A program made the translations under genes and the position numbers. Positions 1 to 64,000 of a stretch of 64,000 nucleotides of DNA are shown here, in pieces. The notes beneath the pieces were generated by a model, which did no database searches, was not told the origin of the DNA, and was given only the letters and a program-made list of their open reading frames with translations. Location: positions 1 through 64,000 of the forward strand of contig CANNDL010000004.1 of NCBI GenBank assembly GCA_947503435.1. The letters are read 5' to 3'. Every line of letters begins with the position of its first letter. Position 1 is the first letter of the stretch. Origin of the DNA: an uncultured Kangiella sp. Lineage in GTDB: Bacteria; Pseudomonadota; Gammaproteobacteria; Enterobacterales; Kangiellaceae.

Positions 1-417
1 ATTTCCGCAAACAAGTAAAATATTAAGTTCAAGATTATCAGGGTTTAGCTCCTCTAATAATTCTAATATCCCTTCACCATCAAACCTTTTCGGCACTAAA
101 GCTGACAATTTAAATTTTTGTATAGATTCTTGCGTAGCTTTTCCAACGGCAATGAGTGTTTTTTCTTTAAGAATCGAACGACTTTTATCAGAAAGTGAAT
201 TTAAATAAAAGTGCACAGCTTGCTGGCTTACGAAAATTAAGTAATCAGCATTGTGGGAAGTTGCAAAATCTGGGCTCTCTGAAAACTCTGGGTTAGCAAC
301 AAATTCAATTAGAGGATGTTTTTCTACTTTAAACTGATGTTTTGCCAAGCTTATAGCTAATTCGTCGGCAAATGGCTCTGGCCGCGTAACAATGATTGTA
401 GAAGCAGACTCAGCCAT
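1..417 (-). CDS. hemD: Uroporphyrinogen-III synthase HemD, N-terminal part (runs off window)
   Basis: Reading the minus strand from the ATG at 415-417 gives 139 open codons to the window edge, starting MAESASTIIVTRPEP. The TRPEP motif near the N-terminus is typical of uroporphyrinogen-III synthase, which cyclises hydroxymethylbilane into uroporphyrinogen III in heme, siroheme and cobalamin synthesis. It starts only three bases after the hemC stop, so the two are almost certainly co-transcribed and catalyse consecutive steps. The C-terminal half lies outside the window. The family is poorly conserved in sequence, so the call rests on the motif, the general N-terminal pattern and the position after hemC. 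Confidence 0.9.
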   Translation of the reverse strand, partial: MAESASTIIVTRPEPFADELAISLAKHQFKVEKHPLIEFVANPEFSESPDFATSHNADYLIFVSQQAVHFYLNSLSDKSRSILKEKTLIAVGKATQESIQKFKLSALVPKRFDGEGILELLEELNPDNLELNILLVCGN

Positions 418-420
418 AAA

Positions 421-1347
421 TTAGTCAACCATATACGTTTGCATAATTTCGCGAGCACCTTGCTCCAGCAGTTGTCTAGATACTTCGCTGCCAATGGCTA
501 AAGCGTCTTGTTTGTGTCCAATTAGTTCTGCTTGAATAGCACTGTTATCTTGAGCGCCTACCAAAGCTCTTAAATGCAGCTCATCATTTTCTATAGTTGA
601 AAATGCGGCAACGGGAACTTGGCAGCTGGCCTCTAAGGTTTCGGTGATACAGCGCTCAGCTAATACTCTTAACTGGGTGTCGGGATCACTCAATGGTGCT
701 AGTAACTCATCGAGCTCCGGGTCATTGGCGCGTGCTTCGATGCCAACCGCTCCTTGTCCAGGTGCAGGTAGCATTTGTTCTGGAGTAATCGCACTAGCAA
801 TTCTTTCTGCTAGTCCTAGTCTTTTTAAGCCAGCAGAAGCTAAAATAATAGCATCGTATTCTTCGTTATCTAGTTTTGATAATCGAGTACCGACATTTCC
901 GCGTAAATCAGCAATTAATAAATCCGGTCTTTGTTGTAATAACTGAACTTTACGACGCATACTCGAAGTTCCAACCGTAGCTCCTACCGGCAAATCGTCT
1001 AACGATTGATAACGATTGGAAACAAAGGCATCGGTTGGATCTTCGCGTTCGCAGATAACCTTGAGTTCTAAGCCATCTGGGAAACGGTAGGGTACGTCTT
1101 TCATTGAATGAACGGCAATATCTGCGCGATTATCGAGCATGGCTTGTTCGAGTTCTTTGACAAAAAGACCTTTGCCGCCAATTTTGGCAAGTGGTGTACC
1201 AAGAATTTTATCGCCCTGAGTAGTCATTGGAACCAGTTCTACCGTTAGTTCAGGGTGGAATTTCTGTAGCTCGGATTTTACAAATTCAGCTTGCCAAAGT
1301 GCTAATGGACTTTGACGCGTAGCAATACGCAATTTAGCTATGCTCAT
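421..1347 (-). CDS. hemC: Porphobilinogen deaminase (hydroxymethylbilane synthase)
   Basis: This 308-residue cytosolic enzyme condenses four porphobilinogen units into hydroxymethylbilane. Family landmarks are intact: QGDK near residue 44, [11 protein letters not shown] near 57, HSMKDVP near 80, GTSSMRR near 126, LRGNVGTR near 148 and PAPGQGAVG near 195. Cys242, in EASCQVPV, is in the position that carries the covalent dipyrromethane cofactor. Length matches the bacterial family (about 310). It lies between the AlgR-type regulator gene (90-base gap) and hemD (3-base gap), the same order as algR-hemC-hemD in Pseudomonas. Confidence 0.97.
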
Positions 1348-1437
1348 GGATTGAAATTTAAAGCGGATATTAATGTTTGGATAGTACCATAGAACGGTAA
1401 ATGTGGCTAAATCATTGCTATAAATAGCTAAAATTGA

Positions 1438-2142
1438 TTAAAGTCTTAGAAATTTTTTGATTTCGGCCTGATGACGTCGACTGACTTCGGGAGAGCGGTC
1501 GGTATCCTTTAATAAAACATGTAAGGATTGTTGCTGTTGTTCAATGCCTTCAAGGAAATCGGGATTAATTAAAGTAGAACGATGAATGCGCAGGAAGCTT
1601 TGTGGATAGGATTGTTCAAATTCTTTTAAACTGTCGGAACTTAAGTAAATGTTATCTTTTAAATGTACTTCGGTATATTTTTGATCGGCATGTAAAAATA
1701 CAATATCTTCTATGGAAATCTTATGGGTACAAGAGCCGTCTTTAATAACATAATACTGAGAGGAAGCTGCTTTCGGGAAAAGCTTCTTTACAGCTTTAAA
1801 TAATCGCTCCCGACGAATGGGTTTTAACAAATAATCCGTCGCATTGACTTCGAATGCCTCGAGCGCATACTCATCATAAGCAGTGGTAAAGATGATTTTC
1901 ACTGTAGGATAATGTTGCTGGATCCATTCGGCCAATTGAATGCCATTAATTTCTGGCATTGAGATATCCAAAAAGGCTAAATCGGGAGCGGATTGTTCAA
2001 TAAATTGCATAGCTTCTTGTGCATTTGCTGCTTGCCCTAAGGTCTCAATGGCTTCTATTGGTGCAATAAGGCGTTCTAATCGCTCTCTGGCGGGCTTTTC
2101 ATCATCAACAATTAATGCAGATAGGACTGAATGAGTTGGCAT
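1438..2142 (-). CDS. algR: LytTR-family response regulator, AlgR type
   Basis: The protein has 234 residues. The N-terminal receiver domain (about 8-125) carries the acidic pocket Asp13/Asp14, the phospho-acceptor Asp59 in FLDISMPEING and the conserved Lys in LLKPI. The C-terminal part (about 130-234) is a LytTR DNA-binding domain (IEDIVFLHADQKYTEVHL, RIHRSTLINP). It starts 11 bases after the sensor kinase gene and is followed by hemC and hemD, the algZ-algR-hemC-hemD order of Pseudomonas, where AlgR controls twitching, alginate and virulence genes. Orthology is inferred from domain order and synteny. Targets here are unknown; I saw no CCGTTCGTC-type AlgR box in the window. Confidence 0.85.
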   Translation of the reverse strand: MPTHSVLSALIVDDEKPARERLERLIAPIEAIETLGQAANAQEAMQFIEQSAPDLAFLDISMPEINGIQLAEWIQQHYPTVKIIFTTAYDEYALEAFEVNATDYLLKPIRRERLFKAVKKLFPKAASSQYYVIKDGSCTHKISIEDIVFLHADQKYTEVHLKDNIYLSSDSLKEFEQSYPQSFLRIHRSTLINPDFLEGIEQQQQSLHVLLKDTDRSPEVSRRHQAEIKKFLRL

Positions 2143-2153
2143 AGCTTTCCTTG

Positions 2154-3182
2154 CTAATCAAAGCTGATAGCAGCTTTCTTAGGTATTTTAACAATACAGT
2201 AAAAAGTATCATTGGATTGATGGTAATTCAATTGGGCTTTACCTTGATACAATACTTCTAGACGTTGACGGATATTTTTTAAAGCTAGCGAATTACCTTT
2301 ATGAATAGATGCATTGGCGTTGGGCAGGGGATTCGTTACTTCTAGTTGGATATGCTGTTTAGTACTCAACCCTTTAATTAGTATCTTGCCGCCATCGGAG
2401 CGATTTTGAACGCCGTGATAAACTGCATTTTCTATTATCGGCTGTAATAAAAGTGGCGGGACTGGAATGTTAGGATTGATGGTTTCCGTTTGCCATTCAT
2501 ATGTTAATTTGTCATCCAAGCGAAGTTTTTCCAATTGCAGATACTGGTTACATAGCTGTTGCTCGTCTGAAAATGGTATCAACTTATCTGAGCGCTGCAT
2601 GCTGGCCCGGAAAATATCTGCCAAATCTAAAATGGATTCTTCGGCCTTTTCAGGTTCCTGGGATGTTAGATTAGCCAGAGTATTTAGGCTATTAAAAAGA
2701 AAATGGGGGCGAATCCGAGATTGTAAGGCTTGGATGCGAGCTTCGGCTTCTGCTTGAATTTGTAATCTATTATTTTGCTGTAAATAGTAATAACGGAAAA
2801 AGATACTGCTAACAATAAAGGCAATCGCTGCATTTCTAAAAAGCACCCAGTAATCTATCTCTGTCGTTAGGTACAGCATTAAAATAATACTGTAAATAGC
2901 GCAAACGCCAACGGTAATAAGAACTGCAAAACTAGCAAATTTTTGTAGGCTTATGCTGGCAAAGCTTTTTTTGACTAAACAAAGTATGCCAATGCTGGTT
3001 AAAGCGGTCCATAGATTAAATAAAGCGAAGGTTGAAAAGTTAAGCCAATAGTTAAACCGCCAATGATCAACAATTAACGACATAAGAAACGCCAATAGGA
3101 CGCAGGCAATAATCGTTAAGTATAAAATGCTGGCCTGACAAAAATCAGGCAGTGCAGACATTAAAGGCTTTCCACTTTTCAT
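2154..3182 (-). CDS. algZ: Sensor histidine kinase, AlgZ/FimS (LytS) type
   Basis: The protein has 342 residues. The N-terminal part (about 15-132) holds four hydrophobic segments and no obvious periplasmic sensor domain. A short helix leads into a His_kinase domain of the LytS class with the phospho-acceptor His160 in RPHFLFNSLNTL. An ATPase domain with the N-box (QPIIENAVYHGV, about 238-249) follows. It is transcribed just ahead of the LytTR regulator and is its likely partner. Some AlgZ/FimS proteins lack canonical kinase features, but here both the His box and N-box look intact. An alternative ATG seven codons downstream is possible. Confidence 0.85.
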   Translation of the reverse strand: MKSGKPLMSALPDFCQASILYLTIIACVLLAFLMSLIVDHWRFNYWLNFSTFALFNLWTALTSIGILCLVKKSFASISLQKFASFAVLITVGVCAIYSIILMLYLTTEIDYWVLFRNAAIAFIVSSIFFRYYYLQQNNRLQIQAEAEARIQALQSRIRPHFLFNSLNTLANLTSQEPEKAEESILDLADIFRASMQRSDKLIPFSDEQQLCNQYLQLEKLRLDDKLTYEWQTETINPNIPVPPLLLQPIIENAVYHGVQNRSDGGKILIKGLSTKQHIQLEVTNPLPNANASIHKGNSLALKNIRQRLEVLYQGKAQLNYHQSNDTFYCIVKIPKKAAISFD

Positions 3183-3254
3183 AGGCTAATACTCGCCTAT
3201 CTAGCGACAAAATTCCAATGAAATCAATAACAAACTGTTAATGAAGTTAGCAAT

Positions 3255-3929
3255 TTAACTTAATTGTTTAGTGATGTAGTGGCCAATGGCTGTAATTTCT
3301 GGAGGACAAACTGCATGTGGCATTGGGTAATCTTGCCAAAGAATTTGATAGCCATTCTCGGTCAATGTCTTGGCGCTAAATTGAGCGCGCTGCATCGGAA
3401 CTACGGGATCTTGCGAGCCATGTGCCATGAAAAAAGGTGTTTCAAGATTGGCGTTGGTTTTTTCACTAGCTAGATTTTCGGCCATTGTCATATAAGTTGA
3501 TAGAGCGAGCACGCCTCCAATTTTGAATGGTAAACGAGTTGCTAAGTGAAGTGTTACTGCTCCGCCTTGAGAAAAGCCAGCTAAAATTATTTTTTCAGGA
3601 GCTATGCCTTTGTCCAACTCTGCTTGCAAAATTTCCATTATAAAGTCAGCAGATTGTCTAACGCCTTTTTGATCTTCTCGTTGCGATAAATCGGCATTGC
3701 GAATGTCGTACCAAGCACGCATTGGGTGACCATTATTAATGGTGACTGGAATAATGGGCGCATGCGGAAATATGAATTTCACCCCTAAATCTTCAGCTAA
3801 TTTTAATTCAGGAACAATGGGTTCAAAATCATGACCATCTGCCCCAAGGCCATGTAACCATATGACGGTTGCTTTATGAGTGCTCTTAGGCTCGATGATA
3901 ACGCTAGTTAATAGATTGGTTTCAGACAT
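3255..3929 (-). CDS. Carboxylesterase/phospholipase, alpha/beta hydrolase
   Basis: This 224-residue cytosolic hydrolase belongs to the carboxylesterase/lysophospholipase family. The catalytic triad is visible: Ser120 in GFSQGG, Asp174 in GSQDPVVP and His205 in PMPHAVCPPE. HGLGADGHDF (about 25-34) contributes the oxyanion hole. Length agrees with Pseudomonas carboxylesterase II and E. coli YpfH-type enzymes. It follows frataxin at 27 bases on the same strand, so the two may share a transcript. The physiological substrate cannot be read from the sequence; short-chain acyl esters are typical for the family. Confidence 0.9.
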   Translation of the reverse strand: MSETNLLTSVIIEPKSTHKATVIWLHGLGADGHDFEPIVPELKLAEDLGVKFIFPHAPIIPVTINNGHPMRAWYDIRNADLSQREDQKGVRQSADFIMEILQAELDKGIAPEKIILAGFSQGGAVTLHLATRLPFKIGGVLALSTYMTMAENLASEKTNANLETPFFMAHGSQDPVVPMQRAQFSAKTLTENGYQILWQDYPMPHAVCPPEITAIGHYITKQLS

Positions 3930-3956
3930 GTTTTGCTCTTTTGCAGGGATTTATTT

Positions 3957-4292
3957 TTAATAATCAAATTTAAAACCGGCATCGATACCAGTTTGTTCAG
4001 TGAATACGCGATTGAATAACTCTGTTAAAGGTTCATTGTCACGATCGGTGTACCATTCTCCATTATTCCAATCTAGATGATAACCGCCACTCTTAGCTGC
4101 TAACCATAACTGCTTTACCGGCGCCTGACGGTTTAATATTAACTTGCCGCCAGCACCTAAGCTAATAGTCAAAATTCCCGCGCTAGTCACATAATCTAAA
4201 TCTAAATCAGATTCTTGAATCAAGTCTTCGATCGCTTCTTCGATTGCTAATAAGGTCTCATCAATTTGATCATTAAATTCGCTAGTGTTCAT
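3957..4292 (-). CDS. cyaY: Frataxin homologue CyaY (iron-sulfur cluster assembly)
   Basis: The 111-residue protein matches bacterial frataxin. An acidic first helix (residues 8-31, many Asp/Glu) forms the iron-binding ridge. It is followed by the beta-sheet segment GILTISLGAGGKLILNRQ and the conserved PVKQLWLAAKSGGYHL / EWYTDRD motifs. CyaY binds iron and the cysteine desulfurase IscS and modulates Fe-S assembly on IscU. It is divergent from the lptM-dapF operon, an arrangement found in many gammaproteobacteria. The 132-base intergenic region holds a direct repeat described separately. Confidence 0.95.
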   Translation of the reverse strand: MNTSEFNDQIDETLLAIEEAIEDLIQESDLDLDYVTSAGILTISLGAGGKLILNRQAPVKQLWLAAKSGGYHLDWNNGEWYTDRDNEPLTELFNRVFTEQTGIDAGFKFDY

Positions 4293-4360
4293 AAGGATAT
4301 CTTTAATAAGAGGATTTGGCTGTTATGTCTATTTTTAATCATTGAGATTGTAAACTTATC

Positions 4361-4398
4361 TTGCAGATAATGCCAAGCTCATGCAAGATATTGCCAAG
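4361..4398. repeat. Imperfect 17-18 bp direct repeat in the cyaY/lptM divergent region
   Basis: Two copies of a TGCA(A)GATAWTGCCAAG sequence lie at 4361-4377 and 4381-4398. The cores GATAATGCCAAG and GATATTGCCAAG match at 11 of 12 bases and start 21 bases apart, two helical turns. A TATACT hexamer at 4401-4406, a plausible -10 for lptM-dapF, directly follows the second copy. The repeat could be a tandem operator; the regulator is unknown. Confidence 0.5.
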
Positions 4399-4424
4399 TT
4401 TATACTGTCATTTGCGGAATATTA

Positions 4425-4562
4425 ATGAAGACTAATCCTCGCAAATCTATTTTGCTGATCGGGATTTTATGTATAGGAGTGATTTTGGCTGGTTGCGGCC
4501 AAAAGGGCCCTTTACGACAGCCTGATTCTGAGCCGAAACGATCGTTAGGAATCAAATCATAA
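4425..4562 (+). CDS. lptM: Small lipoprotein LptM (YifL family)
   Basis: This 45-residue ORF encodes a lipoprotein precursor. It has a basic N-terminus (KTNPRK), a hydrophobic stretch and the lipobox LAGC with the acylated Cys at residue 24, followed by GQKGPLRQP. The conserved C-GQKGPL motif and the position just before dapF identify the YifL family. In E. coli that protein was renamed LptM for its role in assembling the LptD-LptE lipopolysaccharide translocon. The stop overlaps the dapF start (TAATG), indicating translational coupling. Family identification is firm; the role here is inferred from E. coli. Confidence 0.88.
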   Translation: MKTNPRKSILLIGILCIGVILAGCGQKGPLRQPDSEPKRSLGIKS

Positions 4563-5404
4563 TGTTATTACATTTCAGTAAGATGCATGGTATTGGCAAT
4601 GACTTTATGGTGATTGATGGCATCAATCAAACGGTTTACTTAAATAAAGCACAGATCAGTCGGCTCAGTCATCGAAATTTCGGTATTGGCTTCGATCAAC
4701 TGCTGATCATTGAACCTCCTCAACATCCTGATACCGATTTTCATTTTAAAATTTTTAATGCAGATGGCAGTGAATCTGGTCATTGTGGTAATGGTGCTCG
4801 CTGTGTTGCGAAATATGTTAGACAACGCGGCTTGAGTTGGAAGAAGAGTATTCGCCTATCTACCAGCACCACAACTATTGAAGCTCAACTAGAAGATAAT
4901 GGGTTAGTAACCATTAATATGGGAATTCCACGCTTCGAACCCGAGCAGATTCCTCTGCGATTTGCACAAACTTTGACTAGCTACAGTTTAGAAGCTGAAG
5001 GTATACGTTATCAAGCTGGGGCCCTATCAATGGGTAACCCACATTGTGTGATTAAAGTAGAAGACGTAGAAAAAACAGATGTTCGGAAAATTGGTTTTGC
5101 TATGAGCCAGCATAGCTATTTTCCTGAACAAGCCAATGTTGGCTTTATGCAGATTATTGATAGAGAAAACATCAAGTTACGAGTTTTCGAGCGAGGTGTA
5201 GGTGAGACTTTGGCATGCGGGACAGGAGCATGTGCAGCTTTGGTGGTGAGCCGACTGCAAAATTTAACGGAAAAGCGAGTGAAAGTGGCGCTACCAGGTG
5301 GTAGCCTATGGATTGAGTGGGGGGGAACCAGTGTTACTGATAAGGACATCGTATCAATGACCGGTCCAGCAAAGTGGGTGTATGAAGGGCAGATAGAGTT
5401 ATGA
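4562..5404 (+). CDS. dapF: Diaminopimelate epimerase
   Basis: The 280-residue enzyme interconverts LL- and meso-diaminopimelate, giving the meso form used for peptidoglycan and lysine. The two catalytic cysteines are present: Cys75 in SGHCGNGAR and Cys219 in ETLACGTGACA. The N-terminal KMHGIGNDF motif is also intact. Length is normal (E. coli 274). It overlaps the lptM stop by one base and the next gene by four (ATGA), so lptM-dapF-DUF484-HAD form a tightly coupled operon. Confidence 0.98.
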   Translation: MLLHFSKMHGIGNDFMVIDGINQTVYLNKAQISRLSHRNFGIGFDQLLIIEPPQHPDTDFHFKIFNADGSESGHCGNGARCVAKYVRQRGLSWKKSIRLSTSTTTIEAQLEDNGLVTINMGIPRFEPEQIPLRFAQTLTSYSLEAEGIRYQAGALSMGNPHCVIKVEDVEKTDVRKIGFAMSQHSYFPEQANVGFMQIIDRENIKLRVFERGVGETLACGTGACAALVVSRLQNLTEKRVKVALPGGSLWIEWGGTSVTDKDIVSMTGPAKWVYEGQIEL

Positions 5405-6087
5405 AAACAGAACTAGAATCATCAAGAAATGGGATTATCGAACAAAAGATCATTGAGTATTTAGAGCAAAATCCTGATTTTTTTCATCATCATGATGAAT
5501 TGTTAAACAATATGCGTTTGAATCATAACGTATATGGTTCGGTTTCATTAGTAGAGAAGCAAATTCTAAATTTGCGAGAGCGGGAATCTAAACTTAAAGA
5601 AAAATTAGGAACTTTGCTTAAAACTGCTAATGACAATAGCGAATTATTGCTAAAGGCGACTCAGCTGACGGTTGCTTTGATTAATGCTCGCTCTGATCAA
5701 GAGTTAGTTGATTCTTTGCAAAAAACGATGACTGATCAATTTGGTTTAGATGCCTGTCGAATTTGGTTGTTCGACCCTAACGGTACTTTAAACCATGTTA
5801 ATTACAGTGACCGATATACTCTCCAGCAATTATCCGATCAGAAATTTATTACTAGTGAACCTGCTTGTGGCCGTGTAACCGATAGTAGTGTGCAAATTTT
5901 TGATGGTGAGAAAGCCATCGAATCATATGCATTAATCCCATTAGGCGAAGGCGCAGAAATGGGTGTGATTGCATTAGGTTCGACCGACGCCAATTTATTT
6001 ACTGCTGATTTGGGAACGCTTTTCTTAAGATTGATTGGCGATGTTATGCACTCTTGTATGGAAAAGTACTTAGATAAATTTGAATAA
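5401..6087 (+). CDS. DUF484 family protein (YigA-like)
   Basis: The 228-residue protein matches the DUF484 family found beside dapF in gammaproteobacteria. The N-terminal block (YLEQNPDFFHHHDELL, about 18-33) is the family hallmark. It is followed by a helical, probably coiled-coil segment (about 50-80, LVEKQILNLRERESKLKEKL) and a GAF-like C-terminal domain (about 90-225). No catalytic residues are evident, and the function is unknown. The start overlaps the dapF stop (ATGA). Confidence 0.88.
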   Translation: MKTELESSRNGIIEQKIIEYLEQNPDFFHHHDELLNNMRLNHNVYGSVSLVEKQILNLRERESKLKEKLGTLLKTANDNSELLLKATQLTVALINARSDQELVDSLQKTMTDQFGLDACRIWLFDPNGTLNHVNYSDRYTLQQLSDQKFITSEPACGRVTDSSVQIFDGEKAIESYALIPLGEGAEMGVIALGSTDANLFTADLGTLFLRLIGDVMHSCMEKYLDKFE

Positions 6088-6736
6088 AGCCATAAGCCAA
6101 ATTGATTGGCAGTCGATCAAAGTTATCAGTTTCGATCTGGACGATACCCTATGGGATAATTCAGGTGTTATCGAAACTTGCCTGCAAAAGCTTTATGATT
6201 TTTTATGCTTGCATGAGCCACTTATTAAAAAACACTTTACTATTGATTCGATGGAGCGAATCTCGCAGCAACTGATTCAGCTAGAAAAACCCGAATACGA
6301 AAACATGACCCTTTTACGTAAAGCGGTCATCAGGCAGATGTTGCAAGAAGTTGCAGGTGATGAGTCTTTAATCAATCCAGCCTTTGCCGTGTTTTATCAC
6401 TGGCGTAATCAAATCACTATTCCTGAAATCAGTAGCCAAGTACTGAGTTATTTACAGAAAGAATATACAATAGTGGCGACCAGTAATGGTAACTCAAATC
6501 TACATAAAATAGGTCTAGCTGGCTATTTTGATAAGCATTTAATTGCAGGCATTCATGGTCGAGCGAAACCTTCGGCAGAGATGTTGACCAATCTTTTAGA
6601 ATTTTATCATCTCGGACCCAATCAACTGCTTCATGTTGGTGATAGTTATCAAACCGATATCTTAAGTGCTAAAGCGGCTAAAGTAGAATGTATCAAGCTG
6701 GACTATAGCGATATAGGAGAGTTGCTGAGTGTTTAG
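6080..6736 (+). CDS. HAD-family hydrolase, YigB-like
   Basis: The 218-residue protein is a haloacid dehalogenase-type phosphatase. Motif I SFDLDDTLWDN (about 16-26) carries the nucleophile and acid/base Asp pair. Motif II is in VATSNGN (Thr/Ser), a Lys precedes PSAEM, and motif IV is HVGDSYQTDILSAK. E. coli YigB dephosphorylates FMN and other small phosphates; the substrate here is unproven. Translation probably starts at the TTG at 6080, overlapping the DUF484 stop by eight bases; no in-frame ATG lies nearby before motif I. In many relatives xerC lies between DUF484 and this gene, but it is absent here. Confidence 0.82.
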   Translation: MNKAISQIDWQSIKVISFDLDDTLWDNSGVIETCLQKLYDFLCLHEPLIKKHFTIDSMERISQQLIQLEKPEYENMTLLRKAVIRQMLQEVAGDESLINPAFAVFYHWRNQITIPEISSQVLSYLQKEYTIVATSNGNSNLHKIGLAGYFDKHLIAGIHGRAKPSAEMLTNLLEFYHLGPNQLLHVGDSYQTDILSAKAAKVECIKLDYSDIGELLSV

Positions 6737-7226
6737 GTATAAAATAATTATAATTACAGTTTTAATACTAATGGGTTGTAATCCTTCATTAAATGATGGT
6801 TCGACACCTAAGCAAGCTACTAAAGTTCTTAAGTCTAATTTCAATAATAATAAAAATATTTTTTTTAAAATAGCGAAGACTTTTGCTGAGAATCCGTCAA
6901 TCACTTCTGAAGAAGCTAAATGCTTGGATTATGAGAAAAGAACACAAGTAGTAGAAAAGTTATGTCAGTTACAAAAGAAAGTTAAAGTTATTCTTTGGTT
7001 AAAAAACAGTACTAAAGATTTAGTTTTTTACACTTTTGAAAGTAAGGGGACAGATTTCTGGAATGGTTATAGATACCTGTATAATCTAGAAAAGCCATCT
7101 ACTCTTATGCCCTTATGTAAAGAAGAGTTCTTAGAAAATGAAAAAGCTAGAGACAGTTGCTTACATCAGCTAGATGTAAATTGGTATTTAGAACATAGTT
7201 ATTATGATTTAAACCAATCTAATTAA
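6729..7226 (+). CDS. Predicted lipoprotein, unknown function
   Basis: This 165-residue ORF starts with GTG at 6729, overlapping the preceding HAD gene by eight bases. The N-terminus MFRYKIIIITVLILMGC is a plausible lipoprotein signal with the Cys at 17, although Met before Gly-Cys is unusual. The rest is lysine-rich and contains four further cysteines. I recognise no domain. The gene is visibly more AT-rich than its neighbours, so recent acquisition or fast evolution is possible. An exported protein is the most that can be said. Confidence 0.6.
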   Translation: MFRYKIIIITVLILMGCNPSLNDGSTPKQATKVLKSNFNNNKNIFFKIAKTFAENPSITSEEAKCLDYEKRTQVVEKLCQLQKKVKVILWLKNSTKDLVFYTFESKGTDFWNGYRYLYNLEKPSTLMPLCKEEFLENEKARDSCLHQLDVNWYLEHSYYDLNQSN

Positions 7227-7293
7227 TCATTAGATTGTAACAAATACCTTCTTGTTAGCTCTATTAAGCAATTGATATTAATTGTTATTTACT

Positions 7294-7737
7294 ATGAAAA
7301 AGTTATTGTTAATAGTTACCTTGTTATTTTCTAGCACTTTGGTTGCAAAAGAAGATCCGATTTACTCTAGTTTCTTTGGTGGTGCCATCGATGGTTATGA
7401 TGCGGTGGCCTATTTTACTAAAGGAAAAGCAGTTGAGGGTAGTAAGAAAATCACGCTGGAATATAAAGGCGCAACTTGGCGGTTTGCCTCCGAAGGAAAT
7501 CGCGACTTGTTCAAAGCTAGCCCTGAAAAATATGAACCACAATATGGTGGTTATTGTGCTTATGCGATGTCTGACAATCGATTTGTATCGATTGATGGTG
7601 AAGCTTGGTATATCGAAGATGGCAAGCTTTATTTGAACTATAGTAAGTCGGTTCAGAAGCATTGGTTAGAACAAAAGGATACCTTTATTCAGGAAGCGGA
7701 TTCCAATTGGAATCATTATTGGACTGAAATTAAATAA
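7294..7737 (+). CDS. Exported YHS-domain protein, copy 1
   Basis: The 147-residue protein starts at the ATG at 7294; an upstream TTG at 7282 would only add MLFT ahead of a normal signal peptide. MKKLLLIVTLLFSSTLVAKE is a cleavable signal peptide. The mature part carries a YHS domain: DGYDAVAYFTKGKAV, then WRFASEGNRDLFKASPEKY and PQYGGYCAYAM. YHS domains occur in metal-related and exported proteins, but the exact role of this class is unknown. A near-identical architecture follows at 7807, so the pair is a tandem duplication. An intrinsic terminator lies directly after the stop. Confidence 0.82.
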   Translation: MKKLLLIVTLLFSSTLVAKEDPIYSSFFGGAIDGYDAVAYFTKGKAVEGSKKITLEYKGATWRFASEGNRDLFKASPEKYEPQYGGYCAYAMSDNRFVSIDGEAWYIEDGKLYLNYSKSVQKHWLEQKDTFIQEADSNWNHYWTEIK

Positions 7738-7741
7738 TTGA

Positions 7742-7768
7742 AAAGGCATTGTAACAATGCCTTTTTTT
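7742..7768 (+). terminator. Rho-independent terminator after YHS copy 1
   Basis: AAAGGCATTG pairs perfectly with CAATGCCTTT around a TAA loop and runs into seven T residues, four bases after the stop codon. Confidence 0.85.
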
Positions 7769-7806
7769 ATGACTCCTAAAAATAGTTAATCAATGGGAAT
7801 AAAAAA

Positions 7807-8337
7807 ATGAAATATCTATTTGGCTTGTTTTTAATATTATTTTCGGTGCAATTAGTTGCAAAGGATCGTATTTATCAAGGTCGTGTTTCCGGCGCTATCC
7901 GTGGCTATGATCCGGTTGCTTACTTTACTCAAAATGAAGCCGTAAGAGGCAGTAAAAAAATCACTTATGAATATCGTGATGCAAAATGGCGCTTTGCTTC
8001 AGAAGAAAATCGTGAGCTATTTAAGGCTGATCCAGAAAAGTATATACCGCAATACGGCGGTTATTGCGCAAAGGCTATGTCCGATGATCGATTCTTAAAA
8101 ATTGATCCAAAAGCTTGGACAATTATAGACGACAAACTCTATTTAAATTACAGCTCAAGAACGCGCTCTACTTGGAGAAAAGACCAGTCAGGTTTGATTG
8201 CTCAAGCTGACACCTTTTGGTCTGATCATTTAGTTAAGACATTTAAAGAAGAGCCAAAGTTAGAAGTTGAACTTGAAGAAGTGAAGAAACCAAAAGTAAT
8301 TTTAGATTCAGTTAGCGAAGCAGCGGTTAACCAATAA
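7807..8337 (+). CDS. Exported YHS-domain protein, copy 2
   Basis: The 176-residue paralogue of the preceding gene has signal peptide MKYLFGLFLILFSVQLVAKD and the same YHS blocks: RGYDPVAYFTQNEAV, WRFASEENRELFKADPEKY and PQYGGYCAKAM. It differs by an acidic/lysine tail (about 140-176, EEPKLEVELEEVKKPK). It is separated from copy 1 by a terminator, so it probably has its own promoter. Its 3' end overlaps the convergent dehydrogenase gene by 11 bases. Function is unknown. Confidence 0.8.
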   Translation: MKYLFGLFLILFSVQLVAKDRIYQGRVSGAIRGYDPVAYFTQNEAVRGSKKITYEYRDAKWRFASEENRELFKADPEKYIPQYGGYCAKAMSDDRFLKIDPKAWTIIDDKLYLNYSSRTRSTWRKDQSGLIAQADTFWSDHLVKTFKEEPKLEVELEEVKKPKVILDSVSEAAVNQ

Positions 8338-9280
8338 CCGCTTCCAAATTATCTACCATCTTTGAAATAAGTCGTTGTTTTGCTTCTTGACTGGCCCAAG
8401 CGATGTGAGGAGTGATCACTAAGTTATTCAGTTGCGCATTGATTAATTGGTTTGTATCGCTAGGAGGTTCTTGAGTCAAAACATCAAGAGCTGCGCCGGC
8501 TACAATATTATGCTTAAGTGCATTTAGTAATGCAGTTTCATCGATAATCGGACCCCTAGCAGTATTGATTAAATAGGCACTTGGCTTCATTAGATCTAGA
8601 AAAGTGTGATTCACTAAATGATGGGTCTCATCCGACAAAGGGCAATGCAAACTGATAAAATCAGCTTTCTGCACAGCTTGCATCAGCGGGATCTGATTTT
8701 CCCTAACGGGCCGATTAGGTAATTGTGCATATATTATGTTCATGCCAAAAGCAGTTGCCATATCGGCTACTTTTTTTCCTATATTACCCTGACCGATAAT
8801 TAATAATGTTTTACCAGCAACCTCGAGAGTTGGATAATCAGTTAAAGTAAAAATTCGACTTTGTTGCCAGGCACCAGATTTTACCAGAGCATTGTGCTCA
8901 ATGGTTCTTGTTGCAAAATTTAATATAAATTGAAACGCCAACTGAGCAACTGGGTAAGTAGAATAGTCTTCTACATTGAGCGCCTTAATAGTGAGTTTTT
9001 TGCAAGCCTCTAAATCTACGTTATTCATACCTGTTGCGGTCAATTGTATGACCTTAAGGTTTGGTAATTGACTCAATAATTCTCTATCTAGGTTTACCTT
9101 ATTGGTAATAATAACTTCGGCATCTAGGCATCTAGGTAAACGCTCATCCGGTAAGGTTAGTGGGTAAACTTGGAATTCATCAAATAAAGCTTCTAAAGCA
9201 CTTAGGTCAATGAAACCTAAATCATTTGGCTGGCCCTGCCAATTGCCTAAAGTATCGGCGTCTAATAAAACTGCTTTCAT
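8327..9280 (-). CDS. D-isomer-specific 2-hydroxyacid dehydrogenase
   Basis: The 317-residue cytosolic NAD(P)H-dependent oxidoreductase has the nucleotide-binding motif GQGNIG at 163-168. The catalytic triad Arg242 (NTARGP), Glu271 (LTQEPP) and His292 (TPHIAWAS) is intact. It resembles hydroxypyruvate/glyoxylate reductases (HprA type). After the second beta strand of the Rossmann fold (IIYAQLPNRPVR) there is no acidic residue and there are nearby arginines, which hints at NADPH rather than NADH; this is inference. It lies 27 bases downstream of the lipoprotein-like hydratase gene, and the two may be co-transcribed. Confidence 0.88.
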   Translation of the reverse strand: MKAVLLDADTLGNWQGQPNDLGFIDLSALEALFDEFQVYPLTLPDERLPRCLDAEVIITNKVNLDRELLSQLPNLKVIQLTATGMNNVDLEACKKLTIKALNVEDYSTYPVAQLAFQFILNFATRTIEHNALVKSGAWQQSRIFTLTDYPTLEVAGKTLLIIGQGNIGKKVADMATAFGMNIIYAQLPNRPVRENQIPLMQAVQKADFISLHCPLSDETHHLVNHTFLDLMKPSAYLINTARGPIIDETALLNALKHNIVAGAALDVLTQEPPSDTNQLINAQLNNLVITPHIAWASQEAKQRLISKMVDNLEAVIG

Positions 9281-9307
9281 AAGTTTCCTTTATGGGGGTC
9301 AACTTTG

Positions 9308-10066
9308 TTATCGAATAGAAAAGCTTAGTTGGCCAAGCTGACTAAAGTTGGCATCATATTGACCACGTTCTGCTGGGATCATTTTTCCTAAGGCACCGGT
9401 GATCAGCAGATCACCTTTTTTCATTTTATAACCATTGTGATAAAGGTTGGACATTAACCAATGTAATGCTACTAATTGATCGCCCATAGCGTCAGTTGCT
9501 TTGCCCTCGATTACTGGGTTCCCATTTTTGTGTAATTGGGTTGTTATTGAGTTGAGAGTAGTACGATTGAAAGAGATTCCTTTGCCTATTAAAACCTGGT
9601 TAGAGGCTACATTGTTTTCGATTAAGGAAATGCCAGTGACTTTGCTTAAATCTGGATATGCTAAATTTGGAAGCTCAATCACCGGTACTATTCGATCGAT
9701 AAAAGACGTTAATTGTTCCGGTTCCGGAAAGACAATAAAGTCTGGTACATCGGAACTCAGAATAAATCCAATTTCAGTTTCGAGCATTAATTTTTGATAG
9801 TTATCGAGCAAATAAACTTGGCGGTTGTGCGAAAGTCCATTTTGAAAGAGAACACCGGCCACCGGTTCGCTAACCTTAAATTTTGTCTGTCCAGCTTTAG
9901 AAGTTAATCCTGCCTTGTAGCCGATAATGGTTTTTCCAGAATTCTTTATCAATTGGCTTTGCGTAATATAGGCTTGGGTAATGGCATCCTGCTTATTTTC
10001 AATGGTTTTGCAGCTAGTAATAAAAATAAAACCAAAAAAGAGTGAAAGTAGAAGAGCTTTTTTCAT
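9308..10066 (-). CDS. Lipoprotein-like 2-keto-4-pentenoate hydratase (MhpD/FAH-fold family)
   Basis: The 252-residue protein has the core of the hydratase/decarboxylase family: GYKAGLTSKAGQTKF (about 49-63), LETEIGFIL (metal-binding acidic residues, about 95-103), PVIELPN and GDQLVALHWL. In catechol meta-cleavage, relatives hydrate 2-hydroxypenta-2,4-dienoate. Unusually, it begins with MKKALLLSLFFGFIFITSCK, a lipobox-type signal with Cys19, which would place a normally cytosolic fold in the envelope. No other aromatic-degradation genes are nearby. The gene is divergent from uvrD with about 40 bases between the start codons. Family call is good; substrate unknown. Confidence 0.75.
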   Translation of the reverse strand: MKKALLLSLFFGFIFITSCKTIENKQDAITQAYITQSQLIKNSGKTIIGYKAGLTSKAGQTKFKVSEPVAGVLFQNGLSHNRQVYLLDNYQKLMLETEIGFILSSDVPDFIVFPEPEQLTSFIDRIVPVIELPNLAYPDLSKVTGISLIENNVASNQVLIGKGISFNRTTLNSITTQLHKNGNPVIEGKATDAMGDQLVALHWLMSNLYHNGYKMKKGDLLITGALGKMIPAERGQYDANFSQLGQLSFSIR

Positions 10067-10107
10067 ACAATGGCCAGACTATAAGATTTTCTATAAGCAT
10101 AACCCAA

Positions 10108-12282
10108 ATGGATGCCGCTAGCATACTCGATCCCTTAAACGACCCGCAAAAAGAAGCCGTTACTGCTCCTAATAAAGCTTTATTGGTTTTGGCTGGTGCT
10201 GGCTCGGGTAAAACTCGTGTGCTTGTTCATCGAATCGCTTGGTTGGTGCAGGTGGAACAAATCTCAGCCCATGCAGTATTGGCGGTGACCTTTACCAACA
10301 AAGCTGCCCATGAGATGCGTGGCCGAGTTGAGGATATGCTGGCAATGCCAGCGCGTGGCATGTGGATTGGCACCTTCCACTCAATTGCTCATAGACTATT
10401 ACGAGCTCATTATAAAGATGTGGGTTTGCCTGAAGGTTTTCAGATCCTTGATTCGCAAGATCAGCTTAGAGTTGTGAAAAGGGTCATGAAAGAGCTCAAC
10501 TTAGATGATAATGAATGGCCGCCTAAGCAAGCTCAATGGTACATCAATGCCAAAAAAGACGAAGGGTTAAGGCCTGGCAGTATTCACCACCATGGTGATT
10601 TTTTTGTCAGCACCATGATCAAAGTTTATTACGCTTACGAGGAAGCTTGTAAAACTGCTGGCTTAGTGGATTTTAATGAACTGCTGTTGCGAGCATACGA
10701 ACTCTGGGCCAATAATCCTCGCTTGCTCAAACACTATCAAGAGCGCTTTAAGCATATCCTTGTGGATGAATTCCAAGATACCAATCACATTCAATATGCT
10801 TGGATCCGAATGCTGACCAATGATAATAATCGCATCACCATTGTTGGTGATGATGATCAGTCGATTTACGGATGGCGCGGCGCTAAGATTGAAAACATTC
10901 GTCAATTTGAAAATGATTTTCCTGATTGCAAGGTTTCTCGTTTAGAACAAAACTATCGCTCTACTTCTACGATTCTAAAAGCTGCGAATGCGGTAATTGC
11001 CAATAACAATGATCGCATGGGTAAAAACTTATGGACCGAAGGCAATCAAGGCGAGCCAATTAGTTTATATGCTGCTTTTAATGAACAAGAAGAAGCGCGC
11101 TTTATTGCAGCTCGAATTCAAGATTGGGTTGAGCAAGGCAACTCCTATAATGACGTTGCAATCCTATATCGCTCTAATGCTCAATCGCGGGTGTTAGAAG
11201 AGGCCATGCTGCTAAAAGGTGTTCCATATAGAATTTATGGCGGTTTACGCTTCTTCGAACGAGCTGAAGTTAAAGATACATTGGCTTATTTGCGCTTAAT
11301 GACCAACCGTTATGATGACGCTTCATTTGAGCGAGTAGTGAATCAACCCGCGCGAGGCCTTGGCCAGAAGTCTGTAGATTCCATACGAGAAGTCGCTAGA
11401 AATGAACAGATTACTTTATGGCAAGCTTCTGAAAAAATGATTGAAGAGCAATTGCTAACGCCCAGAGCCAGAAATGCTTTATCGGGCTTTGTGCAGCTGG
11501 TTAATGAGCTAGATAATGATACTAAAGAATTGGAGCTCGGCGAGCAGACGGAAATCGTGATTGAGCATTCGGGCTTATTGGAAATGTACTCCAAAGAAAA
11601 AGGTGAGAAAGGCCAAGCACGCAAAGAGAACTTACAAGAGTTGGTTAACGCTGCTCGTGAATTTGATCCGGATGAAGTGGTGCCTGAAGAGCTGCCGGAT
11701 ATGGATGAGCTTACGGCTTTCCTGTCACACGCTTCGCTCGAAGCCGGCGAAACTCAAGCTGAAGAATACCAAGAGTCGGTACAGATGATGACCTTACACT
11801 CGGCAAAAGGCTTGGAGTTTCCATTAGTCTTTATTGCTGGAGTGGAAGAAAAGCTATTCCCACATCAAATGTCGATCGATGAACCAGGAGGTTTAGAGGA
11901 AGAGCGACGCTTGGCGTATGTAGGGATTACCCGTGCTATGCAGCAACTGTATTTAACCTTTGCCGAAAAACGCCGCCTATTTGGTCGTGAAACCTATCCA
12001 CAAGTTTCACGCTTTGTGCGTGAGATCCCTTCTGAGCTTTTAAGTGAAGTTCGCTTAAATACCCAAGTCCAACGTCCGGTTTTTACTAAAGAATCCCCCA
12101 TTCGCAAAAAAGGCCCCGAAGGTTTTTATCTGGGACAGCTAGTTAAACACCCAAAATTCGGTAAAGGCATCATCATTAATTATGAGGGTGAAGGCCCGCA
12201 AGCATCGATTCAAATCAACTTTGAGAACGATGGTTTGAAGAAGTTGATGGTTTCTTATGCCAAATTAGAGCCGGTCACTTAA
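10108..12282 (+). CDS. uvrD: DNA helicase II UvrD
   Basis: The 724-residue superfamily-1 3'-5' helicase acts in nucleotide excision and mismatch repair. Walker A is AGAGSGKT at 29-36, motif II is VDEFQDTN, motif III is GDDDQSIYGWRGA, motif V is LHSAKGLEF and motif VI is RLAYVGITRA. The C-terminal tail (GQLVKHPKFGKG) matches the UvrD/PcrA Tudor-like domain that contacts RNA polymerase. I chose the ATG at 10108, giving MDAASILDPLND, which aligns with E. coli UvrD (720 residues). An upstream in-frame ATG at 10042 would add 22 residues overlapping the divergent gene. Confidence 0.97.
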   Translation: MDAASILDPLNDPQKEAVTAPNKALLVLAGAGSGKTRVLVHRIAWLVQVEQISAHAVLAVTFTNKAAHEMRGRVEDMLAMPARGMWIGTFHSIAHRLLRAHYKDVGLPEGFQILDSQDQLRVVKRVMKELNLDDNEWPPKQAQWYINAKKDEGLRPGSIHHHGDFFVSTMIKVYYAYEEACKTAGLVDFNELLLRAYELWANNPRLLKHYQERFKHILVDEFQDTNHIQYAWIRMLTNDNNRITIVGDDDQSIYGWRGAKIENIRQFENDFPDCKVSRLEQNYRSTSTILKAANAVIANNNDRMGKNLWTEGNQGEPISLYAAFNEQEEARFIAARIQDWVEQGNSYNDVAILYRSNAQSRVLEEAMLLKGVPYRIYGGLRFFERAEVKDTLAYLRLMTNRYDDASFERVVNQPARGLGQKSVDSIREVARNEQITLWQASEKMIEEQLLTPRARNALSGFVQLVNELDNDTKELELGEQTEIVIEHSGLLEMYSKEKGEKGQARKENLQELVNAAREFDPDEVVPEELPDMDELTAFLSHASLEAGETQAEEYQESVQMMTLHSAKGLEFPLVFIAGVEEKLFPHQMSIDEPGGLEEERRLAYVGITRAMQQLYLTFAEKRRLFGRETYPQVSRFVREIPSELLSEVRLNTQVQRPVFTKESPIRKKGPEGFYLGQLVKHPKFGKGIIINYEGEGPQASIQINFENDGLKKLMVSYAKLEPVT

Positions 12283-12340
12283 TGACTTGCAGTCATTTGT
12301 GTAAGTAAATATCAGTATGTAAACAAATGCTTTTATAATT

Positions 12341-12356
12341 GATACAAACCGATACA
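12341..12356 (+). promoter_or_regulatory. GATACA direct-repeat motif (putative regulator site)
   Basis: GATACAAACCGATACA holds two GATACA hexamers 10 bases apart. The same 16-mer recurs with one mismatch, inverted, at 56801-56816 upstream of the trypsin-fold protease. Tandem hexamers one helical turn apart are typical of OmpR/PhoB-type regulators; the actual protein is unknown. Confidence 0.5.
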
Positions 12357-12456
12357 TTTTGCTCTGACCAGATCAAGGAGGATTTTCTAAGTTATTGATT
12401 TATATAGACTTCACTTCATTAGTAAAACTAATGATAGAAATTAATAAAAATAATGG

Positions 12457-12485
12457 TTGACCGTTTTCTTTACAATTGATTAAAT
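12457..12485 (+). promoter_or_regulatory. Sigma70-like promoter of the first subtilase gene
   Basis: TTGACC and TTAAAT are separated by 17 bases. Transcription would start near 12492, on a 14-base palindrome, and would read through the hairpin at 12514-12563 before reaching the ORF. Confidence 0.5.
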
Positions 12486-12513
12486 CTAAATGTGACCTAG
12501 GTCACTGGTCAGA

Positions 12514-12563
12514 CCTCATTGCTATGGAAAAGCACATTGGTTCATAGCAATGGGGTTTTTTTT
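12514..12563 (+). terminator. Terminator-like hairpin in the first subtilase leader (or late uvrD terminator)
   Basis: A 13-bp stem (CCTCATTGCTATG with CATAGCAATGGGG, one G-U pair) with a 16-base loop is followed by eight T residues. It lies 231 bases after uvrD but only 40 bases before the protease ATG, which makes a leader attenuator a real alternative to a uvrD terminator. Confidence 0.75.
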
Positions 12564-12602
12564 GTATTTATTTTTTAACAATTTCAATAAATGGGGTAGT
12601 TT

Positions 12603-14414
12603 ATGAAATTTAAGATGAAATTAGCTTGCGCAGCTTCTTTATTAGCTTTAGGCACTGCTGCACACGCTGAGCGTATGATCGTAACTCACGATGGTTCAAA
12701 TGGTAATGGCCTTAAGAAGGGCCACAAAGTATTAGTTGATGGTCAGGGTTGGTTTGCTGTTGATTTAGATGAAAATGGCAAAAGCGGCATGCGTGGTAAG
12801 AAAGGCTTCAAAAATATGGAAGTTGATGCTCCACGTCGTTTAATGGGTTTTGCAGATAGTGCTGGTAACCCAAACAGCGTTCAAGTTCTTCCTTATAACT
12901 ATCTTCAAGTTGAAGGTGATCAATTAACACTAGACAAAAACGCAGGCATGAAAGTTTGTGTTGTTGATTCTGGTTTAGCTCGTGATACTGGTGAAACAGG
13001 CGGTCGTAACAACGATTTCGATTTCTCATCAATTACTGGTGATAACGATTCTGGTACTGGCGATTGGTTCCGCGATGGTGGTGCTCACGGTACTCACGTT
13101 GCAGGTACTATCGGTGCAGCGGACAATGGTGTTGGTATCATTGGTGTTGCTCCTGGCGTTGATATGCACATCATTAAAGTATTCAACAATGCTGGTTGGG
13201 GTTACTCTTCAGACTTAGCTCAAGCTGTAAACAAGTGTGCTCAAGCTGGTGCTAATATCATCAACATGTCATTAGGTGGCGGTCAAGCTAACTCTACTGA
13301 AGAAAATGCTATCACTAACTTCGTTAATAACGGTGGTTTAGTATTAGTAGCTGCTGGTAATGACGGTAACACTACTCGTTCATACCCTGCAGGTTATGAA
13401 GCTTCTATGATGGTTGGTGGTGTTAATAAAGATGATGGCAAATATGCTGCTTCTCAATATCCATCTTGTACGGTTACTACTGGTAAAGGTAGAAGACAAA
13501 CGACTACTACTAAAGAAACAATCTGTGTAGAGATTGCTGCTGGTGGTCAAGACGTTCTTTCTACAGTTCCTGCTGGTACTGGCGCGGTTGCAGCGGTAAC
13601 TGCTGACGGTTCTGCAGTAGCTGCTGCTTCTACAGCAAATACTGGTACTCAAACTGCAGCTGGATACCACATGGGTACCGCAGAAGCAGTTGACTCTGGT
13701 GCTAACGGTAAAGTTTGTTTAATCGACCGTGGTAACATTTCTTTCGCAGATAAAGTAAACAACTGTGCTAACTCTGGTGGTGTTGCTGCTGTAGTAATCA
13801 ATAACGTTGCTGGCGAAGGTGTTGTTCATATGGACATCGCTGGAGCAGAAGGTACTGTTCCTGCAGTTGGCGTTGCATTTGAAGACCGTGGTACTTTATT
13901 AGGTGCTTCTAGCGTGACTGTTGATTCTACTGCTGGTGACTATGCAGTATTCTCTGGTACTTCTATGGCTACTCCTACAGTTGCTGGTGCAGCGGCTCTA
14001 GTATGGTCTAATCACCCAACTTGTACTGGCGAAGAAATTCGCGCAGCTCTTAAAGCTACAGCTCAAGACGTAGGTGATGCTGGTCATGACGTACACTTTG
14101 GTTACGGTATCGCTAAATCAAAAGCAGCTAGCGACTACTTAACAACTAACGGTTGTAATGGCGGTCCTATCGATCCACCACCATCTGGTGACGCTACACT
14201 TTCTGGTAGCACTTCTAAAGGTGGTCGTCAGGCTAACATCAGCTGGGATGGTTTGAACGGTTCTTCTGTTGACGTTTACATCAACGGTAGCAACAATGGT
14301 TCTACTGCGAACGACGGTTCTGCTTCTTACTCTATCTCAAAGAATGCTAGCTACACGTTCAAAGTATGTGAGTCTGGTTCTACGACTACATGTACTAACG
14401 AAATCACTTTATAA
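12603..14414 (+). CDS. Secreted subtilisin-family (S8) serine protease with PA insert
   Basis: The 603-residue precursor has signal peptide MKFKMKLACAASLLALGTAAHAE. The catalytic triad is Asp122 (VCVVDSG), His162 (AHGTHVAG) and Ser454 (SGTSMATP), with oxyanion Asn253 in AAGND. Between about 350 and 440 a PA (protease-associated) domain is inserted, as in lactocepin-type subtilases. No clear I9 propeptide is seen. The last about 80 residues form a beta-rich domain with WDGLNGSSVDVYING and VCESGSTTTC that resembles the tail of the third protease. Ribosome-binding site GGGG lies six bases upstream. Likely extracellular protein degradation; no sorting tail is visible. Confidence 0.95.
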   Translation: MKFKMKLACAASLLALGTAAHAERMIVTHDGSNGNGLKKGHKVLVDGQGWFAVDLDENGKSGMRGKKGFKNMEVDAPRRLMGFADSAGNPNSVQVLPYNYLQVEGDQLTLDKNAGMKVCVVDSGLARDTGETGGRNNDFDFSSITGDNDSGTGDWFRDGGAHGTHVAGTIGAADNGVGIIGVAPGVDMHIIKVFNNAGWGYSSDLAQAVNKCAQAGANIINMSLGGGQANSTEENAITNFVNNGGLVLVAAGNDGNTTRSYPAGYEASMMVGGVNKDDGKYAASQYPSCTVTTGKGRRQTTTTKETICVEIAAGGQDVLSTVPAGTGAVAAVTADGSAVAAASTANTGTQTAAGYHMGTAEAVDSGANGKVCLIDRGNISFADKVNNCANSGGVAAVVINNVAGEGVVHMDIAGAEGTVPAVGVAFEDRGTLLGASSVTVDSTAGDYAVFSGTSMATPTVAGAAALVWSNHPTCTGEEIRAALKATAQDVGDAGHDVHFGYGIAKSKAASDYLTTNGCNGGPIDPPPSGDATLSGSTSKGGRQANISWDGLNGSSVDVYINGSNNGSTANDGSASYSISKNASYTFKVCESGSTTTCTNEITL

Positions 14415-14437
14415 TATTTATAATAAAAGTGTTAGTT

Positions 14438-14463
14438 AAGCCCCGCATTGCGGGGCTTTTTTT
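14438..14463 (+). terminator. Rho-independent terminator after the first subtilase
   Basis: AAGCCCCGC and GCGGGGCTT form a perfect 9-bp stem with an ATT loop followed by a run of T residues, 24 bases after the stop codon. Confidence 0.93.
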
Positions 14464-14621
14464 ATGTCGAATTTTTTTACATTAGGCGCCTTTATCTAAG
14501 CGAGGTTTGACCATTAGAATTTTTTATCTGAAATGCTTGTGATCATAATGAGAACTTGATATAAAACAGTCGCTTGTAGATTTTATGAGCAATAATAAAT
14601 TATTCATTCAAGGGGTAGGAA

Positions 14622-15740
14622 ATGAAAAAAACACTTATAGCTGGTGCAGTTTCTATGGCCGTTGCAAATGCTGCAATGGCAGAAAAAGCAACTTTCGGTG
14701 GTGACACTGATTATCTAAATGTTCAAAATCGTTGCATCATTCAATTTCAAGATGGCGTTGATGCCAATGACGTAAAGGGTTTAGCCAACGCTTTAGCTAA
14801 GCGTGGTGGAGCTTCGGTAAACAATGTTTACAAGCATGCGATTAAAGGCTTCACAGCTAACATGCCTTGTCATGCAGCACAAAAAGCTTTTGGCCAAGAT
14901 GCGAGCATCAAGAAGATGTCTCCAGATGGTATCGTAACAGCTACCTATAAAGGTAAGCCTGGCGGTGGCGGTGATGGCGGCGGCGGTCAGCAAGTTTCAT
15001 ACGGTACTGGCAGAGTGAATGGTCCAGTTGATGGTACTGGCAAAACGGCGTGGGTTTTAGATACTGGTATTGATTTAGATCACCCAGATTTAAACGTAGA
15101 TTCAAGCCAAGGTTTTGTGGCCAATGGTATTCGCGGTGGTATGGAAGATCAAAACGGTCACGGTACTCACGTTGCAGGCTCGATCGCAGCATTAAATAAT
15201 AACACTGGTTCATTAGGTGTTGCTCCTGGCGCGACAGTAGTTCCGATTCGTGTTTTAGATCGTCGTGGCTCTGGCTCTTATTCAGGCATTATCGCTGGTC
15301 TTGATCACGTTGCTTCTCGTGCTAGCAATGGTGACTGCGTAAATATGAGTTTGGGCGGTCCAGCAGATGGTGCTGTGGATGATGCAGTACGTGGTGCGGC
15401 ACAACAATCTGGTGCTTACTTTGTCATCGCTGCGGGTAACGATTCACGTGATGCGGATGGTTTCTCGCCAGCTCGCGTAAATGGTAACAACATCTATACT
15501 ATTGCTGCTATGTCAAATGGTGATAACTGGGCATCTTATTCGAACTATGGTAATGATGTAGATTACATCTCTCCAGGTTCAAGTATCTTCTCTTTATGGA
15601 AGAATGGCGGCACTAACACTATCTCTGGTACTTCTATGGCGTCTCCACACGCTTGTGCAGTATTGATGATGGGTGGTCGTAGTACAGACGGCTCAGTAAG
15701 TGATGGTCGAGGTGGTTCTTACCCGATTTTAGTTCTTTAA
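14622..15740 (+). CDS. Secreted subtilisin-family (S8) protease with I9-type propeptide, compact
   Basis: The 372-residue precursor has signal peptide MKKTLIAGAVSMAVANAAMAEK. An inhibitor-I9-like propeptide follows (about 35-108, RCIIQFQDGVDANDV). A glycine-rich linker (about 112-122) joins it to a minimal catalytic domain with Asp147 (VLDTGID), His180 (NGHGTHVAGS), Asn273 (AAGND) and Ser338 (SGTSMASP). It resembles proteinase-K/aqualysin-type enzymes but ends soon after the Ser motif, with no accessory C-terminal domain. The start follows AGGGGTAG. It is the middle member of three tandem subtilase genes, each with its own terminator. Confidence 0.94.
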   Translation: MKKTLIAGAVSMAVANAAMAEKATFGGDTDYLNVQNRCIIQFQDGVDANDVKGLANALAKRGGASVNNVYKHAIKGFTANMPCHAAQKAFGQDASIKKMSPDGIVTATYKGKPGGGGDGGGGQQVSYGTGRVNGPVDGTGKTAWVLDTGIDLDHPDLNVDSSQGFVANGIRGGMEDQNGHGTHVAGSIAALNNNTGSLGVAPGATVVPIRVLDRRGSGSYSGIIAGLDHVASRASNGDCVNMSLGGPADGAVDDAVRGAAQQSGAYFVIAAGNDSRDADGFSPARVNGNNIYTIAAMSNGDNWASYSNYGNDVDYISPGSSIFSLWKNGGTNTISGTSMASPHACAVLMMGGRSTDGSVSDGRGGSYPILVL

Positions 15741-15761
15741 TTTAGAGCTAAAACCTTGCTA

Positions 15762-15790
15762 AAAGCACTCTTTTATAAGAGTGCTTTTTT
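15762..15790 (+). terminator. Rho-independent terminator after the second subtilase
   Basis: AAAGCACTCTT pairs with AAGAGTGCTTT around TTAT and is followed by T residues, about 20 bases after the stop codon. Confidence 0.9.
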
Positions 15791-15820
15791 ATGCCAGGAA
15801 GCTATTGTGAAAGGACGACC

Positions 15821-15836
15821 GATACAATTTGACACA
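15821..15836 (+). promoter_or_regulatory. Degenerate GATACA/GACACA repeat upstream of the third subtilase
   Basis: GATACAATTTGACACA has the same 10-base hexamer spacing as the motif at 12341 but is weaker. The second half contains TTGACA and might instead be a -35 element. Confidence 0.3.
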
Positions 15837-15894
15837 TTCCAATAACCAATTGATTTATATGGATAAAATTAACTTTTGTATAAAAAACCGACAA

Positions 15895-15923
15895 TTGTAT
15901 CGATTTCAGTTCCTTGATATAAA
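15895..15923 (+). promoter_or_regulatory. Sigma70-like promoter of the third subtilase gene
   Basis: TTGTAT, a 17-base spacer and TATAAA predict a start near 15930. Just after it, 15923-15947 can fold into an 11-bp hairpin (GTCG-TTT-CGAC core) without a T tail, perhaps a stabilising 5' leader structure. Confidence 0.45.
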
Positions 15924-15974
15924 AGTGTTGTCGTTTCGACGACGCTTAAATTAAAAAAATGGGGTAGTAAAAAT

Positions 15975-17828
15975 ATGAAAATTTCTAATATAGCTTTGGC
16001 TATAGGCTTGGCTTTTGCAAGTTCAGGTTTATTAGCTGATGGAAGCGATCAATTAATCATTAAATATAAAGCTGGAGTAGATGCAAAAGCTCGTGGTAGT
16101 GCAAACGCGATGATGCAATTGAATGCACGTACTGCAGAAAATATGTCTCATAAACGATTCATGTTTAATGGTTCGCAAGTGATTAAAATGAAAGGCAAGC
16201 GTTCAAAAGCTCAAGCTGAAGCTTTGATGAAACGAATTGCAAAGGATCCAAATGTTGAGTCGGTAGAACTCGATACGATGAAGCAAGCATTCGCAACAGC
16301 AAATGATCAATATTATCATTTGCAATGGCACTACCACGAAGCAACGGGCGGTATTAATTTAGAAGCCGCTTGGGACTCAGCCACGGGTTCTGGTGTTAAT
16401 GTGGCAGTTTTAGATACGGGCTATACCAACCACGCAGATCTAGCGGCTAACATCATTGGCGGTTTTGACATGATTAGCACCGCTTCGGTTGGTAATGATG
16501 GAAATGGGCGCGACAGTGATGCTTCCGATCCAGGTGACTGGGTTTCTGCGAATCAATGCGGTGGCTTCCACTCAGCTCAAGATTCAAGTTGGCATGGCAC
16601 TCACGTAGCCGGAACCATTGCGGCCGTAACGAATAATGGTACTGGCGTTGCTGGTATTGCATATAACGCTAAAGTGGTACCAGTTCGAGTTCTAGGAACC
16701 TGTGGTGGTTATACTTCTGATATCGTTGACGGTATCGTTTGGGCTTCAGGCGGTTCAGTTTCTGGTGTACCAGCAAATCCAAACCCAGCTAAAGTAATTA
16801 ATATGAGCTTGGGTGGTTCAGGTGCTTGTACTTCATCAGAAATTAGTGCCATTAATACTGCACGTGCTAATGGCGCAGTGGTAGTGGTTGCGTCAGGTAA
16901 TGATAATTCAAATGCATCGGGATTCAGCCCTGGTAATTGCCCAGGTGTAATTAATGTTGCTGCTACTGGAAGAGATGGCGGAAGAGCTTATTACTCGAAC
17001 TACGGTAATAGCATTACGATTGCAGCTCCAGGTGGAGAGGTCAATGTTGTGGGTTCGGATGGTGTGGCTTCGACTCTGAATAATGGCTCACAAGGACCAA
17101 CTACTGATACTTACGTTTATTATCAAGGTACTTCAATGGCCGCTCCTCATGTAGCGGGTGTTGCAGCATTAATGTTTGAAGCGAATCCTAACGCTACGCC
17201 TGATCAGATTGAGCAAGCTATGGTTGATTCAGCCAGAGCTTTCCCTGGCGGTTCAGATTGTAATACTTCGAATTGCGGTGCTGGTATCATCGATGCAGCC
17301 GCGGCGATTGCAGAAATTGGCGGCGGTACGCCTCCAACAAATCAAGCGCCAAATGCAAGTTTTACATACAGCTGTAATGATTTAGCTTGCTCATTCGATG
17401 GCTCAGGTTCTAGCGACTCAGATGGTTCGGTAACCGGTTATAGCTGGTCTTTTGGTGGCTCTAACTCGACTGAGAATCATACGTTCGGTAGTGCAGGGAC
17501 TTACTCAGTCACCTTAACCGTTACTGATAATGAAGGAGCTACAGATGCAACTACTCAATCGGTGACAGTTACTGACGGCACTCCACCACCAGCGGCTATA
17601 GACTTATCTTTTGATGGAACTACTCGCAAAGGTTTCTTCAAAGTTCGTTGGTCTGGAGCTAATGGCAGCAAAGTAGATATTTATCGTGATGGTGCTCGTG
17701 TGGCAAGAACACGTAATGACGGTAAGTGGAATGATAAAAACGTAACTTCTGGTGTTACCTATGCTTATCAAGTTTGTGAGCAAGGTTCTACGACAGTCTG
17801 TTCTGATGTTGTAAACGGCACACCGTAA
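15975..17828 (+). CDS. Secreted subtilisin-family (S8) protease with PKD and C-terminal beta domain
   Basis: The 617-residue precursor has signal peptide MKISNIALAIGLAFASSGLLADG and an I9-like propeptide (about 25-105). The S8 domain has Asp147 (AVLDTGY), His207 (WHGTHVAG), Asn309 (ASGND) and Ser387 (QGTSMAAP), and paired cysteines typical of extracellular subtilases. A PKD domain follows (about 457-533, FDGSGSSDSDGSVTGYSWSF). The last domain (about 541-617) has WSGANGSKVDIYRDG and VCEQGSTTVC and resembles the tail of the first protease. The start follows ATGGGGTAG. Likely extracellular. Organisation is like alkaline serine proteases of marine gammaproteobacteria. Confidence 0.95.
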   Translation: MKISNIALAIGLAFASSGLLADGSDQLIIKYKAGVDAKARGSANAMMQLNARTAENMSHKRFMFNGSQVIKMKGKRSKAQAEALMKRIAKDPNVESVELDTMKQAFATANDQYYHLQWHYHEATGGINLEAAWDSATGSGVNVAVLDTGYTNHADLAANIIGGFDMISTASVGNDGNGRDSDASDPGDWVSANQCGGFHSAQDSSWHGTHVAGTIAAVTNNGTGVAGIAYNAKVVPVRVLGTCGGYTSDIVDGIVWASGGSVSGVPANPNPAKVINMSLGGSGACTSSEISAINTARANGAVVVVASGNDNSNASGFSPGNCPGVINVAATGRDGGRAYYSNYGNSITIAAPGGEVNVVGSDGVASTLNNGSQGPTTDTYVYYQGTSMAAPHVAGVAALMFEANPNATPDQIEQAMVDSARAFPGGSDCNTSNCGAGIIDAAAAIAEIGGGTPPTNQAPNASFTYSCNDLACSFDGSGSSDSDGSVTGYSWSFGGSNSTENHTFGSAGTYSVTLTVTDNEGATDATTQSVTVTDGTPPPAAIDLSFDGTTRKGFFKVRWSGANGSKVDIYRDGARVARTRNDGKWNDKNVTSGVTYAYQVCEQGSTTVCSDVVNGTP

Positions 17829-17854
17829 GTAAATACACGTTAGTCATATAAAGA

Positions 17855-17881
17855 AGCCCTGCAAAAGCAGGGCTTTTTTTT
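17855..17881 (+). terminator. Rho-independent terminator after the third subtilase
   Basis: AGCCCTGC pairs with GCAGGGCT around AAAA and is followed by eight T residues, 26 bases after the stop codon. Confidence 0.93.
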
Positions 17882-17888
17882 GCAGGAG

Positions 17889-18608
17889 TTAATTATCCGG
17901 TTGTTGAGGAGTACCATACATGTCTTGTGCACGATTATATAAAACCCAACTAGTGAAAATGTATTTGTTATCGGATACTGGCTTTTGTCCGCGGTGAGTA
18001 TGGGTGAATCCCCCCGGAAAGATGACTAGCGAGCCCTTTTTAGGTTTGCTTTTAATATTCTGATAGAAAAATTCTGTTTCACCACCTTCTTCCACATCGT
18101 TTAAGTAGAACATCCAAACTAAGGTGCGGTGAAGTGAATCTTGGTGCGGGTCAGTCGGGTGAGGAAAGTGCTCCGAGTGCCAGTGAAAATAGCCACCTTC
18201 GCCTTTTTCATATTTTTGTAAATTCACAGAACCGAGTCTATAGATAGCACTAATGAAGTTACCTAATGATTCGTCATCCATATTTTCTACATCAACATAA
18301 CTTAGCTGATCCATTTCGCCATCTTGATTTTGATACTGAAGCGATATGGCTCCAGCCAATAAGAAAGGATATTGGCGAACGTAATGTATCAAACCTTTTA
18401 GAACCACTTGCTTAAGATGGTTCATTTCATCAGTCCACTCATCAGGAAAGTTAGTGCAAGTTAAGTCGATACTGTTTTTTTTGATTTTATCAACGCCTTG
18501 ACCGGTTTCGCCTTGGTGCTTGTTTGGACTTTGTTCAAATTTTTCAATGCATTGCTGGCAAAATTCCTCTGACAAAGCGCCTTCATAGATATTCACAAAA
18601 CTGGACAT
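17889..18608 (-). CDS. 2-oxoglutarate/Fe(II) oxygenase, prolyl 4-hydroxylase-like
   Basis: The 239-residue protein has the double-stranded beta-helix core of the P4H family: GGYFHWHSEHFP (about 138-149), FYLNDVEEGGETEFF and GSLVIFPGGFTHTHRGQKP. The likely iron ligands are His144 and Glu146, plus His203 or His205. The usual pattern is HxD, so Glu at the second ligand is atypical. Arg206 may bind 2-oxoglutarate. Family members hydroxylate proline in proteins or peptides; the substrate here is unknown. It converges on the third protease gene. Cytosolic, no signal peptide. Confidence 0.75.
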   Translation of the reverse strand: MSSFVNIYEGALSEEFCQQCIEKFEQSPNKHQGETGQGVDKIKKNSIDLTCTNFPDEWTDEMNHLKQVVLKGLIHYVRQYPFLLAGAISLQYQNQDGEMDQLSYVDVENMDDESLGNFISAIYRLGSVNLQKYEKGEGGYFHWHSEHFPHPTDPHQDSLHRTLVWMFYLNDVEEGGETEFFYQNIKSKPKKGSLVIFPGGFTHTHRGQKPVSDNKYIFTSWVLYNRAQDMYGTPQQPDN

Positions 18609-18704
18609 ATCACTACCCCTAATGATGGTATTTATATTAAGTTGCCATAGCCTATTATAGTAGGTACATTGATGCCAGTAGTTTTTAGGTGGGAGTAGAT
18701 CTCC

Positions 18705-19808
18705 ATGAAAAGAAGAAAATTTATTGGTGGTTTGGGTGCTTCGGCAGCGGCTGTAGGTCTGACTGCTTGTACGAAACCTGAGTCCGCTAAAAAAACAACC
18801 CTCGATAATAGCTTTGATGGCAAAGTCATCGAATGGACTATGGTGACTACCTGGCCAAAAAACTTTGCGGGCTTAGGTGAAGGGGCGGAATATTTAGCCC
18901 AGCTGATTAATAAAATGAGTGGCGGACGGTTAAAAGTAAAAGTTTACGGGGCTGGTGAGTTAGTTCCGGCGTTACAAGCATTTGAGTCAGTAGCAATTGG
19001 CGCAGCACAAATGGGTCATGGTGCGGCATATTATTGGCGCGGAAAACTTAATATGGCGCCATTTTTTGCGGCAGTACCTTTTGGTTTAAATGCCCAAGAG
19101 ATGAATGGCTGGTTGTTACATGGTGGCGGTTTAGACCTATGGCAAGAGCTTTATGAGCCGCTGGGTTTAATTCCAGAGCCTGCGGGCAATACCGGTGTGC
19201 AAATGGCGGGTTGGTTTAATAAAGAAATCAATTCGATGGAAGATGTGCAGGGTTTAAAAATGCGCATACCAGGGCTTGGTGGTGAAGTATGGAAGCGAGC
19301 TGGCGGTATTCCTGTATTAATGCCTGGTTCAGAAGTCTTCACTTCACTAGAAACGGGTGTGATAGATGCTGCTGAGTGGGTTGGGCCATATAATGATTTA
19401 GCATTTGGTTTATTTAAAGCAGCTAAATATTACTATTATCCTGGCTGGCATGAACCGGGCACTACTTTAGAAGCGATTATTAATAAAGATGCTTATGAGG
19501 CTTTGCCAGAGGATTTACAACAAGTGGTTACGAATGCTTGTCGCACCGCTAATGCCGATATGTTGGCACAATTTACTGCTCGTAATAATGAGGCATTAAA
19601 AACATTAGTAGATAAGCATGGAGTAGAATTAAAAGAACTACCCAAAGATGTACTAAAAGAATTGGCGATAATCTCTGAAGAGATGTTATCTGAGCAGGCT
19701 AAAACTGAACTGGATAAACGAATTTTAAATTCCTTTATTAAATTCCGCGACGAGGCTCGTCAGTGGCATAATGTATCAGAGCAAAGTTATTATGGAGCAA
19801 GAAGTTAA
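18705..19808 (+). CDS. TRAP transporter substrate-binding protein, DctP family (TakP-like)
   Basis: The 367-residue protein has a twin-arginine signal with lipobox (MKRRKFIGGLGASAAAVGLTAC, Cys22), suggesting Tat export and membrane anchoring. The mature part shows the DctP fold with VYGAGELVPALQAFE, LKMRIPGLGGEVWKR (the ligand-carboxylate Arg) and AAEWVGPYNDLAFGL. These segments resemble TakP, which binds 2-oxo acids such as pyruvate. DctP proteins deliver carboxylates to the DctQM permease in a sodium-driven system. The permease genes lie nearby but on the opposite strand, convergent with this one. Ligand class is inferred. Confidence 0.9.
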   Translation: MKRRKFIGGLGASAAAVGLTACTKPESAKKTTLDNSFDGKVIEWTMVTTWPKNFAGLGEGAEYLAQLINKMSGGRLKVKVYGAGELVPALQAFESVAIGAAQMGHGAAYYWRGKLNMAPFFAAVPFGLNAQEMNGWLLHGGGLDLWQELYEPLGLIPEPAGNTGVQMAGWFNKEINSMEDVQGLKMRIPGLGGEVWKRAGGIPVLMPGSEVFTSLETGVIDAAEWVGPYNDLAFGLFKAAKYYYYPGWHEPGTTLEAIINKDAYEALPEDLQQVVTNACRTANADMLAQFTARNNEALKTLVDKHGVELKELPKDVLKELAIISEEMLSEQAKTELDKRILNSFIKFRDEARQWHNVSEQSYYGARS

Positions 19809-20077
19809 TGATCTTATTTTGGTCGTCGCTAATAATTTTTGTCTTGGTTATCGTGATCGGCAACTATTTATTATTTAATAAAGTTGTACCGAGTATAGAT
19901 GAATCGGTAGAGTTTATGCCGACTGAACAAATGAACCAAGTGGAGCGCTACCTTGCCCAATTAGACCCATTAAAGAAAAAAGGTTTTACCTACTTCTTTT
20001 TAAAGCATTACCAAAAGATCCAAGCGCTCATGGGTTTACTGTTAGTGATTAATATATTGTACTTCAGTATCTTTTGA
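19808..20077 (+). CDS. Small membrane protein, unknown function
   Basis: This 89-residue ORF starts at an ATG that overlaps the binding-protein stop (TAATG), so it is probably translationally coupled to it. It has one N-terminal transmembrane segment (about 3-24) and one C-terminal (about 70-89), with a charged loop between (PTEQMNQVERYLAQLDPLKKK). Its 3' end overlaps murI on the other strand by 36 bases. I recognise no family. Confidence 0.6.
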   Translation: MILFWSSLIIFVLVIVIGNYLLFNKVVPSIDESVEFMPTEQMNQVERYLAQLDPLKKKGFTYFFLKHYQKIQALMGLLLVINILYFSIF

Positions 20078-20833
20078 GAGCAACTGTTGGAAAATTACTT
20101 GTTGATTTTCTGACTCTGAGCTTGAATAAAATTTATCGAATTGATGGCTTTTAAAGTTCAATAATTGATGATCTGAAAGCGTTCGAGTTAGCTGTAAAGA
20201 AACCGCATCGGCATTATCGATAATGGTTAGTTTTTTTCCGCCAGCAACAATCTTTATTGCAGGACGTAGAAAAGGGTAGTGAGTACACCCTAATACCAAT
20301 GTGTCGATATCATCCGCTAACATAGGTTGTAAGTTATCCTCAATTAATGCAATAGTTTCTAAAGTATCCAATTGACCATTTTCCACTTGTTCAACAAACC
20401 CCGGGCAATCAGACTCAAATACCGTAACGTCTTGCGCAAAACGGTTCTTCAAAGAATGATAGCGTTCGCTTTTAAGCGTGTGAGTCGTGGCAAATACGCC
20501 AATCTTTTTGGTTTTAGTTAACTTTGCTGCGGGCTTAATGGCGGGCTCAATGGCAATAATCGGAAAGTCATATTCCGCTCGTAACCACTCTGCCATTAGC
20601 GCCGTAGCAGTATTACATGCAATGACCATTGCTTTGGCATTTTGAGCAGCGAAAAATTCAGCTATATACAAACATCGCTGCTTTAGGATCTCTTCATCTA
20701 ATTGACCATAAGGGGCAAATTTTGAATCGGCAAAATAAAGTAAATTTTCATTGGGCAAGTGTTCTTGAATAGCTTTCAAGATCGAAAGGCCGCCAACTCC
20801 AGAATCAAAAATACCGATAGGTCGTTCTGACAT
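20042..20833 (-). CDS. murI: Glutamate racemase
   Basis: The 263-residue cytosolic enzyme makes D-glutamate for peptidoglycan. The signature FDSGVGGLS (about 9-17) and the two catalytic cysteines, Cys73 in ACNTATA and Cys183 in LGCTHYP, are intact. It begins 10 bases after the TRAP permease gene and is probably translated from the same transcript, although the functions seem unrelated. The 3' end runs into the small membrane-protein gene on the opposite strand. Confidence 0.97.
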   Translation of the reverse strand: MSERPIGIFDSGVGGLSILKAIQEHLPNENLLYFADSKFAPYGQLDEEILKQRCLYIAEFFAAQNAKAMVIACNTATALMAEWLRAEYDFPIIAIEPAIKPAAKLTKTKKIGVFATTHTLKSERYHSLKNRFAQDVTVFESDCPGFVEQVENGQLDTLETIALIEDNLQPMLADDIDTLVLGCTHYPFLRPAIKIVAGGKKLTIIDNADAVSLQLTRTLSDHQLLNFKSHQFDKFYSSSESENQQVIFQQLLSKDTEVQYINH

Positions 20834-20843
20834 TATTATATTC

Positions 20844-22232
20844 TTACCCCATAATTGATGGAAGCCAAGTCGCCAAAGACGGCCAAGCAGCGATACTTAT
20901 TAATACCAAGATCTGAATCATAATAAAAGGAATTACGCCGCGATATATATGCTGAGTTTTTATTTCAGGCGGAGCTACTCCTCTTAAATAGAATAATGCA
21001 AATCCAAAGGGCGGAGTTAAGAAGGAGGTTTGCAAATTAATGGCAATTAAGATGCCGAGCCAAATGGGATCCGCCCCCATCAATAAAAGTACCGGTCCAA
21101 TAATAGGGACTATAACAAAGGTTATTTCAATGAAATCTAAAATAAAGCCAAGTAAGAACATCACTACCATTACGATTAATAAAGCAGTAAAAAGCCCGCC
21201 GGGTAATTGACTAAAGAAATGGTGGATCATTTCGTCGCCGCCTAACAGTCGAAATACCAGCGAGAAGATTGATGCGCCAATCAATATTAAAAACACCATG
21301 CTTGTAGTTTTAACGGTAGATTGCATCACATCTTTTAATCGAGCAAGGGTAAATTGTTTGCGTCCTATGGCCAATAAAATTGCACCAAATGCGCCAATTG
21401 CCGCCGCTTCGGTTGGCGTGGCATAGCCTTTTAAGATTGAACCTAGAACTGCGACAATGAGTATTAACGGTAGGCTGAGATTTTTAAGTGCAGTGATATA
21501 TGCCTGTTTGCGACTTATTGTAGTATCGTGTTCAATCGCCGGAGCTCGTTCAGGGTGGCGCCATGCGGTAAAAGCAACATAGGCCATATATGAAATCACC
21601 AAAATCATACCCGGAATTATTGCGCCCATAAACAGATCGCCAATTGAAGCCACTTGATCGGTTTTTAAACCTTGGCCTTTGGCTTCCGTCATGGCATTTG
21701 CCAGAACATCGCCAAGAAGCACCAACACAATTGATGGTGGAATGATTTGGCCTAAAGTACCGGAAGCGCAGATAACTCCGGTTGACAGTTCGGGATGATA
21801 TCCGCGCTTTAACATGGCTGGTAAAGAGAGTAAGCCCATAGTAACAACGGTGGCACCAACAATACCCGTACTCGCTGCCAGCAACATTCCAACCAAAGTT
21901 ACGGCTATACCCATACCGCCACGTAATTTACCAAATAAGGTGGCCATGGACTCTAGTAGATCGTCAGCAATTTTTGCTCTTTCTAGCATTAGCCCCATAA
22001 AGATAAAGAGAGGCACTGCAATTAGTGTTCCTCGTTCCATAATTTTGAATAAGCGCCCACCTAAAAAGTTAAATCGAGTAGGCTCTTCGATGACACCGCT
22101 CCAAATACCAATCGCTGCAAATAATAGTGATACGCCAGCTAGACTAAGCGCTACAGGGTATCCCAAAAGCAAGACTGCACAAACTGTGGCGAATAATAGA
22201 AGCGGCAATAGATCAATGAGCAACTCAAACAT
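20844..22232 (-). CDS. TRAP transporter large permease, DctM family
   Basis: The 462-residue inner-membrane protein has about 12-13 hydrophobic segments and DctM family motifs, including PLFIFMGLMLERAKIADDLL, GVICASGTLGQIIPPSIVLV and the C-terminal QTSFLTPPFGFALFYLRG. It is the transport subunit of a sodium-coupled TRAP system. It overlaps the DctQ gene by eight bases. The long loop at about 195-240 suggests the extended DctM subtype that partners with TakP-type binding proteins. Confidence 0.93.
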   Translation of the reverse strand: MFELLIDLLPLLLFATVCAVLLLGYPVALSLAGVSLLFAAIGIWSGVIEEPTRFNFLGGRLFKIMERGTLIAVPLFIFMGLMLERAKIADDLLESMATLFGKLRGGMGIAVTLVGMLLAASTGIVGATVVTMGLLSLPAMLKRGYHPELSTGVICASGTLGQIIPPSIVLVLLGDVLANAMTEAKGQGLKTDQVASIGDLFMGAIIPGMILVISYMAYVAFTAWRHPERAPAIEHDTTISRKQAYITALKNLSLPLILIVAVLGSILKGYATPTEAAAIGAFGAILLAIGRKQFTLARLKDVMQSTVKTTSMVFLILIGASIFSLVFRLLGGDEMIHHFFSQLPGGLFTALLIVMVVMFLLGFILDFIEITFVIVPIIGPVLLLMGADPIWLGILIAINLQTSFLTPPFGFALFYLRGVAPPEIKTQHIYRGVIPFIMIQILVLISIAAWPSLATWLPSIMG

Positions 22233-22782
22233 GATGCTGCTCCTCAGTTAACCCAGGGTTGGGGTTTTCTGATTGCCCCATTAAGAAGAGTATGTTTTTA
22301 AGACAGTTTGCTAGCCCTTGTAAAAACAAGCTCACGGGTAATACTAATAATAATCCCATTAGTACATAAAGATAAGGAATCCCACCTGGATCATTGGAGC
22401 CGGTTTCTAAAGCCCAATTAAAAGCGACGGTTTTATAGGAATAATAGTAAATAAACCAACAAACAGGAGTTAACAATAAAACAAAACCTAAAATCTCAAT
22501 CCAAGCTTTTTTGAAAGGAGAAAATTTTTGATAAAAGACGTCGACACGAACGTGCTCATTGTGTTTTAAAGTATAAGCCGCACCAATCATAAAGACCGTT
22601 GCGTGCATGTAGGTTACAGATTCTTTTATAGCAATTGCGCTAAGACCAAATCCATGACGTAATATCAATACCCCTATCACCGCTAGTACCATCAATAGAG
22701 TGAGCCATGACACTAGTTTTCCTGCCCACTCGATAAGAGCTTCTATTAATTGTACTAATCGGCTTAAAATTTTCGTTATCAT
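22225..22782 (-). CDS. TRAP transporter small permease, DctQ family
   Basis: The 185-residue inner-membrane protein has four hydrophobic segments (about 20-42, 60-75, 93-115, 137-160) and the family stretch AAYTLKHNEHVRVDVFYQ. It forms the membrane complex with DctM, encoded immediately downstream with an eight-base overlap. Transcription appears to start in the gene-free region 22783-23185 and to continue through murI. Confidence 0.9.
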   Translation of the reverse strand: MITKILSRLVQLIEALIEWAGKLVSWLTLLMVLAVIGVLILRHGFGLSAIAIKESVTYMHATVFMIGAAYTLKHNEHVRVDVFYQKFSPFKKAWIEILGFVLLLTPVCWFIYYYSYKTVAFNWALETGSNDPGGIPYLYVLMGLLLVLPVSLFLQGLANCLKNILFLMGQSENPNPGLTEEQHHV

Positions 22783-23185
22783 TAGTATTTTTTATCTTGT
22801 TTATGATTTGAACAATATTGCTTTTCCACAAGCCAGAATAAAATGTGCACAATTCACAACTTTATAAGCAACATTTAATTGTTTTTTTAAGTGATTGATA
22901 TTGCATGTTATTTTGTTTGTTCAATTGTGTAATTTAAAATGCTCAAATAAAATCGAGCACATAAAAGTGCGTTTTATTAAATTTTTATCACAGACTTATC
23001 CACAGAATTTGTGGCTTTGTGGATAAAGCTAATTAATTTGCAGTCCAAGATACTTAAAAACACCAAAAGAATCCAATGATTCATGCGGCAAGTAAGTCTC
23101 TGTAACAAATAATTGCATCTAATAGGGAATATTTTTTACTCTAATGAGTTAATATAAAGACAAATTATTATAAGGAAGGATGATG
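22783..23185. other. AT-rich gene-free region with DnaA boxes
   Basis: About 400 bases between divergent genes contain no supported ORF. Besides promoters for the TRAP operon and the lipoprotein gene, it contains two perfect inverted DnaA boxes (22996-23026) and a third site with one mismatch, TTTTCCACA at 22822-22830. Confidence 0.6.
22996..23026. promoter_or_regulatory. Pair of perfect inverted DnaA boxes
   Basis: TTATCCACA at 22996-23004 and its inverse TGTGGATAA at 23018-23026 match the DnaA consensus TTATNCACA exactly. Between them CCACA/TGTGG forms an inner inverted repeat. The surroundings are AT-rich. No GATC cluster or oriC-flanking genes are present, so a DnaA-regulated promoter or titration site is more likely than the origin. 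Confidence 0.65.
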
Positions 23186-24853
23186 ATGAAAATGAAGCAA
23201 CTAGCTGGCTTGATTTCTATTGCAGTATTAATGGCATGTACTAATGAGCCCAAAGCAGAAGTAATAGAATCTGAAGTCAAGGTGGATAAGTCAGTAACAG
23301 AGTCAGTTACAAAGTCTTATAAGAAACTTGATGATTACTTTAATGCGCTGGCAGCAGAAGACAGAGTGCTTGGATCCTTTGCTGTTTATGAAAATGGCAA
23401 AGAAGTTTTTGATAAAGCTTACATTTTCAAAGGCGATAAGGTTATAGAAACGCAAGATAGCTATCGCTATAAAATTGGCTCCATCTCAAAAACTTTTACA
23501 TCAACCTTAGTGTTTCAAATGATCGAAGATGGAAAGTTATCACTTGATACTAAACTGTCTAAGTTTTTCCCAGAGATCAAAAACGCAGATAATATTACTG
23601 TAAAGATGATGTTAAATCACCACTCGGGAATATTTAACTATACCAATCATGATGAATTCCAAACTTATTACCAAGAGCCGCAAAAAAATGCGGATATGGT
23701 TGCAAGAATTAAAACCTACGAGCCAGCTTTCGAGCCTGGCGAAAAAGGTGAATATAGCAACAGTAACTATTTATTATTGGGTTATATTCTCGAAGCTATT
23801 TCAGGCAAAGATTATGGCGAGTTAATCGCAGAAAAAATTGCTGAACCTCTAGGACTTCACGAAACTTATTTAGAGTCAGTAACTGAGCCAGAAAAGAATG
23901 AAGTTTTCTCTTATATAAATCGTGAGGGTTGGGAACAAATCCCACAATGGGAAATGTCCTCAGCTGATGCGGCTGGGGCGATTGTTTCCAGTACCCATGA
24001 TCTAAATCTTTTTTATAAAGGCTTATTTGATGGAAAATTGATATCAGAATCTTCTTTAGAAACCATGATCACCGAAGAAGATAATATGGGTCATGGCATT
24101 TTTAAACGTGAAGTGGACCTGGGTGACGAAGAGGCGATAGGCTATTGGCACAATGGCCGAATTGAGAATTTTAGTTCGGGCATGGTGTACTTCCCAGAGC
24201 AAAAAATCGGAATCGCTGCGCTAATAAATGGTACTGGCTACGATGGTGTGAAAATCTTTAGAACACTAACCCGTAGCGCATTCGGCAAGTCGATTGAGAT
24301 CCCAGAGTTTAAAACCGTTGAAGTTTCCGAGGATCAGTTAAAAGCTTATGAAGGTGAGTTTGCAAGTGATACCCATCCTCTTGGTATTAAAGTCATGATC
24401 AAAGATGGTGTTTTACATGCTCAAGCTGATGGTCAAGGCGCCTTTCCATTAACCCCGATAGATGAGCATAAATTTGAATTTACCGCGGCAAGTATTGAGA
24501 TGACTTTTGATCCGGAGAATAAGCAATTTGTGATTAGACAAGGTGGACGAGCGGATATTTTCATTGATAAAACGGTAAAAAAAGCAGCACCTAAAAATAA
24601 AATTGATGAGGCAGTGCTTAAATCCTATGAAGGCCTGTATTCAGCTGATGACTTTCCATTAGATATTGAAGTAAAAGTTAAAGACGGCGACTTGTTTGCT
24701 CAGGCAACTGGTCAATCGGCTTTCCCGCTAACTCCAGTTTCAGATGATGAGTTTAAATTCGATTTGGCTGGAATAGTGATTAAATTTGATAGCGCTAAAA
24801 ACCAACTAGAAATTACTCAGCGTGGCCATACTACGGTGATGACAAAAGAGTAA
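23186..24853 (+). CDS. Serine beta-lactamase-fold lipoprotein hydrolase
   Basis: The 555-residue protein (from the third of four clustered ATGs) is a class C beta-lactamase/penicillin-binding-type hydrolase. AAGGAAGG at 23172-23179 touches the first ATG at 23180 and is well spaced for the ATG at 23186. The signal ends in the lipobox LMAC, so it is probably membrane-anchored. The catalytic SISK (about 99-102), YSN (about 190-192) and HNG motifs are present. The C-terminus holds two tandem homologous domains (about 370-465 and 470-555) sharing YEG, GQxAFPLTP and F repeats. Such proteins are esterases or D-aminopeptidases as often as lactamases. Confidence 0.85.
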   Translation: MKMKQLAGLISIAVLMACTNEPKAEVIESEVKVDKSVTESVTKSYKKLDDYFNALAAEDRVLGSFAVYENGKEVFDKAYIFKGDKVIETQDSYRYKIGSISKTFTSTLVFQMIEDGKLSLDTKLSKFFPEIKNADNITVKMMLNHHSGIFNYTNHDEFQTYYQEPQKNADMVARIKTYEPAFEPGEKGEYSNSNYLLLGYILEAISGKDYGELIAEKIAEPLGLHETYLESVTEPEKNEVFSYINREGWEQIPQWEMSSADAAGAIVSSTHDLNLFYKGLFDGKLISESSLETMITEEDNMGHGIFKREVDLGDEEAIGYWHNGRIENFSSGMVYFPEQKIGIAALINGTGYDGVKIFRTLTRSAFGKSIEIPEFKTVEVSEDQLKAYEGEFASDTHPLGIKVMIKDGVLHAQADGQGAFPLTPIDEHKFEFTAASIEMTFDPENKQFVIRQGGRADIFIDKTVKKAAPKNKIDEAVLKSYEGLYSADDFPLDIEVKVKDGDLFAQATGQSAFPLTPVSDDEFKFDLAGIVIKFDSAKNQLEITQRGHTTVMTKE

Positions 24854-24859
24854 GGCTTG

Positions 24860-26419
24860 TTAAGAGCTACAACTCAACATTGAACAGCCTGCTTTATGAC
24901 GCGCCCATTCCGGGCGCTTTTTATAGTAGTTGTCGTATTCGGGTTGTTCGTCATAGGGATTGCGCATAATTTCTAACAGTTTATCAATTTCTGAATAATC
25001 ACCAGTATGCGCTTTATCAATTGCAGTTTGCGATAAGAAATTACGCAACAAATATTTTGGATTAGTGCGGTTCATCAAAGAAACTTTCTTATCATGACTA
25101 ATGGTGTTTTGCTGTAAGCGTTGGCTATAAGCTAAAAACCATTGATTACGAATCTTGAGATAATCATCGGGTAATGAATCTGAGTAATAAGCATCTTCTA
25201 GCAACCCCGATACTGAATCGAGTTGACCCTTGTATTTCGCTAGCTCGCGATAAAATATGGTCATGTCGGTTTCAACCATGCTCAATAATTGCTCCAGATC
25301 CGCAAAAAGCTTCAGATCTTGTTCAATAACTTTATCCAAACCTAGTTTGTTCGCCATCATCAGTTGCCATTGGCTTTCGTAGTATTCTGGAAATTGGTTA
25401 AGAATTTTTTCTAATGGTTCAGCATCTTCTATCAATGGATAAATCGCTTCAGCCAGTTTGACCAGATTCCAGTGGGCGACAAAAGGTTGATTGGCATAGC
25501 GATAACGCTTACCTTCGGCGTCGGTAGTGTTGGGCGTCCAGTCCGGATCGAAATCATCCAAGAAACCATAAGGTCCATAATCAATGGTGAGTCCATGAAT
25601 AGACATATTGTCGGTATTCATAACGCCATGTACAAAGCCCGCCCTTTGCCAATGAACGATCATATCCGCAGTAGATTCACAAACCTCTTTAAACCAAGCA
25701 AGATAAGTATCTTTGTTAATATCTTGTTCTAATAAATGACTGAAATAGTTTTCTATAGTGAAATCGGCTAGTTGCTTAAGAATATCCAACTCTTGATAAG
25801 CGGCATGAATTTGGAAATTACCAAAACGAATAAAAGACGGTGCGACGCGGCAGACTATTGCTCCAGGTTCTTTTTCAGGGTGGCCATCATAAAACATATC
25901 GCGCATTACCCAGTCGCCTGTAGTCATTAAGGATAAAGCGCGAGTCGTTGGGATGCCTAAGTGATGCATCGCTTCGCTGCATAAATATTCACGAATAGAA
26001 GAACGTAAAACGGCAAAGCCATCGCCAGCACGCGAATAAGGCGTAGGACCAGCACCTTTAAGTTGTAACTCTAACGATTGACCATTGTGAACAATATTGC
26101 CCAAATTGATCGCACGTCCATCACCAAGCTGCCCTGCCCAATTGCCAAATTGATGGCCTGCATAACGCATGGCAAAAGGCTTTGAACCCTCAGCAATTTT
26201 AGAACCTGATAAAATTGCCTGCCACTGTTGCGATAGACCATTGCTCGTATCAATGTTTAACTTGTCAGCAACTTCTTTTGAATAGCTTAATAATAGTGGC
26301 GAGCAAGGTTTAACTGGCTCGCAAAAAGAATAACAAGCATTAGAAACTTGACGAGTGAAGTTATTGGATTCAGAATCGTTGGCGTTTGATTCGCTAAATA
26401 TGTTATTTAAACTAATCAA
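24860..26419 (-). CDS. selO: Protein adenylyltransferase SelO (YdiU family)
   Basis: The 519-residue protein matches the SelO pseudokinase family, which transfers AMP to Ser/Thr/Tyr of target proteins under oxidative stress. Recognisable blocks are YAGHQFGNWAGQLGDGRA, LQLKGAGPTPYSRAGDG, LRSSIREYL, HGVMNTDNMS and TIDYGPYGFLDDFDP. The C-terminus is GCSMLSCSS, the cysteine-rich tail where many eukaryotic homologues have selenocysteine. Length is slightly above E. coli YdiU (478) because of an N-terminal extension. It converges on the beta-lactamase-fold gene with six bases between stops. Confidence 0.95.
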   Translation of the reverse strand: MISLNNIFSESNANDSESNNFTRQVSNACYSFCEPVKPCSPLLLSYSKEVADKLNIDTSNGLSQQWQAILSGSKIAEGSKPFAMRYAGHQFGNWAGQLGDGRAINLGNIVHNGQSLELQLKGAGPTPYSRAGDGFAVLRSSIREYLCSEAMHHLGIPTTRALSLMTTGDWVMRDMFYDGHPEKEPGAIVCRVAPSFIRFGNFQIHAAYQELDILKQLADFTIENYFSHLLEQDINKDTYLAWFKEVCESTADMIVHWQRAGFVHGVMNTDNMSIHGLTIDYGPYGFLDDFDPDWTPNTTDAEGKRYRYANQPFVAHWNLVKLAEAIYPLIEDAEPLEKILNQFPEYYESQWQLMMANKLGLDKVIEQDLKLFADLEQLLSMVETDMTIFYRELAKYKGQLDSVSGLLEDAYYSDSLPDDYLKIRNQWFLAYSQRLQQNTISHDKKVSLMNRTNPKYLLRNFLSQTAIDKAHTGDYSEIDKLLEIMRNPYDEQPEYDNYYKKRPEWARHKAGCSMLSCSS

Positions 26420-26458
26420 AATTTAGTTTGTTGCCTCTATAACGAAATACTTGCTGTA

Positions 26459-26923
26459 TCAGAATTTATAACCATGTTTTTGCAATAACTGTATTAAACC
26501 AGCACTACCACTTAAATATGACGATACACGGATTACTTTTCCGTTGTTAAATTGTAACAAATACCAACTACACCAACCATTATAAGTAACGGAAATAAGA
26601 TCTTCCCAGCGTTCATCTTTGCTTTCAGTCCATGGAGTCGAAAATTTAATCGAAAAAGAATCATATGAACCTCTAACTAAAAATGCTTCAGCTAGAGTAT
26701 AGAAGGATGCTATTCCAAACCCTATGATTAGTGCTATTAGAGCAGTTGTTTCGCCAGGCTTATCAATTTGATAATTTCCAGTTATTAACACAAACATCGG
26801 AATAAAAAATAGGAGCAGGCATACAAGCCCTAGACCTTTTATAGTATTTCCAAACCGCAAAGCATATACCATCATTTTTGTCACAATATTAATAATACGA
26901 GCTCTAGAACTTGATTGTAGCAC
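26459..26923 (-). CDS. Predicted membrane protein, unknown function
   Basis: This 154-residue ORF has two transmembrane segments (about 32-50 and 60-82) and a C-terminal soluble part (WEDLISVTYNGWCSWYLLQFNNGKVIRVSSYLSG). That part looks like a small beta-rich, PH-like domain of bacterial membrane proteins. An internal start at residue 17 (MMVYALRFG) is equally possible. It lies upstream of polA on the opposite strand. I do not recognise the family. Confidence 0.6.
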   Translation of the reverse strand: MLQSSSRARIINIVTKMMVYALRFGNTIKGLGLVCLLLFFIPMFVLITGNYQIDKPGETTALIALIIGFGIASFYTLAEAFLVRGSYDSFSIKFSTPWTESKDERWEDLISVTYNGWCSWYLLQFNNGKVIRVSSYLSGSAGLIQLLQKHGYKF

Positions 26924-26982
26924 TAAAAAATATTGGGAATATCTTTGTTTTACGCAAATGGTGTGATTTGTAGGGAATCGAA

Positions 26983-27012
26983 TTGTTCCTAACTCTAAGC
27001 ATGAGTTACACT
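26983..27012 (+). promoter_or_regulatory. Possible polA promoter
   Basis: TTGTTC and TACACT with an 18-base spacer lie 30 bases upstream of the polA ATG. Confidence 0.4.
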
Positions 27013-27041
27013 AAGACAACTCATAAATAAGTCTTAATAAA

Positions 27042-29774
27042 ATGTCCGATTCAAAAGCCCCTTTTATCCTAGTCGATGGTTCTTCTTACCTTTTCCGAGC
27101 TTTCCATGTACCTCAATTGCAACGTATGACCAATTCTAAAGGCATGATGACGGGTGCGGTGTTTGGCGTGATTAATATGCTGAAAAGCTTAATTAATGAA
27201 TATCAACCAAGCCATATGGCGGTGGTGTTTGATGCCAAAGGTAAGACCTTTCGTAATGACCTTTATCCTGAGTATAAGGCCAATCGTCCGCCAATGCCGG
27301 AAGAGCTTCGTGAGCAGATAGCGCCAATTCATGAAATTGTGAAAGCTATGGGGCTGCCTTTAATAGTCATTGAGGGAGTTGAAGCAGACGATGTGATTGG
27401 TACTTTGGCCGATCAAGCTTCAAAAGCAGGAATTGAGACCATTATTTCTACAGGCGATAAGGATATGGCTCAGTTGGTTACAGAGCATGTGACCTTGATT
27501 AACACCATGGATAAGAACAATCCGATCACTGATCGTGAACGTGTGATTGAGAAATTTGGAGTTAAGCCAGAACAGATAATCGACTACTTAGCTTTGGTAG
27601 GCGACAAAGTAGATAACATTCCTGGGGTGGAAAAGTGTGGTCCAAAAACTGCAGTTAAGTGGTTAACTGAATATGAGACTATGCAGAGTGTTATGGACAA
27701 TGCCGATAAAGTGGGTGGAAAGATTGGCGAAAACCTTCGCGCTGCTTTAGAACAATTACCATTATCGTATGAGTTAGCGACTATCAAGTTAGACTGCGAT
27801 TTAGAAAAAACACCCCAAGAGCTCTCTATTGAAGAGCCAAACTTAGAAGAATTAAAAGGCCTGTATGGCGAAATGGAATTTAAGCGTTGGCTGACTGAAG
27901 TTTTGCAAGCTGGCGGTGAAGAGGTTGAAGCGGAACAAGAAACGGCAACAATTGATCGATCTAAATATGAAACGATTTTTGATAAAGATCATTTTTCCAA
28001 ATGGCTAGAGAAACTCAAGCAAGCGGAGTTGTTTGCTTTTGATACGGAAACTACTAGCTTGGATTATATTGAAGCTGAGCTAGTGGGTATGTCCTTTGCA
28101 GTTGAGAATGACAAAGGTGAAACCGAAGCGGCTTACTTACCTGTGGCTCATAATTATATGGGTGCGCCTGAACAATTAGAGCGCGATTGGGTTTTGGCTG
28201 AGATGAAAGATTTATTAGAAGCTGATAAGTATAAAAAGGTAGGTCAAAATCTAAAGTACGATAAGAGTGTATTGGCTAAATATGACGTCGAGCTAGGCGG
28301 TATTGAGTTTGATACCATGTTGGAGTCTTATTGTTTAAATAGTGTTGCCTCCCGTCATGATATGGATACGCTTGCTTTACACCATTTGAACCATGCCAAT
28401 ATTAAGTTTGAAGAAATTGCTGGTAAAGGCAAAGCGCAGTTAACTTTTGATCAGATCGATTTAGAGCAAGCTTCACCTTATGCCGCTGAAGATGCCGATA
28501 TTACTTTAAAGTTACACCAAAAACTGTGGCCACAATTACAGGAAGAACAAGGGCCAAAGCAGATTTTTGAAGAAGTTGAAATGCCGTTGCTGAATGTTCT
28601 ATCAGCAATTGAAAGAAATGGAGTGCTAGTTGACGGTAATTTATTAGGCGAGAAAAGTCATCAATTTGGTGAGCGACTGATTGAGCTAGAGCGTGAATCT
28701 TATGAAATTGCAGGTGAAGAATTCAACTTAGGTTCACCCAAGCAGCTGCAAGCGATTTTCTTTGAAAAGCTGGGCTTGCCAATTATTAAGAAAACTCCAA
28801 AAGGTCAACCATCGACCGCTGAAGAAGTGTTGCAAGAGTTGGCATTGGACTATCCTTTACCAAAATTGATTCTAGAGCACCGAAGCTTATCTAAATTAAA
28901 ATCTACTTATACCGATAAGCTACCAAAAATGATCCATGACTCAACAGGCCGTGTACACACTTCTTATCATCAAGCGGTAGCAGCAACCGGACGCTTATCC
29001 TCTAAAGATCCGAATCTGCAAAATATTCCAATCAAAACCAAAGAAGGCCGTTCGATTCGAACTGCCTTTATTGCCCCAGAAGGCTACAAAGTATTAGCCG
29101 CGGATTATTCGCAAATTGAATTACGTATTATGGCGCACCTCTCGCAAGACGAGGGCTTGCTTCATGCTTTTGCCAACGACCTGGATGTGCATTCGGCAAC
29201 TGCTGCTGAGGTTTTTGATGTTGAAATTGATGAAGTTTCAACCAATCAAAGACGCAATGCAAAAGCGATTAATTTCGGCTTGATATATGGTATGTCAGCT
29301 TTTGGTTTAGCTAAGCAAATTGATACCGATCGCAACACAGCGCAGGACTATATCAACACTTATTTTGCACGTTATCCAGGCGTAGAAACCTATATGGAAT
29401 CGACTAAAGAAAAAGCTGCTGAGTTAGGTTATGTTGAAACTTTATTTGGGCGCAGGCTGTATCTTCCTGAAATTAATTCTAAGAACGGGTTGCGCAGAAA
29501 AGGGGCGGAGCGAACGGCGATTAACGCTCCTATGCAGGGTAGCGCAGCAGACATCATTAAATTAGCAATGCTTAAAGTCGATGAGTGGTTACAAGAACAA
29601 GATGGGATCAAGATGATCATGCAGGTGCATGATGAATTAGTGTTTGAGGTTCGTGATGATTTAGTTGAAATGGCTAAAGAAAAGATCCCAGCTATCATGG
29701 GATCAGTCGTTCAACTATCGGTTCCATTGATCGCTGACGTTGGGGTAGGAGATAACTGGGATCAAGCTCATTAA
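27042..29774 (+). CDS. polA: DNA polymerase I
   Basis: The 910-residue enzyme has three domains. The 5'-3' exonuclease (about 1-290) has the acidic metal site, e.g. GVEADDVIG and STGDKDM. The proofreading 3'-5' exonuclease (about 320-500) is active-looking, with Asp334 and Glu336 in AFDTETTSL and YAAEDADITLKLH. The polymerase (about 520-910) has Asp688 in DYSQIELR, Phe745 in INFGLIYG and VHDELVFEV. It works in Okazaki fragment processing and repair. Length is close to E. coli (928). The following intergenic region carries a small RNA candidate, as with polA-spf in E. coli and polA-ersA in Pseudomonas. Confidence 0.98.
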   Translation: MSDSKAPFILVDGSSYLFRAFHVPQLQRMTNSKGMMTGAVFGVINMLKSLINEYQPSHMAVVFDAKGKTFRNDLYPEYKANRPPMPEELREQIAPIHEIVKAMGLPLIVIEGVEADDVIGTLADQASKAGIETIISTGDKDMAQLVTEHVTLINTMDKNNPITDRERVIEKFGVKPEQIIDYLALVGDKVDNIPGVEKCGPKTAVKWLTEYETMQSVMDNADKVGGKIGENLRAALEQLPLSYELATIKLDCDLEKTPQELSIEEPNLEELKGLYGEMEFKRWLTEVLQAGGEEVEAEQETATIDRSKYETIFDKDHFSKWLEKLKQAELFAFDTETTSLDYIEAELVGMSFAVENDKGETEAAYLPVAHNYMGAPEQLERDWVLAEMKDLLEADKYKKVGQNLKYDKSVLAKYDVELGGIEFDTMLESYCLNSVASRHDMDTLALHHLNHANIKFEEIAGKGKAQLTFDQIDLEQASPYAAEDADITLKLHQKLWPQLQEEQGPKQIFEEVEMPLLNVLSAIERNGVLVDGNLLGEKSHQFGERLIELERESYEIAGEEFNLGSPKQLQAIFFEKLGLPIIKKTPKGQPSTAEEVLQELALDYPLPKLILEHRSLSKLKSTYTDKLPKMIHDSTGRVHTSYHQAVAATGRLSSKDPNLQNIPIKTKEGRSIRTAFIAPEGYKVLAADYSQIELRIMAHLSQDEGLLHAFANDLDVHSATAAEVFDVEIDEVSTNQRRNAKAINFGLIYGMSAFGLAKQIDTDRNTAQDYINTYFARYPGVETYMESTKEKAAELGYVETLFGRRLYLPEINSKNGLRRKGAERTAINAPMQGSAADIIKLAMLKVDEWLQEQDGIKMIMQVHDELVFEVRDDLVEMAKEKIPAIMGSVVQLSVPLIADVGVGDNWDQAH

Positions 29775-29815
29775 ATCCCATACATGTGTATAAAAATGAG
29801 AGTAAGGTCTTGATA

Positions 29816-29874
29816 TTACAAAGGTGATACAAGTCTTTACAAAAGTCTTACAAAAACCCTGCAACATTTTACAA
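29816..29874 (+). promoter_or_regulatory. Six helically phased TTACAA-like hexamers upstream of the sRNA candidate
   Basis: Hexamers TTACAA (29816), ATACAA (29827), TTACAA (29837), TTACAA (29848), CTGCAA (29859, degenerate) and TTACAA (29869) start 11, 10, 11, 11 and 10 bases apart. The last overlaps a possible -35 element (TTTACA 29868-29873). Such phasing fits cooperative binding on one DNA face by an OmpR/PhoB-type regulator. The identity of the binder is unknown. Confidence 0.6.
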
Positions 29875-29896
29875 GATGACGGGTCATTATATATAA

Positions 29897-30006
29897 GCGC
29901 ATAGGGTTATGCGCTTCCCGCGACTCCCTCCTTCTTGCGGGTATTACAGTTTGACCTCCCCAAGTCTAACTGTGTTTTTTCGGGGCCTTTATTAGGCCCC
30001 TTTTTT
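29897..30006 (+). ncRNA. Candidate small regulatory RNA in the Spot 42/ErsA position (polA-engB)
   Basis: After polA a TATATA-type -10 (29888-29895) precedes about 110 bases that fold into four hairpins. Hairpin 1 is GCGCATA/TATGCGC (29897-29914). Hairpin 2 is CCCGC/GCGGG with loop GACTCCCTCCTTCTT. Hairpin 3 is a 10-bp stem at 29946-29973, with one mismatch and loop CTCCCCAA. Last is an intrinsic terminator, GGGGCCT/AGGCCCC plus six T residues. Two loops expose C-rich CUCC motifs able to pair with Shine-Dalgarno sequences. E. coli spf and Pseudomonas ersA occupy this locus. The 5' end could lie at 29897-29904, and no coding potential is seen. Homology of sequence to either RNA was not demonstrated. 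Confidence 0.72.
29982..30006 (+). terminator. Intrinsic terminator of the sRNA candidate
   Basis: GGGGCCT (29982-29988) pairs with AGGCCCC (29994-30000), followed by TTTTTT. Confidence 0.93.
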
Positions 30007-30107
30007 ATTTCTAGCGATTAATTTTAGATAATGTTTCGTTGTACGAGATTTTGCCTTATCTAAAATTATTCGGCTAGAAAGTGGAACACACCAGAAATTG
30101 ACTTACT

Positions 30108-30527
30108 TTAATTTTGGTAAAGTAGTTCTTTGGCGTAGTGCATTTCTAATAATTCGCGTTCAGATTTTTTAAGGCTTTTGAAGATTAGAGAATATGAATG
30201 GTCAATCATGCTTTTAATTTCAGAGATTGGAATTGAGCCGTCAAGAATGATGGTGTTCCAATGTGTTTTGCTCATATGATAGCCAGGGATAACTGCATCG
30301 AAAGTACTGCGAATGGCATCCGCATGATCAGGGTTACACTTTAAGTTCATGCACCAGTGGCCTGCCATTTTTCCGTTTGTGCCTTTTTCATTACCGGTTC
30401 CTAAGGCAAGAGTAGCAAACATTTTTAAGTTTTTAATTTTAAAAACCGCTACTTCAGGACCAAAAGGAAATTGCTCATTGGCTTCGGGTTTTGACAGCAG
30501 GTATTGCTTAACTTGCTTATGGTCCAT
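30108..30527 (-). CDS. MmcQ/YjbR family protein
   Basis: The 139-residue protein begins at MDHKQVKQYLLSKPEAN. A longer reading from 30572 would overlap engB and add residues not typical of the family. Conserved YjbR blocks are EVAVFKIKNLKMFATLAL, WCMNLKCNPDHADAIR, YHMSKTHWNTIIL and MIDHSYSLI. The family has a CyaY-like fold with suggested DNA binding, but no firmly established function. It follows engB at 22 bases on the same strand. Confidence 0.87.
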   Translation of the reverse strand: MDHKQVKQYLLSKPEANEQFPFGPEVAVFKIKNLKMFATLALGTGNEKGTNGKMAGHWCMNLKCNPDHADAIRSTFDAVIPGYHMSKTHWNTIILDGSIPISEIKSMIDHSYSLIFKSLKKSERELLEMHYAKELLYQN

Positions 30528-30549
30528 ATAAAAATTTACACTTAAAGTG

Positions 30550-31152
30550 TTACTCCAGCATGGCAGGCTCATACCAACTATCTAATTTAGCGTAGAGTTG
30601 ATCAAGGCCAAGGCGCTTTAAAGATGAAAATGCTTGAACACTAGCCTTTGGGTGCAATTCTTTTAATTGTTTTTTACATTGCATTAAGGCTTTAGATTTA
30701 GCGCCTGATTTTAATTTATCAGCTTTGCTCAGTAAGCAATGCACGGGCAACTCAACACTGGCAGCCCATTCTAACATTTGTACATCAGTATCTTTTAGGA
30801 AGTGCCGGATGTCCATTAACAAAACAAGACCATGCAAACATTTACGGCTTCGTAGATATTTCCCTAATTCCGCCTGCCATTGTTCTTTCATAGCTTGGGG
30901 GACTTTGGCATAGCCATAGCCCGGTAAGTCAATCAACCGTCGACCTTCATCTAAGGTGAATACGTTGATTAGCTGAGTTCGACCAGGGGTCTTACTGGTG
31001 CGGGCAAGGCTTTTTTGTTGTGTGAGTGTATTTAAAGCGCTCGATTTTCCTGCATTGGAACGACCAGCAAAAGCCACTTCAATACCTCTATCTTCGGGCA
31101 GTTGCTTTAATTTGGCGGCGCCAAGTAAATATTTCGCTTGCTGGTAATTCAT
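30550..31152 (-). CDS. engB: Ribosome biogenesis GTP-binding protein EngB (YihA/YsxC)
   Basis: This 200-residue GTPase is needed for late large-subunit assembly and often essential. G1 is GRSNAGKS (30-37), G2 is around TPGRTQ, G3 is DLPGYG (75-80) and G4 is SKADKL (about 142). Length matches the family (about 200). It converges on polA across the small-RNA region, the conserved polA-engB arrangement. It is divergent from the cytochrome c4 gene. Confidence 0.97.
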
Positions 31153-31290
31153 AATCGCTGATTTTTGCTTAGGAAAGATGGCATTTTACTGGTTAGTTCC
31201 CTATAATTCACCGAACTTTTGTAATTTCCTAAAGATTTTCGGCCTAGAAGCTTAATTCTAGCGTCAATTTTGATTTTTGAAGGTAGTGTG

Positions 31291-31917
31291 ATGAAAAAAG
31301 TAGCTGTATTAGCTCTATTATTCGGTTCTAGTATGATGGTTTCTAGCTCTGTTGAAGCTGGTGACGTAACAGCGGGTGCGCAAAAAGCAGCTCAATGTGC
31401 CGCTTGTCACGGTAAAGATGGCAATAGTATTAATGCTCAATGGCCAAAGTTAGCAGGCCAAAATGAGAAATACTTATTAAAACAAATAAAAGATTTTCGT
31501 TTAGGCGCTAAAGAAGCAGGTAAAGGTCGTGCTGGCGCACAAATGGCTGGTCTTTGGGGAAATGTAAGCGAAGAAGATGCTGAAAATTTATCAGCTTTTT
31601 TTGCTGCACAGCAAACTCAATTAGGTGCTGTAAACAAAGATATGTTGGAATTAGGTAAAACGATTTATTTCCAAGGCGATGCTGAGCGTGGTGTACCAGC
31701 TTGTAGTGCTTGTCATGGAGCGTCCGGAAAAGGATTGAATGCAGCAGGCTATCCAGCAGTATCAGGGCAATTTCCAGAGTACGCGGTAAAGCAATTAAAA
31801 GCGTTTGCTTCGGCTGAGCGTAATAATGACGACAACGGTGTAATGCGTGACATCGCAGTTCGCATGTCTGACAAGCAAATCGAAGCTGTAGCAAACTTTA
31901 TGTTGGGCTTGCACTAA
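31291..31917 (+). CDS. Diheme cytochrome c4
   Basis: The 208-residue periplasmic protein has signal peptide MKKVAVLALLFGSSMMVSSSVEAG and two class-I c-type heme sites: CAACH (Cys36-His40) and CSACH (Cys138-His142). Likely axial methionines are in GAQMAGLW and in the C-terminal half. Two homologous c-type domains of about 90 residues fit cytochrome c4, an electron donor to terminal oxidases. I chose the ATG at 31291, with AAGGTAG upstream; a longer reading from 31270 only adds residues before the signal peptide. The engB-cytochrome c4 neighbourhood is conserved in Pseudomonas. Confidence 0.95.
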   Translation: MKKVAVLALLFGSSMMVSSSVEAGDVTAGAQKAAQCAACHGKDGNSINAQWPKLAGQNEKYLLKQIKDFRLGAKEAGKGRAGAQMAGLWGNVSEEDAENLSAFFAAQQTQLGAVNKDMLELGKTIYFQGDAERGVPACSACHGASGKGLNAAGYPAVSGQFPEYAVKQLKAFASAERNNDDNGVMRDIAVRMSDKQIEAVANFMLGLH

Positions 31918-31942
31918 GCTAAGATAGCTTTTAATTTTATTA

Positions 31943-31974
31943 AAAAAAGGTAGCCATGGGTTACCTTTTTTTTT
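31943..31974 (+). terminator. Rho-independent terminator after cytochrome c4
   Basis: AAAAAGGTAGCC and GGTTACCTTTTT form a stem with one mismatch around ATG, followed by T residues. Confidence 0.75.
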
Positions 31975-32020
31975 GCCAATCATTATTGGCTGCAATGGGT
32001 TATCAGTTAAGGACTTAATG

Positions 32021-32587
32021 ATGTTAAAAATAAAATTTTGGATGTTGCTAGTAAGTTTAAATGCGTTGGTTTTGGGTGCGGCTGAACAAACCGATCGATA
32101 TCGAGAATTAAAACAAGAGCCACGAATAGCTACTGACAATTTATATTTCAGTTGGTTAGGCTGCCATTCTTGCTTGATGATAGAGCAAAAAGTGAACTTA
32201 GAGGACTTTGAAAAACTACCTTTAATTGCTAGGCCTGATTGGCGTGCAGCGGCTAAAATTCAAATTGCTATGCAAATGCTGATGGTCAAAAACGAAATTG
32301 TCGACAGTTTTAAGCAAGCCATTTTAGATCAGAAAGTCGATGTTAAAGACTTAAATAGCATGGCGAGCACTCTGGTGGCACTCGGTGTAGAACAAGAGTC
32401 ATTAACCGAAGTGCTTGAGTCAAAGGTCCTATTTAAGAATATCCAACAAGCAGAAAACAAAGCAGCTGAGTATCGAATTCAGTACGTACCTACTGTTATT
32501 GTTAAGGGGCATTATGCTACGGATGCAAATAGTACCGGTAGTGTGGCAGTTTTTGCTGAAACTTTGGCTGAATTAAGACGCAAATAG
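32021..32587 (+). CDS. DsbA-like exported thiol:disulfide oxidoreductase with CHSC site
   Basis: The 188-residue protein starts with MLKIKFWMLLVSLNALVLGAA, a signal peptide. AAGGA lies seven bases upstream of the ATG at 32021, though the ATG at 32018 is also possible. The active-site region SWLGCHSCLMIEQKV has a CxxC pair in the DsbA position. The helical insert and the C-terminal YVPTVIVKGHY (cis-Pro loop) fit the DsbA fold. E. coli DsbA has CPHC; here the dipeptide is His-Ser, so the redox potential should differ. DsbA follows cytochrome c4 at the same place in Pseudomonas. Whether this is the main disulfide oxidase is uncertain. Confidence 0.78.
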   Translation: MLKIKFWMLLVSLNALVLGAAEQTDRYRELKQEPRIATDNLYFSWLGCHSCLMIEQKVNLEDFEKLPLIARPDWRAAAKIQIAMQMLMVKNEIVDSFKQAILDQKVDVKDLNSMASTLVALGVEQESLTEVLESKVLFKNIQQAENKAAEYRIQYVPTVIVKGHYATDANSTGSVAVFAETLAELRRK

Positions 32588-32591
32588 ACTA

Positions 32592-33323
32592 TTAATCCGA
32601 GTTTTCGGCTACTGGCTTTTCGCTATTATGATGACTAGCATTATAAAGAGCGGCTAAAGTATTGGATTTAAATTCACGACGATAAAGCACCCAAACCACA
32701 AAAGTGCTGCAGGCGATGAATACCCAAGCGTTAATAAACCAGCACAAGGCAGCTAATGCAAAGCTGTATGCCCGTAACCCATAATTGAAGGAGTTAGTGG
32801 CGCGGGTAAGGAGCCAATTACAATGCTTGGTAAAAAGGACCTTATCTTCAATTGGCGCGTTAGTTTTAGGTGCAGAACCAAATAAAACGACAGAGAAATT
32901 ATATTGACGCATGGACCAAGTAAATTTAAAGAAGGCGTAGGAAAACGACACAACTAAAAGCAGCACTTTAATTTCCCAAGAAGCTTGCGACTCAACTTCA
33001 ATCCATGGCAATGACTTCAGAAATTGAATCGCTTGATTTGAGGAGCCTAAAACGGTCAATAGACCAGCAATAATAAAAATCGTCGTTGACGCGAAAAAAG
33101 TTACGTTGCGCTGCAAGATCCCTAAACTGGTGATGTCTGAAATTCTGACATCACGTTCAATCATTTGCTCAATCCATTCTTTACGGTTGGCTGCTAGTTG
33201 ATTGGCAATGGTTGGGTGGCCTTGTTGCCAGTATTGGGCAAGAAAAGTATAGCCAATCCAAAGAACCAGAAAAGTAGCTAAAGCCAGCCAATCCTGTAGA
33301 GGTAGAAAAGTTAAAATTTGCAT
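32592..33323 (-). CDS. DUF599 family membrane protein
   Basis: The 243-residue inner-membrane protein has four to five hydrophobic segments (about 10-30, 75-95, 115-135, 185-225). The DUF599 blocks RISDITSLGILQRNVTFFAS and FKFTWSMRQYNF are present. The family is widespread in proteobacteria with no assigned function. It converges with the DsbA-like gene, leaving only four bases between stops. Confidence 0.85.
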   Translation of the reverse strand: MQILTFLPLQDWLALATFLVLWIGYTFLAQYWQQGHPTIANQLAANRKEWIEQMIERDVRISDITSLGILQRNVTFFASTTIFIIAGLLTVLGSSNQAIQFLKSLPWIEVESQASWEIKVLLLVVSFSYAFFKFTWSMRQYNFSVVLFGSAPKTNAPIEDKVLFTKHCNWLLTRATNSFNYGLRAYSFALAALCWFINAWVFIACSTFVVWVLYRREFKSNTLAALYNASHHNSEKPVAENSD

Positions 33324-33524
33324 GGGTTTTAGTCACCAATATTGATATATCAAAAGTGCCATGAGTTGAGGAACTAATCAACAAATAACAAAAAATATTT
33401 TCTTAACGAGGTTAAGTTAACAACTTTTTGTGAAACTAAGGTTATTTCTTTGATTTTTATAACAAATTGGTCGAAACTATAAGCTAGAAAGACTCGTTAT
33501 CACATAACTAGCTGGGAGGCTTGG

Positions 33525-36500
33525 TTGATTGATCCGCAAATAAAAATAAGCACTTGGAAGCGCTTACTCTTAGCTGCCTGTTGGTGTTTGCTGATCCAGG
33601 TTTCAAATGAAATAAAAGCGGCGGAGTCACCCTCAGATAGTATTGAAATCGAAAGCGAGCTTTCGCACAGCATTGTGGTTGATATGGTACAAGATCGACA
33701 GGGGTTTATCTGGGTAGGAACTATAGCAGGATTAAATCGGTATGATGGTCATCAAGTTTCTCAATTCTATCAGCAATCCCATGGCTTAAGTTCGGATATA
33801 ATCAATGTATTGGAAATGGACTCTGAGGGTAATGTTTGGGTCGGAACTGAGAATGGTTTAAGCGTATTTTGGCAAGACAAAGGCATTTTTCAGAGCTTTT
33901 ATCATAATGCGGCTGATAATTTAACTTTGGCTTCCGATCAGATTTTAAGTTTAGCGGCGGCTGGAAATGGAGATCTTTGGATCGGAACCGACAATGGTTT
34001 ATCTTACTTCCAAGCGGCAACGCAAAGTTTTAAACCTTTCTCCTTAATTAATGTGGTTGGTGTTCCGGTTACCAACGATGAAATCTCAGCGATTAATCAC
34101 ACCTCTAAAGTAACGCTTCTCGGCACAGGTGATGGTGTGCTGGCAAAACTAAACGAACAAGGATTCTTTGAGCAGCTATCGACTTCTAGTAATTTAGGAG
34201 CCATTACACAAATCGAACCGCTTTCCGAAACCAAGTTTTATATTCTAAGTGATGCAGGATTATTTATTTGGGATGATTTAGCGAAACAATTGGATGAGGT
34301 TGAGTTAAGCTCCCTTGGAATAGCTGATAATTTTATTGAAATTAGCGACCTGACAGTTGGTCAAAATAATAATCTTTGGTTGGGTACGTTGAAAAATGGA
34401 CTTTTCCGAGTAGATTTAACTACTAATAAAAGTGAGCAATTTTTTTATCGACGTACTAAGGATGGATATATAGGCGTTAGTAGAATTGTTACTCTGCTTG
34501 AAGACAAAACCGGTGTTTTGTGGTTAGGCACTGAAGCTAATTTGCATTGGTTGAACCCCAACCTAATCAATTTCAAGCATTATAATCAACAAAGCGACAG
34601 TGATGCCGAAATATCAGGAGATTCAGTTTTTGCCTTAATGGTTGATTCCGAAGGTTGGAACTGGATTGGAACTGAGTTTGATGGAATAAGTGTATTAAAA
34701 CCACAAGGTAAGGTTTTTATTGAAGACCCAAACTTGCAGTTACCAACATTAAGTGGAGCTTCAGTTAATTCTATTGTTGAAGGGCCTAATGGCAAAGTCT
34801 GGATATTGGTCGCTGATGGTTTATGGCTTTTTGATAAAAACACGGCGAAATTTTCACAGTTAAACCAATTAGACTTTAGAAAAGCAACTTTATATTCCGC
34901 GCAATATTATCAATCTGAGTTGTGGATTTCTAGCTCGAAAGGGATGTGGAGACTGGCAGAAAACGGTGATTTGAAACAGTATCTAGTCGATCAACAAGTA
35001 TTTAACTTAAAAAATAAGATCTTGAGTTTTGTGATTGATAGTCAGAATGATTCACTATGGCTAGCTACCGAGCAAGGTATCGTGAAATTTGATATAAGCG
35101 CTGAGAGTTTTGTAGAGCTTAGTCAAATAATTGATGATGTGCCCAGTGGCCTAGCCGCGACCATTTATGACTTGTATTTGGATATTCATGGTCGCTTGTG
35201 GGCTGGGTCTTATCAAAATGGGCTTTATAAAATAGATTTTACTAAGCAGCAAATTGCGGTCATAAATAACAGCAATTCGATGTTGAACAATGTGGTTTAT
35301 TCTATCCAACCAGATTCCAACCACTTTTTATGGTTGGCCACTGCTAGCTGGCTGTTTAGATTCGATACTAGAGATCAAAGCCTCACTCACTTTAGTTCGA
35401 TTCAGGGACAGCCCATTCGAGACTTTAATCTGGGAGCGAAAGCGAAAGACTTGAATGGTAAGTTACTTTTAGGCGGAATTAATGGGGTAATTCACTTTGA
35501 CCCTATTGCCTATAAAGAAGATTTATTGCCAGCAAGCCCTATCATTACGGATATATTAATTAATAGCCAAGCAGCAACAATTGGTGTTGATGATAAATCT
35601 CATTCTAAGTTACCAGTTAACATGACGGATAACATAAAACTTTTTCATGATGATACCTCTTTAGCTATTGTATTTTCAGCAATGCATTTTGCTAACCCTA
35701 AAAACAATAGGTATCGCTATAAACTGGAAGGTTATGATAATGATTGGATTGAGGTTGATGCTAATGGCCGTCGCGCTATTTATGCCAAGTTAGAGTCAGG
35801 GACTTATAAATTTCAGTTGCTGGCTTCTAATAAAGACGGCCAATGGTCTCAAGAGCCAACCACCCTTGAAATTGAAGTATTACCATCGCCCTATTTTTCT
35901 AAGTTAGCTTTGCTGCTTTATACCTTGGTATTAGCAACCTTATTTATTATAGGTGCTAGTTTGTATCGCTCAAGAATCAATGAACGACGTGCAGCACAGC
36001 AAAAATTGGCGGAGAGTGAAGAGCGATTGAAATTATCACTTTGGGGAAGCGGTGATGAATTATGGGATTGGGATTTAAATTCGGGCGCTTTACATTTATC
36101 CAATGAGTGGGAGCAAGACTTTCCTCGAGATGGTATTCGTAGTGGCTACTCGGAAGCGAACTCTAATATTCATCCGAATGACTTACCTTATGTAAAGCAA
36201 GCCCTGAATGCCCACATCAATGGTAAATCTGAACACTTCGAAAGTACATACCGTTTAAGTGATGACGCAGGCGGTTGGATTTGGGTGCTGGATCAAGGAA
36301 AAAGCGTAGAGTTTGATGGTGAGCGTCCGATTCGTATGGCGGGCACCATAAAAAATGTATCGGAAATCAAAGATGCCGAACAGCAGTTAAGCGTGATCGC
36401 CAAATCCTTTGAGAATATTTCTGACGCGGTTTGGATTTTGGATGCAGAGTTAAGGTATATCGTAATTAATAAAGCTTTCGAAACCATTACTGGATACAGC

Positions 36501-38087
36501 GAAGAAGAAGTCATTGGTGCGCCGATGCAAGAAAATGCCATTAAGGATATGACTGATAACTTTTATCAAAAATTGATGGTGTTGCTTGATCAAAAAGGTA
36601 GTTGGCAAGGGGAGTTAGAGGCTATTCGAAGTGACGGGACACCTTACCCTATTGATATTAATATTGATGTGGTGCGTGATAATGATGGCAATGTTATTAA
36701 CTATGTAGGGGTCTTTTCTGATATTACTTATCGCAAAATTGCTGAAAAAGAATTACGACGTTTAGCGACTACCGATCAATTGACGAGCTTACCCAATCGA
36801 AATACCTTCCGTAGTGAAGCGGAAGCGGTTTTAAGCCAATCAAAGCAAAATGAGCAACATGCTTTATTGTTTATTGATTTGGATAACTTTAAACGTATTA
36901 ATGATTCGCTAGGGCATAGTGTTGGCGATGAGTTGTTAATGGTTGTGGCAGAGCATTTACAAAGCGTCATGGCGGACAACCAAGGCATGGTTGCTCGATT
37001 AGGTGGTGATGAATTTATAATTTTCTTGCAAGATGTTGATGCATGGAATCACCCTGCGAAAGTTGCCCAAGCCATATTAGAGCGATTCGCACATACTCTA
37101 AAGTTAAGTGCTAACGAAATCATGGTTTCTCCAAGTATCGGTATCGTCATGTACCCTGAGAATGGCGATAGTGCAGATGAGTTGTTGCGTAATGCCGACA
37201 CGGCGATGTATTACGCCAAAAAGAAAGGCAAGAACACATTCCAATTCTATACTCGCCAGATGAACGAACAGGCTAAGATGCGATTGAATTTGGAAAATGA
37301 TCTACGTACCGCAATTGAAAGAGATGAATTTGTAGTTTTCTACCAGCCCAAAGTTAGTTTGGAAACTGGAACCATTAGTAGCTTTGAAGCGCTAGTGCGT
37401 TGGCGCAGTGAAAAGCGTGGCTTGGTGATGCCGAATGAATTTATTCCTCTCGCGGAAGAGTCTGGCTTGATCATCCCCATTAGTCAGCAAGTCATTGAAA
37501 AAGCTTGTATTCAAGTTCGAGATTGGCAAAAACGTGGTTTGTTCGATGGGAAAATGGCGATTAACCTTTCTGCAATTCAGTTCTACCATGAGAACCTGTG
37601 GGAAACCGTTAAAAACGCGTTGCACTTAGCTAATTTAGATGCCGCTAGCATAGAGTTTGAAATTACCGAAGGCATGGTAATGCAAGACTTAGCTCACTCT
37701 ATTCAGCAAATGAATACTCTTAAAGAAATGGGCGTTGCGCTGGCATTGGATGATTTTGGGGTTGGCTATTCATCTTTAGGAAATTTAAAGGACTTCCCAA
37801 TTGATACGCTTAAAATTGATCGCTCATTCGTATGGGATTTAGACGACTCAGTCCGAGATAGGAAATTAGTTTCATCTATTATTACTCTAGCACATAACCT
37901 TGATATTAAAGTAGTTGCAGAAGGTGTTGAAACCATTAAGCAGGTAGAGGAATTACGTGCAATGAATTGTGAAGAAATCCAAGGATTTATATTTAGTCGA
38001 CCGGTACCAGCATTTGAGGCAGAGAAACTACTAACAGATCCTGGCGCAAATTTAGAACGAGCACTGGCAGAAGCCACTGACGATTAA
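33525..38087 (+). CDS. Propeller-sensor diguanylate cyclase/phosphodiesterase (Reg_prop-Y_Y_Y-PAS-PAS-GGDEF-EAL)
   Basis: The 1520-residue protein uses a TTG start at 33525, five bases after GGGAGG. A signal peptide leads into about 650 residues of repeated WVGTxxGLxxxDxxxxxFxxF units (two-component-regulator propeller). A Y_Y_Y domain (about 700-785) and one transmembrane segment (about 790-812) follow. Two PAS domains (about 835-1075), a GGDEF domain with intact RLGGDEF (about 1159) and an EAL domain with intact FEALVRWR (about 1285) and DDFGVGYSSL complete it. Both c-di-GMP enzyme motifs look active; no RxxD inhibitory site precedes GGDEF. The periplasmic propeller is likely the ligand sensor. 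Confidence 0.93.
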   Translation: MIDPQIKISTWKRLLLAACWCLLIQVSNEIKAAESPSDSIEIESELSHSIVVDMVQDRQGFIWVGTIAGLNRYDGHQVSQFYQQSHGLSSDIINVLEMDSEGNVWVGTENGLSVFWQDKGIFQSFYHNAADNLTLASDQILSLAAAGNGDLWIGTDNGLSYFQAATQSFKPFSLINVVGVPVTNDEISAINHTSKVTLLGTGDGVLAKLNEQGFFEQLSTSSNLGAITQIEPLSETKFYILSDAGLFIWDDLAKQLDEVELSSLGIADNFIEISDLTVGQNNNLWLGTLKNGLFRVDLTTNKSEQFFYRRTKDGYIGVSRIVTLLEDKTGVLWLGTEANLHWLNPNLINFKHYNQQSDSDAEISGDSVFALMVDSEGWNWIGTEFDGISVLKPQGKVFIEDPNLQLPTLSGASVNSIVEGPNGKVWILVADGLWLFDKNTAKFSQLNQLDFRKATLYSAQYYQSELWISSSKGMWRLAENGDLKQYLVDQQVFNLKNKILSFVIDSQNDSLWLATEQGIVKFDISAESFVELSQIIDDVPSGLAATIYDLYLDIHGRLWAGSYQNGLYKIDFTKQQIAVINNSNSMLNNVVYSIQPDSNHFLWLATASWLFRFDTRDQSLTHFSSIQGQPIRDFNLGAKAKDLNGKLLLGGINGVIHFDPIAYKEDLLPASPIITDILINSQAATIGVDDKSHSKLPVNMTDNIKLFHDDTSLAIVFSAMHFANPKNNRYRYKLEGYDNDWIEVDANGRRAIYAKLESGTYKFQLLASNKDGQWSQEPTTLEIEVLPSPYFSKLALLLYTLVLATLFIIGASLYRSRINERRAAQQKLAESEERLKLSLWGSGDELWDWDLNSGALHLSNEWEQDFPRDGIRSGYSEANSNIHPNDLPYVKQALNAHINGKSEHFESTYRLSDDAGGWIWVLDQGKSVEFDGERPIRMAGTIKNVSEIKDAEQQLSVIAKSFENISDAVWILDAELRYIVINKAFETITGYSEEEVIGAPMQENAIKDMTDNFYQKLMVLLDQKGSWQGELEAIRSDGTPYPIDINIDVVRDNDGNVINYVGVFSDITYRKIAEKELRRLATTDQLTSLPNRNTFRSEAEAVLSQSKQNEQHALLFIDLDNFKRINDSLGHSVGDELLMVVAEHLQSVMADNQGMVARLGGDEFIIFLQDVDAWNHPAKVAQAILERFAHTLKLSANEIMVSPSIGIVMYPENGDSADELLRNADTAMYYAKKKGKNTFQFYTRQMNEQAKMRLNLENDLRTAIERDEFVVFYQPKVSLETGTISSFEALVRWRSEKRGLVMPNEFIPLAEESGLIIPISQQVIEKACIQVRDWQKRGLFDGKMAINLSAIQFYHENLWETVKNALHLANLDAASIEFEITEGMVMQDLAHSIQQMNTLKEMGVALALDDFGVGYSSLGNLKDFPIDTLKIDRSFVWDLDDSVRDRKLVSSIITLAHNLDIKVVAEGVETIKQVEELRAMNCEEIQGFIFSRPVPAFEAEKLLTDPGANLERALAEATDD

Positions 38088-38146
38088 TCAAAAATAGCAT
38101 AAATCAACTAGATCCACCTTTGGAACTGGAAAATTGTTGCAAATTT

Positions 38147-38163
38147 AAGCAAATCATTTGCTT
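38147..38163. promoter_or_regulatory. Perfect 17-base inverted repeat upstream of tkt
   Basis: AAGCAAAT-C-ATTTGCTT lies 60 bases upstream of the tkt start. It could be an operator for the glycolytic operon; it is not the known Cra or HexR consensus. Confidence 0.35.
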
Positions 38164-38222
38164 GGCTGGTAAGGGTTTGAGACAATATGCGCCTTAAAAT
38201 TCCCTATCTGATTGGAGATTTG

Positions 38223-40229
38223 ATGTCAGCATCATCGCCTAGCCGTTTTGAGATGGCCAACGCCATTCGTGCCTTAAGTATGGACGCCGTCCAAAAAGCC
38301 AAGTCTGGTCACCCAGGAGCCCCAATGGGCATGGCCGATATCGCCCAAGTCCTATGGAATGATTATTTAAAACACAATCCTTCCAATCCTAATTGGGTAA
38401 ATCGTGACCGTTTTGTGATGTCTAATGGCCATGGTTCGATGATGGTTTATTCGACTTTGCACTTAACTGGCTATGATGTATCGATTGACGATATTAAGAA
38501 TTTCCGTCAGATCCACTCTAAAACTCCTGGCCATCCAGAATACGGTTACACTCCAGGTGTTGAAACCACCACAGGTCCACTTGGACAAGGTATCGCCAAC
38601 GCAGTGGGTTTTGCCATTGCTGAGAAAACCTTAGCAGCACAATTTAATCAACCAGGCCATGATGTTATAGATCACAATACTTATGTGTTTATGGGCGATG
38701 GTTGCTTGATGGAAGGCATTTCGCACGAAGTATGTTCTTTAGCAGGCACACTGGGTTTAGGCAAGTTGATTGTTTTTTGGGATGACAATGGCATCTCGAT
38801 TGATGGCGAAGTAGAAGGTTGGTTTAACGACGATACGCCAAAGCGTTTTGAGTCATATGGCTGGCAAGTGATTGCTGGGGTTGATGGTCATGATCCTGAA
38901 GCTATCATTAAAGCGGTGGATGCTGCTAAAGCAGATGATGAGCGCCCAACGCTGATTTGTTGTAAAACCGTTATTGGTTTTGGTTCGCCGAACAAAGAAG
39001 GCAAAGAAGATTGTCACGGTGCACCGCTTGGTGATGATGAAATCGTATTAGCTCGTAAAAAATTAGGTTGGACCGCTCCAGCTTTCGAAATTCCTCAAGA
39101 TATTGCCTCAGCTTGGAATGCCCAAGATGAAGGTGCTGCTAATGAGTCAGCTTGGAATGAGAAGTTTGCAGCTTATGAAAAAGCCTATCCAGAATTAGCA
39201 GCTGAATTAACTCGTCGTCTGAACTCTGAGTTACCCGCAGATTTCGCAGCGAAATCACAAAACTATATCGAAAGCTTACAAACCGAAGGTCCAACGGTAG
39301 CTTCGCGTAAAGCTTCTCAAATGGCACTTAATGCTTACGCACCCCTATTACCAGAAATGGTTGGCGGTTCTGCAGATTTGGCAGGATCAAACTTAACCAT
39401 TCATGCCGGCTCAAAAGGCATTGATGCTAAAGATGCCTCTGGCAATTATTTATATTACGGCGTTCGTGAGTTTGGTATGTGTGCCATTATGAATGGTATG
39501 GCGCTACACGGTGGCTTGATGCCTTATGGCGGTACTTTCCTGATCTTCATGGAGTATGCACGCAATGCGGTTCGCATGGCAGCGCTGATGAAACAACAAG
39601 CGATTTATGTATTCACTCACGACTCTATTGGTTTGGGTGAAGATGGCCCAACTCACCAGCCTGTTGAGCAACTTGCCAATATGCGCTTAACACCTAATTG
39701 CTCGGTATGGCGTCCTTGTGATGCAGTCGAAACTGCAGTGGCTTGGAAAGTAGCGATTGAAAATCAAACAGGCCCAACTGCATTAAGCTTGTCGCGTCAA
39801 AACTTACAACATCAAAAGCGCTCGAATGAACAATTAGCAAATATTGCTCGCGGCGCTTATGTCATTCACGAAGCAAGCGGTACAGCCGATGCTATCTTGA
39901 TCGCCACCGGTTCAGAAGTTGAGCTGGCGATTGATGCAGCTAAGCAATTAGCAGAGCAGGGTAAAAATATTCGCGTGGTTTCTATGCCTTCAACTGATGT
40001 GTTTGATGCGCAGGATGCAGATTATAAAGAATCTGTATTACCTGCTACAGTGACTAAGCGTGTTGCGGTAGAAGCTGGTATTGCCGATTACTGGTACAAG
40101 TATGTAGGTTTGAATGGCGCGGTTGTTGGTATGACAAGTTTCGGCGAATCAGCACCAGCTGGCGAATTATTTAAACACTTTGGGTTTACGGTTGAAAACA
40201 TCGTAGCCAAAACTAATGAGCTTTTTTAA
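38223..40229 (+). CDS. tkt: Transketolase
   Basis: The 668-residue thiamine-diphosphate enzyme transfers two-carbon units in the pentose phosphate pathway. [13 protein letters not shown] (about 28), GPLGQG (about 115), the ThDP motif GDGCLMEG (about 155) and the central [16 protein letters not shown] block are intact. The start at 38223 follows GGAG by five bases and gives [16 protein letters not shown], aligning with E. coli TktA (663). A reading from 38187 would add twelve residues. It heads the tkt-gap-pgk-fba run. Confidence 0.97.
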
Positions 40230-40282
40230 AAGCTTTTTCGTTAAGAATTTAATTTAAAACTGTAGTATTCCGGAGATCTCAA

Positions 40283-41284
40283 ATGACAGTTAAAGTAGCA
40301 ATTAATGGTTATGGCCGTATTGGCCGCACAGCACTTCGCGCAATTTATGAGCATGGCTACCGTGACCGTATTGAAGTGGTTGCGATTAACTCTTCGCACC
40401 CAGCGGAAACCACCAAACATTTAACAAAATACGATACCACCCATGGTCGTTTTAATGAAGATGTCTCAACAGACGGCGAACACTTAATTATTAATGGCGA
40501 CAAAATTAAATTATATGCCGAACGTAATCCAGAGCTTATCCCATGGGGCGAGCAAGATGTTGATATCGTATTCGAATGTACTGGCGTATTTAAAGATCAA
40601 GCTGGTTGTGCCAAACACTTTAAAGGTGGTGCAAAGAAAGTATTAATTTCAGCTCCTGGTGCAGCAGACGTTGATGCAACGGTTGTTTTCGGCGTGAACG
40701 ATGACATCTTAAAACCAGAGCATCGCGTAGTGTCAAACGCATCATGTACTACGAACTGCTTAGCACCTTTAGCTAAAGTTCTTGATGAAACAGTGGGTAT
40801 CAAGAAAGGCCTAGTGAATACTATTCATGCCTACACTAACGATCAAAAATTGATTGATAACCAGCATTCAGATTTGCGTCGTGCCCGCGCAGCAGCTGCG
40901 AGCATTATCCCAACGAAAACCGGTGCGGCTAAAGCTGTTGGTTTAGTATTACCACAACTTAACGGTAAACTAGACGGTTTTGCCATGCGTGTACCAACGA
41001 TTAACGTTTCTTGTGTAGATTTAACCTTTGAAGCGGGTCGTGATACTTCTGCGGAAGAAATTAACGCAATCGTTAAAAAAGCAGCAGATGAGCATGTGCT
41101 TTGCTATAACGATGAGCCATTAGTTTCTATCGATTTTAATCACAGCCCAGCCTCATCAAGTTTTGATGCAGGTCAAACTCGTGTAATGGATGGCAATTTA
41201 GTAAAGGTAGTCACTTGGTATGATAACGAGTGGGGTTTCAGTAACCGCATGTTAGACGTCGCCATTAAGATGATGGCTGTTTAA
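40283..41284 (+). CDS. gap: Type I glyceraldehyde-3-phosphate dehydrogenase (GapB-like)
   Basis: The 333-residue enzyme has catalytic Cys155 in SNASCTTNC, His182 in IHAYTNDQ and the [11 protein letters not shown] loop. These fit GAPDH better than erythrose-4-phosphate dehydrogenase, which is encoded at this position in E. coli (epd). At the end of the second Rossmann strand the sequence is [16 protein letters not shown], with no Asp where NAD-specific enzymes have one. Bacillus GapB has a similar Ala/Ser there and prefers NADP, so NADP or dual use is plausible (inference). It lies between tkt and pgk. Confidence 0.9.
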
Positions 41285-41290
41285 GCGGTC

Positions 41291-41391
41291 TTTTTGTCTT
41301 GATACTTTGTTGCAATTATTTTGTTCAACGCTCATGTACGGAAGTACACTCCGCTTGCCCAAAATAATTGTGCCGCGTCTCAAAACAAAAA
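41291..41391. repeat. About 100-base imperfect inverted-repeat element between gap and pgk
   Basis: CAATTATTTTG (41313-41323) pairs exactly with CAAAATAATTG (41360-41370). Outer arms beginning TTTTTGT and ending ACAAAAA extend the stem to about 30 bases with mismatches. The centre contains TGTAC-GGAA-GTACA flanked by CGCTC and CTCCGC. The RNA would form a long hairpin within the operon. I recall similar elements in other gammaproteobacteria, but no second copy was noticed here. Confidence 0.6.
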
Positions 41392-41483
41392 TCCTCGCTT
41401 AAAAGTGAGTTGTTAAAAGGCTTTTTTCGGAAAGTCTTTTGCGTTTTAAAGATTTAAGATATTTTGATAAAAGGTTCTAATAC

Positions 41484-42668
41484 ATGAATGTTTTAAGAAT
41501 GGCAGATTTAGATTTACAAGGTAAGCGCGTGCTTATCCGTGAAGATCTAAATGTTCCGGTTAAAGATGGAAAAATTACTAGTGATGTTAGAATCCAAGCT
41601 TCAATACCGACTATTAAATTAGCGCTTGAAAAGGGTGCTAAAGTGATGGTGATGTCACACCGTGGCCGTCCTACGGAAGGTGTTTTGACCGAAAAAGATT
41701 CGATGCAAATCGTTGCTGATTATTTGAATGAGCAGCTCGATGTGCCAGTTCGTTTGGTCGCTGAGTATCTAACCGGTGTTGAAGTAGAGCAGGGCGAAGT
41801 AGTAGTTTTCGAAAACGTTCGCTGTAATGTTGGTGAAAAAGCTAATGACGATCGTTTAGCAAAAATGTATGCAGAACTTTGTGACGTATTTGTGCATGAC
41901 GCGTTCGGCACTGCTCACCGCGCTCAGGCTTCAACTCATGGTGTTGCAAAATTTGCACCAACTGCTTGTGCGGGTTTATTACTTGCCGGTGAATTAGAAG
42001 CGCTTGGTAAAGCTTTAGATAATCCAGCGCGCCCAATGGTTGCGATTGTTGGTGGTTCGAAAGTTTCTACTAAGCTTACTGTACTAGAAAAGTTATCAGG
42101 TATCGTTGATCAGCTTATCGTTGGCGGTGGCATCGCTAACACTTTTATTGCTGCTGAAGGACATGCGGTAGGTAAATCATTATATGAAAAAGATCTAATT
42201 CCAGAAGCCAAGCGGCTGATCGAGCAGGCAAAAGCAAATAATGGTGAGATTCCAGTGCCAGTAGATGTAGTGACCGGCAAAGAATTTTCTGAAAACGCAG
42301 CTGCGGAAGCTAAGTCAGTTTCTGAAGTTGCAGATGACGATATGATTTTTGATATTGGTGAAGAATCTGCTGAGCAGTTGGCAAGAATTTTAGCAAAAGC
42401 TAAAACCATTGTTTGGAATGGCCCAGTAGGAGTTTTTGAATTTGATCAGTTTGGCAAAGGTACCGAAATTATTTCTCGTGCAATTGCAGCAAGTGATGGA
42501 TTTTCCATAGCTGGCGGTGGTGACACTGTGGCAGCAGTAGATAAATATGGCATTAAAGATCAGGTTTCATATATTTCAACGGGTGGCGGAGCATTTTTGG
42601 AATTTTTAGAAGGCAAAGAGTTACCGGCAGTGGCTGTGTTAGAGCAGCGTGCCAAAGAAGCGGTATAA
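41484..42668 (+). CDS. pgk: Phosphoglycerate kinase
   Basis: The 394-residue cytosolic kinase interconverts 1,3-bisphosphoglycerate and 3-phosphoglycerate with ATP. Typical blocks are [13 protein letters not shown] (about 15), MSHRGRP (about 56), [13 protein letters not shown] (about 139), VGGSKVSTK (about 190) and the C-terminal [24 protein letters not shown]. Length is normal (E. coli 387). It is separated from gap by the hairpin element and from fba by 35 bases, so it belongs to the central-carbon operon, perhaps with altered expression relative to the upstream genes. Confidence 0.98.
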
Positions 42669-42703
42669 AATAGAATTCATAGATTAGGGTAAAAGGTAGA
42701 GTT

Positions 42704-43768
42704 ATGGCATTAATCACATTAAGACAGTTATTAGACCATGCAGCAGAAAATGCTTATGGTATTCCAGCATTCAATGTTAATAATTTAGAACAGATGCGCG
42801 CGGTAATGCAGGCGGCTGATGAAACGGATTCACCAGTTATTGTTCAAGCATCAGCAGGAGCTCGTAAATATGCGGGTTCGAATTTTTTACGTCATCTAAT
42901 ATTGGCGGCAACGGAAGAATTTCCGCATATTCCAGTTTGTATGCACCAAGATCATGGTGCTTCGCCAGCGATTTGCCAGCAATCTATTCAGCTAGGTTTT
43001 ACATCTGTGATGATGGATGGCTCATTAGAAGAAGATATGAAAACACCTGCTTCATATGAGTACAACTCTCGCGTGACTAAATTAGCCACTGACATGGCGC
43101 ATGCTTGTGGTGTTTCGGTTGAAGGCGAACTTGGTTGCTTAGGCTCTCTTGAAACTGGCATGGCTGGTGAAGAAGATGGCTCTGGCGCGGAAGGAATTTT
43201 AACAGAAGATCAGTTGTTAACGGACCCTGAAGAAGCGGCTCAGTTTGTTAAAGATACTGGTGTTGACGCACTGGCAATTGCAATTGGTACTTCGCACGGC
43301 GCTTACAAATTCACTCGTCCGCCAACTGGTGATGTACTTTCTATTGATCGAATCAAAGCCATCCATAAGCGTATTCCTGATACTCATTTAGTTATGCATG
43401 GCTCTTCGTCAGTACCGCAAGACTGGTTAGCTGTAATTAATGAATACGGTGGCGATTTGGGTGAAACTTACGGTGTTCCAGTCGCAGAAATTCAAGAAGG
43501 TATCAAAAACGGTGTACGTAAAGTTAACATTGATACTGATCTTAGGTTAGCGGCGACAGGTGCGGTGCGTAAATTCTTACAGCATAATCCAAAAGAATTT
43601 GATCCGCGTAAATATAACAAAGTAGCGCAAGATGCGATGCAAGCAATTTGTAAAGCGCGTTATGAAGCCTTTAATACTGCTGGTAATGCTTCTAAGATTA
43701 GGCCAATAAATTTAGAACAAATGGCAATTGATTATAAAGCTGGCAAGCTTGATCCACGAGTAAATTAG
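42704..43768 (+). CDS. fba: Class II fructose-1,6-bisphosphate aldolase
   Basis: The 354-residue zinc aldolase cleaves fructose-1,6-bisphosphate. The zinc ligand region CMHQDHGAS (about 83), the DGSLEED segment (about 105), [10 protein letters not shown] (about 143), [11 protein letters not shown] and [13 protein letters not shown] (about 230) are all present. It resembles the Pseudomonas-type Fba (354 residues) that follows pgk. It is the last gene of the tkt-gap-pgk-fba run and is followed by a strong terminator. Confidence 0.98.
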
Positions 43769-43785
43769 TTTGTAATATTGATTTT

Positions 43786-43810
43786 AAAGCCGGCAATTGC
43801 CGGCTTTTTT
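43786..43810 (+). terminator. Rho-independent terminator after fba
   Basis: AAAGCCGGCAA and TTGCCGGCTTT are perfectly complementary and are followed by T residues; this ends the central-carbon operon. Confidence 0.95.
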
Positions 43811-43894
43811 GTGCCTGAAAATTATACAGCAGTGGATTTGTTGATTAATAAATAGTCTGTTAAATTGATGGAATAGGGAAATTTGGGGGTTCAA

Positions 43895-45148
43895 ATGAAT
43901 AGACAAGCATTAATAATTGATGATTCGAAAACGGCATTCCTGGTGTTATCTAGAATGCTGAAACCTTATGGCATTGAGGCAACCCATGCCATTTCGGGAG
44001 ATTTAGGGATCGAGCTGCTACATAGCAAAGTATTTGATGTTATTTTTCTCGATCAAATGATGCCGGATAAAACCGGTACCGAAACCATTCAAGAAATTAA
44101 GCAACATCCTGACTGGTCGAGTATTCCGGTAATGATGTTTACAGCAAAAGCTGGTCTAGAATATGAAAAAGAAGTGCGTTCGTTAGGAGCGGTTGGAGTT
44201 TTACCTAAAGAGTTAAACTCTGAAGAAATTGAAAAAGCGCTTACCAAAATAGAGCTTTGGGATCCGGAGTCAGATAAACGATTTGAATTAAAAATAGATC
44301 GTCGACAACCGACTTCTGATGAGAAACTAAGGGTCTGGCTGGAGTCATTTTTAGAAAATCAATTCTCACCTGAGTTGTCGAAAAAAGTGAAAAATGCCAC
44401 CGATGATCTACGCAGAGATACCATTCACTATAGTAAGCGAATGCTCAATGAATTAGCAAAAACGGATAAACAGCAAGCTATGCTGCAAGAGGTAAAAGGG
44501 CAAACGGATTATTTAAAGCAACTTTTCCATAACTCTTTTAAGCAATACCGATTAATATCTTTATTATTAGGGTTTGGGCTTCTAGGGATTGGAGCTACTT
44601 TAGCCTGGTTATTGTATCAAGACTCGCTTAAAAGCTCAGATCAAGAAGAGTTGATTGCTATGGTGCAGGGTTTAAAGCAACAAAATGTTGAGCTTAAAGA
44701 ATTTATTTCTACCAATTATTATTATGAACCTGATTCAAACGAAGAAGCGATTGCAGAAATACCTCCAGAAGACGGTATTGAGCCCATCCGCCTTATCGGT
44801 ATAGATGCAACAGGTAAGTATTTAACCGCTAAAAGCCAACAGGGTTACATGTTTCAGGTAAGTGACCAAGGCTTAGTTGATAATGGAGCGGTGACATATT
44901 TTTATTTGAATGCTAATTGCAGCGGCGACGCGTATGTGGAATTGCTTTCTGGAATGGTTTTCCGCCGCGATGATAGCTTATTCTATACCAACTTAAACGC
45001 AGGTGAAGACTCATTACTGCCTATGTCGATACAAGAAGAATCTGTTGGTTGCCAGTCCTATCAAGGCGTGGCCAAGCAGCTTAAACAGAAATCTATCAAT
45101 GATCTAACGGTCACTGGTGTTGATGATATTAGTTATCAGTTGCGATAA
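43895..45148 (+). CDS. Receiver-domain protein with transmembrane anchor and C-terminal extracytoplasmic domain
   Basis: The 417-residue protein starts at the ATG at 43895, five bases after GGGGG. The N-terminus is a CheY-like receiver (about 1-125) with Asp9/Asp10, phospho-acceptor Asp53 (FLDQMMP) and Lys85. A charged helical segment (about 135-215) leads into one transmembrane helix (219-241, LLLGFGLLGIGATLAWLLY). A short coiled coil and a 150-residue domain with two cysteines lie beyond it. A receiver fused to a membrane-spanning output is rare; the C-terminal domain is unrecognised. The gene stands alone between two terminators. Confidence 0.75.
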   Translation: MNRQALIIDDSKTAFLVLSRMLKPYGIEATHAISGDLGIELLHSKVFDVIFLDQMMPDKTGTETIQEIKQHPDWSSIPVMMFTAKAGLEYEKEVRSLGAVGVLPKELNSEEIEKALTKIELWDPESDKRFELKIDRRQPTSDEKLRVWLESFLENQFSPELSKKVKNATDDLRRDTIHYSKRMLNELAKTDKQQAMLQEVKGQTDYLKQLFHNSFKQYRLISLLLGFGLLGIGATLAWLLYQDSLKSSDQEELIAMVQGLKQQNVELKEFISTNYYYEPDSNEEAIAEIPPEDGIEPIRLIGIDATGKYLTAKSQQGYMFQVSDQGLVDNGAVTYFYLNANCSGDAYVELLSGMVFRRDDSLFYTNLNAGEDSLLPMSIQEESVGCQSYQGVAKQLKQKSINDLTVTGVDDISYQLR

Positions 45149-45170
45149 AAAAGAGAGCCTAGGCTCTCTT
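45146..45170 (-). terminator. Terminator for serA (minus strand)
   Basis: A perfect 20-base palindrome centred on GCCTAGGC lies just after the serA stop. On the minus strand it runs into a T6 tract, so it terminates serA; it may also stop plus-strand transcripts. Confidence 0.85.
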
Positions 45171-45172
45171 AC

Positions 45173-46405
45173 TTAATAGAGAACTCTTGCTCTAATAGTT
45201 CCTTCAATTTGTTTCATAGCTTCAAAAGCAATTCTGCTCGAGCTTGAATCTATATCCGTAACTACATAACCAATATCGCCTTTAGTTTGCAAATATTGAC
45301 CTGAGATGTTTGCATTATTATCAGCTAATATCTGCGTAATCTGCGATAAAATACCAGGTTGGTTTTTGTGAATATGTAAAATTCGATGGGTCTTAGTATG
45401 TGCTGGCAAAGCGACTTCAGGGAAGTTAATCGCTGAAACTGTAGAGCCATTGTTGCTATATTTTATCATTTTTTCGGTAACTTCTATCGCGATGTTTTCT
45501 TGCGCTTCTAAGGTTGAACCACCAATGTGCGGCGTTAAGATAACATTATCAAATTTACATAGTGGCGAGTCGAAAAGCTCGTTATTCGATTTAGGTTCAG
45601 TTGGGAACACATCTAAAGCTGCGCCGGCTAAATGGCCAGAATCTAGAGCTTGGGCTAGCGCATCAATATCCACCACAGTGCCTCGAGAAGCATTAATCAA
45701 AATAGAATCCTTTTTCATTTGAGATATTTGAATCTCACCCATAAGGTTTTTGGTTTGTGCGGTTTCGGGTACGTGTAACGAAATTACATCGGATTCTGCG
45801 AGTAATGAATTAAGCAATGAAACTTGCTCAGCATTACCCAAGGTTAATTTATTTTCTATATCATAGAATTTAACTTTCATGCCGATACTTTCAGCAAGAA
45901 TACCAAGCTGAGTACCTATGTGGCCATATCCAATAATACCAAGGGTTTTGCCTCGAGCTTCATTGGAGTTGGTTGCAGTTTTAAGCCACTGGCCACGATG
46001 GGCAGCTGCATTCTTTGCAGGGATCCCCCGTAGTAACATAATCATTTCGCCTAAAACTAATTCTGCGACACTCCGAGTGTTTGAATAAGGTGCATTAAAT
46101 ACAGGTATGCCCTGATTTTGTGTGGCAGGAAGGTCTACTTGGTTTGTGCCGATGCAAAAACAACCTACCGCGACCAATTTTTTTGCATGAAGTAACACAT
46201 CTGGAGTGATTTGGGTTCTCGAGCGAATTCCCAAGAAATGGGTTTCGGCAATTTCTTGTTGTAGCTGTCCTCCGGATAATGCGGTTTTCAAATACTTAAT
46301 GTTAGTATAGCCATCTTTACGGAATAGAGTTTCCGCCTGTGGGTGTACGCCTTCTAACAAAAGAACTTTGAGTTTATCTTTATTAATTGATGTTACTTGA
46401 TTCAT
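45173..46405 (-). CDS. serA: D-3-phosphoglycerate dehydrogenase
   Basis: The 410-residue enzyme carries out the first step of serine synthesis. GYGHIGTQLG (NAD-binding), INASRGTVVD (catalytic Arg), DVFPTEP (Glu) and TPHIGGSTLEAQ (His) are intact. A C-terminal ACT domain (about 335-410, HKNQPGILSQITQIL) should give serine feedback inhibition. The start at 46405 gives MNQVTSINKDKLKVLLLEG, matching E. coli SerA in length (410). An upstream in-frame start at 46459 would add 18 hydrophobic residues unlike the family. It is divergent from the ACP gene. Confidence 0.96.
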   Translation of the reverse strand: MNQVTSINKDKLKVLLLEGVHPQAETLFRKDGYTNIKYLKTALSGGQLQQEIAETHFLGIRSRTQITPDVLLHAKKLVAVGCFCIGTNQVDLPATQNQGIPVFNAPYSNTRSVAELVLGEMIMLLRGIPAKNAAAHRGQWLKTATNSNEARGKTLGIIGYGHIGTQLGILAESIGMKVKFYDIENKLTLGNAEQVSLLNSLLAESDVISLHVPETAQTKNLMGEIQISQMKKDSILINASRGTVVDIDALAQALDSGHLAGAALDVFPTEPKSNNELFDSPLCKFDNVILTPHIGGSTLEAQENIAIEVTEKMIKYSNNGSTVSAINFPEVALPAHTKTHRILHIHKNQPGILSQITQILADNNANISGQYLQTKGDIGYVVTDIDSSSSRIAFEAMKQIEGTIRARVLY

Positions 46406-46532
46406 CGGCAATAGGAATAACGTTACATAAACTTCATTTAAGCAAAAGCTAAGTATCAATTAAAGCCTTAATGAGTAAATAATCGCGATTAGTAAAAAAG
46501 TGTTAGTATTAGGCGATTTCAGGGCATGTTGG

Positions 46533-46541
46533 TGATACAAT
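46533..46541 (+). promoter_or_regulatory. Extended -10 element upstream of the ACP gene
   Basis: TG-A-TACAAT is an extended -10 that could work without a good -35, 51 bases before the ACP start. Confidence 0.35.
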
Positions 46542-46592
46542 GTGCGCCGCTTTGAACCCACAAAGCGGTTGAATGATTCTGTAGAGGTTTTG

Positions 46593-46856
46593 ATGTCTGT
46601 TAGTCCGAATTTAGACAAGCTGATTGTTATTTTAAGTGAAACATTATCTATTGATGCTAGCGAGTTTGCAGAGGATACCCTATTACTAGGTAATTTCCCT
46701 GAGTTCGATTCGATGGCGATCGTCTCCATTTTAATGGAATTAGAAGAGCAATTTGGAATTAATATCTCTGAAGATGAATTAACCGGCGATGCTTTTGAGT
46801 CAGTCACGAGCTTGCTAGAATTTATTGATATTCAACAAGCAGTAACTGCAATCTAA
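46593..46856 (+). CDS. Stand-alone acyl carrier protein
   Basis: The 87-residue acidic protein has the phosphopantetheine attachment Ser in EFDSMAIVSILMELEEQFG, a DSM variant of the DSL motif. A start at 46593 follows AGAGGT; a longer reading from 46542 is unlikely. This is not the FabD/FabG-linked fatty-acid ACP. Dedicated ACPs of this kind occur at the head of exosortase (PEP-CTERM/EPS) clusters. The following prsK and prsR homologues support that association. Confidence 0.85.
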   Translation: MSVSPNLDKLIVILSETLSIDASEFAEDTLLLGNFPEFDSMAIVSILMELEEQFGINISEDELTGDAFESVTSLLEFIDIQQAVTAI

Positions 46857-46954
46857 TAATTAGTTCACAAGTTGTTCTTTATTCTTACCTCGAAATTGGA
46901 TTTTTCCTAAAAATTCTTTTATAACAATAAGATAACTAAATAATTCTTTGTGAA

Positions 46955-48448
46955 ATGGAATATATCACGGCGCTTGGCTTGCTGTTGATCCTGTTATTGG
47001 TGGTGATTACTCGGTGGAAGGGTAGTCGTTATATTGCTTGGACCATTTTGCTTCTTATTCTAGGGCTAATTTTTTACATAGCCTATATCAATTGGAATTA
47101 TTTATCTTCCCATACTATCCCATTGGCAGTATTGATTTTTGCCATAGGTTTATCGATCTTGGTTCTGATTTGGCTCAGCTTTAATCAGCGCCTACAAAGT
47201 CAAATAAAAGTAAGGTTAGCTAAAACCTTTTCGTTGTATAAGTATGACTATCGAGACTCATGGTTAGGATTTAATGCAGCCTTAGATTTTGCTCATCAAG
47301 AGGAAGATTTCTATCCTCAGGCCATTAAAGCGCTTGCGCAAATGGTTGGGAGCCCCGGCGGCAAGTTATGGAGTTTAACACCGAATAGATGTCACTTTGT
47401 TGACCATTGGGACTCCCCATTATTGAGAGAAGAAAGTTTTCGCTTGCCAGCAAGTCTAATAGAATTCATTCAAAGGACTAACTGGGTAGTGGATGTTAAT
47501 GAATATGCAAAACATCCCCAATTATATCGTCGACTAAAGTTAGAGCTTGCTCATTTCGAAGCGGGCGAAATAAAAATATTTGTTCCCTTACGACGTGAGA
47601 ATGAACTAGTGGCGATAGTTGGACTTAAAAATTTGGGTGATGCTCGTAGCTTGAATTGGGAAGATCATGATTTATTAAAAGCTGCAGGCCAACAAATGGC
47701 GAGTTACTTAGGTTTATATGAGGCGACCTCACGATTGTATGAGCAGCGAGAATTTGCAGCATTTAATAGGTTATCGACTTTTGTGGTTCACGATTTAAAG
47801 AATGTAGCAGCACAATTGGAATTAATTACACAAAATGCTAATAAATTTGGTGACAACCCTGAGTTCATTAAAGATAGCTTTGAAACAGTTCAAAGCGCTA
47901 ATCAACGTTTAGGAAAAATGTTGAAGCAGTTGCGACGCAAGGAGTCACCAGAAAAGCGGGTTGCTAAAACATACCTTCCCGATATGGTAGAGATGTTACA
48001 AACTCAATTAGGAACAATACAGATTGAGTCAAAAGTACCGGAAGTCTACGTGTTCGGTACTCAAGAGCAATTAGTAAATATTATCATGCATTTGGATGAT
48101 AATGCACAGCAAGCTGTGAAAGCGAAAGAAGAAAATAACCAAGGAACAGTGCGTCATAGAATAGAAGCACATAACGATGATCTCTATTGGCACATCATTG
48201 ATCAAGGGGTAGGTATGAGTGAAGAGTTCATGCGCGATAGTCTGTTTAAGCCGTTTGAAACCACAAAGGGTAATGCTGGAATGGGGATTGGGGTTTATCA
48301 ATGTCGCTATTTGCTCAGAGGCTTTGATGGTGATTTAATAATACGTAGCCGTTTACATGAAGGAACTCATTGCACGGCGATTTTGTCTTTGGTTTCAAAG
48401 ACAAATTCTGGGGTAATAAATACAGGGGATGAAAATGAGTCAGAATAA
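46955..48448 (+). CDS. prsK: PrsK-like histidine kinase (PEP-CTERM system), short N-terminus
   Basis: The 497-residue sensor kinase has three transmembrane segments (about 3-20, 26-46, 54-75) and a GAF-like domain (about 105-255). A kinase core with His279 in FAAFNRLSTFVVHDLKN and an ATPase domain ending GNAGMGIGVYQCRYLL follows. The AFNRLSTFVVHDLKN block is the hallmark of PrsK, the kinase of exosortase/PEP-CTERM clusters. Known PrsK proteins are longer (near 700 residues) with more membrane segments, so the sensor part is reduced here. It overlaps the regulator gene, its likely partner. Confidence 0.82.
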   Translation: MEYITALGLLLILLLVVITRWKGSRYIAWTILLLILGLIFYIAYINWNYLSSHTIPLAVLIFAIGLSILVLIWLSFNQRLQSQIKVRLAKTFSLYKYDYRDSWLGFNAALDFAHQEEDFYPQAIKALAQMVGSPGGKLWSLTPNRCHFVDHWDSPLLREESFRLPASLIEFIQRTNWVVDVNEYAKHPQLYRRLKLELAHFEAGEIKIFVPLRRENELVAIVGLKNLGDARSLNWEDHDLLKAAGQQMASYLGLYEATSRLYEQREFAAFNRLSTFVVHDLKNVAAQLELITQNANKFGDNPEFIKDSFETVQSANQRLGKMLKQLRRKESPEKRVAKTYLPDMVEMLQTQLGTIQIESKVPEVYVFGTQEQLVNIIMHLDDNAQQAVKAKEENNQGTVRHRIEAHNDDLYWHIIDQGVGMSEEFMRDSLFKPFETTKGNAGMGIGVYQCRYLLRGFDGDLIIRSRLHEGTHCTAILSLVSKTNSGVINTGDENESE

Positions 48449-49787
48449 ATGGGATCTGTTGGTCATTGAAGATGATCAAGGCTTGCAAAAACAATTAAAA
48501 TGGTCGTTTGATGAGTACAATGTTGTTTTAGCAGAAAGTCAGCAGCAAGCTATTGTAGAATTACGCCGTTTTCAACCGAAAGTGGTTACTTTGGATTTAG
48601 GTCTGCCGCCCGATCCAGCCAATGCCTCTGTAGGCCTAGCGCTCCTCGAAGAAATCTTGCAACTCGCTCCTAGCACTAAAGTAATAGTGGTTACAGGTAA
48701 CGATCAAAGAGACGTTGCACTTAAGGCTGTTGAGCTTGGGGCTTATGACTATTATCAAAAACCCATTCAAGCAGAAGAGCTTTCGTTAATTGTAAAGCGC
48801 GCTTTCGATTTAGCTATTCTAGAAGAAGATAACCGCAATTTATTTAAGCGCCAAACCAATAGCTTTCATGGTGTGATTGCTAGCAGCCCTGAAATGTTAG
48901 GAGTTTGCCAAAAGATTGAAAAGGTCGCGCCAACTGACGTTAGCGTGATGCTCTATGGTGATAGTGGCACAGGTAAAGAATTATTAGCGCGTGCGATTCA
49001 TGATATTAGCCCTCGACATGATAAAAAGATGGTTGCAATAAATTGTGCGGCAATCCCGGAAAATTTATTAGAGAGTGAATTATTTGGCTATGAAGCTGGC
49101 GCCTTTACGGGAGCTAACAAATTAACGTTAGGTAAAGTCGAGCATGCCAATGGAGGCACTTTATTTTTAGATGAAATTGGTGATATGCCCATGCCTTTGC
49201 AATCTAAAATGTTGCGTTTTTTGCAAGAGCGGCAAATAGAGAGAGTTGGTGGACGTGAATCCATTGAGGTTGATGTCAGAATCGTAGCAGCCACTCATCA
49301 ACCATTAAATGAGCTGGTTGAGAAGGGCCAATTTAGAGAAGATCTCTATTATCGTCTAAGTGAAGTGGCTTTGAGCATTCCTTCTTTAGCGGAACGTAAT
49401 GGGGATGTAGTTTTGATTGCGCGTGCCATGCTCGATAAATTCAATAAACAATATGGCCGTAATTTTAGGGGCTTTACTTCAGAGGCAGTGCATGCCATGG
49501 AGTCTTACTCTTGGCCAGGTAACGTACGTGAATTAGAAAATAAGATTAAAGCCGCTGTAGTAATGTCAGATAGTAATAAAATAGGGGCTACGGAATTACA
49601 GATTGAACAAAGTCAGTTGGATGAAGTGCCTTTGAACTTACGTCAAGTACGTGAAGTGGCAGAGTCTCGAGCGATCCAAAGAGCGATAGTGTTGTCGAAT
49701 GGCAATATTTCAAAAGCTTCTAAATTACTTGGGGTTACTCGTCCAACTTTATACAGTTTGATGGATAAGTATGGCGTTCAGCATTAG
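48435..49787 (+). CDS. prsR: PrsR-like sigma54-dependent response regulator
   Basis: The 450-residue regulator has three parts. The receiver (about 1-125) has phospho-acceptor Asp54 in VVTLDLGLPPDP. The AAA+ sigma54-activator domain (about 140-380) has GDSGTGKELLARAIH, the GAFTGA loop and GGTLFLDEIGDMP. The C-terminal Fis-type helix-turn-helix is ASKLLGVTRPTLYSLM. The LDLGLPPDP and VVTGNDQRDVALKAVELGAYDYYQKP blocks are typical of PrsR, which activates PEP-CTERM protein genes with sigma54. The GGGG at 48425-48428 fits the ATG at 48435 better than that at 48429. No sigma54 site or PEP-CTERM protein was found nearby. Confidence 0.88.
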   Translation: MSQNKWDLLVIEDDQGLQKQLKWSFDEYNVVLAESQQQAIVELRRFQPKVVTLDLGLPPDPANASVGLALLEEILQLAPSTKVIVVTGNDQRDVALKAVELGAYDYYQKPIQAEELSLIVKRAFDLAILEEDNRNLFKRQTNSFHGVIASSPEMLGVCQKIEKVAPTDVSVMLYGDSGTGKELLARAIHDISPRHDKKMVAINCAAIPENLLESELFGYEAGAFTGANKLTLGKVEHANGGTLFLDEIGDMPMPLQSKMLRFLQERQIERVGGRESIEVDVRIVAATHQPLNELVEKGQFREDLYYRLSEVALSIPSLAERNGDVVLIARAMLDKFNKQYGRNFRGFTSEAVHAMESYSWPGNVRELENKIKAAVVMSDSNKIGATELQIEQSQLDEVPLNLRQVREVAESRAIQRAIVLSNGNISKASKLLGVTRPTLYSLMDKYGVQH

Positions 49788-50250
49788 ATTATTTTTAATT
49801 TTCTTTTCAATTATGACTCTAATGGCTTGCGATTCAGATCCGCAGGCCACAGCTTTGTCAGAGCGATGGCCAAGGCATGACTGGAGTCAGAATCAGCCTG
49901 CAATAATGGTAGACATCAATAATGATGGAATAAAAGAAAGGGCTTTGATTGGTATTGGGGAGCGCACAATTCTTGTCTCCGTTTACTTAAAGGATAATGT
50001 GAATCATTTGGATTTTGTCGAAATATTCGTTAATAAATCCAATCAGCAAAATTCAATTTGTGGGACTAGGGGTAAGTTAGCAATAGAATCTCAAAAATTT
50101 TCATTAGCAAATAATCTGGATCCAGTTCCAATAGGGTATAAGCATTGCCCTGAATGCGAAGGTTTACGACTTACGGATGAACAAGATTGCGATCCTTTTC
50201 ATATATATTGGGATCACGAAAATCAAATGCTTAGTTGGTGGCGTTATTAA
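49771..50250 (+). CDS. Predicted lipoprotein, unknown function
   Basis: This 159-residue ORF overlaps the end of prsR by 17 bases. The N-terminus MAFSIRLFLIFFSIMTLMAC is a lipoprotein signal (lipobox LMAC, Cys20). The mature part has a DINNDGIKE motif resembling calcium-binding/FG-GAP loops and four further cysteines. No family is recognised. Overlap with prsR suggests co-expression, although the frame change means lower certainty. Confidence 0.6.
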   Translation: MAFSIRLFLIFFSIMTLMACDSDPQATALSERWPRHDWSQNQPAIMVDINNDGIKERALIGIGERTILVSVYLKDNVNHLDFVEIFVNKSNQQNSICGTRGKLAIESQKFSLANNLDPVPIGYKHCPECEGLRLTDEQDCDPFHIYWDHENQMLSWWRY

Positions 50251-50256
50251 GCTTTA

Positions 50257-50919
50257 TTAATTACGCTTGATGGTTTCAACTCCGTCGCCTTTCCCAAGTA
50301 GTAATACATCCGCGGAACGCTCTGCAAACAAACCATTGGTGACAACCCCAACGATACCATTCAAGAGCCTTTCTAATTTCATTGGCTCATTAATTTCCAA
50401 ACCATGAATGTCTAGAATGACATTGCCATTATCGGTGGTAAAGCCTGAGCGATAAACTGGATCGCCGCCAAGTTTAACGATTTCACGAGCTACATAGCTA
50501 CGTGCCATAGGGATTACTTCTACAGGTAGAGGAAATTCGCCCATGCGACGAACTAGTTTAGATTCATCTGCGATACATACAAATTGATCCGCAACCGCAG
50601 CGATAATTTTCTCACGAGTTAAAGCCCCCCCGCCGCCTTTAATTAAAGCTAGCAAATGATTGGATTCGTCTGCGCCGTCTACATAAACAGGAATTTCGGA
50701 GACTTGATTTAAATCGAACACTTCAATGCCATGACTTTTTAGGCGCTCTGTAGATGCGTCAGAGCTGGAGACAGCGCCTTGTATTTTGTGTTTCATTTTT
50801 GCCAGCTCATCAATAAAGAAATTAACTGTTGAGCCGGTGCCAACACCAACGATAGAGTCTTCTACTACATATTCGATAGCGGCTTTGCCAACTAGGGCTT
50901 TTAGTTCATCTTGAGTCAT
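50257..50919 (-). CDS. rpiA: Ribose-5-phosphate isomerase A
   Basis: The 220-residue enzyme interconverts ribulose- and ribose-5-phosphate in the pentose phosphate pathway. [16 protein letters not shown] (about 21-36), [10 protein letters not shown] (about 77-86) and [13 protein letters not shown] (about 93-105) contain the substrate-binding loops and catalytic Asp/Glu. Length equals the E. coli enzyme (219). It is followed upstream on the same strand by ygfA and the 6S RNA, the same neighbourhood as in E. coli. Confidence 0.97.
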
Positions 50920-50982
50920 GGTTTTTGGTAGTTGTTGGACGCGGCTTTATTGTAATCGAAGCGCCGTAAAATTGTTAGTGGC

Positions 50983-51582
50983 TCAGTCTTTAAAGCGTCT
51001 GAAATAACTGGGCGTAGCAATGGCATCAAGTTTTTTGTCCCACTTCTCAATAGGGAGAGTAGCCACTTGTTGGAAGTTGTAAGCTAAACCAATAAGATCT
51101 GGTCGCTCCTGTCCACGTTTGAAATTATGTAATACCGTATCATAGTAACCGCCCCCCATGCCGAGCCGGTTTCCTTCTGGGTCATATGCAACTAACGGTA
51201 AGAATATGGCATCTAACTCACTAGGGCGAATCGCATCCCCGAGTTTGGTAGTTGGTTCCAATATGCCAAACGGTCCTTGCTGCACTGAGTCTTTGCCTCG
51301 ATAGGGTAAAAACCACATACCACGTTTGTTATTCGGGAAAACCTTAGGAATGTAACAATTTTTTCCAAGGGATAGCGCGTACTCGATAAGTGGCCAACTA
51401 CTGATTTCACCTTTTATCGGCAAATAGAAGGCAATATTTTTTGAGTTTTGAATGATTTCGGCAGAGGACACATGGCCTAGAATAGCCAGAGCAGACCGTT
51501 CCATGAATGGTTTGGTCAAAGTATTGCGTTGATGTTTGATTCGTGTGCGCAGATGTTGTTTCTGCGACATTGCATTCATCAT
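50983..51582 (-). CDS. ygfA: 5-formyltetrahydrofolate cyclo-ligase
   Basis: The 199-residue enzyme converts 5-formyltetrahydrofolate to 5,10-methenyltetrahydrofolate with ATP. Typical blocks are RTRIKHQRNTL near the N-terminus, AFYLPIKGEISSWPLIEYAL, and the substrate loop PLVAYDPEGNRLGMGGGYYDTVL (about 132-153, given in part). Three ATGs near the start (51582, 51579, 51570) leave the exact N-terminus open. It lies directly downstream of the 6S RNA gene, as in E. coli. Confidence 0.95.
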   Translation of the reverse strand: MMNAMSQKQHLRTRIKHQRNTLTKPFMERSALAILGHVSSAEIIQNSKNIAFYLPIKGEISSWPLIEYALSLGKNCYIPKVFPNNKRGMWFLPYRGKDSVQQGPFGILEPTTKLGDAIRPSELDAIFLPLVAYDPEGNRLGMGGGYYDTVLHNFKRGQERPDLIGLAYNFQQVATLPIEKWDKKLDAIATPSYFRRFKD

Positions 51583-51592
51583 TTAATAAAAA

Positions 51593-51764
51593 CCCAGACT
51601 GCCGTTGTAGGTAGAGGCCCTAGAACCCAAAGGTTCAGGGGGGAGACCAGGAGGATGATCAGGCTTTCCGATCAAAACGGACTTGCACAACACTTCCCGC
51701 TAAGGAATCCCAAAAAAAGTATTATCGGCTCAAGAACGTTCGCTACTGACGAACAGCCCAGGCA
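51593..51764 (-). ncRNA. ssrS: 6S RNA
   Basis: The minus strand between zapA and ygfA contains the conserved 6S elements. The 5' CCTGGGCTG pairs with 3' CAGTCTGGG in the closing stem, GAGCCGATA lies after the first stem, and CTGAACC-TTTGGGTTC forms the 3' hairpin. The large C-rich/pyrimidine central bubble mimics an open promoter. Length (about 172) is close to the E. coli RNA (184). It binds sigma70-RNA polymerase in stationary phase. A TATAAT (51770-51775, minus strand) sits at the right distance for a start near 51764. The zapA-ssrS-ygfA order is conserved in gammaproteobacteria. Confidence 0.93.
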
Positions 51765-51769
51765 GGCTA

Positions 51770-51775
51770 ATTATA
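51770..51775 (-). promoter_or_regulatory. -10 element of the 6S RNA promoter
   Basis: A perfect TATAAT on the minus strand lies six bases upstream of the inferred 6S start; no strong -35 is seen. Confidence 0.65.
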
Positions 51776-51785
51776 ACATAACTTA

Positions 51786-52112
51786 TTAGCTGTCGGTGAG
51801 CTCGATTTGTTTACTGCTTTCTAATGAGCGTTCAATTTTGTCACTCAATTGCTGCATCTTATTGTTTATTATAGAGATTTCTTGAGGGTTAGAGTCTGAC
51901 TTACTTAACAATTCATAGCTTAAATTTAGAGCGGCCATAATGGCAATCCGTTCTAAACCCAAAACTTTGCCCGACTCTCGGATTTCACGCATACGTTTAT
52001 CTAAGAAACTAGCCGCTTGCAGCAGTTGCTGATGCTCGTCTTCTGGACTAGCAACTTGAAATTCTTTGCCTAAAATGTTGATGTTAACAGGAATAATATC
52101 TGACTTTGCCAT
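51786..52112 (-). CDS. zapA: Cell division protein ZapA
   Basis: The 108-residue protein starts MAKSDIIPVNINILGKEFQV and continues with the ZapA fold: DKRMREIRESGKVLGLERIAIMAAL and a C-terminal coiled coil (about 70-100). It crosslinks FtsZ filaments at the division ring. It lies between a ZapB-like coiled-coil protein gene upstream and 6S RNA downstream. Confidence 0.95.
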   Translation of the reverse strand: MAKSDIIPVNINILGKEFQVASPEDEHQQLLQAASFLDKRMREIRESGKVLGLERIAIMAALNLSYELLSKSDSNPQEISIINNKMQQLSDKIERSLESSKQIELTDS

Positions 52113-52130
52113 AATTTGCTGTGACTCTAG

Positions 52131-52340
52131 TTACATGCTTTTTAAGCGCTGGATCATGAGATCAATTTGCTTGCGAGCTGACTCATTTTTCGTAATAAGT
52201 TGTTGTTTTTCAGTTAGCATCTCGGACACTTGGTTGCGTAACTGGCTGTTTTCACTGTTTATTTTCTCAAATTGGGTCAAAAGAGAATGAATTTGAGACT
52301 CTAAATTTTCGAGCTGGTTTTGAGAATTTGCCATATCCAT
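52131..52340 (-). CDS. Small coiled-coil protein (TIGR02449/ZapB-like)
   Basis: The 69-residue protein is almost wholly coiled coil, with heptads such as LENLESQIHSLLTQFEKI and NSQLRNQVSEMLTEKQQL. Proteins of this size next to zapA belong to the TIGR02449 family, of unknown function but probably division-related like ZapB. An ATG two codons downstream could also be the start. It is 18 bases upstream of zapA and divergent from ygfB. Confidence 0.82.
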   Translation of the reverse strand: MDMANSQNQLENLESQIHSLLTQFEKINSENSQLRNQVSEMLTEKQQLITKNESARKQIDLMIQRLKSM

Positions 52341-52505
52341 TAAACAGTTAGCATAGATAATTAAAGTATACTATAAGGATATGCATAATGTTGGTCAATC
52401 TTTGTGCAATTTAAAATTAAAATTCAACAAAAATAGCCTTACATCTAGGTTTTCCAAAGGGCTAGGGGTAAACTTAAGCTATTAAACAAGCTAAGAGTTA
52501 TTACA

Positions 52506-53060
52506 TTGATTCATTATTCTCAAATCAACGAGCTTTGTCTGAGTTATTTCCCTGATTTATCCGCATCTCAATTGGCCGGGATCTTACATGGCTTAGTAAG
52601 TCATGGTTTTATTCCAGAGGAGGGGCGATGGCAACAACAGTTAGCAGAGTTTCTAAATTCTGGAGATCCTATTGCGCAAGATGCTATTGGCGAATTAGAA
52701 CAGCTATTGGCTTTTACGCAAAAAGATTATCAAGTGGATTCTTTCAGTATTGATTTAATAATACCAGAAGATGATTATCCTCTATCACAGCGGCTATCAG
52801 GATTAGCAGATTGGGCGCAAGGCTTTATGACTGGTTATGGCTTAATAAAGCAAAAAAACAAGTTAGAAGGTGATGCCGAAGAAGCGATGCAAGATTTATC
52901 ACAAATCGCACAGCTCGATCCCGAAGCGGAAGATGATGAAGAGCTGGAGCAGGCATATATGACTATATGTGAGCATGTAAAAATGTCGGCACAGCTAATC
53001 TTTATGGCGAATCAGCCCGAAGCCACGCCAACCAAAGATCAAAACCAATCAGTACATTAG
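52506..53060 (+). CDS. ygfB: UPF0149 family protein YgfB
   Basis: The 184-residue protein has family blocks LSASQLAGILHGLVSHG (about 18-34), LSQRLSGLADWAQGFMTGYGL (about 97-117, given in part) and an acidic C-terminal half. The apparent start is TTG at 52506, chosen because the next in-frame ATG would delete conserved sequence. It opens the conserved ygfB-pepP-ubiH-ubiI operon. In Pseudomonas aeruginosa YgfB affects beta-lactam resistance gene expression, but its role is not general knowledge for the family. Confidence 0.87.
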   Translation: MIHYSQINELCLSYFPDLSASQLAGILHGLVSHGFIPEEGRWQQQLAEFLNSGDPIAQDAIGELEQLLAFTQKDYQVDSFSIDLIIPEDDYPLSQRLSGLADWAQGFMTGYGLIKQKNKLEGDAEEAMQDLSQIAQLDPEAEDDEELEQAYMTICEHVKMSAQLIFMANQPEATPTKDQNQSVH

Positions 53061-53069
53061 GAATATCAG

Positions 53070-54374
53070 GTGCAAGCAATAAATTTTGCCGCGCGACGTA
53101 AGCGTTTGATGCAATGGATGGGTGAAAACTCCATTGCCATTCTACCTGCAGCAAGCGAAAAGGTGCGAAGCAGAGATGTAAATTATCATTTCCGTCAAGA
53201 TAGCGACTTTTGGTATCTGACGGGTTTTAATGAGCCTGAAGCAGTGGTGGTGTTAATTCCAGGGCGTAAGCATGGCGAATTTATTTTATTTAATCGTGAA
53301 AAAGATGAATTGCACGAAACTTGGCATGGTAAGCGCTTAGGCCAAGATGCAGCAATGGATGAACTTGGCGCGGATGATGCTTTTCCAATTACAGATATAG
53401 ACGATATTTTGCCTGGATTGATGGAGGGAAGGGAGCGAATTTATTTTGAGCTTGGTGTCAATCCTGATTTTGATCAACAAATATTAGAGTGGCGAAATCA
53501 GCTCAGTAATGCGCAGAATAAAAGTAATACTCGTCCAGGCGAAATGATTGATTTAAAGCATCATTTGCACGAAATGCGACTAATCAAAACTCAAGCAGAA
53601 GTGCAACGTATTCGTTTTGCTGCCAATGTCTCGGCTAAAGCCCATAAAGCTTTGATGAAAGCTTGTAAGCCGGGTAAAAATGAGCAGGATATGGAAGCCG
53701 AACTGCAATATCATTATGCATTGAATGGCTGCCGTTTTGCTGCTTATCCGTCGATTGTTGCGGCAGGCGATAATGCCAATATTCTGCACTACATTGAAAA
53801 CAGTGATGAGATGCATGATGGCGATTTATTGTTAACGGATGCAGGTTGTGAATTTGAAAATTATGCTTCGGATATTTCGCGAACTATTCCCATCAATGGA
53901 CGTTATTCAAAAGAACAAGCACAACTGTATGATATTTGCTTAGCGGCTCAGTTGGCAGCAATTGAAATGGTCAAGCCAGGCAATCATTGGAATGATATAC
54001 ATGACAAGGCCGTTGAAGTTATTATTCAAGGCTTGATTGATCTAAAAATACTAAAAGGTTCGTTAAAAGATAATCTAACTAAAGAAAGCTATAAAGAATT
54101 TTATATGCACAAAACCGGCCATTGGCTAGGTCTAGATGTGCATGATGTTGGAGATTACCAGCTGCATGGACAGTCTCGATTGTTAGAAGCTGGCATGGTT
54201 TTGACCGTTGAGCCTGGTATTTATATTGCGAAGAAGAACAAGCGAGTTGCCAAAAAATGGCGAGGGATCGGAATTCGAATAGAAGATGATGTATTAGTAA
54301 CGAAAAACGGATTTGATGTTTTGTCAAAAGCGGTTCCTAAAGAGCGAGCGTTAATAGAAGCTTTGATGCAATAA
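53070..54374 (+). CDS. pepP: Xaa-Pro aminopeptidase P
   Basis: The 434-residue dimanganese peptidase removes N-terminal residues preceding proline. The creatinase-like N-domain (about 1-170) is followed by the pita-bread domain. Its metal ligands are in LLTDAGCEFENYASDISR (two Asp), HKTGHWLGLDVHDVG (His), TVEPGIYI (Glu) and GIRIEDDVLV (Glu). The start is GTG at 53070 with AGGAA upstream. E. coli PepP is 441 residues. Three bases separate it from ubiH. Confidence 0.96.
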   Translation: MQAINFAARRKRLMQWMGENSIAILPAASEKVRSRDVNYHFRQDSDFWYLTGFNEPEAVVVLIPGRKHGEFILFNREKDELHETWHGKRLGQDAAMDELGADDAFPITDIDDILPGLMEGRERIYFELGVNPDFDQQILEWRNQLSNAQNKSNTRPGEMIDLKHHLHEMRLIKTQAEVQRIRFAANVSAKAHKALMKACKPGKNEQDMEAELQYHYALNGCRFAAYPSIVAAGDNANILHYIENSDEMHDGDLLLTDAGCEFENYASDISRTIPINGRYSKEQAQLYDICLAAQLAAIEMVKPGNHWNDIHDKAVEVIIQGLIDLKILKGSLKDNLTKESYKEFYMHKTGHWLGLDVHDVGDYQLHGQSRLLEAGMVLTVEPGIYIAKKNKRVAKKWRGIGIRIEDDVLVTKNGFDVLSKAVPKERALIEALMQ

Positions 54375-54376
54375 CT

Positions 54377-55594
54377 ATGACTACACGAATCAATATTAAC
54401 GATTTAAAAACAGAGTACCCAATAATAATTGTTGGTGGCGGATTGGTTGGTGCGACTTTGTCTATAGCATTAAATCAGATTGGCATTGAATCGTTAGTAG
54501 TTGAAGCCTTTGAACAAGATTCTAAGCAGCAACCCAGTTTTGATGATAGAACCGTGGCTTTGTCATCCGCATCAGTTGAAATTTTGGATTCTATTGGACT
54601 TAATAATCAGCTGATTGGATATTGTGAGTCTATTCAGAACATCCATGTCTCAGACCAAGGTCATTATGGATTTTGTCGATTAGAATCTAAAAAACTTGGC
54701 GTTCAGCAGCTAGGAGCGGTGATAGAAAATAAACGCTTAGGTAATATTCTGCTCAAAACGATTGCTAGCAAAAATATCCATTATCTGGCACCTGCCACAG
54801 TTCAAGAAATAAATTTGAACAGCTCTGATAAAAATGTACTGATTGAATCTGATGGAAAAGAAAAACCTATTAATTGTCAATTGGTGATACTAGCCGAAGG
54901 CGCCCGGTCAAAATTAAAAAACTCATTGCAATTCGAATCGAAAATCACCAATTATAATGCAGCGGCAGTAGTGTGTAATGTGGAAACACAACTACCACAC
55001 CAGAACTGGGCTTTTGAACGGTTTACCGAAAATGGCCCTTTGGCATTGTTACCCTTGAGCCAGAATAGGCTGTCGATTGTTTGGTCGCAACCGGCCGAAG
55101 AAAGCAATAAACTACTGGCAATGTCAGAGCATGATTTTGCTAAAAAATTAGAGCAAGTATTTGGCTCACGATTAGGTCGAGTTGAAAAAGTAGGTAAAAG
55201 AAACTTATTCCCTTTAATGCAATACTCAACGGACAATACAATCAAAAGTGGTTGCTTGTTATTCGGTAATTCAGCACAAGCATTGCATCCTATTGCGGGG
55301 CAAGGATTAAACTTAGCGCTGCGTGATATTGCTGAGTTACAAAAGTTATTAGTTGAGAGCAGTTTGGTAAAGACAAAAAAGAGTCTGGGTAATTATCAAT
55401 TACTGAGAGAGTTCCAAGAAAGACGCAAACAAGATCGGCAGCAAATTTTATTTGCTACCGAAGCATTGGCTCGACTATTTTCCAATCCATGGAAACCTTT
55501 GTCAGTAAGCCGAAATCTATTAATGAAGGCTATGGATATCACCCCTACGCTAAAACAAGAATTTGCTCGTGCTGCAATGGGCTATCGGTCATGA
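54377..55594 (+). CDS. ubiH: Ubiquinone biosynthesis FAD monooxygenase UbiH
   Basis: The 405-residue flavoprotein has the FAD-binding GGGLVGATLSIALNQIG (about 19-35), the DDRTVALSSASVEIL motif typical of UbiH/UbiF/VisC, and the second FAD motif LFGNSAQALHPIAGQGLNLALRD. UbiH hydroxylates the C4 position of the benzene ring in aerobic ubiquinone synthesis. Its stop overlaps the next start (ATGA). The synteny pepP-ubiH-ubiI supports assignment over its paralogue. Confidence 0.92.
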   Translation: MTTRININDLKTEYPIIIVGGGLVGATLSIALNQIGIESLVVEAFEQDSKQQPSFDDRTVALSSASVEILDSIGLNNQLIGYCESIQNIHVSDQGHYGFCRLESKKLGVQQLGAVIENKRLGNILLKTIASKNIHYLAPATVQEINLNSSDKNVLIESDGKEKPINCQLVILAEGARSKLKNSLQFESKITNYNAAAVVCNVETQLPHQNWAFERFTENGPLALLPLSQNRLSIVWSQPAEESNKLLAMSEHDFAKKLEQVFGSRLGRVEKVGKRNLFPLMQYSTDNTIKSGCLLFGNSAQALHPIAGQGLNLALRDIAELQKLLVESSLVKTKKSLGNYQLLREFQERRKQDRQQILFATEALARLFSNPWKPLSVSRNLLMKAMDITPTLKQEFARAAMGYRS

Positions 55595-56769
55595 GGCAGT
55601 ACGATATCGTGATTGTCGGTGCAGGAATGGTTGGATTATCCTTAGCATCCAAATTGCAAATTTCCGGATTAAAAATTGCGGTGATTGATCCGAAAATGAT
55701 CCAGCTAGAATTTGGTTCAGATTATGACTTGCGAGTAAGTGCCATTACTCGTGCAACAGAAAAATTTTTAAGGGATATATCGGCCTGGAGTTTCATTAAC
55801 GATAAAGAGCTGTCGGCTTATCGACACATGCAAGTATGGGATGGTGAGTCAACAAATGGAGCAATAACGTTTGATGCCAAATCCATTGCTGAAAAGGATC
55901 TTGGTTTCATTATTGAGAATCGTGTGTTACGAAAAGCGATTTTTCAATCGGTGCAAGGTTGCGCCAATGTAGATTTTATATTTGGTGATAAGTGCCTAGC
56001 GGTTAGCTATCAAGATAATGACGCTCAACTAGAATTGGAGTCTGGGAATAACATTAAAGCGAATTTATTAGTAGCGGCGGATGGAGCATTGTCTTGGCTG
56101 CGAACAGTTTCTAATATAGACGTTGCACAAAAACCTTATGGTCATAAAGCAATAGTCGCAACTATTAAAACAGAGCACTCCCATGAGCAGACTGCTTACC
56201 AGCGATTTGATCATAATGGGCCATTGGCTTTTTTACCTCTGCCTGATTCCAACTATTGCTCTATTGTGTGGTCAGTTGAAGAGTCATATGCTGACGAATT
56301 ATTGGTATTAGATGATGAGTCGTTTTTAAGGCGGTTAGAAAATACCTTCGAAAGCAGTTTGGGTACATTGCAGTTGAAAAGTGAGCGTCTTGCTTTCCCG
56401 CTTTACGAAAGATCTGCTGAATCTACAATTGCACATCGTTTGGCATTGATTGGCGATGCCGCTCACACCATTCATCCTTTAGCGGGCCAGGGCGTAAATT
56501 TAGGCTTTGCTGATGCCTTAGAATTAGCCAATACAATTCTATTAAACCTGCAGAAGAATAAAGATATAGGGCTTATTTCTAGCTTACGACCTTATCAACG
56601 TAATAGGGCATCGGAATTATTAAAAATGAAAACGGCGATGCTAGCGTTTAAATCACTTTTTGAACAAAAACAACCGCTTATACAATCAGCCCGAGCATTT
56701 GGATTAAATACCTTGGATAAATTACCAATCGTTAAAAATCAAATCATCCGTCAAGCTATGGGGCTCTAA
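55591..56769 (+). CDS. ubiI: Ubiquinone biosynthesis FAD monooxygenase, UbiI/VisC type
   Basis: The 392-residue paralogue of UbiH starts MRQYDIVIVGAGMVGLSLAS (dinucleotide-binding motif at about 8-18). DLRVSAITRATEKFL and LIGDAAHTIHPLAGQGVNLGFAD are present. The start at 55591 overlaps the ubiH stop; an upstream in-frame ATG at 55489 lies inside ubiH and is unlikely. In E. coli the gene after ubiH is ubiI (visC), which hydroxylates C5. Position supports UbiI, though UbiF/UbiL-like activity cannot be excluded. Confidence 0.88.
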   Translation: MRQYDIVIVGAGMVGLSLASKLQISGLKIAVIDPKMIQLEFGSDYDLRVSAITRATEKFLRDISAWSFINDKELSAYRHMQVWDGESTNGAITFDAKSIAEKDLGFIIENRVLRKAIFQSVQGCANVDFIFGDKCLAVSYQDNDAQLELESGNNIKANLLVAADGALSWLRTVSNIDVAQKPYGHKAIVATIKTEHSHEQTAYQRFDHNGPLAFLPLPDSNYCSIVWSVEESYADELLVLDDESFLRRLENTFESSLGTLQLKSERLAFPLYERSAESTIAHRLALIGDAAHTIHPLAGQGVNLGFADALELANTILLNLQKNKDIGLISSLRPYQRNRASELLKMKTAMLAFKSLFEQKQPLIQSARAFGLNTLDKLPIVKNQIIRQAMGL

Positions 56770-56800
56770 TTTAGCTTTGTATTCATAAGCTATTGATATT

Positions 56801-56816
56801 TGTATCGGTTTGTAGC
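56801..56816 (-). promoter_or_regulatory. GATACA direct-repeat motif (inverted copy of 12341 site)
   Basis: Read on the minus strand this is GCTACAAACCGATACA, identical at 15 of 16 positions to the motif upstream of the first subtilase. It lies about 100 bases before the start of the trypsin-fold protease gene. Confidence 0.5.
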
Positions 56817-56912
56817 AAAAAACCCCTTTTTAGTAGTTAAAATACCCGCTTCACTTTTCATTCATGATAGAAGCGCTATACTGGATTTAGATATAAACCA
56901 ATGGGTGGATCC

Positions 56913-59201
56913 ATGAAAAAAACACTATTTACTTTAAGTAGTGTTGCGATGTTATTGTCTGCAACAACTGCTTTTGCTGAGAATGCTTTACCTTCTCAGA
57001 GCTTACCTTTGAGTCAATCTATAAAGAGTCTCGACTCGGCTCCTACTTTGCAAATTCCAGCTTTGGATATGAAAAAAATTGCCAAGGAAGATGCAAATTT
57101 TAGTAAGTTTGAAAAAACTTATCGCTTTGCAGTGGCATATGATGCACAAGACTCTTATACCAATAAAGGTCAATGGACTGATGCTGGCGATCAATCAATC
57201 TGGCGTTTAGCCGTTGATGCTAAAGAAACCTTAAATTTAAGCTTTGGTTTTAAAGATGTCTTTTTACCGACAGGCGCTCAGCTATACGTTTACAGCAAAG
57301 ACTATTCTCAAGTAATTGGTCCCTTCACTGAAAAAGATAATAATGAATTCCAAGAATTATGGACGCCGATCATTAAAGGTGGTGATGCCATTATAGAAAT
57401 TTCAGTGCCAACAAGTCTAAGACGTTATGTCACATTTGATTTGACCGATATTAATCAAGGCTACAGAGGTATTGATAAGGCCTCCCGATTAAAATCAGGA
57501 AGCTGTAATATCGACGTAATCTGCCCAGTGGCAGATCCTTGGCGTAATGAAATACGCTCGGTTGCTAGTTATACCTTTAACAAAGATGGCAGTACTTTTG
57601 TCTGTACAGGTACTTTAGTAAATAATACCGCTTTAGATCGTAAACCCTATTTCCTTACCGCGAATCACTGTGTAAGCAATCAAACCGTAGCTTCTAGCAT
57701 GGTGATTTATTGGAATTATGAAACGAGTGTTTGCGCTGGAACACCTAATGGTAATAGAACTCAAAGCCAATCAGGCACTACCTTGAGAGCAACTTGGTCA
57801 GGTTCAGATATGACGCTAGTGGAATTAAACTCGGCACCTAGCTCAAGTTTTAATGTTCACTGGGCAGGCTGGGATAATACTGCACCGGCGCCAACGGCAT
57901 CAGTTGCTATCCATCATCCAGCTGGCGATGAAAAAAGAATTAGTTTTGATGATGATGCTGCAACTATTACAAATTATTCAAGTAATACTGAGAATTCAAA
58001 CGGAAGCCATTTACGAATTGGCGCATGGGATCAAGGTACTACAGAGGGCGGCTCATCAGGTTCTGCTATCTGGAATCCTAGTCATCATGTTGTTGGGACT
58101 TTGCACGGTGGTTTAGCTTCATGCCAAGCGCCTAACGATCCAGATTGGTATGGTCGTGTATCTGAGCAATGGGAAGGCGGTGGTTCTGCTGCTTCGCAAT
58201 TAAAAGCTTGGTTAGACCCTTCTGACACTAAAGCGACTACTTTAGATGGAACTGACGCTTGTACTGCACCAACGGCAACCATTGCTAGTATAAATCCAAA
58301 CCCAGCAGAAGTAGGTCAAACAGTAAACTTTACTTCTAATGTTTCAGGCGGTTCAGGCTCCGGTTATACATATGCTTGGGATTTTGATGGTAATGGCTCG
58401 ACTGATAGTACTGATGCAAACCCTTCGCATTCATACTCTGATGCTTATACAGGCAACGTTGCTTTAAGTGTTACCGATTCAGATAATTGTTCTCGTGCTA
58501 CGAATGCCGCTATTGTAGTTGAATTTCCTAATCGTGCTCCTACAGCAGCTGTTGCCAATAGTAATATCACGGTTAACGAAAATGCTTCAGTTACACTTGA
58601 CGCTAGTTCAAGCACAGATCCAGATGGCGACACTTTAACGTATGCTTGGGTGCAAACTTCGGGCACGAACGTTAATTTGTCTGGTGCATCCTCTGCTCAA
58701 GCAAACTTTACAACACCAGATGTTAGCAGTGCCACCAGCCTTGGTTTTGAAGTTACAGTAACCGATCCTGACGGTGAAGAATCAAAAGCCACCGTAACTG
58801 TAAATGTAACGGTGAACTCAGCACCAACAGCAGCGGTAGCTTCTAGCACTGTAACTGCAAATGAAGGTTCTACAGTTACTCTTAATGCTAGCTCAAGTAG
58901 CGACCCTGACGGTGATACTTTAACTTATGCTTGGAACCAAACTTCAGGCGCTAACGTTACCATTAATAATGGCACAACAAGTACGGCTTCATTTGTTGCG
59001 CCGCAAGTAACTGCAGCCACAACTCTTGAGTTTGAAGTAACGGTGACCGATCCATCAGGTGAATCATCTACTGCAACCGTTACGGTAACAGTGAATGATG
59101 TACCAGCTCCACCACCTTCGAGCGGTGGCGGTGGTTCAACTAGTCTAGGATTATTAGCGCTACTGGGTTTATTGGGTCTAAGAAGACGCCAAAAAGGATA
59201 A
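56913..59201 (+). CDS. Secreted trypsin-fold (S1) protease with PKD/cadherin-like repeats and GlyGly-CTERM anchor
   Basis: The 762-residue precursor has signal peptide MKKTLFTLSSVAMLLSATTAFAE. I chose 56913, preceded by GGTGGA, over the ATG at 56901. After a propeptide (to about 190) the catalytic domain has His252 (LTANHCV), Asp299 (GSDMTLVEL) and Ser382 (GGSSGSA), resembling lysyl endopeptidases. A PKD domain (about 450-540) and two about 90-residue repeats (each with VTLxASSSxDPDGDTLTYAW) follow. The C-terminus PPPSSGGGGSTSLGLLALLG then RRR is a GlyGly-CTERM tail, cut by rhombosortase for surface attachment or type II secretion. No rhombosortase gene is in the window. Confidence 0.93.
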   Translation: MKKTLFTLSSVAMLLSATTAFAENALPSQSLPLSQSIKSLDSAPTLQIPALDMKKIAKEDANFSKFEKTYRFAVAYDAQDSYTNKGQWTDAGDQSIWRLAVDAKETLNLSFGFKDVFLPTGAQLYVYSKDYSQVIGPFTEKDNNEFQELWTPIIKGGDAIIEISVPTSLRRYVTFDLTDINQGYRGIDKASRLKSGSCNIDVICPVADPWRNEIRSVASYTFNKDGSTFVCTGTLVNNTALDRKPYFLTANHCVSNQTVASSMVIYWNYETSVCAGTPNGNRTQSQSGTTLRATWSGSDMTLVELNSAPSSSFNVHWAGWDNTAPAPTASVAIHHPAGDEKRISFDDDAATITNYSSNTENSNGSHLRIGAWDQGTTEGGSSGSAIWNPSHHVVGTLHGGLASCQAPNDPDWYGRVSEQWEGGGSAASQLKAWLDPSDTKATTLDGTDACTAPTATIASINPNPAEVGQTVNFTSNVSGGSGSGYTYAWDFDGNGSTDSTDANPSHSYSDAYTGNVALSVTDSDNCSRATNAAIVVEFPNRAPTAAVANSNITVNENASVTLDASSSTDPDGDTLTYAWVQTSGTNVNLSGASSAQANFTTPDVSSATSLGFEVTVTDPDGEESKATVTVNVTVNSAPTAAVASSTVTANEGSTVTLNASSSSDPDGDTLTYAWNQTSGANVTINNGTTSTASFVAPQVTAATTLEFEVTVTDPSGESSTATVTVTVNDVPAPPPSSGGGGSTSLGLLALLGLLGLRRRQKG

Positions 59202-59212
59202 GGAGCAGTAAC

Positions 59213-59548
59213 ATGACGAAAATTATTGGACTGATAGGCATAATTTTGTTGGCGACGGTTTTAGTCGCCTGCAAGTCATCAACTAAGGCAACGATTTATA
59301 ACAATAAATCAGAAGTTCTCAATGTGATTGAAGATTCTGATTCTGTTAAAGAAATTGTTGCAGCTTGGCAGGCTAAAGAGCGTTCACTTGAGAAATTAAT
59401 GCCTTTATTTGAATATAAAATTGGTATGGAAGTTGATGGTGAGCAGCAAATATGGCGTGTAAATAAAGCAGGCTACCTTATGAAAGAGGGTGAGTCTGTA
59501 CTTTATAAAACATCGCAAAAGGATGTGTTAGCTAAATATCTAGATTAA
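59213..59548 (+). CDS. Small lipoprotein, unknown function
   Basis: The 111-residue ORF follows the protease by 11 bases, with GGAGCAG as ribosome-binding site, so it is probably in the same transcript. MTKIIGLIGIILLATVLVAC is a lipoprotein signal (Cys20). The mature part is short and mixed alpha/beta, with IWRVNKAGYLMKEGESVLYK near the end. I recognise no family. It ends just before a terminator. Confidence 0.68.
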   Translation: MTKIIGLIGIILLATVLVACKSSTKATIYNNKSEVLNVIEDSDSVKEIVAAWQAKERSLEKLMPLFEYKIGMEVDGEQQIWRVNKAGYLMKEGESVLYKTSQKDVLAKYLD

Positions 59549-59562
59549 AAAGTCCAGCTTTC

Positions 59563-59590
59563 AAAGGCTCCCTAAAAGGGAGCCTTTTTT
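59563..59590 (+). terminator. Rho-independent terminator after the protease-lipoprotein unit
   Basis: AAAGGCTCCC pairs with GGGAGCCTTT around TAAAA and is followed by T residues. Confidence 0.94.
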
Positions 59591-59622
59591 ATGCAAACTA
59601 TAAATCAACAGTTGTAATTATT

Positions 59623-59641
59623 AATGAGAACGATTATCATT
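59623..59641. promoter_or_regulatory. Fur box upstream of the ferric transporter
   Basis: AATGAGAACGATTATCATT closely resembles the Fur consensus (GATAATGATAATCATTATC). It abuts the -35 (TTGCGC 59641-59646) of a promoter with -10 TAGATA (59664-59669), consistent with iron repression. Confidence 0.8.
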
Positions 59642-59669
59642 TGCGCAATTAAACTGATCTTGTTAGATA
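59641..59669 (+). promoter_or_regulatory. Promoter of the ferric transporter operon
   Basis: TTGCGC and TAGATA are separated by 17 bases, immediately downstream of the Fur box. Confidence 0.55.
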
Positions 59670-59682
59670 AAACATTGTAGCT

Positions 59683-60741
59683 ATGAAAAAATTATTTCCC
59701 TTATCCTTAATATCGGTATTGTTTTTAGTTGCAGCTTGCTCGGACAACGCTAATGAAACTCCAGCAAAAGCAGCAGAGCAACCCGTAGTCGAGAGTCCAA
59801 AAGCTAAAGATGAAATCGTCGTTTATTCTTCACGTAAAGAACATTTAATTAAACCATTTTTTGAAGAGTTCACGGCTAATACTGGCATCCCTGTTAAATA
59901 TGTTACCGATAAAGCAGGTCCATTAGTGACTCGTTTAAAAGCGGAAGGCGATCGAACGGAAGCTGATGTTTTTATGACGGTTGATGCAGGTAACTTATGG
60001 CTGGCTAAGAAAGAGGGCATACTTCAACCAATTAATTCAGAAGTATTGGAATCAAACATTCCTGAGCATTTGCAAGATCCAGAAAACAACTGGTATGGCT
60101 TAACTGTTCGAGCTCGTACTATGGTTTACGACACTAATAAAATTAAGCCAGAAGATTTAATCTCTTATGAAGACTTAGCAGATCCTAAGTGGCAAGGCCG
60201 TCTTTGTCTGCGTACTTCTAAGAAAGTTTATAATCAGTCTTTAGTGGCAATGTTAATCGCACGCCATGGCGAAGAAAAAGCTGAATCAATCGTAAAAGGT
60301 TGGGTAGCTAATTTAGCTATAGCCCCTTTTTCTAACGACACCAAAGTGATGAAAGCAATTGAAGCAGGGCAATGCGAAGTGGGTATCGTCAATAGCTATT
60401 ATTTTGGTCGCTTGCAAAAAGAAAATCCTAAAATAGAATTGGCACTATATTTACCGCAAAATTCTGAGCAAGGGGTACATGTAAATATTTCCGGCGCTGG
60501 CATTACTAAATATGCAGATAACCCTGAAGGCGCTTTGCAGTTAATCGAATGGTTATCTTCACCAGAAGCGCAAAAAATGTATGCCGGTTTAAATATGGAA
60601 TACCCTGCAAACGAATCCGTAGATTTAGTTGAGCAAGTAAAAGCATGGGGTGATTTCAAAGCAGACGATATGAATTTATCGAAAGCGGGTGAGTTACAAC
60701 CAGCAGCAGTTCAATTGATGGATCGCGTTGGTTATAAGTAA
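59683..60741 (+). CDS. fbpA: Ferric iron ABC transporter substrate-binding protein (FbpA/IdiA type)
   Basis: The 352-residue periplasmic protein starts with MKKLFPLSLISVLFLVAACSD (lipobox VAAC), so it is lipid-anchored. The extracellular solute-binding domain has IVVYSSRKEHLIKPFFEEF, YGLTVRARTMVYD and NSYYFGRL (paired Tyr typical of FbpA-type Fe(III) ligation). A strong Fur box and the adjacent permease gene support an iron-uptake role. Confidence 0.92.
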   Translation: MKKLFPLSLISVLFLVAACSDNANETPAKAAEQPVVESPKAKDEIVVYSSRKEHLIKPFFEEFTANTGIPVKYVTDKAGPLVTRLKAEGDRTEADVFMTVDAGNLWLAKKEGILQPINSEVLESNIPEHLQDPENNWYGLTVRARTMVYDTNKIKPEDLISYEDLADPKWQGRLCLRTSKKVYNQSLVAMLIARHGEEKAESIVKGWVANLAIAPFSNDTKVMKAIEAGQCEVGIVNSYYFGRLQKENPKIELALYLPQNSEQGVHVNISGAGITKYADNPEGALQLIEWLSSPEAQKMYAGLNMEYPANESVDLVEQVKAWGDFKADDMNLSKAGELQPAAVQLMDRVGYK

Positions 60742-60744
60742 ATT

Positions 60745-62388
60745 TTGTTAGAAACTCATTTATCTAAAGGTAACAAAAGCCATGCCGAGAAACTTCGGCG
60801 TGGTTTTTTATCTTCTTATGCCGGAAAAACAACGCTGATATTAATTGCTTTATTGGCTCTTATTCCGGTTATACCATTATTCACTGCGTGGCTTTCTGTG
60901 AACGGTGATTTGTGGAGTCATTTATGGCAAACCCAAATGGCGGGATTGCTTAAAAACACATTGTTGTTGTCGCTTTTGGTAGGGATTGGTACTTTTCTAC
61001 TAGGCGTGTCATTAGCTTGGCTTGTGGTTATTTATGAGTTCCCGGGACGAAAAATTTTGCAATGGTGCTTAATGCTTCCCATTGCTATTCCTCCTTACAT
61101 TTTAGCCTTTGTATTCTTAGGATTCACCGACTTTGGTGGTGCATTACATCAACTCTTAGATTTTACTGGTCTTCCTATAAGTTGGTTACCAGATATTCGC
61201 AACTCTTTCGGTGTTTCCGCAGTTTTTATTTTAAGTCTCTACCCATATGTATATCTACTAATGCGAGCTTCTTTGCTGAAAAAAGGTCGCACAAGTTATG
61301 AAAGTGCTAGAACACTTGGCTATAGTAAGATAGCAGCCTTTTGGAAACTGGTTATTCCAATGACTCGACCAGCTTGGATAGCAGGTCTTGCTTTGGTGTT
61401 AATGGAAACTTTGGCCGATTTTGGCGCAGTTTCTATTTTCAACTACGATACATTTACTACTGCAATTTATAAGTCTTGGTTTGGCTTGTTCAGCCTAGAA
61501 ACCGCTGCTCAATTAGCCTCTATATTGTTGTTAATAGTTTTTCTTGCTTTATTGAGCGAACGCTGGGGACGAGGTAATAGTCGCTATCAAGAGTCTGGTC
61601 AAGAGTTTAATCAATTTAAAAAACGATTAACGGGAATTTCTGGTATTGGTGCACTAATATTTGCTTGGTTAATTGCTGCCTTAGCTTTTATTTTGCCATT
61701 AATCCAGCTTGTTTATTGGAGCTTAATCAGTACAGGTTATGGACAAACTGTATTAGATTTATTGGTTAGCACCCTTTGGTTAGCTTTAATAGCAACAATT
61801 GTAACCCTAGTGGTCGCAATCATTATGGTGTTCGCGCAAAGGTTGCTTCAGAACAGAAGTAGCCCACAAGTTACTTGGCAATTAGCATCGGAAGCAGGAT
61901 TAAGTGGCTATGCTCTACCCGGAACAGTATTAGCGGTTGGTGTGGTATTAAGTTTTAATGCTATCGAGAATTGGCTGAATATTGGTCAGTGGCTTACGGG
62001 TGGAATTTTAGTTTTGATTTTTGCCTATTTGATACGCTTTTTAAGGATCGCGCATGGCCCTGTGGCAAATTCAATGGAGCAAATTAAACCAAGCATTATA
62101 GAAGCATCAATGAGTCTTGGAGCCAGTAAGAAAGAGCGTTTGTGGAGGGTTTACATTCCACTTTTAAGGCCTGGTGTTTTAACAGCTTTACTGATGGTAT
62201 TTGTAGAAGTTATGAAAGAAATGCCCGCAACATTACTATTGCGGCCTTTTGGTTGGGATACGCTTTCGGTGCGTATTTATGAGCTCACGTCTGAAGGTGA
62301 GTGGCAGTTGGCGGCGCTACCAGCAGTGATGCTAGTAGCGGTTGGTATTTTGCCAGTGATTTATTTGATACGAAAAAGTGAAAGCTAA
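60745..62388 (+). CDS. fbpB: Ferric iron ABC transporter permease (FbpB type, fused two-domain)
   Basis: The 547-residue inner-membrane protein has two similar halves with about 12 transmembrane segments. Each half has an EAA motif: ESARTLGYSKIAAFWKLVIP and EASMSLGASKKERLWRVYIP. It starts with TTG at 60745, three bases after fbpA. FbpB permeases receive Fe(III) from FbpA and need the ATPase FbpC. No ATP-binding protein gene follows here: the next gene is a convergent VOC protein. The ATPase must be encoded elsewhere. Confidence 0.9.
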   Translation: MLETHLSKGNKSHAEKLRRGFLSSYAGKTTLILIALLALIPVIPLFTAWLSVNGDLWSHLWQTQMAGLLKNTLLLSLLVGIGTFLLGVSLAWLVVIYEFPGRKILQWCLMLPIAIPPYILAFVFLGFTDFGGALHQLLDFTGLPISWLPDIRNSFGVSAVFILSLYPYVYLLMRASLLKKGRTSYESARTLGYSKIAAFWKLVIPMTRPAWIAGLALVLMETLADFGAVSIFNYDTFTTAIYKSWFGLFSLETAAQLASILLLIVFLALLSERWGRGNSRYQESGQEFNQFKKRLTGISGIGALIFAWLIAALAFILPLIQLVYWSLISTGYGQTVLDLLVSTLWLALIATIVTLVVAIIMVFAQRLLQNRSSPQVTWQLASEAGLSGYALPGTVLAVGVVLSFNAIENWLNIGQWLTGGILVLIFAYLIRFLRIAHGPVANSMEQIKPSIIEASMSLGASKKERLWRVYIPLLRPGVLTALLMVFVEVMKEMPATLLLRPFGWDTLSVRIYELTSEGEWQLAALPAVMLVAVGILPVIYLIRKSES

Positions 62389-62804
62389 TTATCAGAATTT
62401 CTTTCTGCGGGTACATCGCTTAAATACTCTACGAATTCAATTTCAAATCCATCAGGGTCAATAAAATAAACATTCTTGCGGAATTTATTTTCCGCTCCAT
62501 TGCTAGCAATTTCATAACCAGCTGCCGTTAGTCGATTAACAACAGCTTCAAGATTGTTAGTCACATAACAAAAATGAGCCAAACCAATCGAATGACCTGC
62601 TAAATCACGATTTAAGCCTTCGCCGTGATCACTCAACGCTAAGTAGTGATAATCATCACCAAAGTGTAGCCAGTGTCTGGCTTTACCGTACCAATCGCTA
62701 TCTCCTTCGGCTCGAATCTTCCAATGCGGGAAAGCGATTTGATAGAAGTTGAGTGATTTCTTTAGATCTTTTACTACAAGGTTTAGGTGTTCCAAATACA
62801 TCAT
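62385..62804 (-). CDS. VOC-family (glyoxalase/bleomycin-resistance) protein
   Basis: The 139-residue single-unit VOC protein has MYLEHLNLVVKDLKKSLNFY, HWLHFGDDYHYLALSDHGEG and DPDGFEIEFVEYLSD, with His/Glu residues suitable for a metal site. Function within the superfamily is unresolved. It is divergent from soxR across a SoxR box placed in a 19-base promoter spacer, which makes it a likely redox-induced SoxR target. The start could be either of two adjacent ATGs (62804 or 62801). Its end overlaps fbpB by four bases. Confidence 0.85.
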   Translation of the reverse strand: MMYLEHLNLVVKDLKKSLNFYQIAFPHWKIRAEGDSDWYGKARHWLHFGDDYHYLALSDHGEGLNRDLAGHSIGLAHFCYVTNNLEAVVNRLTAAGYEIASNGAENKFRKNVYFIDPDGFEIEFVEYLSDVPAERNSDN

Positions 62805-62833
62805 ATTGAATCTCTGTTATAAGGTTTATAGCT

Positions 62834-62864
62834 AGCTTAATACCTCAAGTCTGCTTGAGGTCAA
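62834..62864 (-). promoter_or_regulatory. SoxR-type promoter of the VOC gene
   Basis: On the minus strand TTGACC (62859-62864) and TAAGCT (62834-62839) are separated by 19 bases, the overlong spacer typical of MerR/SoxR-activated promoters, with the SoxR box inside the spacer. Confidence 0.6.
62843..62860. promoter_or_regulatory. SoxR box (perfect inverted repeat)
   Basis: CCTCAAG-TCTG-CTTGAGG closely matches the E. coli SoxR operator in the soxS promoter (CCTCAAG-TTAA-CTTGAGG). It also overlaps the -35 of the likely soxR promoter (TTGAGG 62855-62860, TATACT 62877-62882), suggesting autoregulation. Confidence 0.88.
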
Positions 62865-62909
62865 GGCTGTATTTGATATACTCTATTTATTAATTGATTA
62901 AAGAAATTA

Positions 62910-63368
62910 ATGATGAAGACAGATAACTCTTGGGGGGTTGGCAAAATAGCAGAGCGAGCTGGCGTTAAAATTTCCACCCTGCATTACTATGAACAACAAG
63001 GACTGATCAGTTCAGTTAGAAATTCAGGAAATCAACGTCGTTACAAGAAAGAAGTGCTTAGACGAATTGGCGTGATCAAAGCAGCTCAACAGTTAGGCAT
63101 AAGTTTAAAAGAAATAAAACAAGCGCTAGATTTACTGCCTAATAAAAGAACTCCAACGCAAGAGGATTGGAAAAAGCTTTCCAAACAGTGGAAGAAATCG
63201 TTAGATGGCAGAATTACAGCGATGACTAAACTACGAGATTCACTAGACGGCTGCATTGGTTGTGGTTGCTTATCTATGAAAAACTGCCCGATTTATAATC
63301 CGGAAGATAAGCTCGGCAAGAATAAGAAAGGTGCTGTGATCTTGAGCAGTTCTAATGACAATGAATAA
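62910..63368 (+). CDS. soxR: Redox-sensitive transcriptional activator SoxR
   Basis: The 152-residue MerR-family regulator has an N-terminal helix-turn-helix (GKIAERAGVKISTLHYYEQQ), a dimerisation helix and the [2Fe-2S] cysteine motif CIGCGCLSMKNC near residue 120. SoxR senses redox-cycling compounds through the cluster. The start may be either ATG at 62910 or 62913. A canonical SoxR box lies 50 bases upstream, between this gene and the VOC gene. Confidence 0.95.
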   Translation: MMKTDNSWGVGKIAERAGVKISTLHYYEQQGLISSVRNSGNQRRYKKEVLRRIGVIKAAQQLGISLKEIKQALDLLPNKRTPTQEDWKKLSKQWKKSLDGRITAMTKLRDSLDGCIGCGCLSMKNCPIYNPEDKLGKNKKGAVILSSSNDNE

Positions 63369-63403
63369 GGTAGACTTTGCTTCTACAAACTATGAATCCC
63401 TTG

Positions 63404-63409
63404 TATAAT
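63404..63409 (+). promoter_or_regulatory. -10 element upstream of gcvT
   Basis: A perfect TATAAT lies 38 bases before the gcvT ATG, without an obvious -35. No glycine riboswitch structure is seen in this short leader. Confidence 0.45.
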
Positions 63410-63446
63410 CTTTCCCCAATTTCTGATGGCTAATTTGGATTAATCA

Positions 63447-64000
63447 ATGGCAAGTAAAACTCCTTTATATCAAGCACACGTAGATGCTGATGCCCGTATT
63501 GTCGATTTCGGTGGCTGGGATATGCCGCTTAATTATGGCTCGCAAATTGATGAGCATCATGCGGTACGCCAAGACGCCGGCATGTTTGATGTTTCACATA
63601 TGACGGTAGTGGAAGTGACTGGTTCAGAGGCTAAGCCTTATTTGCAGTATTTATTAGCTAATGATGTGGATAAATTACAAGTGGCTGGTAAGGCGCTGTA
63701 TAGCGGTATGCTGAATGAATCTGCCGGTGTGATTGATGACTTGATTGTGTACTTTTTAACGGATACTCATTATCGCGTAGTAGTGAACGCCTCCACTCGC
63801 GATAAAGACTTGGCATGGATGGAAAATGTGGCGCAGCAGTTTGCGGTATCGGTTGAAGAAAAAACCGATGTGGCCATGATTGCAGTGCAAGGGCCGAATG
63901 CTATCGAGAAAGCCATTTCAGTGATGAGCGCTGAGCAGCAAGAACTAGTAGCAGGGTTAAAGCCATTCGTAGCGATTCAGGCAGATAGCTGGTTTGTTGC
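63447..64000 (+). CDS. gcvT: Aminomethyltransferase GcvT of the glycine cleavage system, N-terminal part
   Basis: The first 184 codons are in the window and remain open at the edge. [20 protein letters not shown] starts the protein; [36 protein letters not shown] and GALY-like [19 protein letters not shown] are the conserved folate-binding and core motifs of the T protein. It transfers the methylene group of glycine to tetrahydrofolate. The remaining gcv genes probably lie beyond the window. Confidence 0.95.

Follow-up and report, generated by a model that had tools for sequence, protein, structure and literature searches.

What does Kangiella encode immediately downstream of polA, and does it correspond to any of the small RNAs already named from this locus? 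The window analyzed here, 64,000 nucleotides from an uncultured Kangiella sp. (contig CANNDL010000004.1), contains polA, encoding DNA polymerase I and serving as the syntenic anchor, at 27042-29774 on the plus strand (NF004397, TIGR00593), and the gene of the EngB (YihA, YsxC) GTPase at 30550-31152 on the minus strand (TIGR03598). An earlier sequence-only reading had proposed an unannotated small RNA between these two genes. The upstream neighbor is indeed polA, but engB is not the direct neighbor on the other side, as a convergent MmcQ/YjbR-like gene on the minus strand (30108-30572; NF007603, below its cut-off) comes between. The plus-strand interval 29894-30006, whose 5' end is placed from a -10 element and whose 3' end is placed from a terminator, is very probably a genuine gene for a small regulatory RNA, and it is matched by each of the covariance models R1, R2 and R3 described below.

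The predicted RNA of about 113 nt lies 120 nt 3' of polA and folds into three hairpins followed by a terminator, with a minimum free energy of -45.8 kcal/mol compared with an average of -26.4 among shuffles (sd 3.3, z -5.9); none of 200 shuffles was as low. Hairpin 1 (29895-29916, plus strand), formed by AAGCGCATA and TATGCGCTT, keeps its pairing while its sequence varies from species to species, and it folds in all 24 sequences. Because a full-length MAFFT alignment misplaced both hairpin 1 and the terminator, hairpin 1 was assessed by folding and the models were built from the two-hairpin core alone. That core, identified by the fold and by covariation tests, comprises hairpin 2 (29917-29941, plus strand), with a CCCGC/GCGGG stem and C-rich loop 1, ACTCCCTCCTT, at 29923-29933, and hairpin 3 (29945-29974, plus strand), with C-rich loop 2, CTCCCCAA, at 29956-29963. 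The sequence-only reading had located its two C-rich loops at exactly these places, CTCCCTCC at 29924-29931 and CTCCCC at 29956-29961. The intrinsic terminator (29982-30006, plus strand) consists of GGGGCCT/AGGCCCC and a U tract; its hairpin at 29982-30000, with U6, is part of the minimum free energy structure and is also detected by a consensus scan, so that the three stem-loops and terminator originally described are borne out. The terminator loop is UUAUU, and the C-rich apical loops of the window RNA number two. Directly 3' of the terminator, at 30008-30082, there is an AT-rich, near-perfect hairpin (z -6.05) present in one copy in the window; a CTTCGTTATACGAGATTTT-like stretch is also found 3' of the RNA in another Kangiella genome (G004), and this hairpin may be a small repeat element.

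No Rfam family matches the RNA interval at its gathering score. The six matches obtained at E <= 10 lie far below their cut-offs, three are on the opposite strand, and they were rejected as chance-like. The models of Spot 42, ErsA, sX13 and anti-hemB give no match to the window RNA at E <= 10, in agreement with the initial impression that its primary sequence resembles neither Spot 42 nor ErsA. Spot 42 is similar in occupying the same locus with its own RNA gene. It was rejected as the identity of the window RNA: its model has no match in the interval (E <= 10) or in the whole genome (E <= 0.001), and its 5' GUAGGGUACAGAGG motif is missing from the window RNA. A small protein, comparable to SpfP in Spot 42, was rejected without a formal coding test, since the Kangiella alignment has one-base indels between the two loops that interrupt a shared frame and no ribosome-binding site was seen by eye. 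Elsewhere in the window, 6S RNA at 51587-51767 on the minus strand is the sole match above an Rfam cut-off.

The comparison of polA regions among relatives that the sequence-only reading had suggested finds the RNA after polA in 19 of the 19 Kangiella genomes with a polA match (20 were examined; the twentieth, 55% complete, has no polA match). It is found at the same place in 5/17 genomes of other genera of the same family and in 1/18 parsed genomes of other families of the order. Those 18 genomes have a Spot 42-like sequence instead in eight cases, neither RNA in nine (including G052, which reads N after polA and was counted as neither) and both RNAs in none, and none of the 54 genomes examined has the two types side by side after polA. 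Four genomes in which the polA stop could not be parsed (G050, G057, G038, G054) were dropped from the order survey, three had no polA match (G002, G048, G059), and the RNA copies of G036 and G023, missed by a regular expression, were recognized by eye in the sequence. The loops ACUCCCUCCUU and CUCCCCAA are nearly invariant across Kangiella, the best-conserved parts being CUCCCUCC(UU) of loop 1, CCCCAAG of loop 2 and the hairpin-2 stem. Covariation, whose absence had been named beforehand as speaking against an RNA gene, is present in hairpin 3, where an invariant loop 2 is carried on a changing stem: 9 of its 10 pairs vary on both sides in a set of 22 sequences. The covariation score of the two-hairpin structure in these sequences was reached by none of 500 shuffles; the hairpin-2 stem is almost invariant among them and is consequently uninformative on covariation.

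How far does this RNA extend beyond Kangiella? Model R1, a covariance model built from the 22 sequences, matches 55 of 369 genomes of the class at E <= 0.01, and model R2, trained on 50 sequences (those used for R1 together with 28 matches from the class draw), matches 113 of these 369 gammaproteobacterial genomes at the same threshold, the window's own genome being included in both counts. In a phylum-wide draw R2 matched 3 of 249 genomes, namely the window's own and two others of the same class (G072 and G612), which bounds the false positives of R2 to an extent that depends on how many classes the draw includes. Although the models took no synteny information, 40 of the 62 R2 hits (of 122) that could be scored for position, i.e., those with polA among the matches listed (343 genomes had a polA match), lie 62-2262 bp downstream of polA, 39 of them on its strand; with the training genomes removed, the figure is 31/49. 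The remaining 22 scored hits are on another contig or are not within 3 kb downstream of polA, some perhaps owing only to short contigs. Forty-six matches from 40 further loci (45 distinct sequences) change on both sides at all 15 pairs of hairpins 2 and 3, and 91% of their pairing cells are paired. The corresponding value is 76% for shuffles and does not exceed 46.5% with slid partners; the pairing is flattered by an alignment fitted to the model. Model R3, built from those 46 matches only and free of Kangiellaceae sequences, hits the 64-kb window once, at the window RNA (46.6 bits, E 2.5e-7). It recovers all of the ten further loci presented to it from the Kangiella family or G049 and matches none of nine Spot 42 loci; its sequences had been found with the partly Kangiella-built R2, which makes this a reciprocal rather than a fully independent test.

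The window RNA is a member of a polA-linked RNA family that extends across many families of gammaproteobacteria. It fits the family core of two hairpins with the loops CUCCC(U)CC and UCCCCAAG, and it fits the family placement directly downstream of polA on the same strand. A C-rich terminator loop is found in 52 of 74 relatives outside Kangiella compared with 4 of 19 in Kangiella. Some loci contain tandem copies: there are four R2/R3 matches in L110 and two in each of L174, L179, L184, L189, L190 and L124. In two genomes of one family (f73; L090 935-1375 and L205 988-1421), the small RNA is found just 3' of a cspA thermoregulator element, and L090 contains no polA match.

Is this family already known under other names? 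The sequence-only reading suggested that the RNA may be a new member of the polA-locus group or a functional analogue, a suggestion supported by matches of the ErsA and anti-hemB models to relatives of the window RNA. Anti-hemB (RF02837) resembles the window RNA in its hairpin CCCGCU..CCUCCCU..AGCGGG, in its second hairpin and in its terminator. It differs in that UCCCC is missing from the loop of the second hairpin, and the family is named for Burkholderia; ncS04 of Burkholderia cenocepacia appears as an alias of anti-hemB in the accessible part of PMC5688073. The window RNA does not reach the anti-hemB gathering score of 49.5, whereas four relatives exceed it: L108 (59.1 bits), one of 20 loci in a separate model search, L184 (57.6), L179 (53.4) and L206 (50.7). 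Among the 40 further R2 loci, the RF02837 model matches 37 at E <= 0.05 and three above its cut-off (L179, L184, L206). Through these relatives anti-hemB can be counted, on sequence grounds, as a probable part of the family.

The RNA sX13 of the Xanthomonadaceae (RF02232) is likewise situated downstream of polA and has C-rich loops, according to those portions of its literature that are accessible, and in both sX13 genes seen CUCCCCAA is in the middle hairpin. It represses mRNAs with 4G motifs independently of Hfq. It differs in having three C-rich loops rather than two, and is not described as having a sigmaE promoter in the accessible text of PMC3771888. The sX13 model, with a cut-off of 50, scores three polA-linked relatives at 48.3, 37.9 and 36.9 bits, and each of these matches overlaps one of R2 or R3. 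In total, eight matches fall below the sX13 cut-off, and for five of them the surrounding stretch contains no polA. ErsA, or Pseudomon-1 (RF01719), shares the polA-engB locus in Pseudomonas, where it is reported to be strictly dependent on sigma22, i.e., AlgU, in the available part of PMC7565897. The ErsA gene L109, which scores above the ErsA cut-off, has a C-rich terminator loop, as do relatives of the window RNA, and ErsA differs in having a U-rich unstructured segment between two hairpins. Below its cut-off, at E <= 1e-3, the ErsA model matches seven genomes, six of which have polA in the stretch, and five of the seven matches overlap R2 or R3 matches at E <= 1e-3. In the reverse direction, R2 at E <= 1 finds neither the two sX13 genes above cut-off (L117, L118) nor the ErsA gene L109, and R3 matches the true sX13 genes weakly (E 0.38 and 1.1) and L109 not at all at E <= 5. 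The alphaproteobacterial ar14 (RF02344) gives weak model matches, 40.5 bits in L193 and 31-33 bits in L083, L040, L080 and L187, all below its cut-off of 58.8; the R2-positive genomes of the phylum draw are all of the window's class. The sequence at L193 1481-1599 is matched together by the anti-hemB, ar14 and sX13 models (45.4, 40.5 and 35.8 bits, respectively), and can be viewed as a bridge sequence.

Sub-cut-off matches were also obtained in control genomes, in 3/14 with the anti-hemB model, 1/14 with sX13 and 0/14 with ErsA. Since the anti-hemB and sX13 models match controls, weak scores mean little in themselves, and the unification therefore depends on their coincidence of place with R2/R3 matches and with polA. 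On this basis, ErsA, sX13 and anti-hemB are probably one polA-linked family, in which the direct link to the ErsA and sX13 genes themselves is absent or weak in the reverse searches and these two are probable divergent branches. Rfam assigns ErsA, sX13 and anti-hemB to no clan. A literature search with the five names returned a single co-mention, of anti-hemB with its own alias ncS04; no paper naming sX13 together with ErsA, and none on CCUCCUCCC small RNAs, was found in the literature searched. It is an evenly balanced question, in our estimate, whether a single envelope-stress small RNA, fixed beside polA in ancestral gammaproteobacteria, gave rise to ErsA, sX13, anti-hemB and the Kangiella RNA, its place being later taken by Spot 42 in the enteric and Vibrio-like lineages.

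What might drive transcription of the RNA? The promoter score was based on GGAACTT, a spacer of 15-18 nt and GTC, which we take to be the sigmaE/AlgU consensus, with a threshold of 15. In the window a sigmaE-like -35 element, GCAACAT (29861-29867, plus strand), off the GGAACTT consensus, is followed after 15 nt by the -10 element GTCATT (29883-29888, plus strand). This motif scores 16 and lies at -56, the position shared by the family; its -10 fits, and its -35 GCAAC departs from GAAC. Across the family, 85 of 96 sites score at least 15, compared with 6.7% of shuffled or random windows, and at 81 of the 96 the -35 starts 47-63 nt before hairpin 2. The score was written after the motif had been seen in the first loci; among 46 sites unseen before scoring, 37 reach 15 and 34 are at the expected distance. 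GAAC is present in the -35 of 57 of the 96 sites, corresponding to 57/80 outside Kangiella and 0/16 in Kangiella, where the scored -35 is GCAAC or GAAAC and the GTC of the -10 is well kept. RpoE has a match in all 20 Kangiella genomes, and GGAACTT or TGAACTT-N16-GTC is present upstream of rpoE in 18 of them (G004 and G009 gave no such site), a pattern that autoregulation would predict. Given a -35 without GAAC despite the retained GTC, the Kangiella promoter may be a weaker sigmaE site or the site of a related ECF sigma. The sigmaE-like motif is present at both tandem copies in L174, L179, L184 and L189 and at one of the two in L190; L110 and L124 were outside the motif scoring. Upstream of the -35, at 29836-29855, there is a block, TTTACAAAAGTCTTACAAAA, perhaps an UP element or a site for a regulator; a regular expression for it gave no match, and similar letters were seen by eye in G013, G017 and G004.

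The explanation that we favor, and consider to be quite probable, is a trans-acting small RNA of the polA-linked family that is transcribed from its own sigmaE-type promoter and uses its C-rich loops to block translation initiation. From what was computed, i.e., structure, conservation, covariation, synteny, promoter motif, distribution and the anti-hemB scores above cut-off among relatives, we infer transcription, the involvement of RpoE rather than another ECF sigma, repressive pairing and every target. Envelope stress would release RpoE, a sigma factor of the RpoE/AlgU type, which would transcribe the RNA from its sigmaE-type promoter; the RNA would then present two single-stranded C-rich loops on rigid stems, loop 1 pairing with a G-rich ribosome-binding site, GGAGGGAGU, and loop 2 with UUGGGGAG, and this pairing would block translation initiation of a set of mRNAs. 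By analogy with sX13, it is likely to be a sigmaE-type small RNA that represses mRNAs with G-rich ribosome-binding sites. According to the accessible text of PMC3771888, repression by sX13 requires both its C-rich loops and the G-rich motifs of its targets, and for three mRNAs among those tested loop 2 is dominant. A scan for sites preceding ATG and perfectly complementary to loop 1, limited to that loop, gave 21 sites over the 20 Kangiella genomes, compared with 4 for the reversed pattern, and no site in the window's own genome. Among the larger open frames two genes recur: one is acyltransferase-like (G001, G007), and the other, of unknown function, is found in G010 and G018, with a distant relative in G012. 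With so little agreement on the gene, conserved long pairings are not evident.

Could a different ECF sigma, or sigma70 acting through TATATATAA, transcribe the same small RNA instead of RpoE? An ECF sigma other than RpoE is possible because GAAC is absent from the 16 scored Kangiella -35 elements, which differ from the GGAACTT/TGAACTT found before rpoE, and because the window's genome has ten RpoE-like matches. As for sigma70, the sequence-only reading had taken TATATA for a -10-like element, and five sister genomes have this run as well as the window. It is probably not the promoter: a consensus scan of 29500-30500 found no sigma70-type site, the run is missing in 13 of 19 Kangiella genomes while the GTC of the -10 persists, and the sigmaE-like pair is at the family-conserved place. 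We regard transcription by another sigma factor, of either kind, as unlikely, though to be taken seriously.

The two other alternatives concern function rather than transcription. The loops may be anti-Shine-Dalgarno mimics or sinks for the ribosome or an RNA-binding protein, without specific mRNA pairing. The Kangiella loop 1 contains CCUCCUU, which we take to be the anti-Shine-Dalgarno core of 16S rRNA, and the loop-1 scan yielded no specific conserved targets. Outside Kangiella, however, loop 1 is mostly CCUCCCU, which is not anti-Shine-Dalgarno (58 of 80 other sites, 0 of 16 in Kangiella), and the RNA contains no GGA, which counts against a protein sink of the CsrA sponge type, a candidate rejected on this ground. 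The mode of action of sX13, loop-target pairing in the accessible text of PMC3771888, also argues against a mimic or sink, a reading that seems rather improbable. Least probable, and to our mind very much so, is that the RNA is processed from the 3' UTR or terminator of polA and has no role in trans. Such an origin would suit an RNA that follows polA so closely, on the same strand and with a terminator at its end, but it would not account for an invariant loop 2 on a changing stem, a promoter-like motif between polA and the RNA, the tandem copies, or the scored relatives away from polA, even if short contigs perhaps explain some of these.

Starting from a Kangiella RNA without a convincing Rfam match, the analysis arrives at a polA-linked family that extends across the class, has sigmaE-like promoters and bridges RNAs given separate names in Burkholderia, Xanthomonas and Pseudomonas, the models grown from Kangiella connecting families that Rfam lists without a clan. 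If this relationship is true, results obtained in Pseudomonas, Xanthomonas and Burkholderia would be transferable among these RNAs, and cultured Kangiella would provide a test bed. If the common ancestor is also true, sigmaE-controlled riboregulation by C-rich loops would be a core function of ancient origin in the class, as opposed to something invented several times over.
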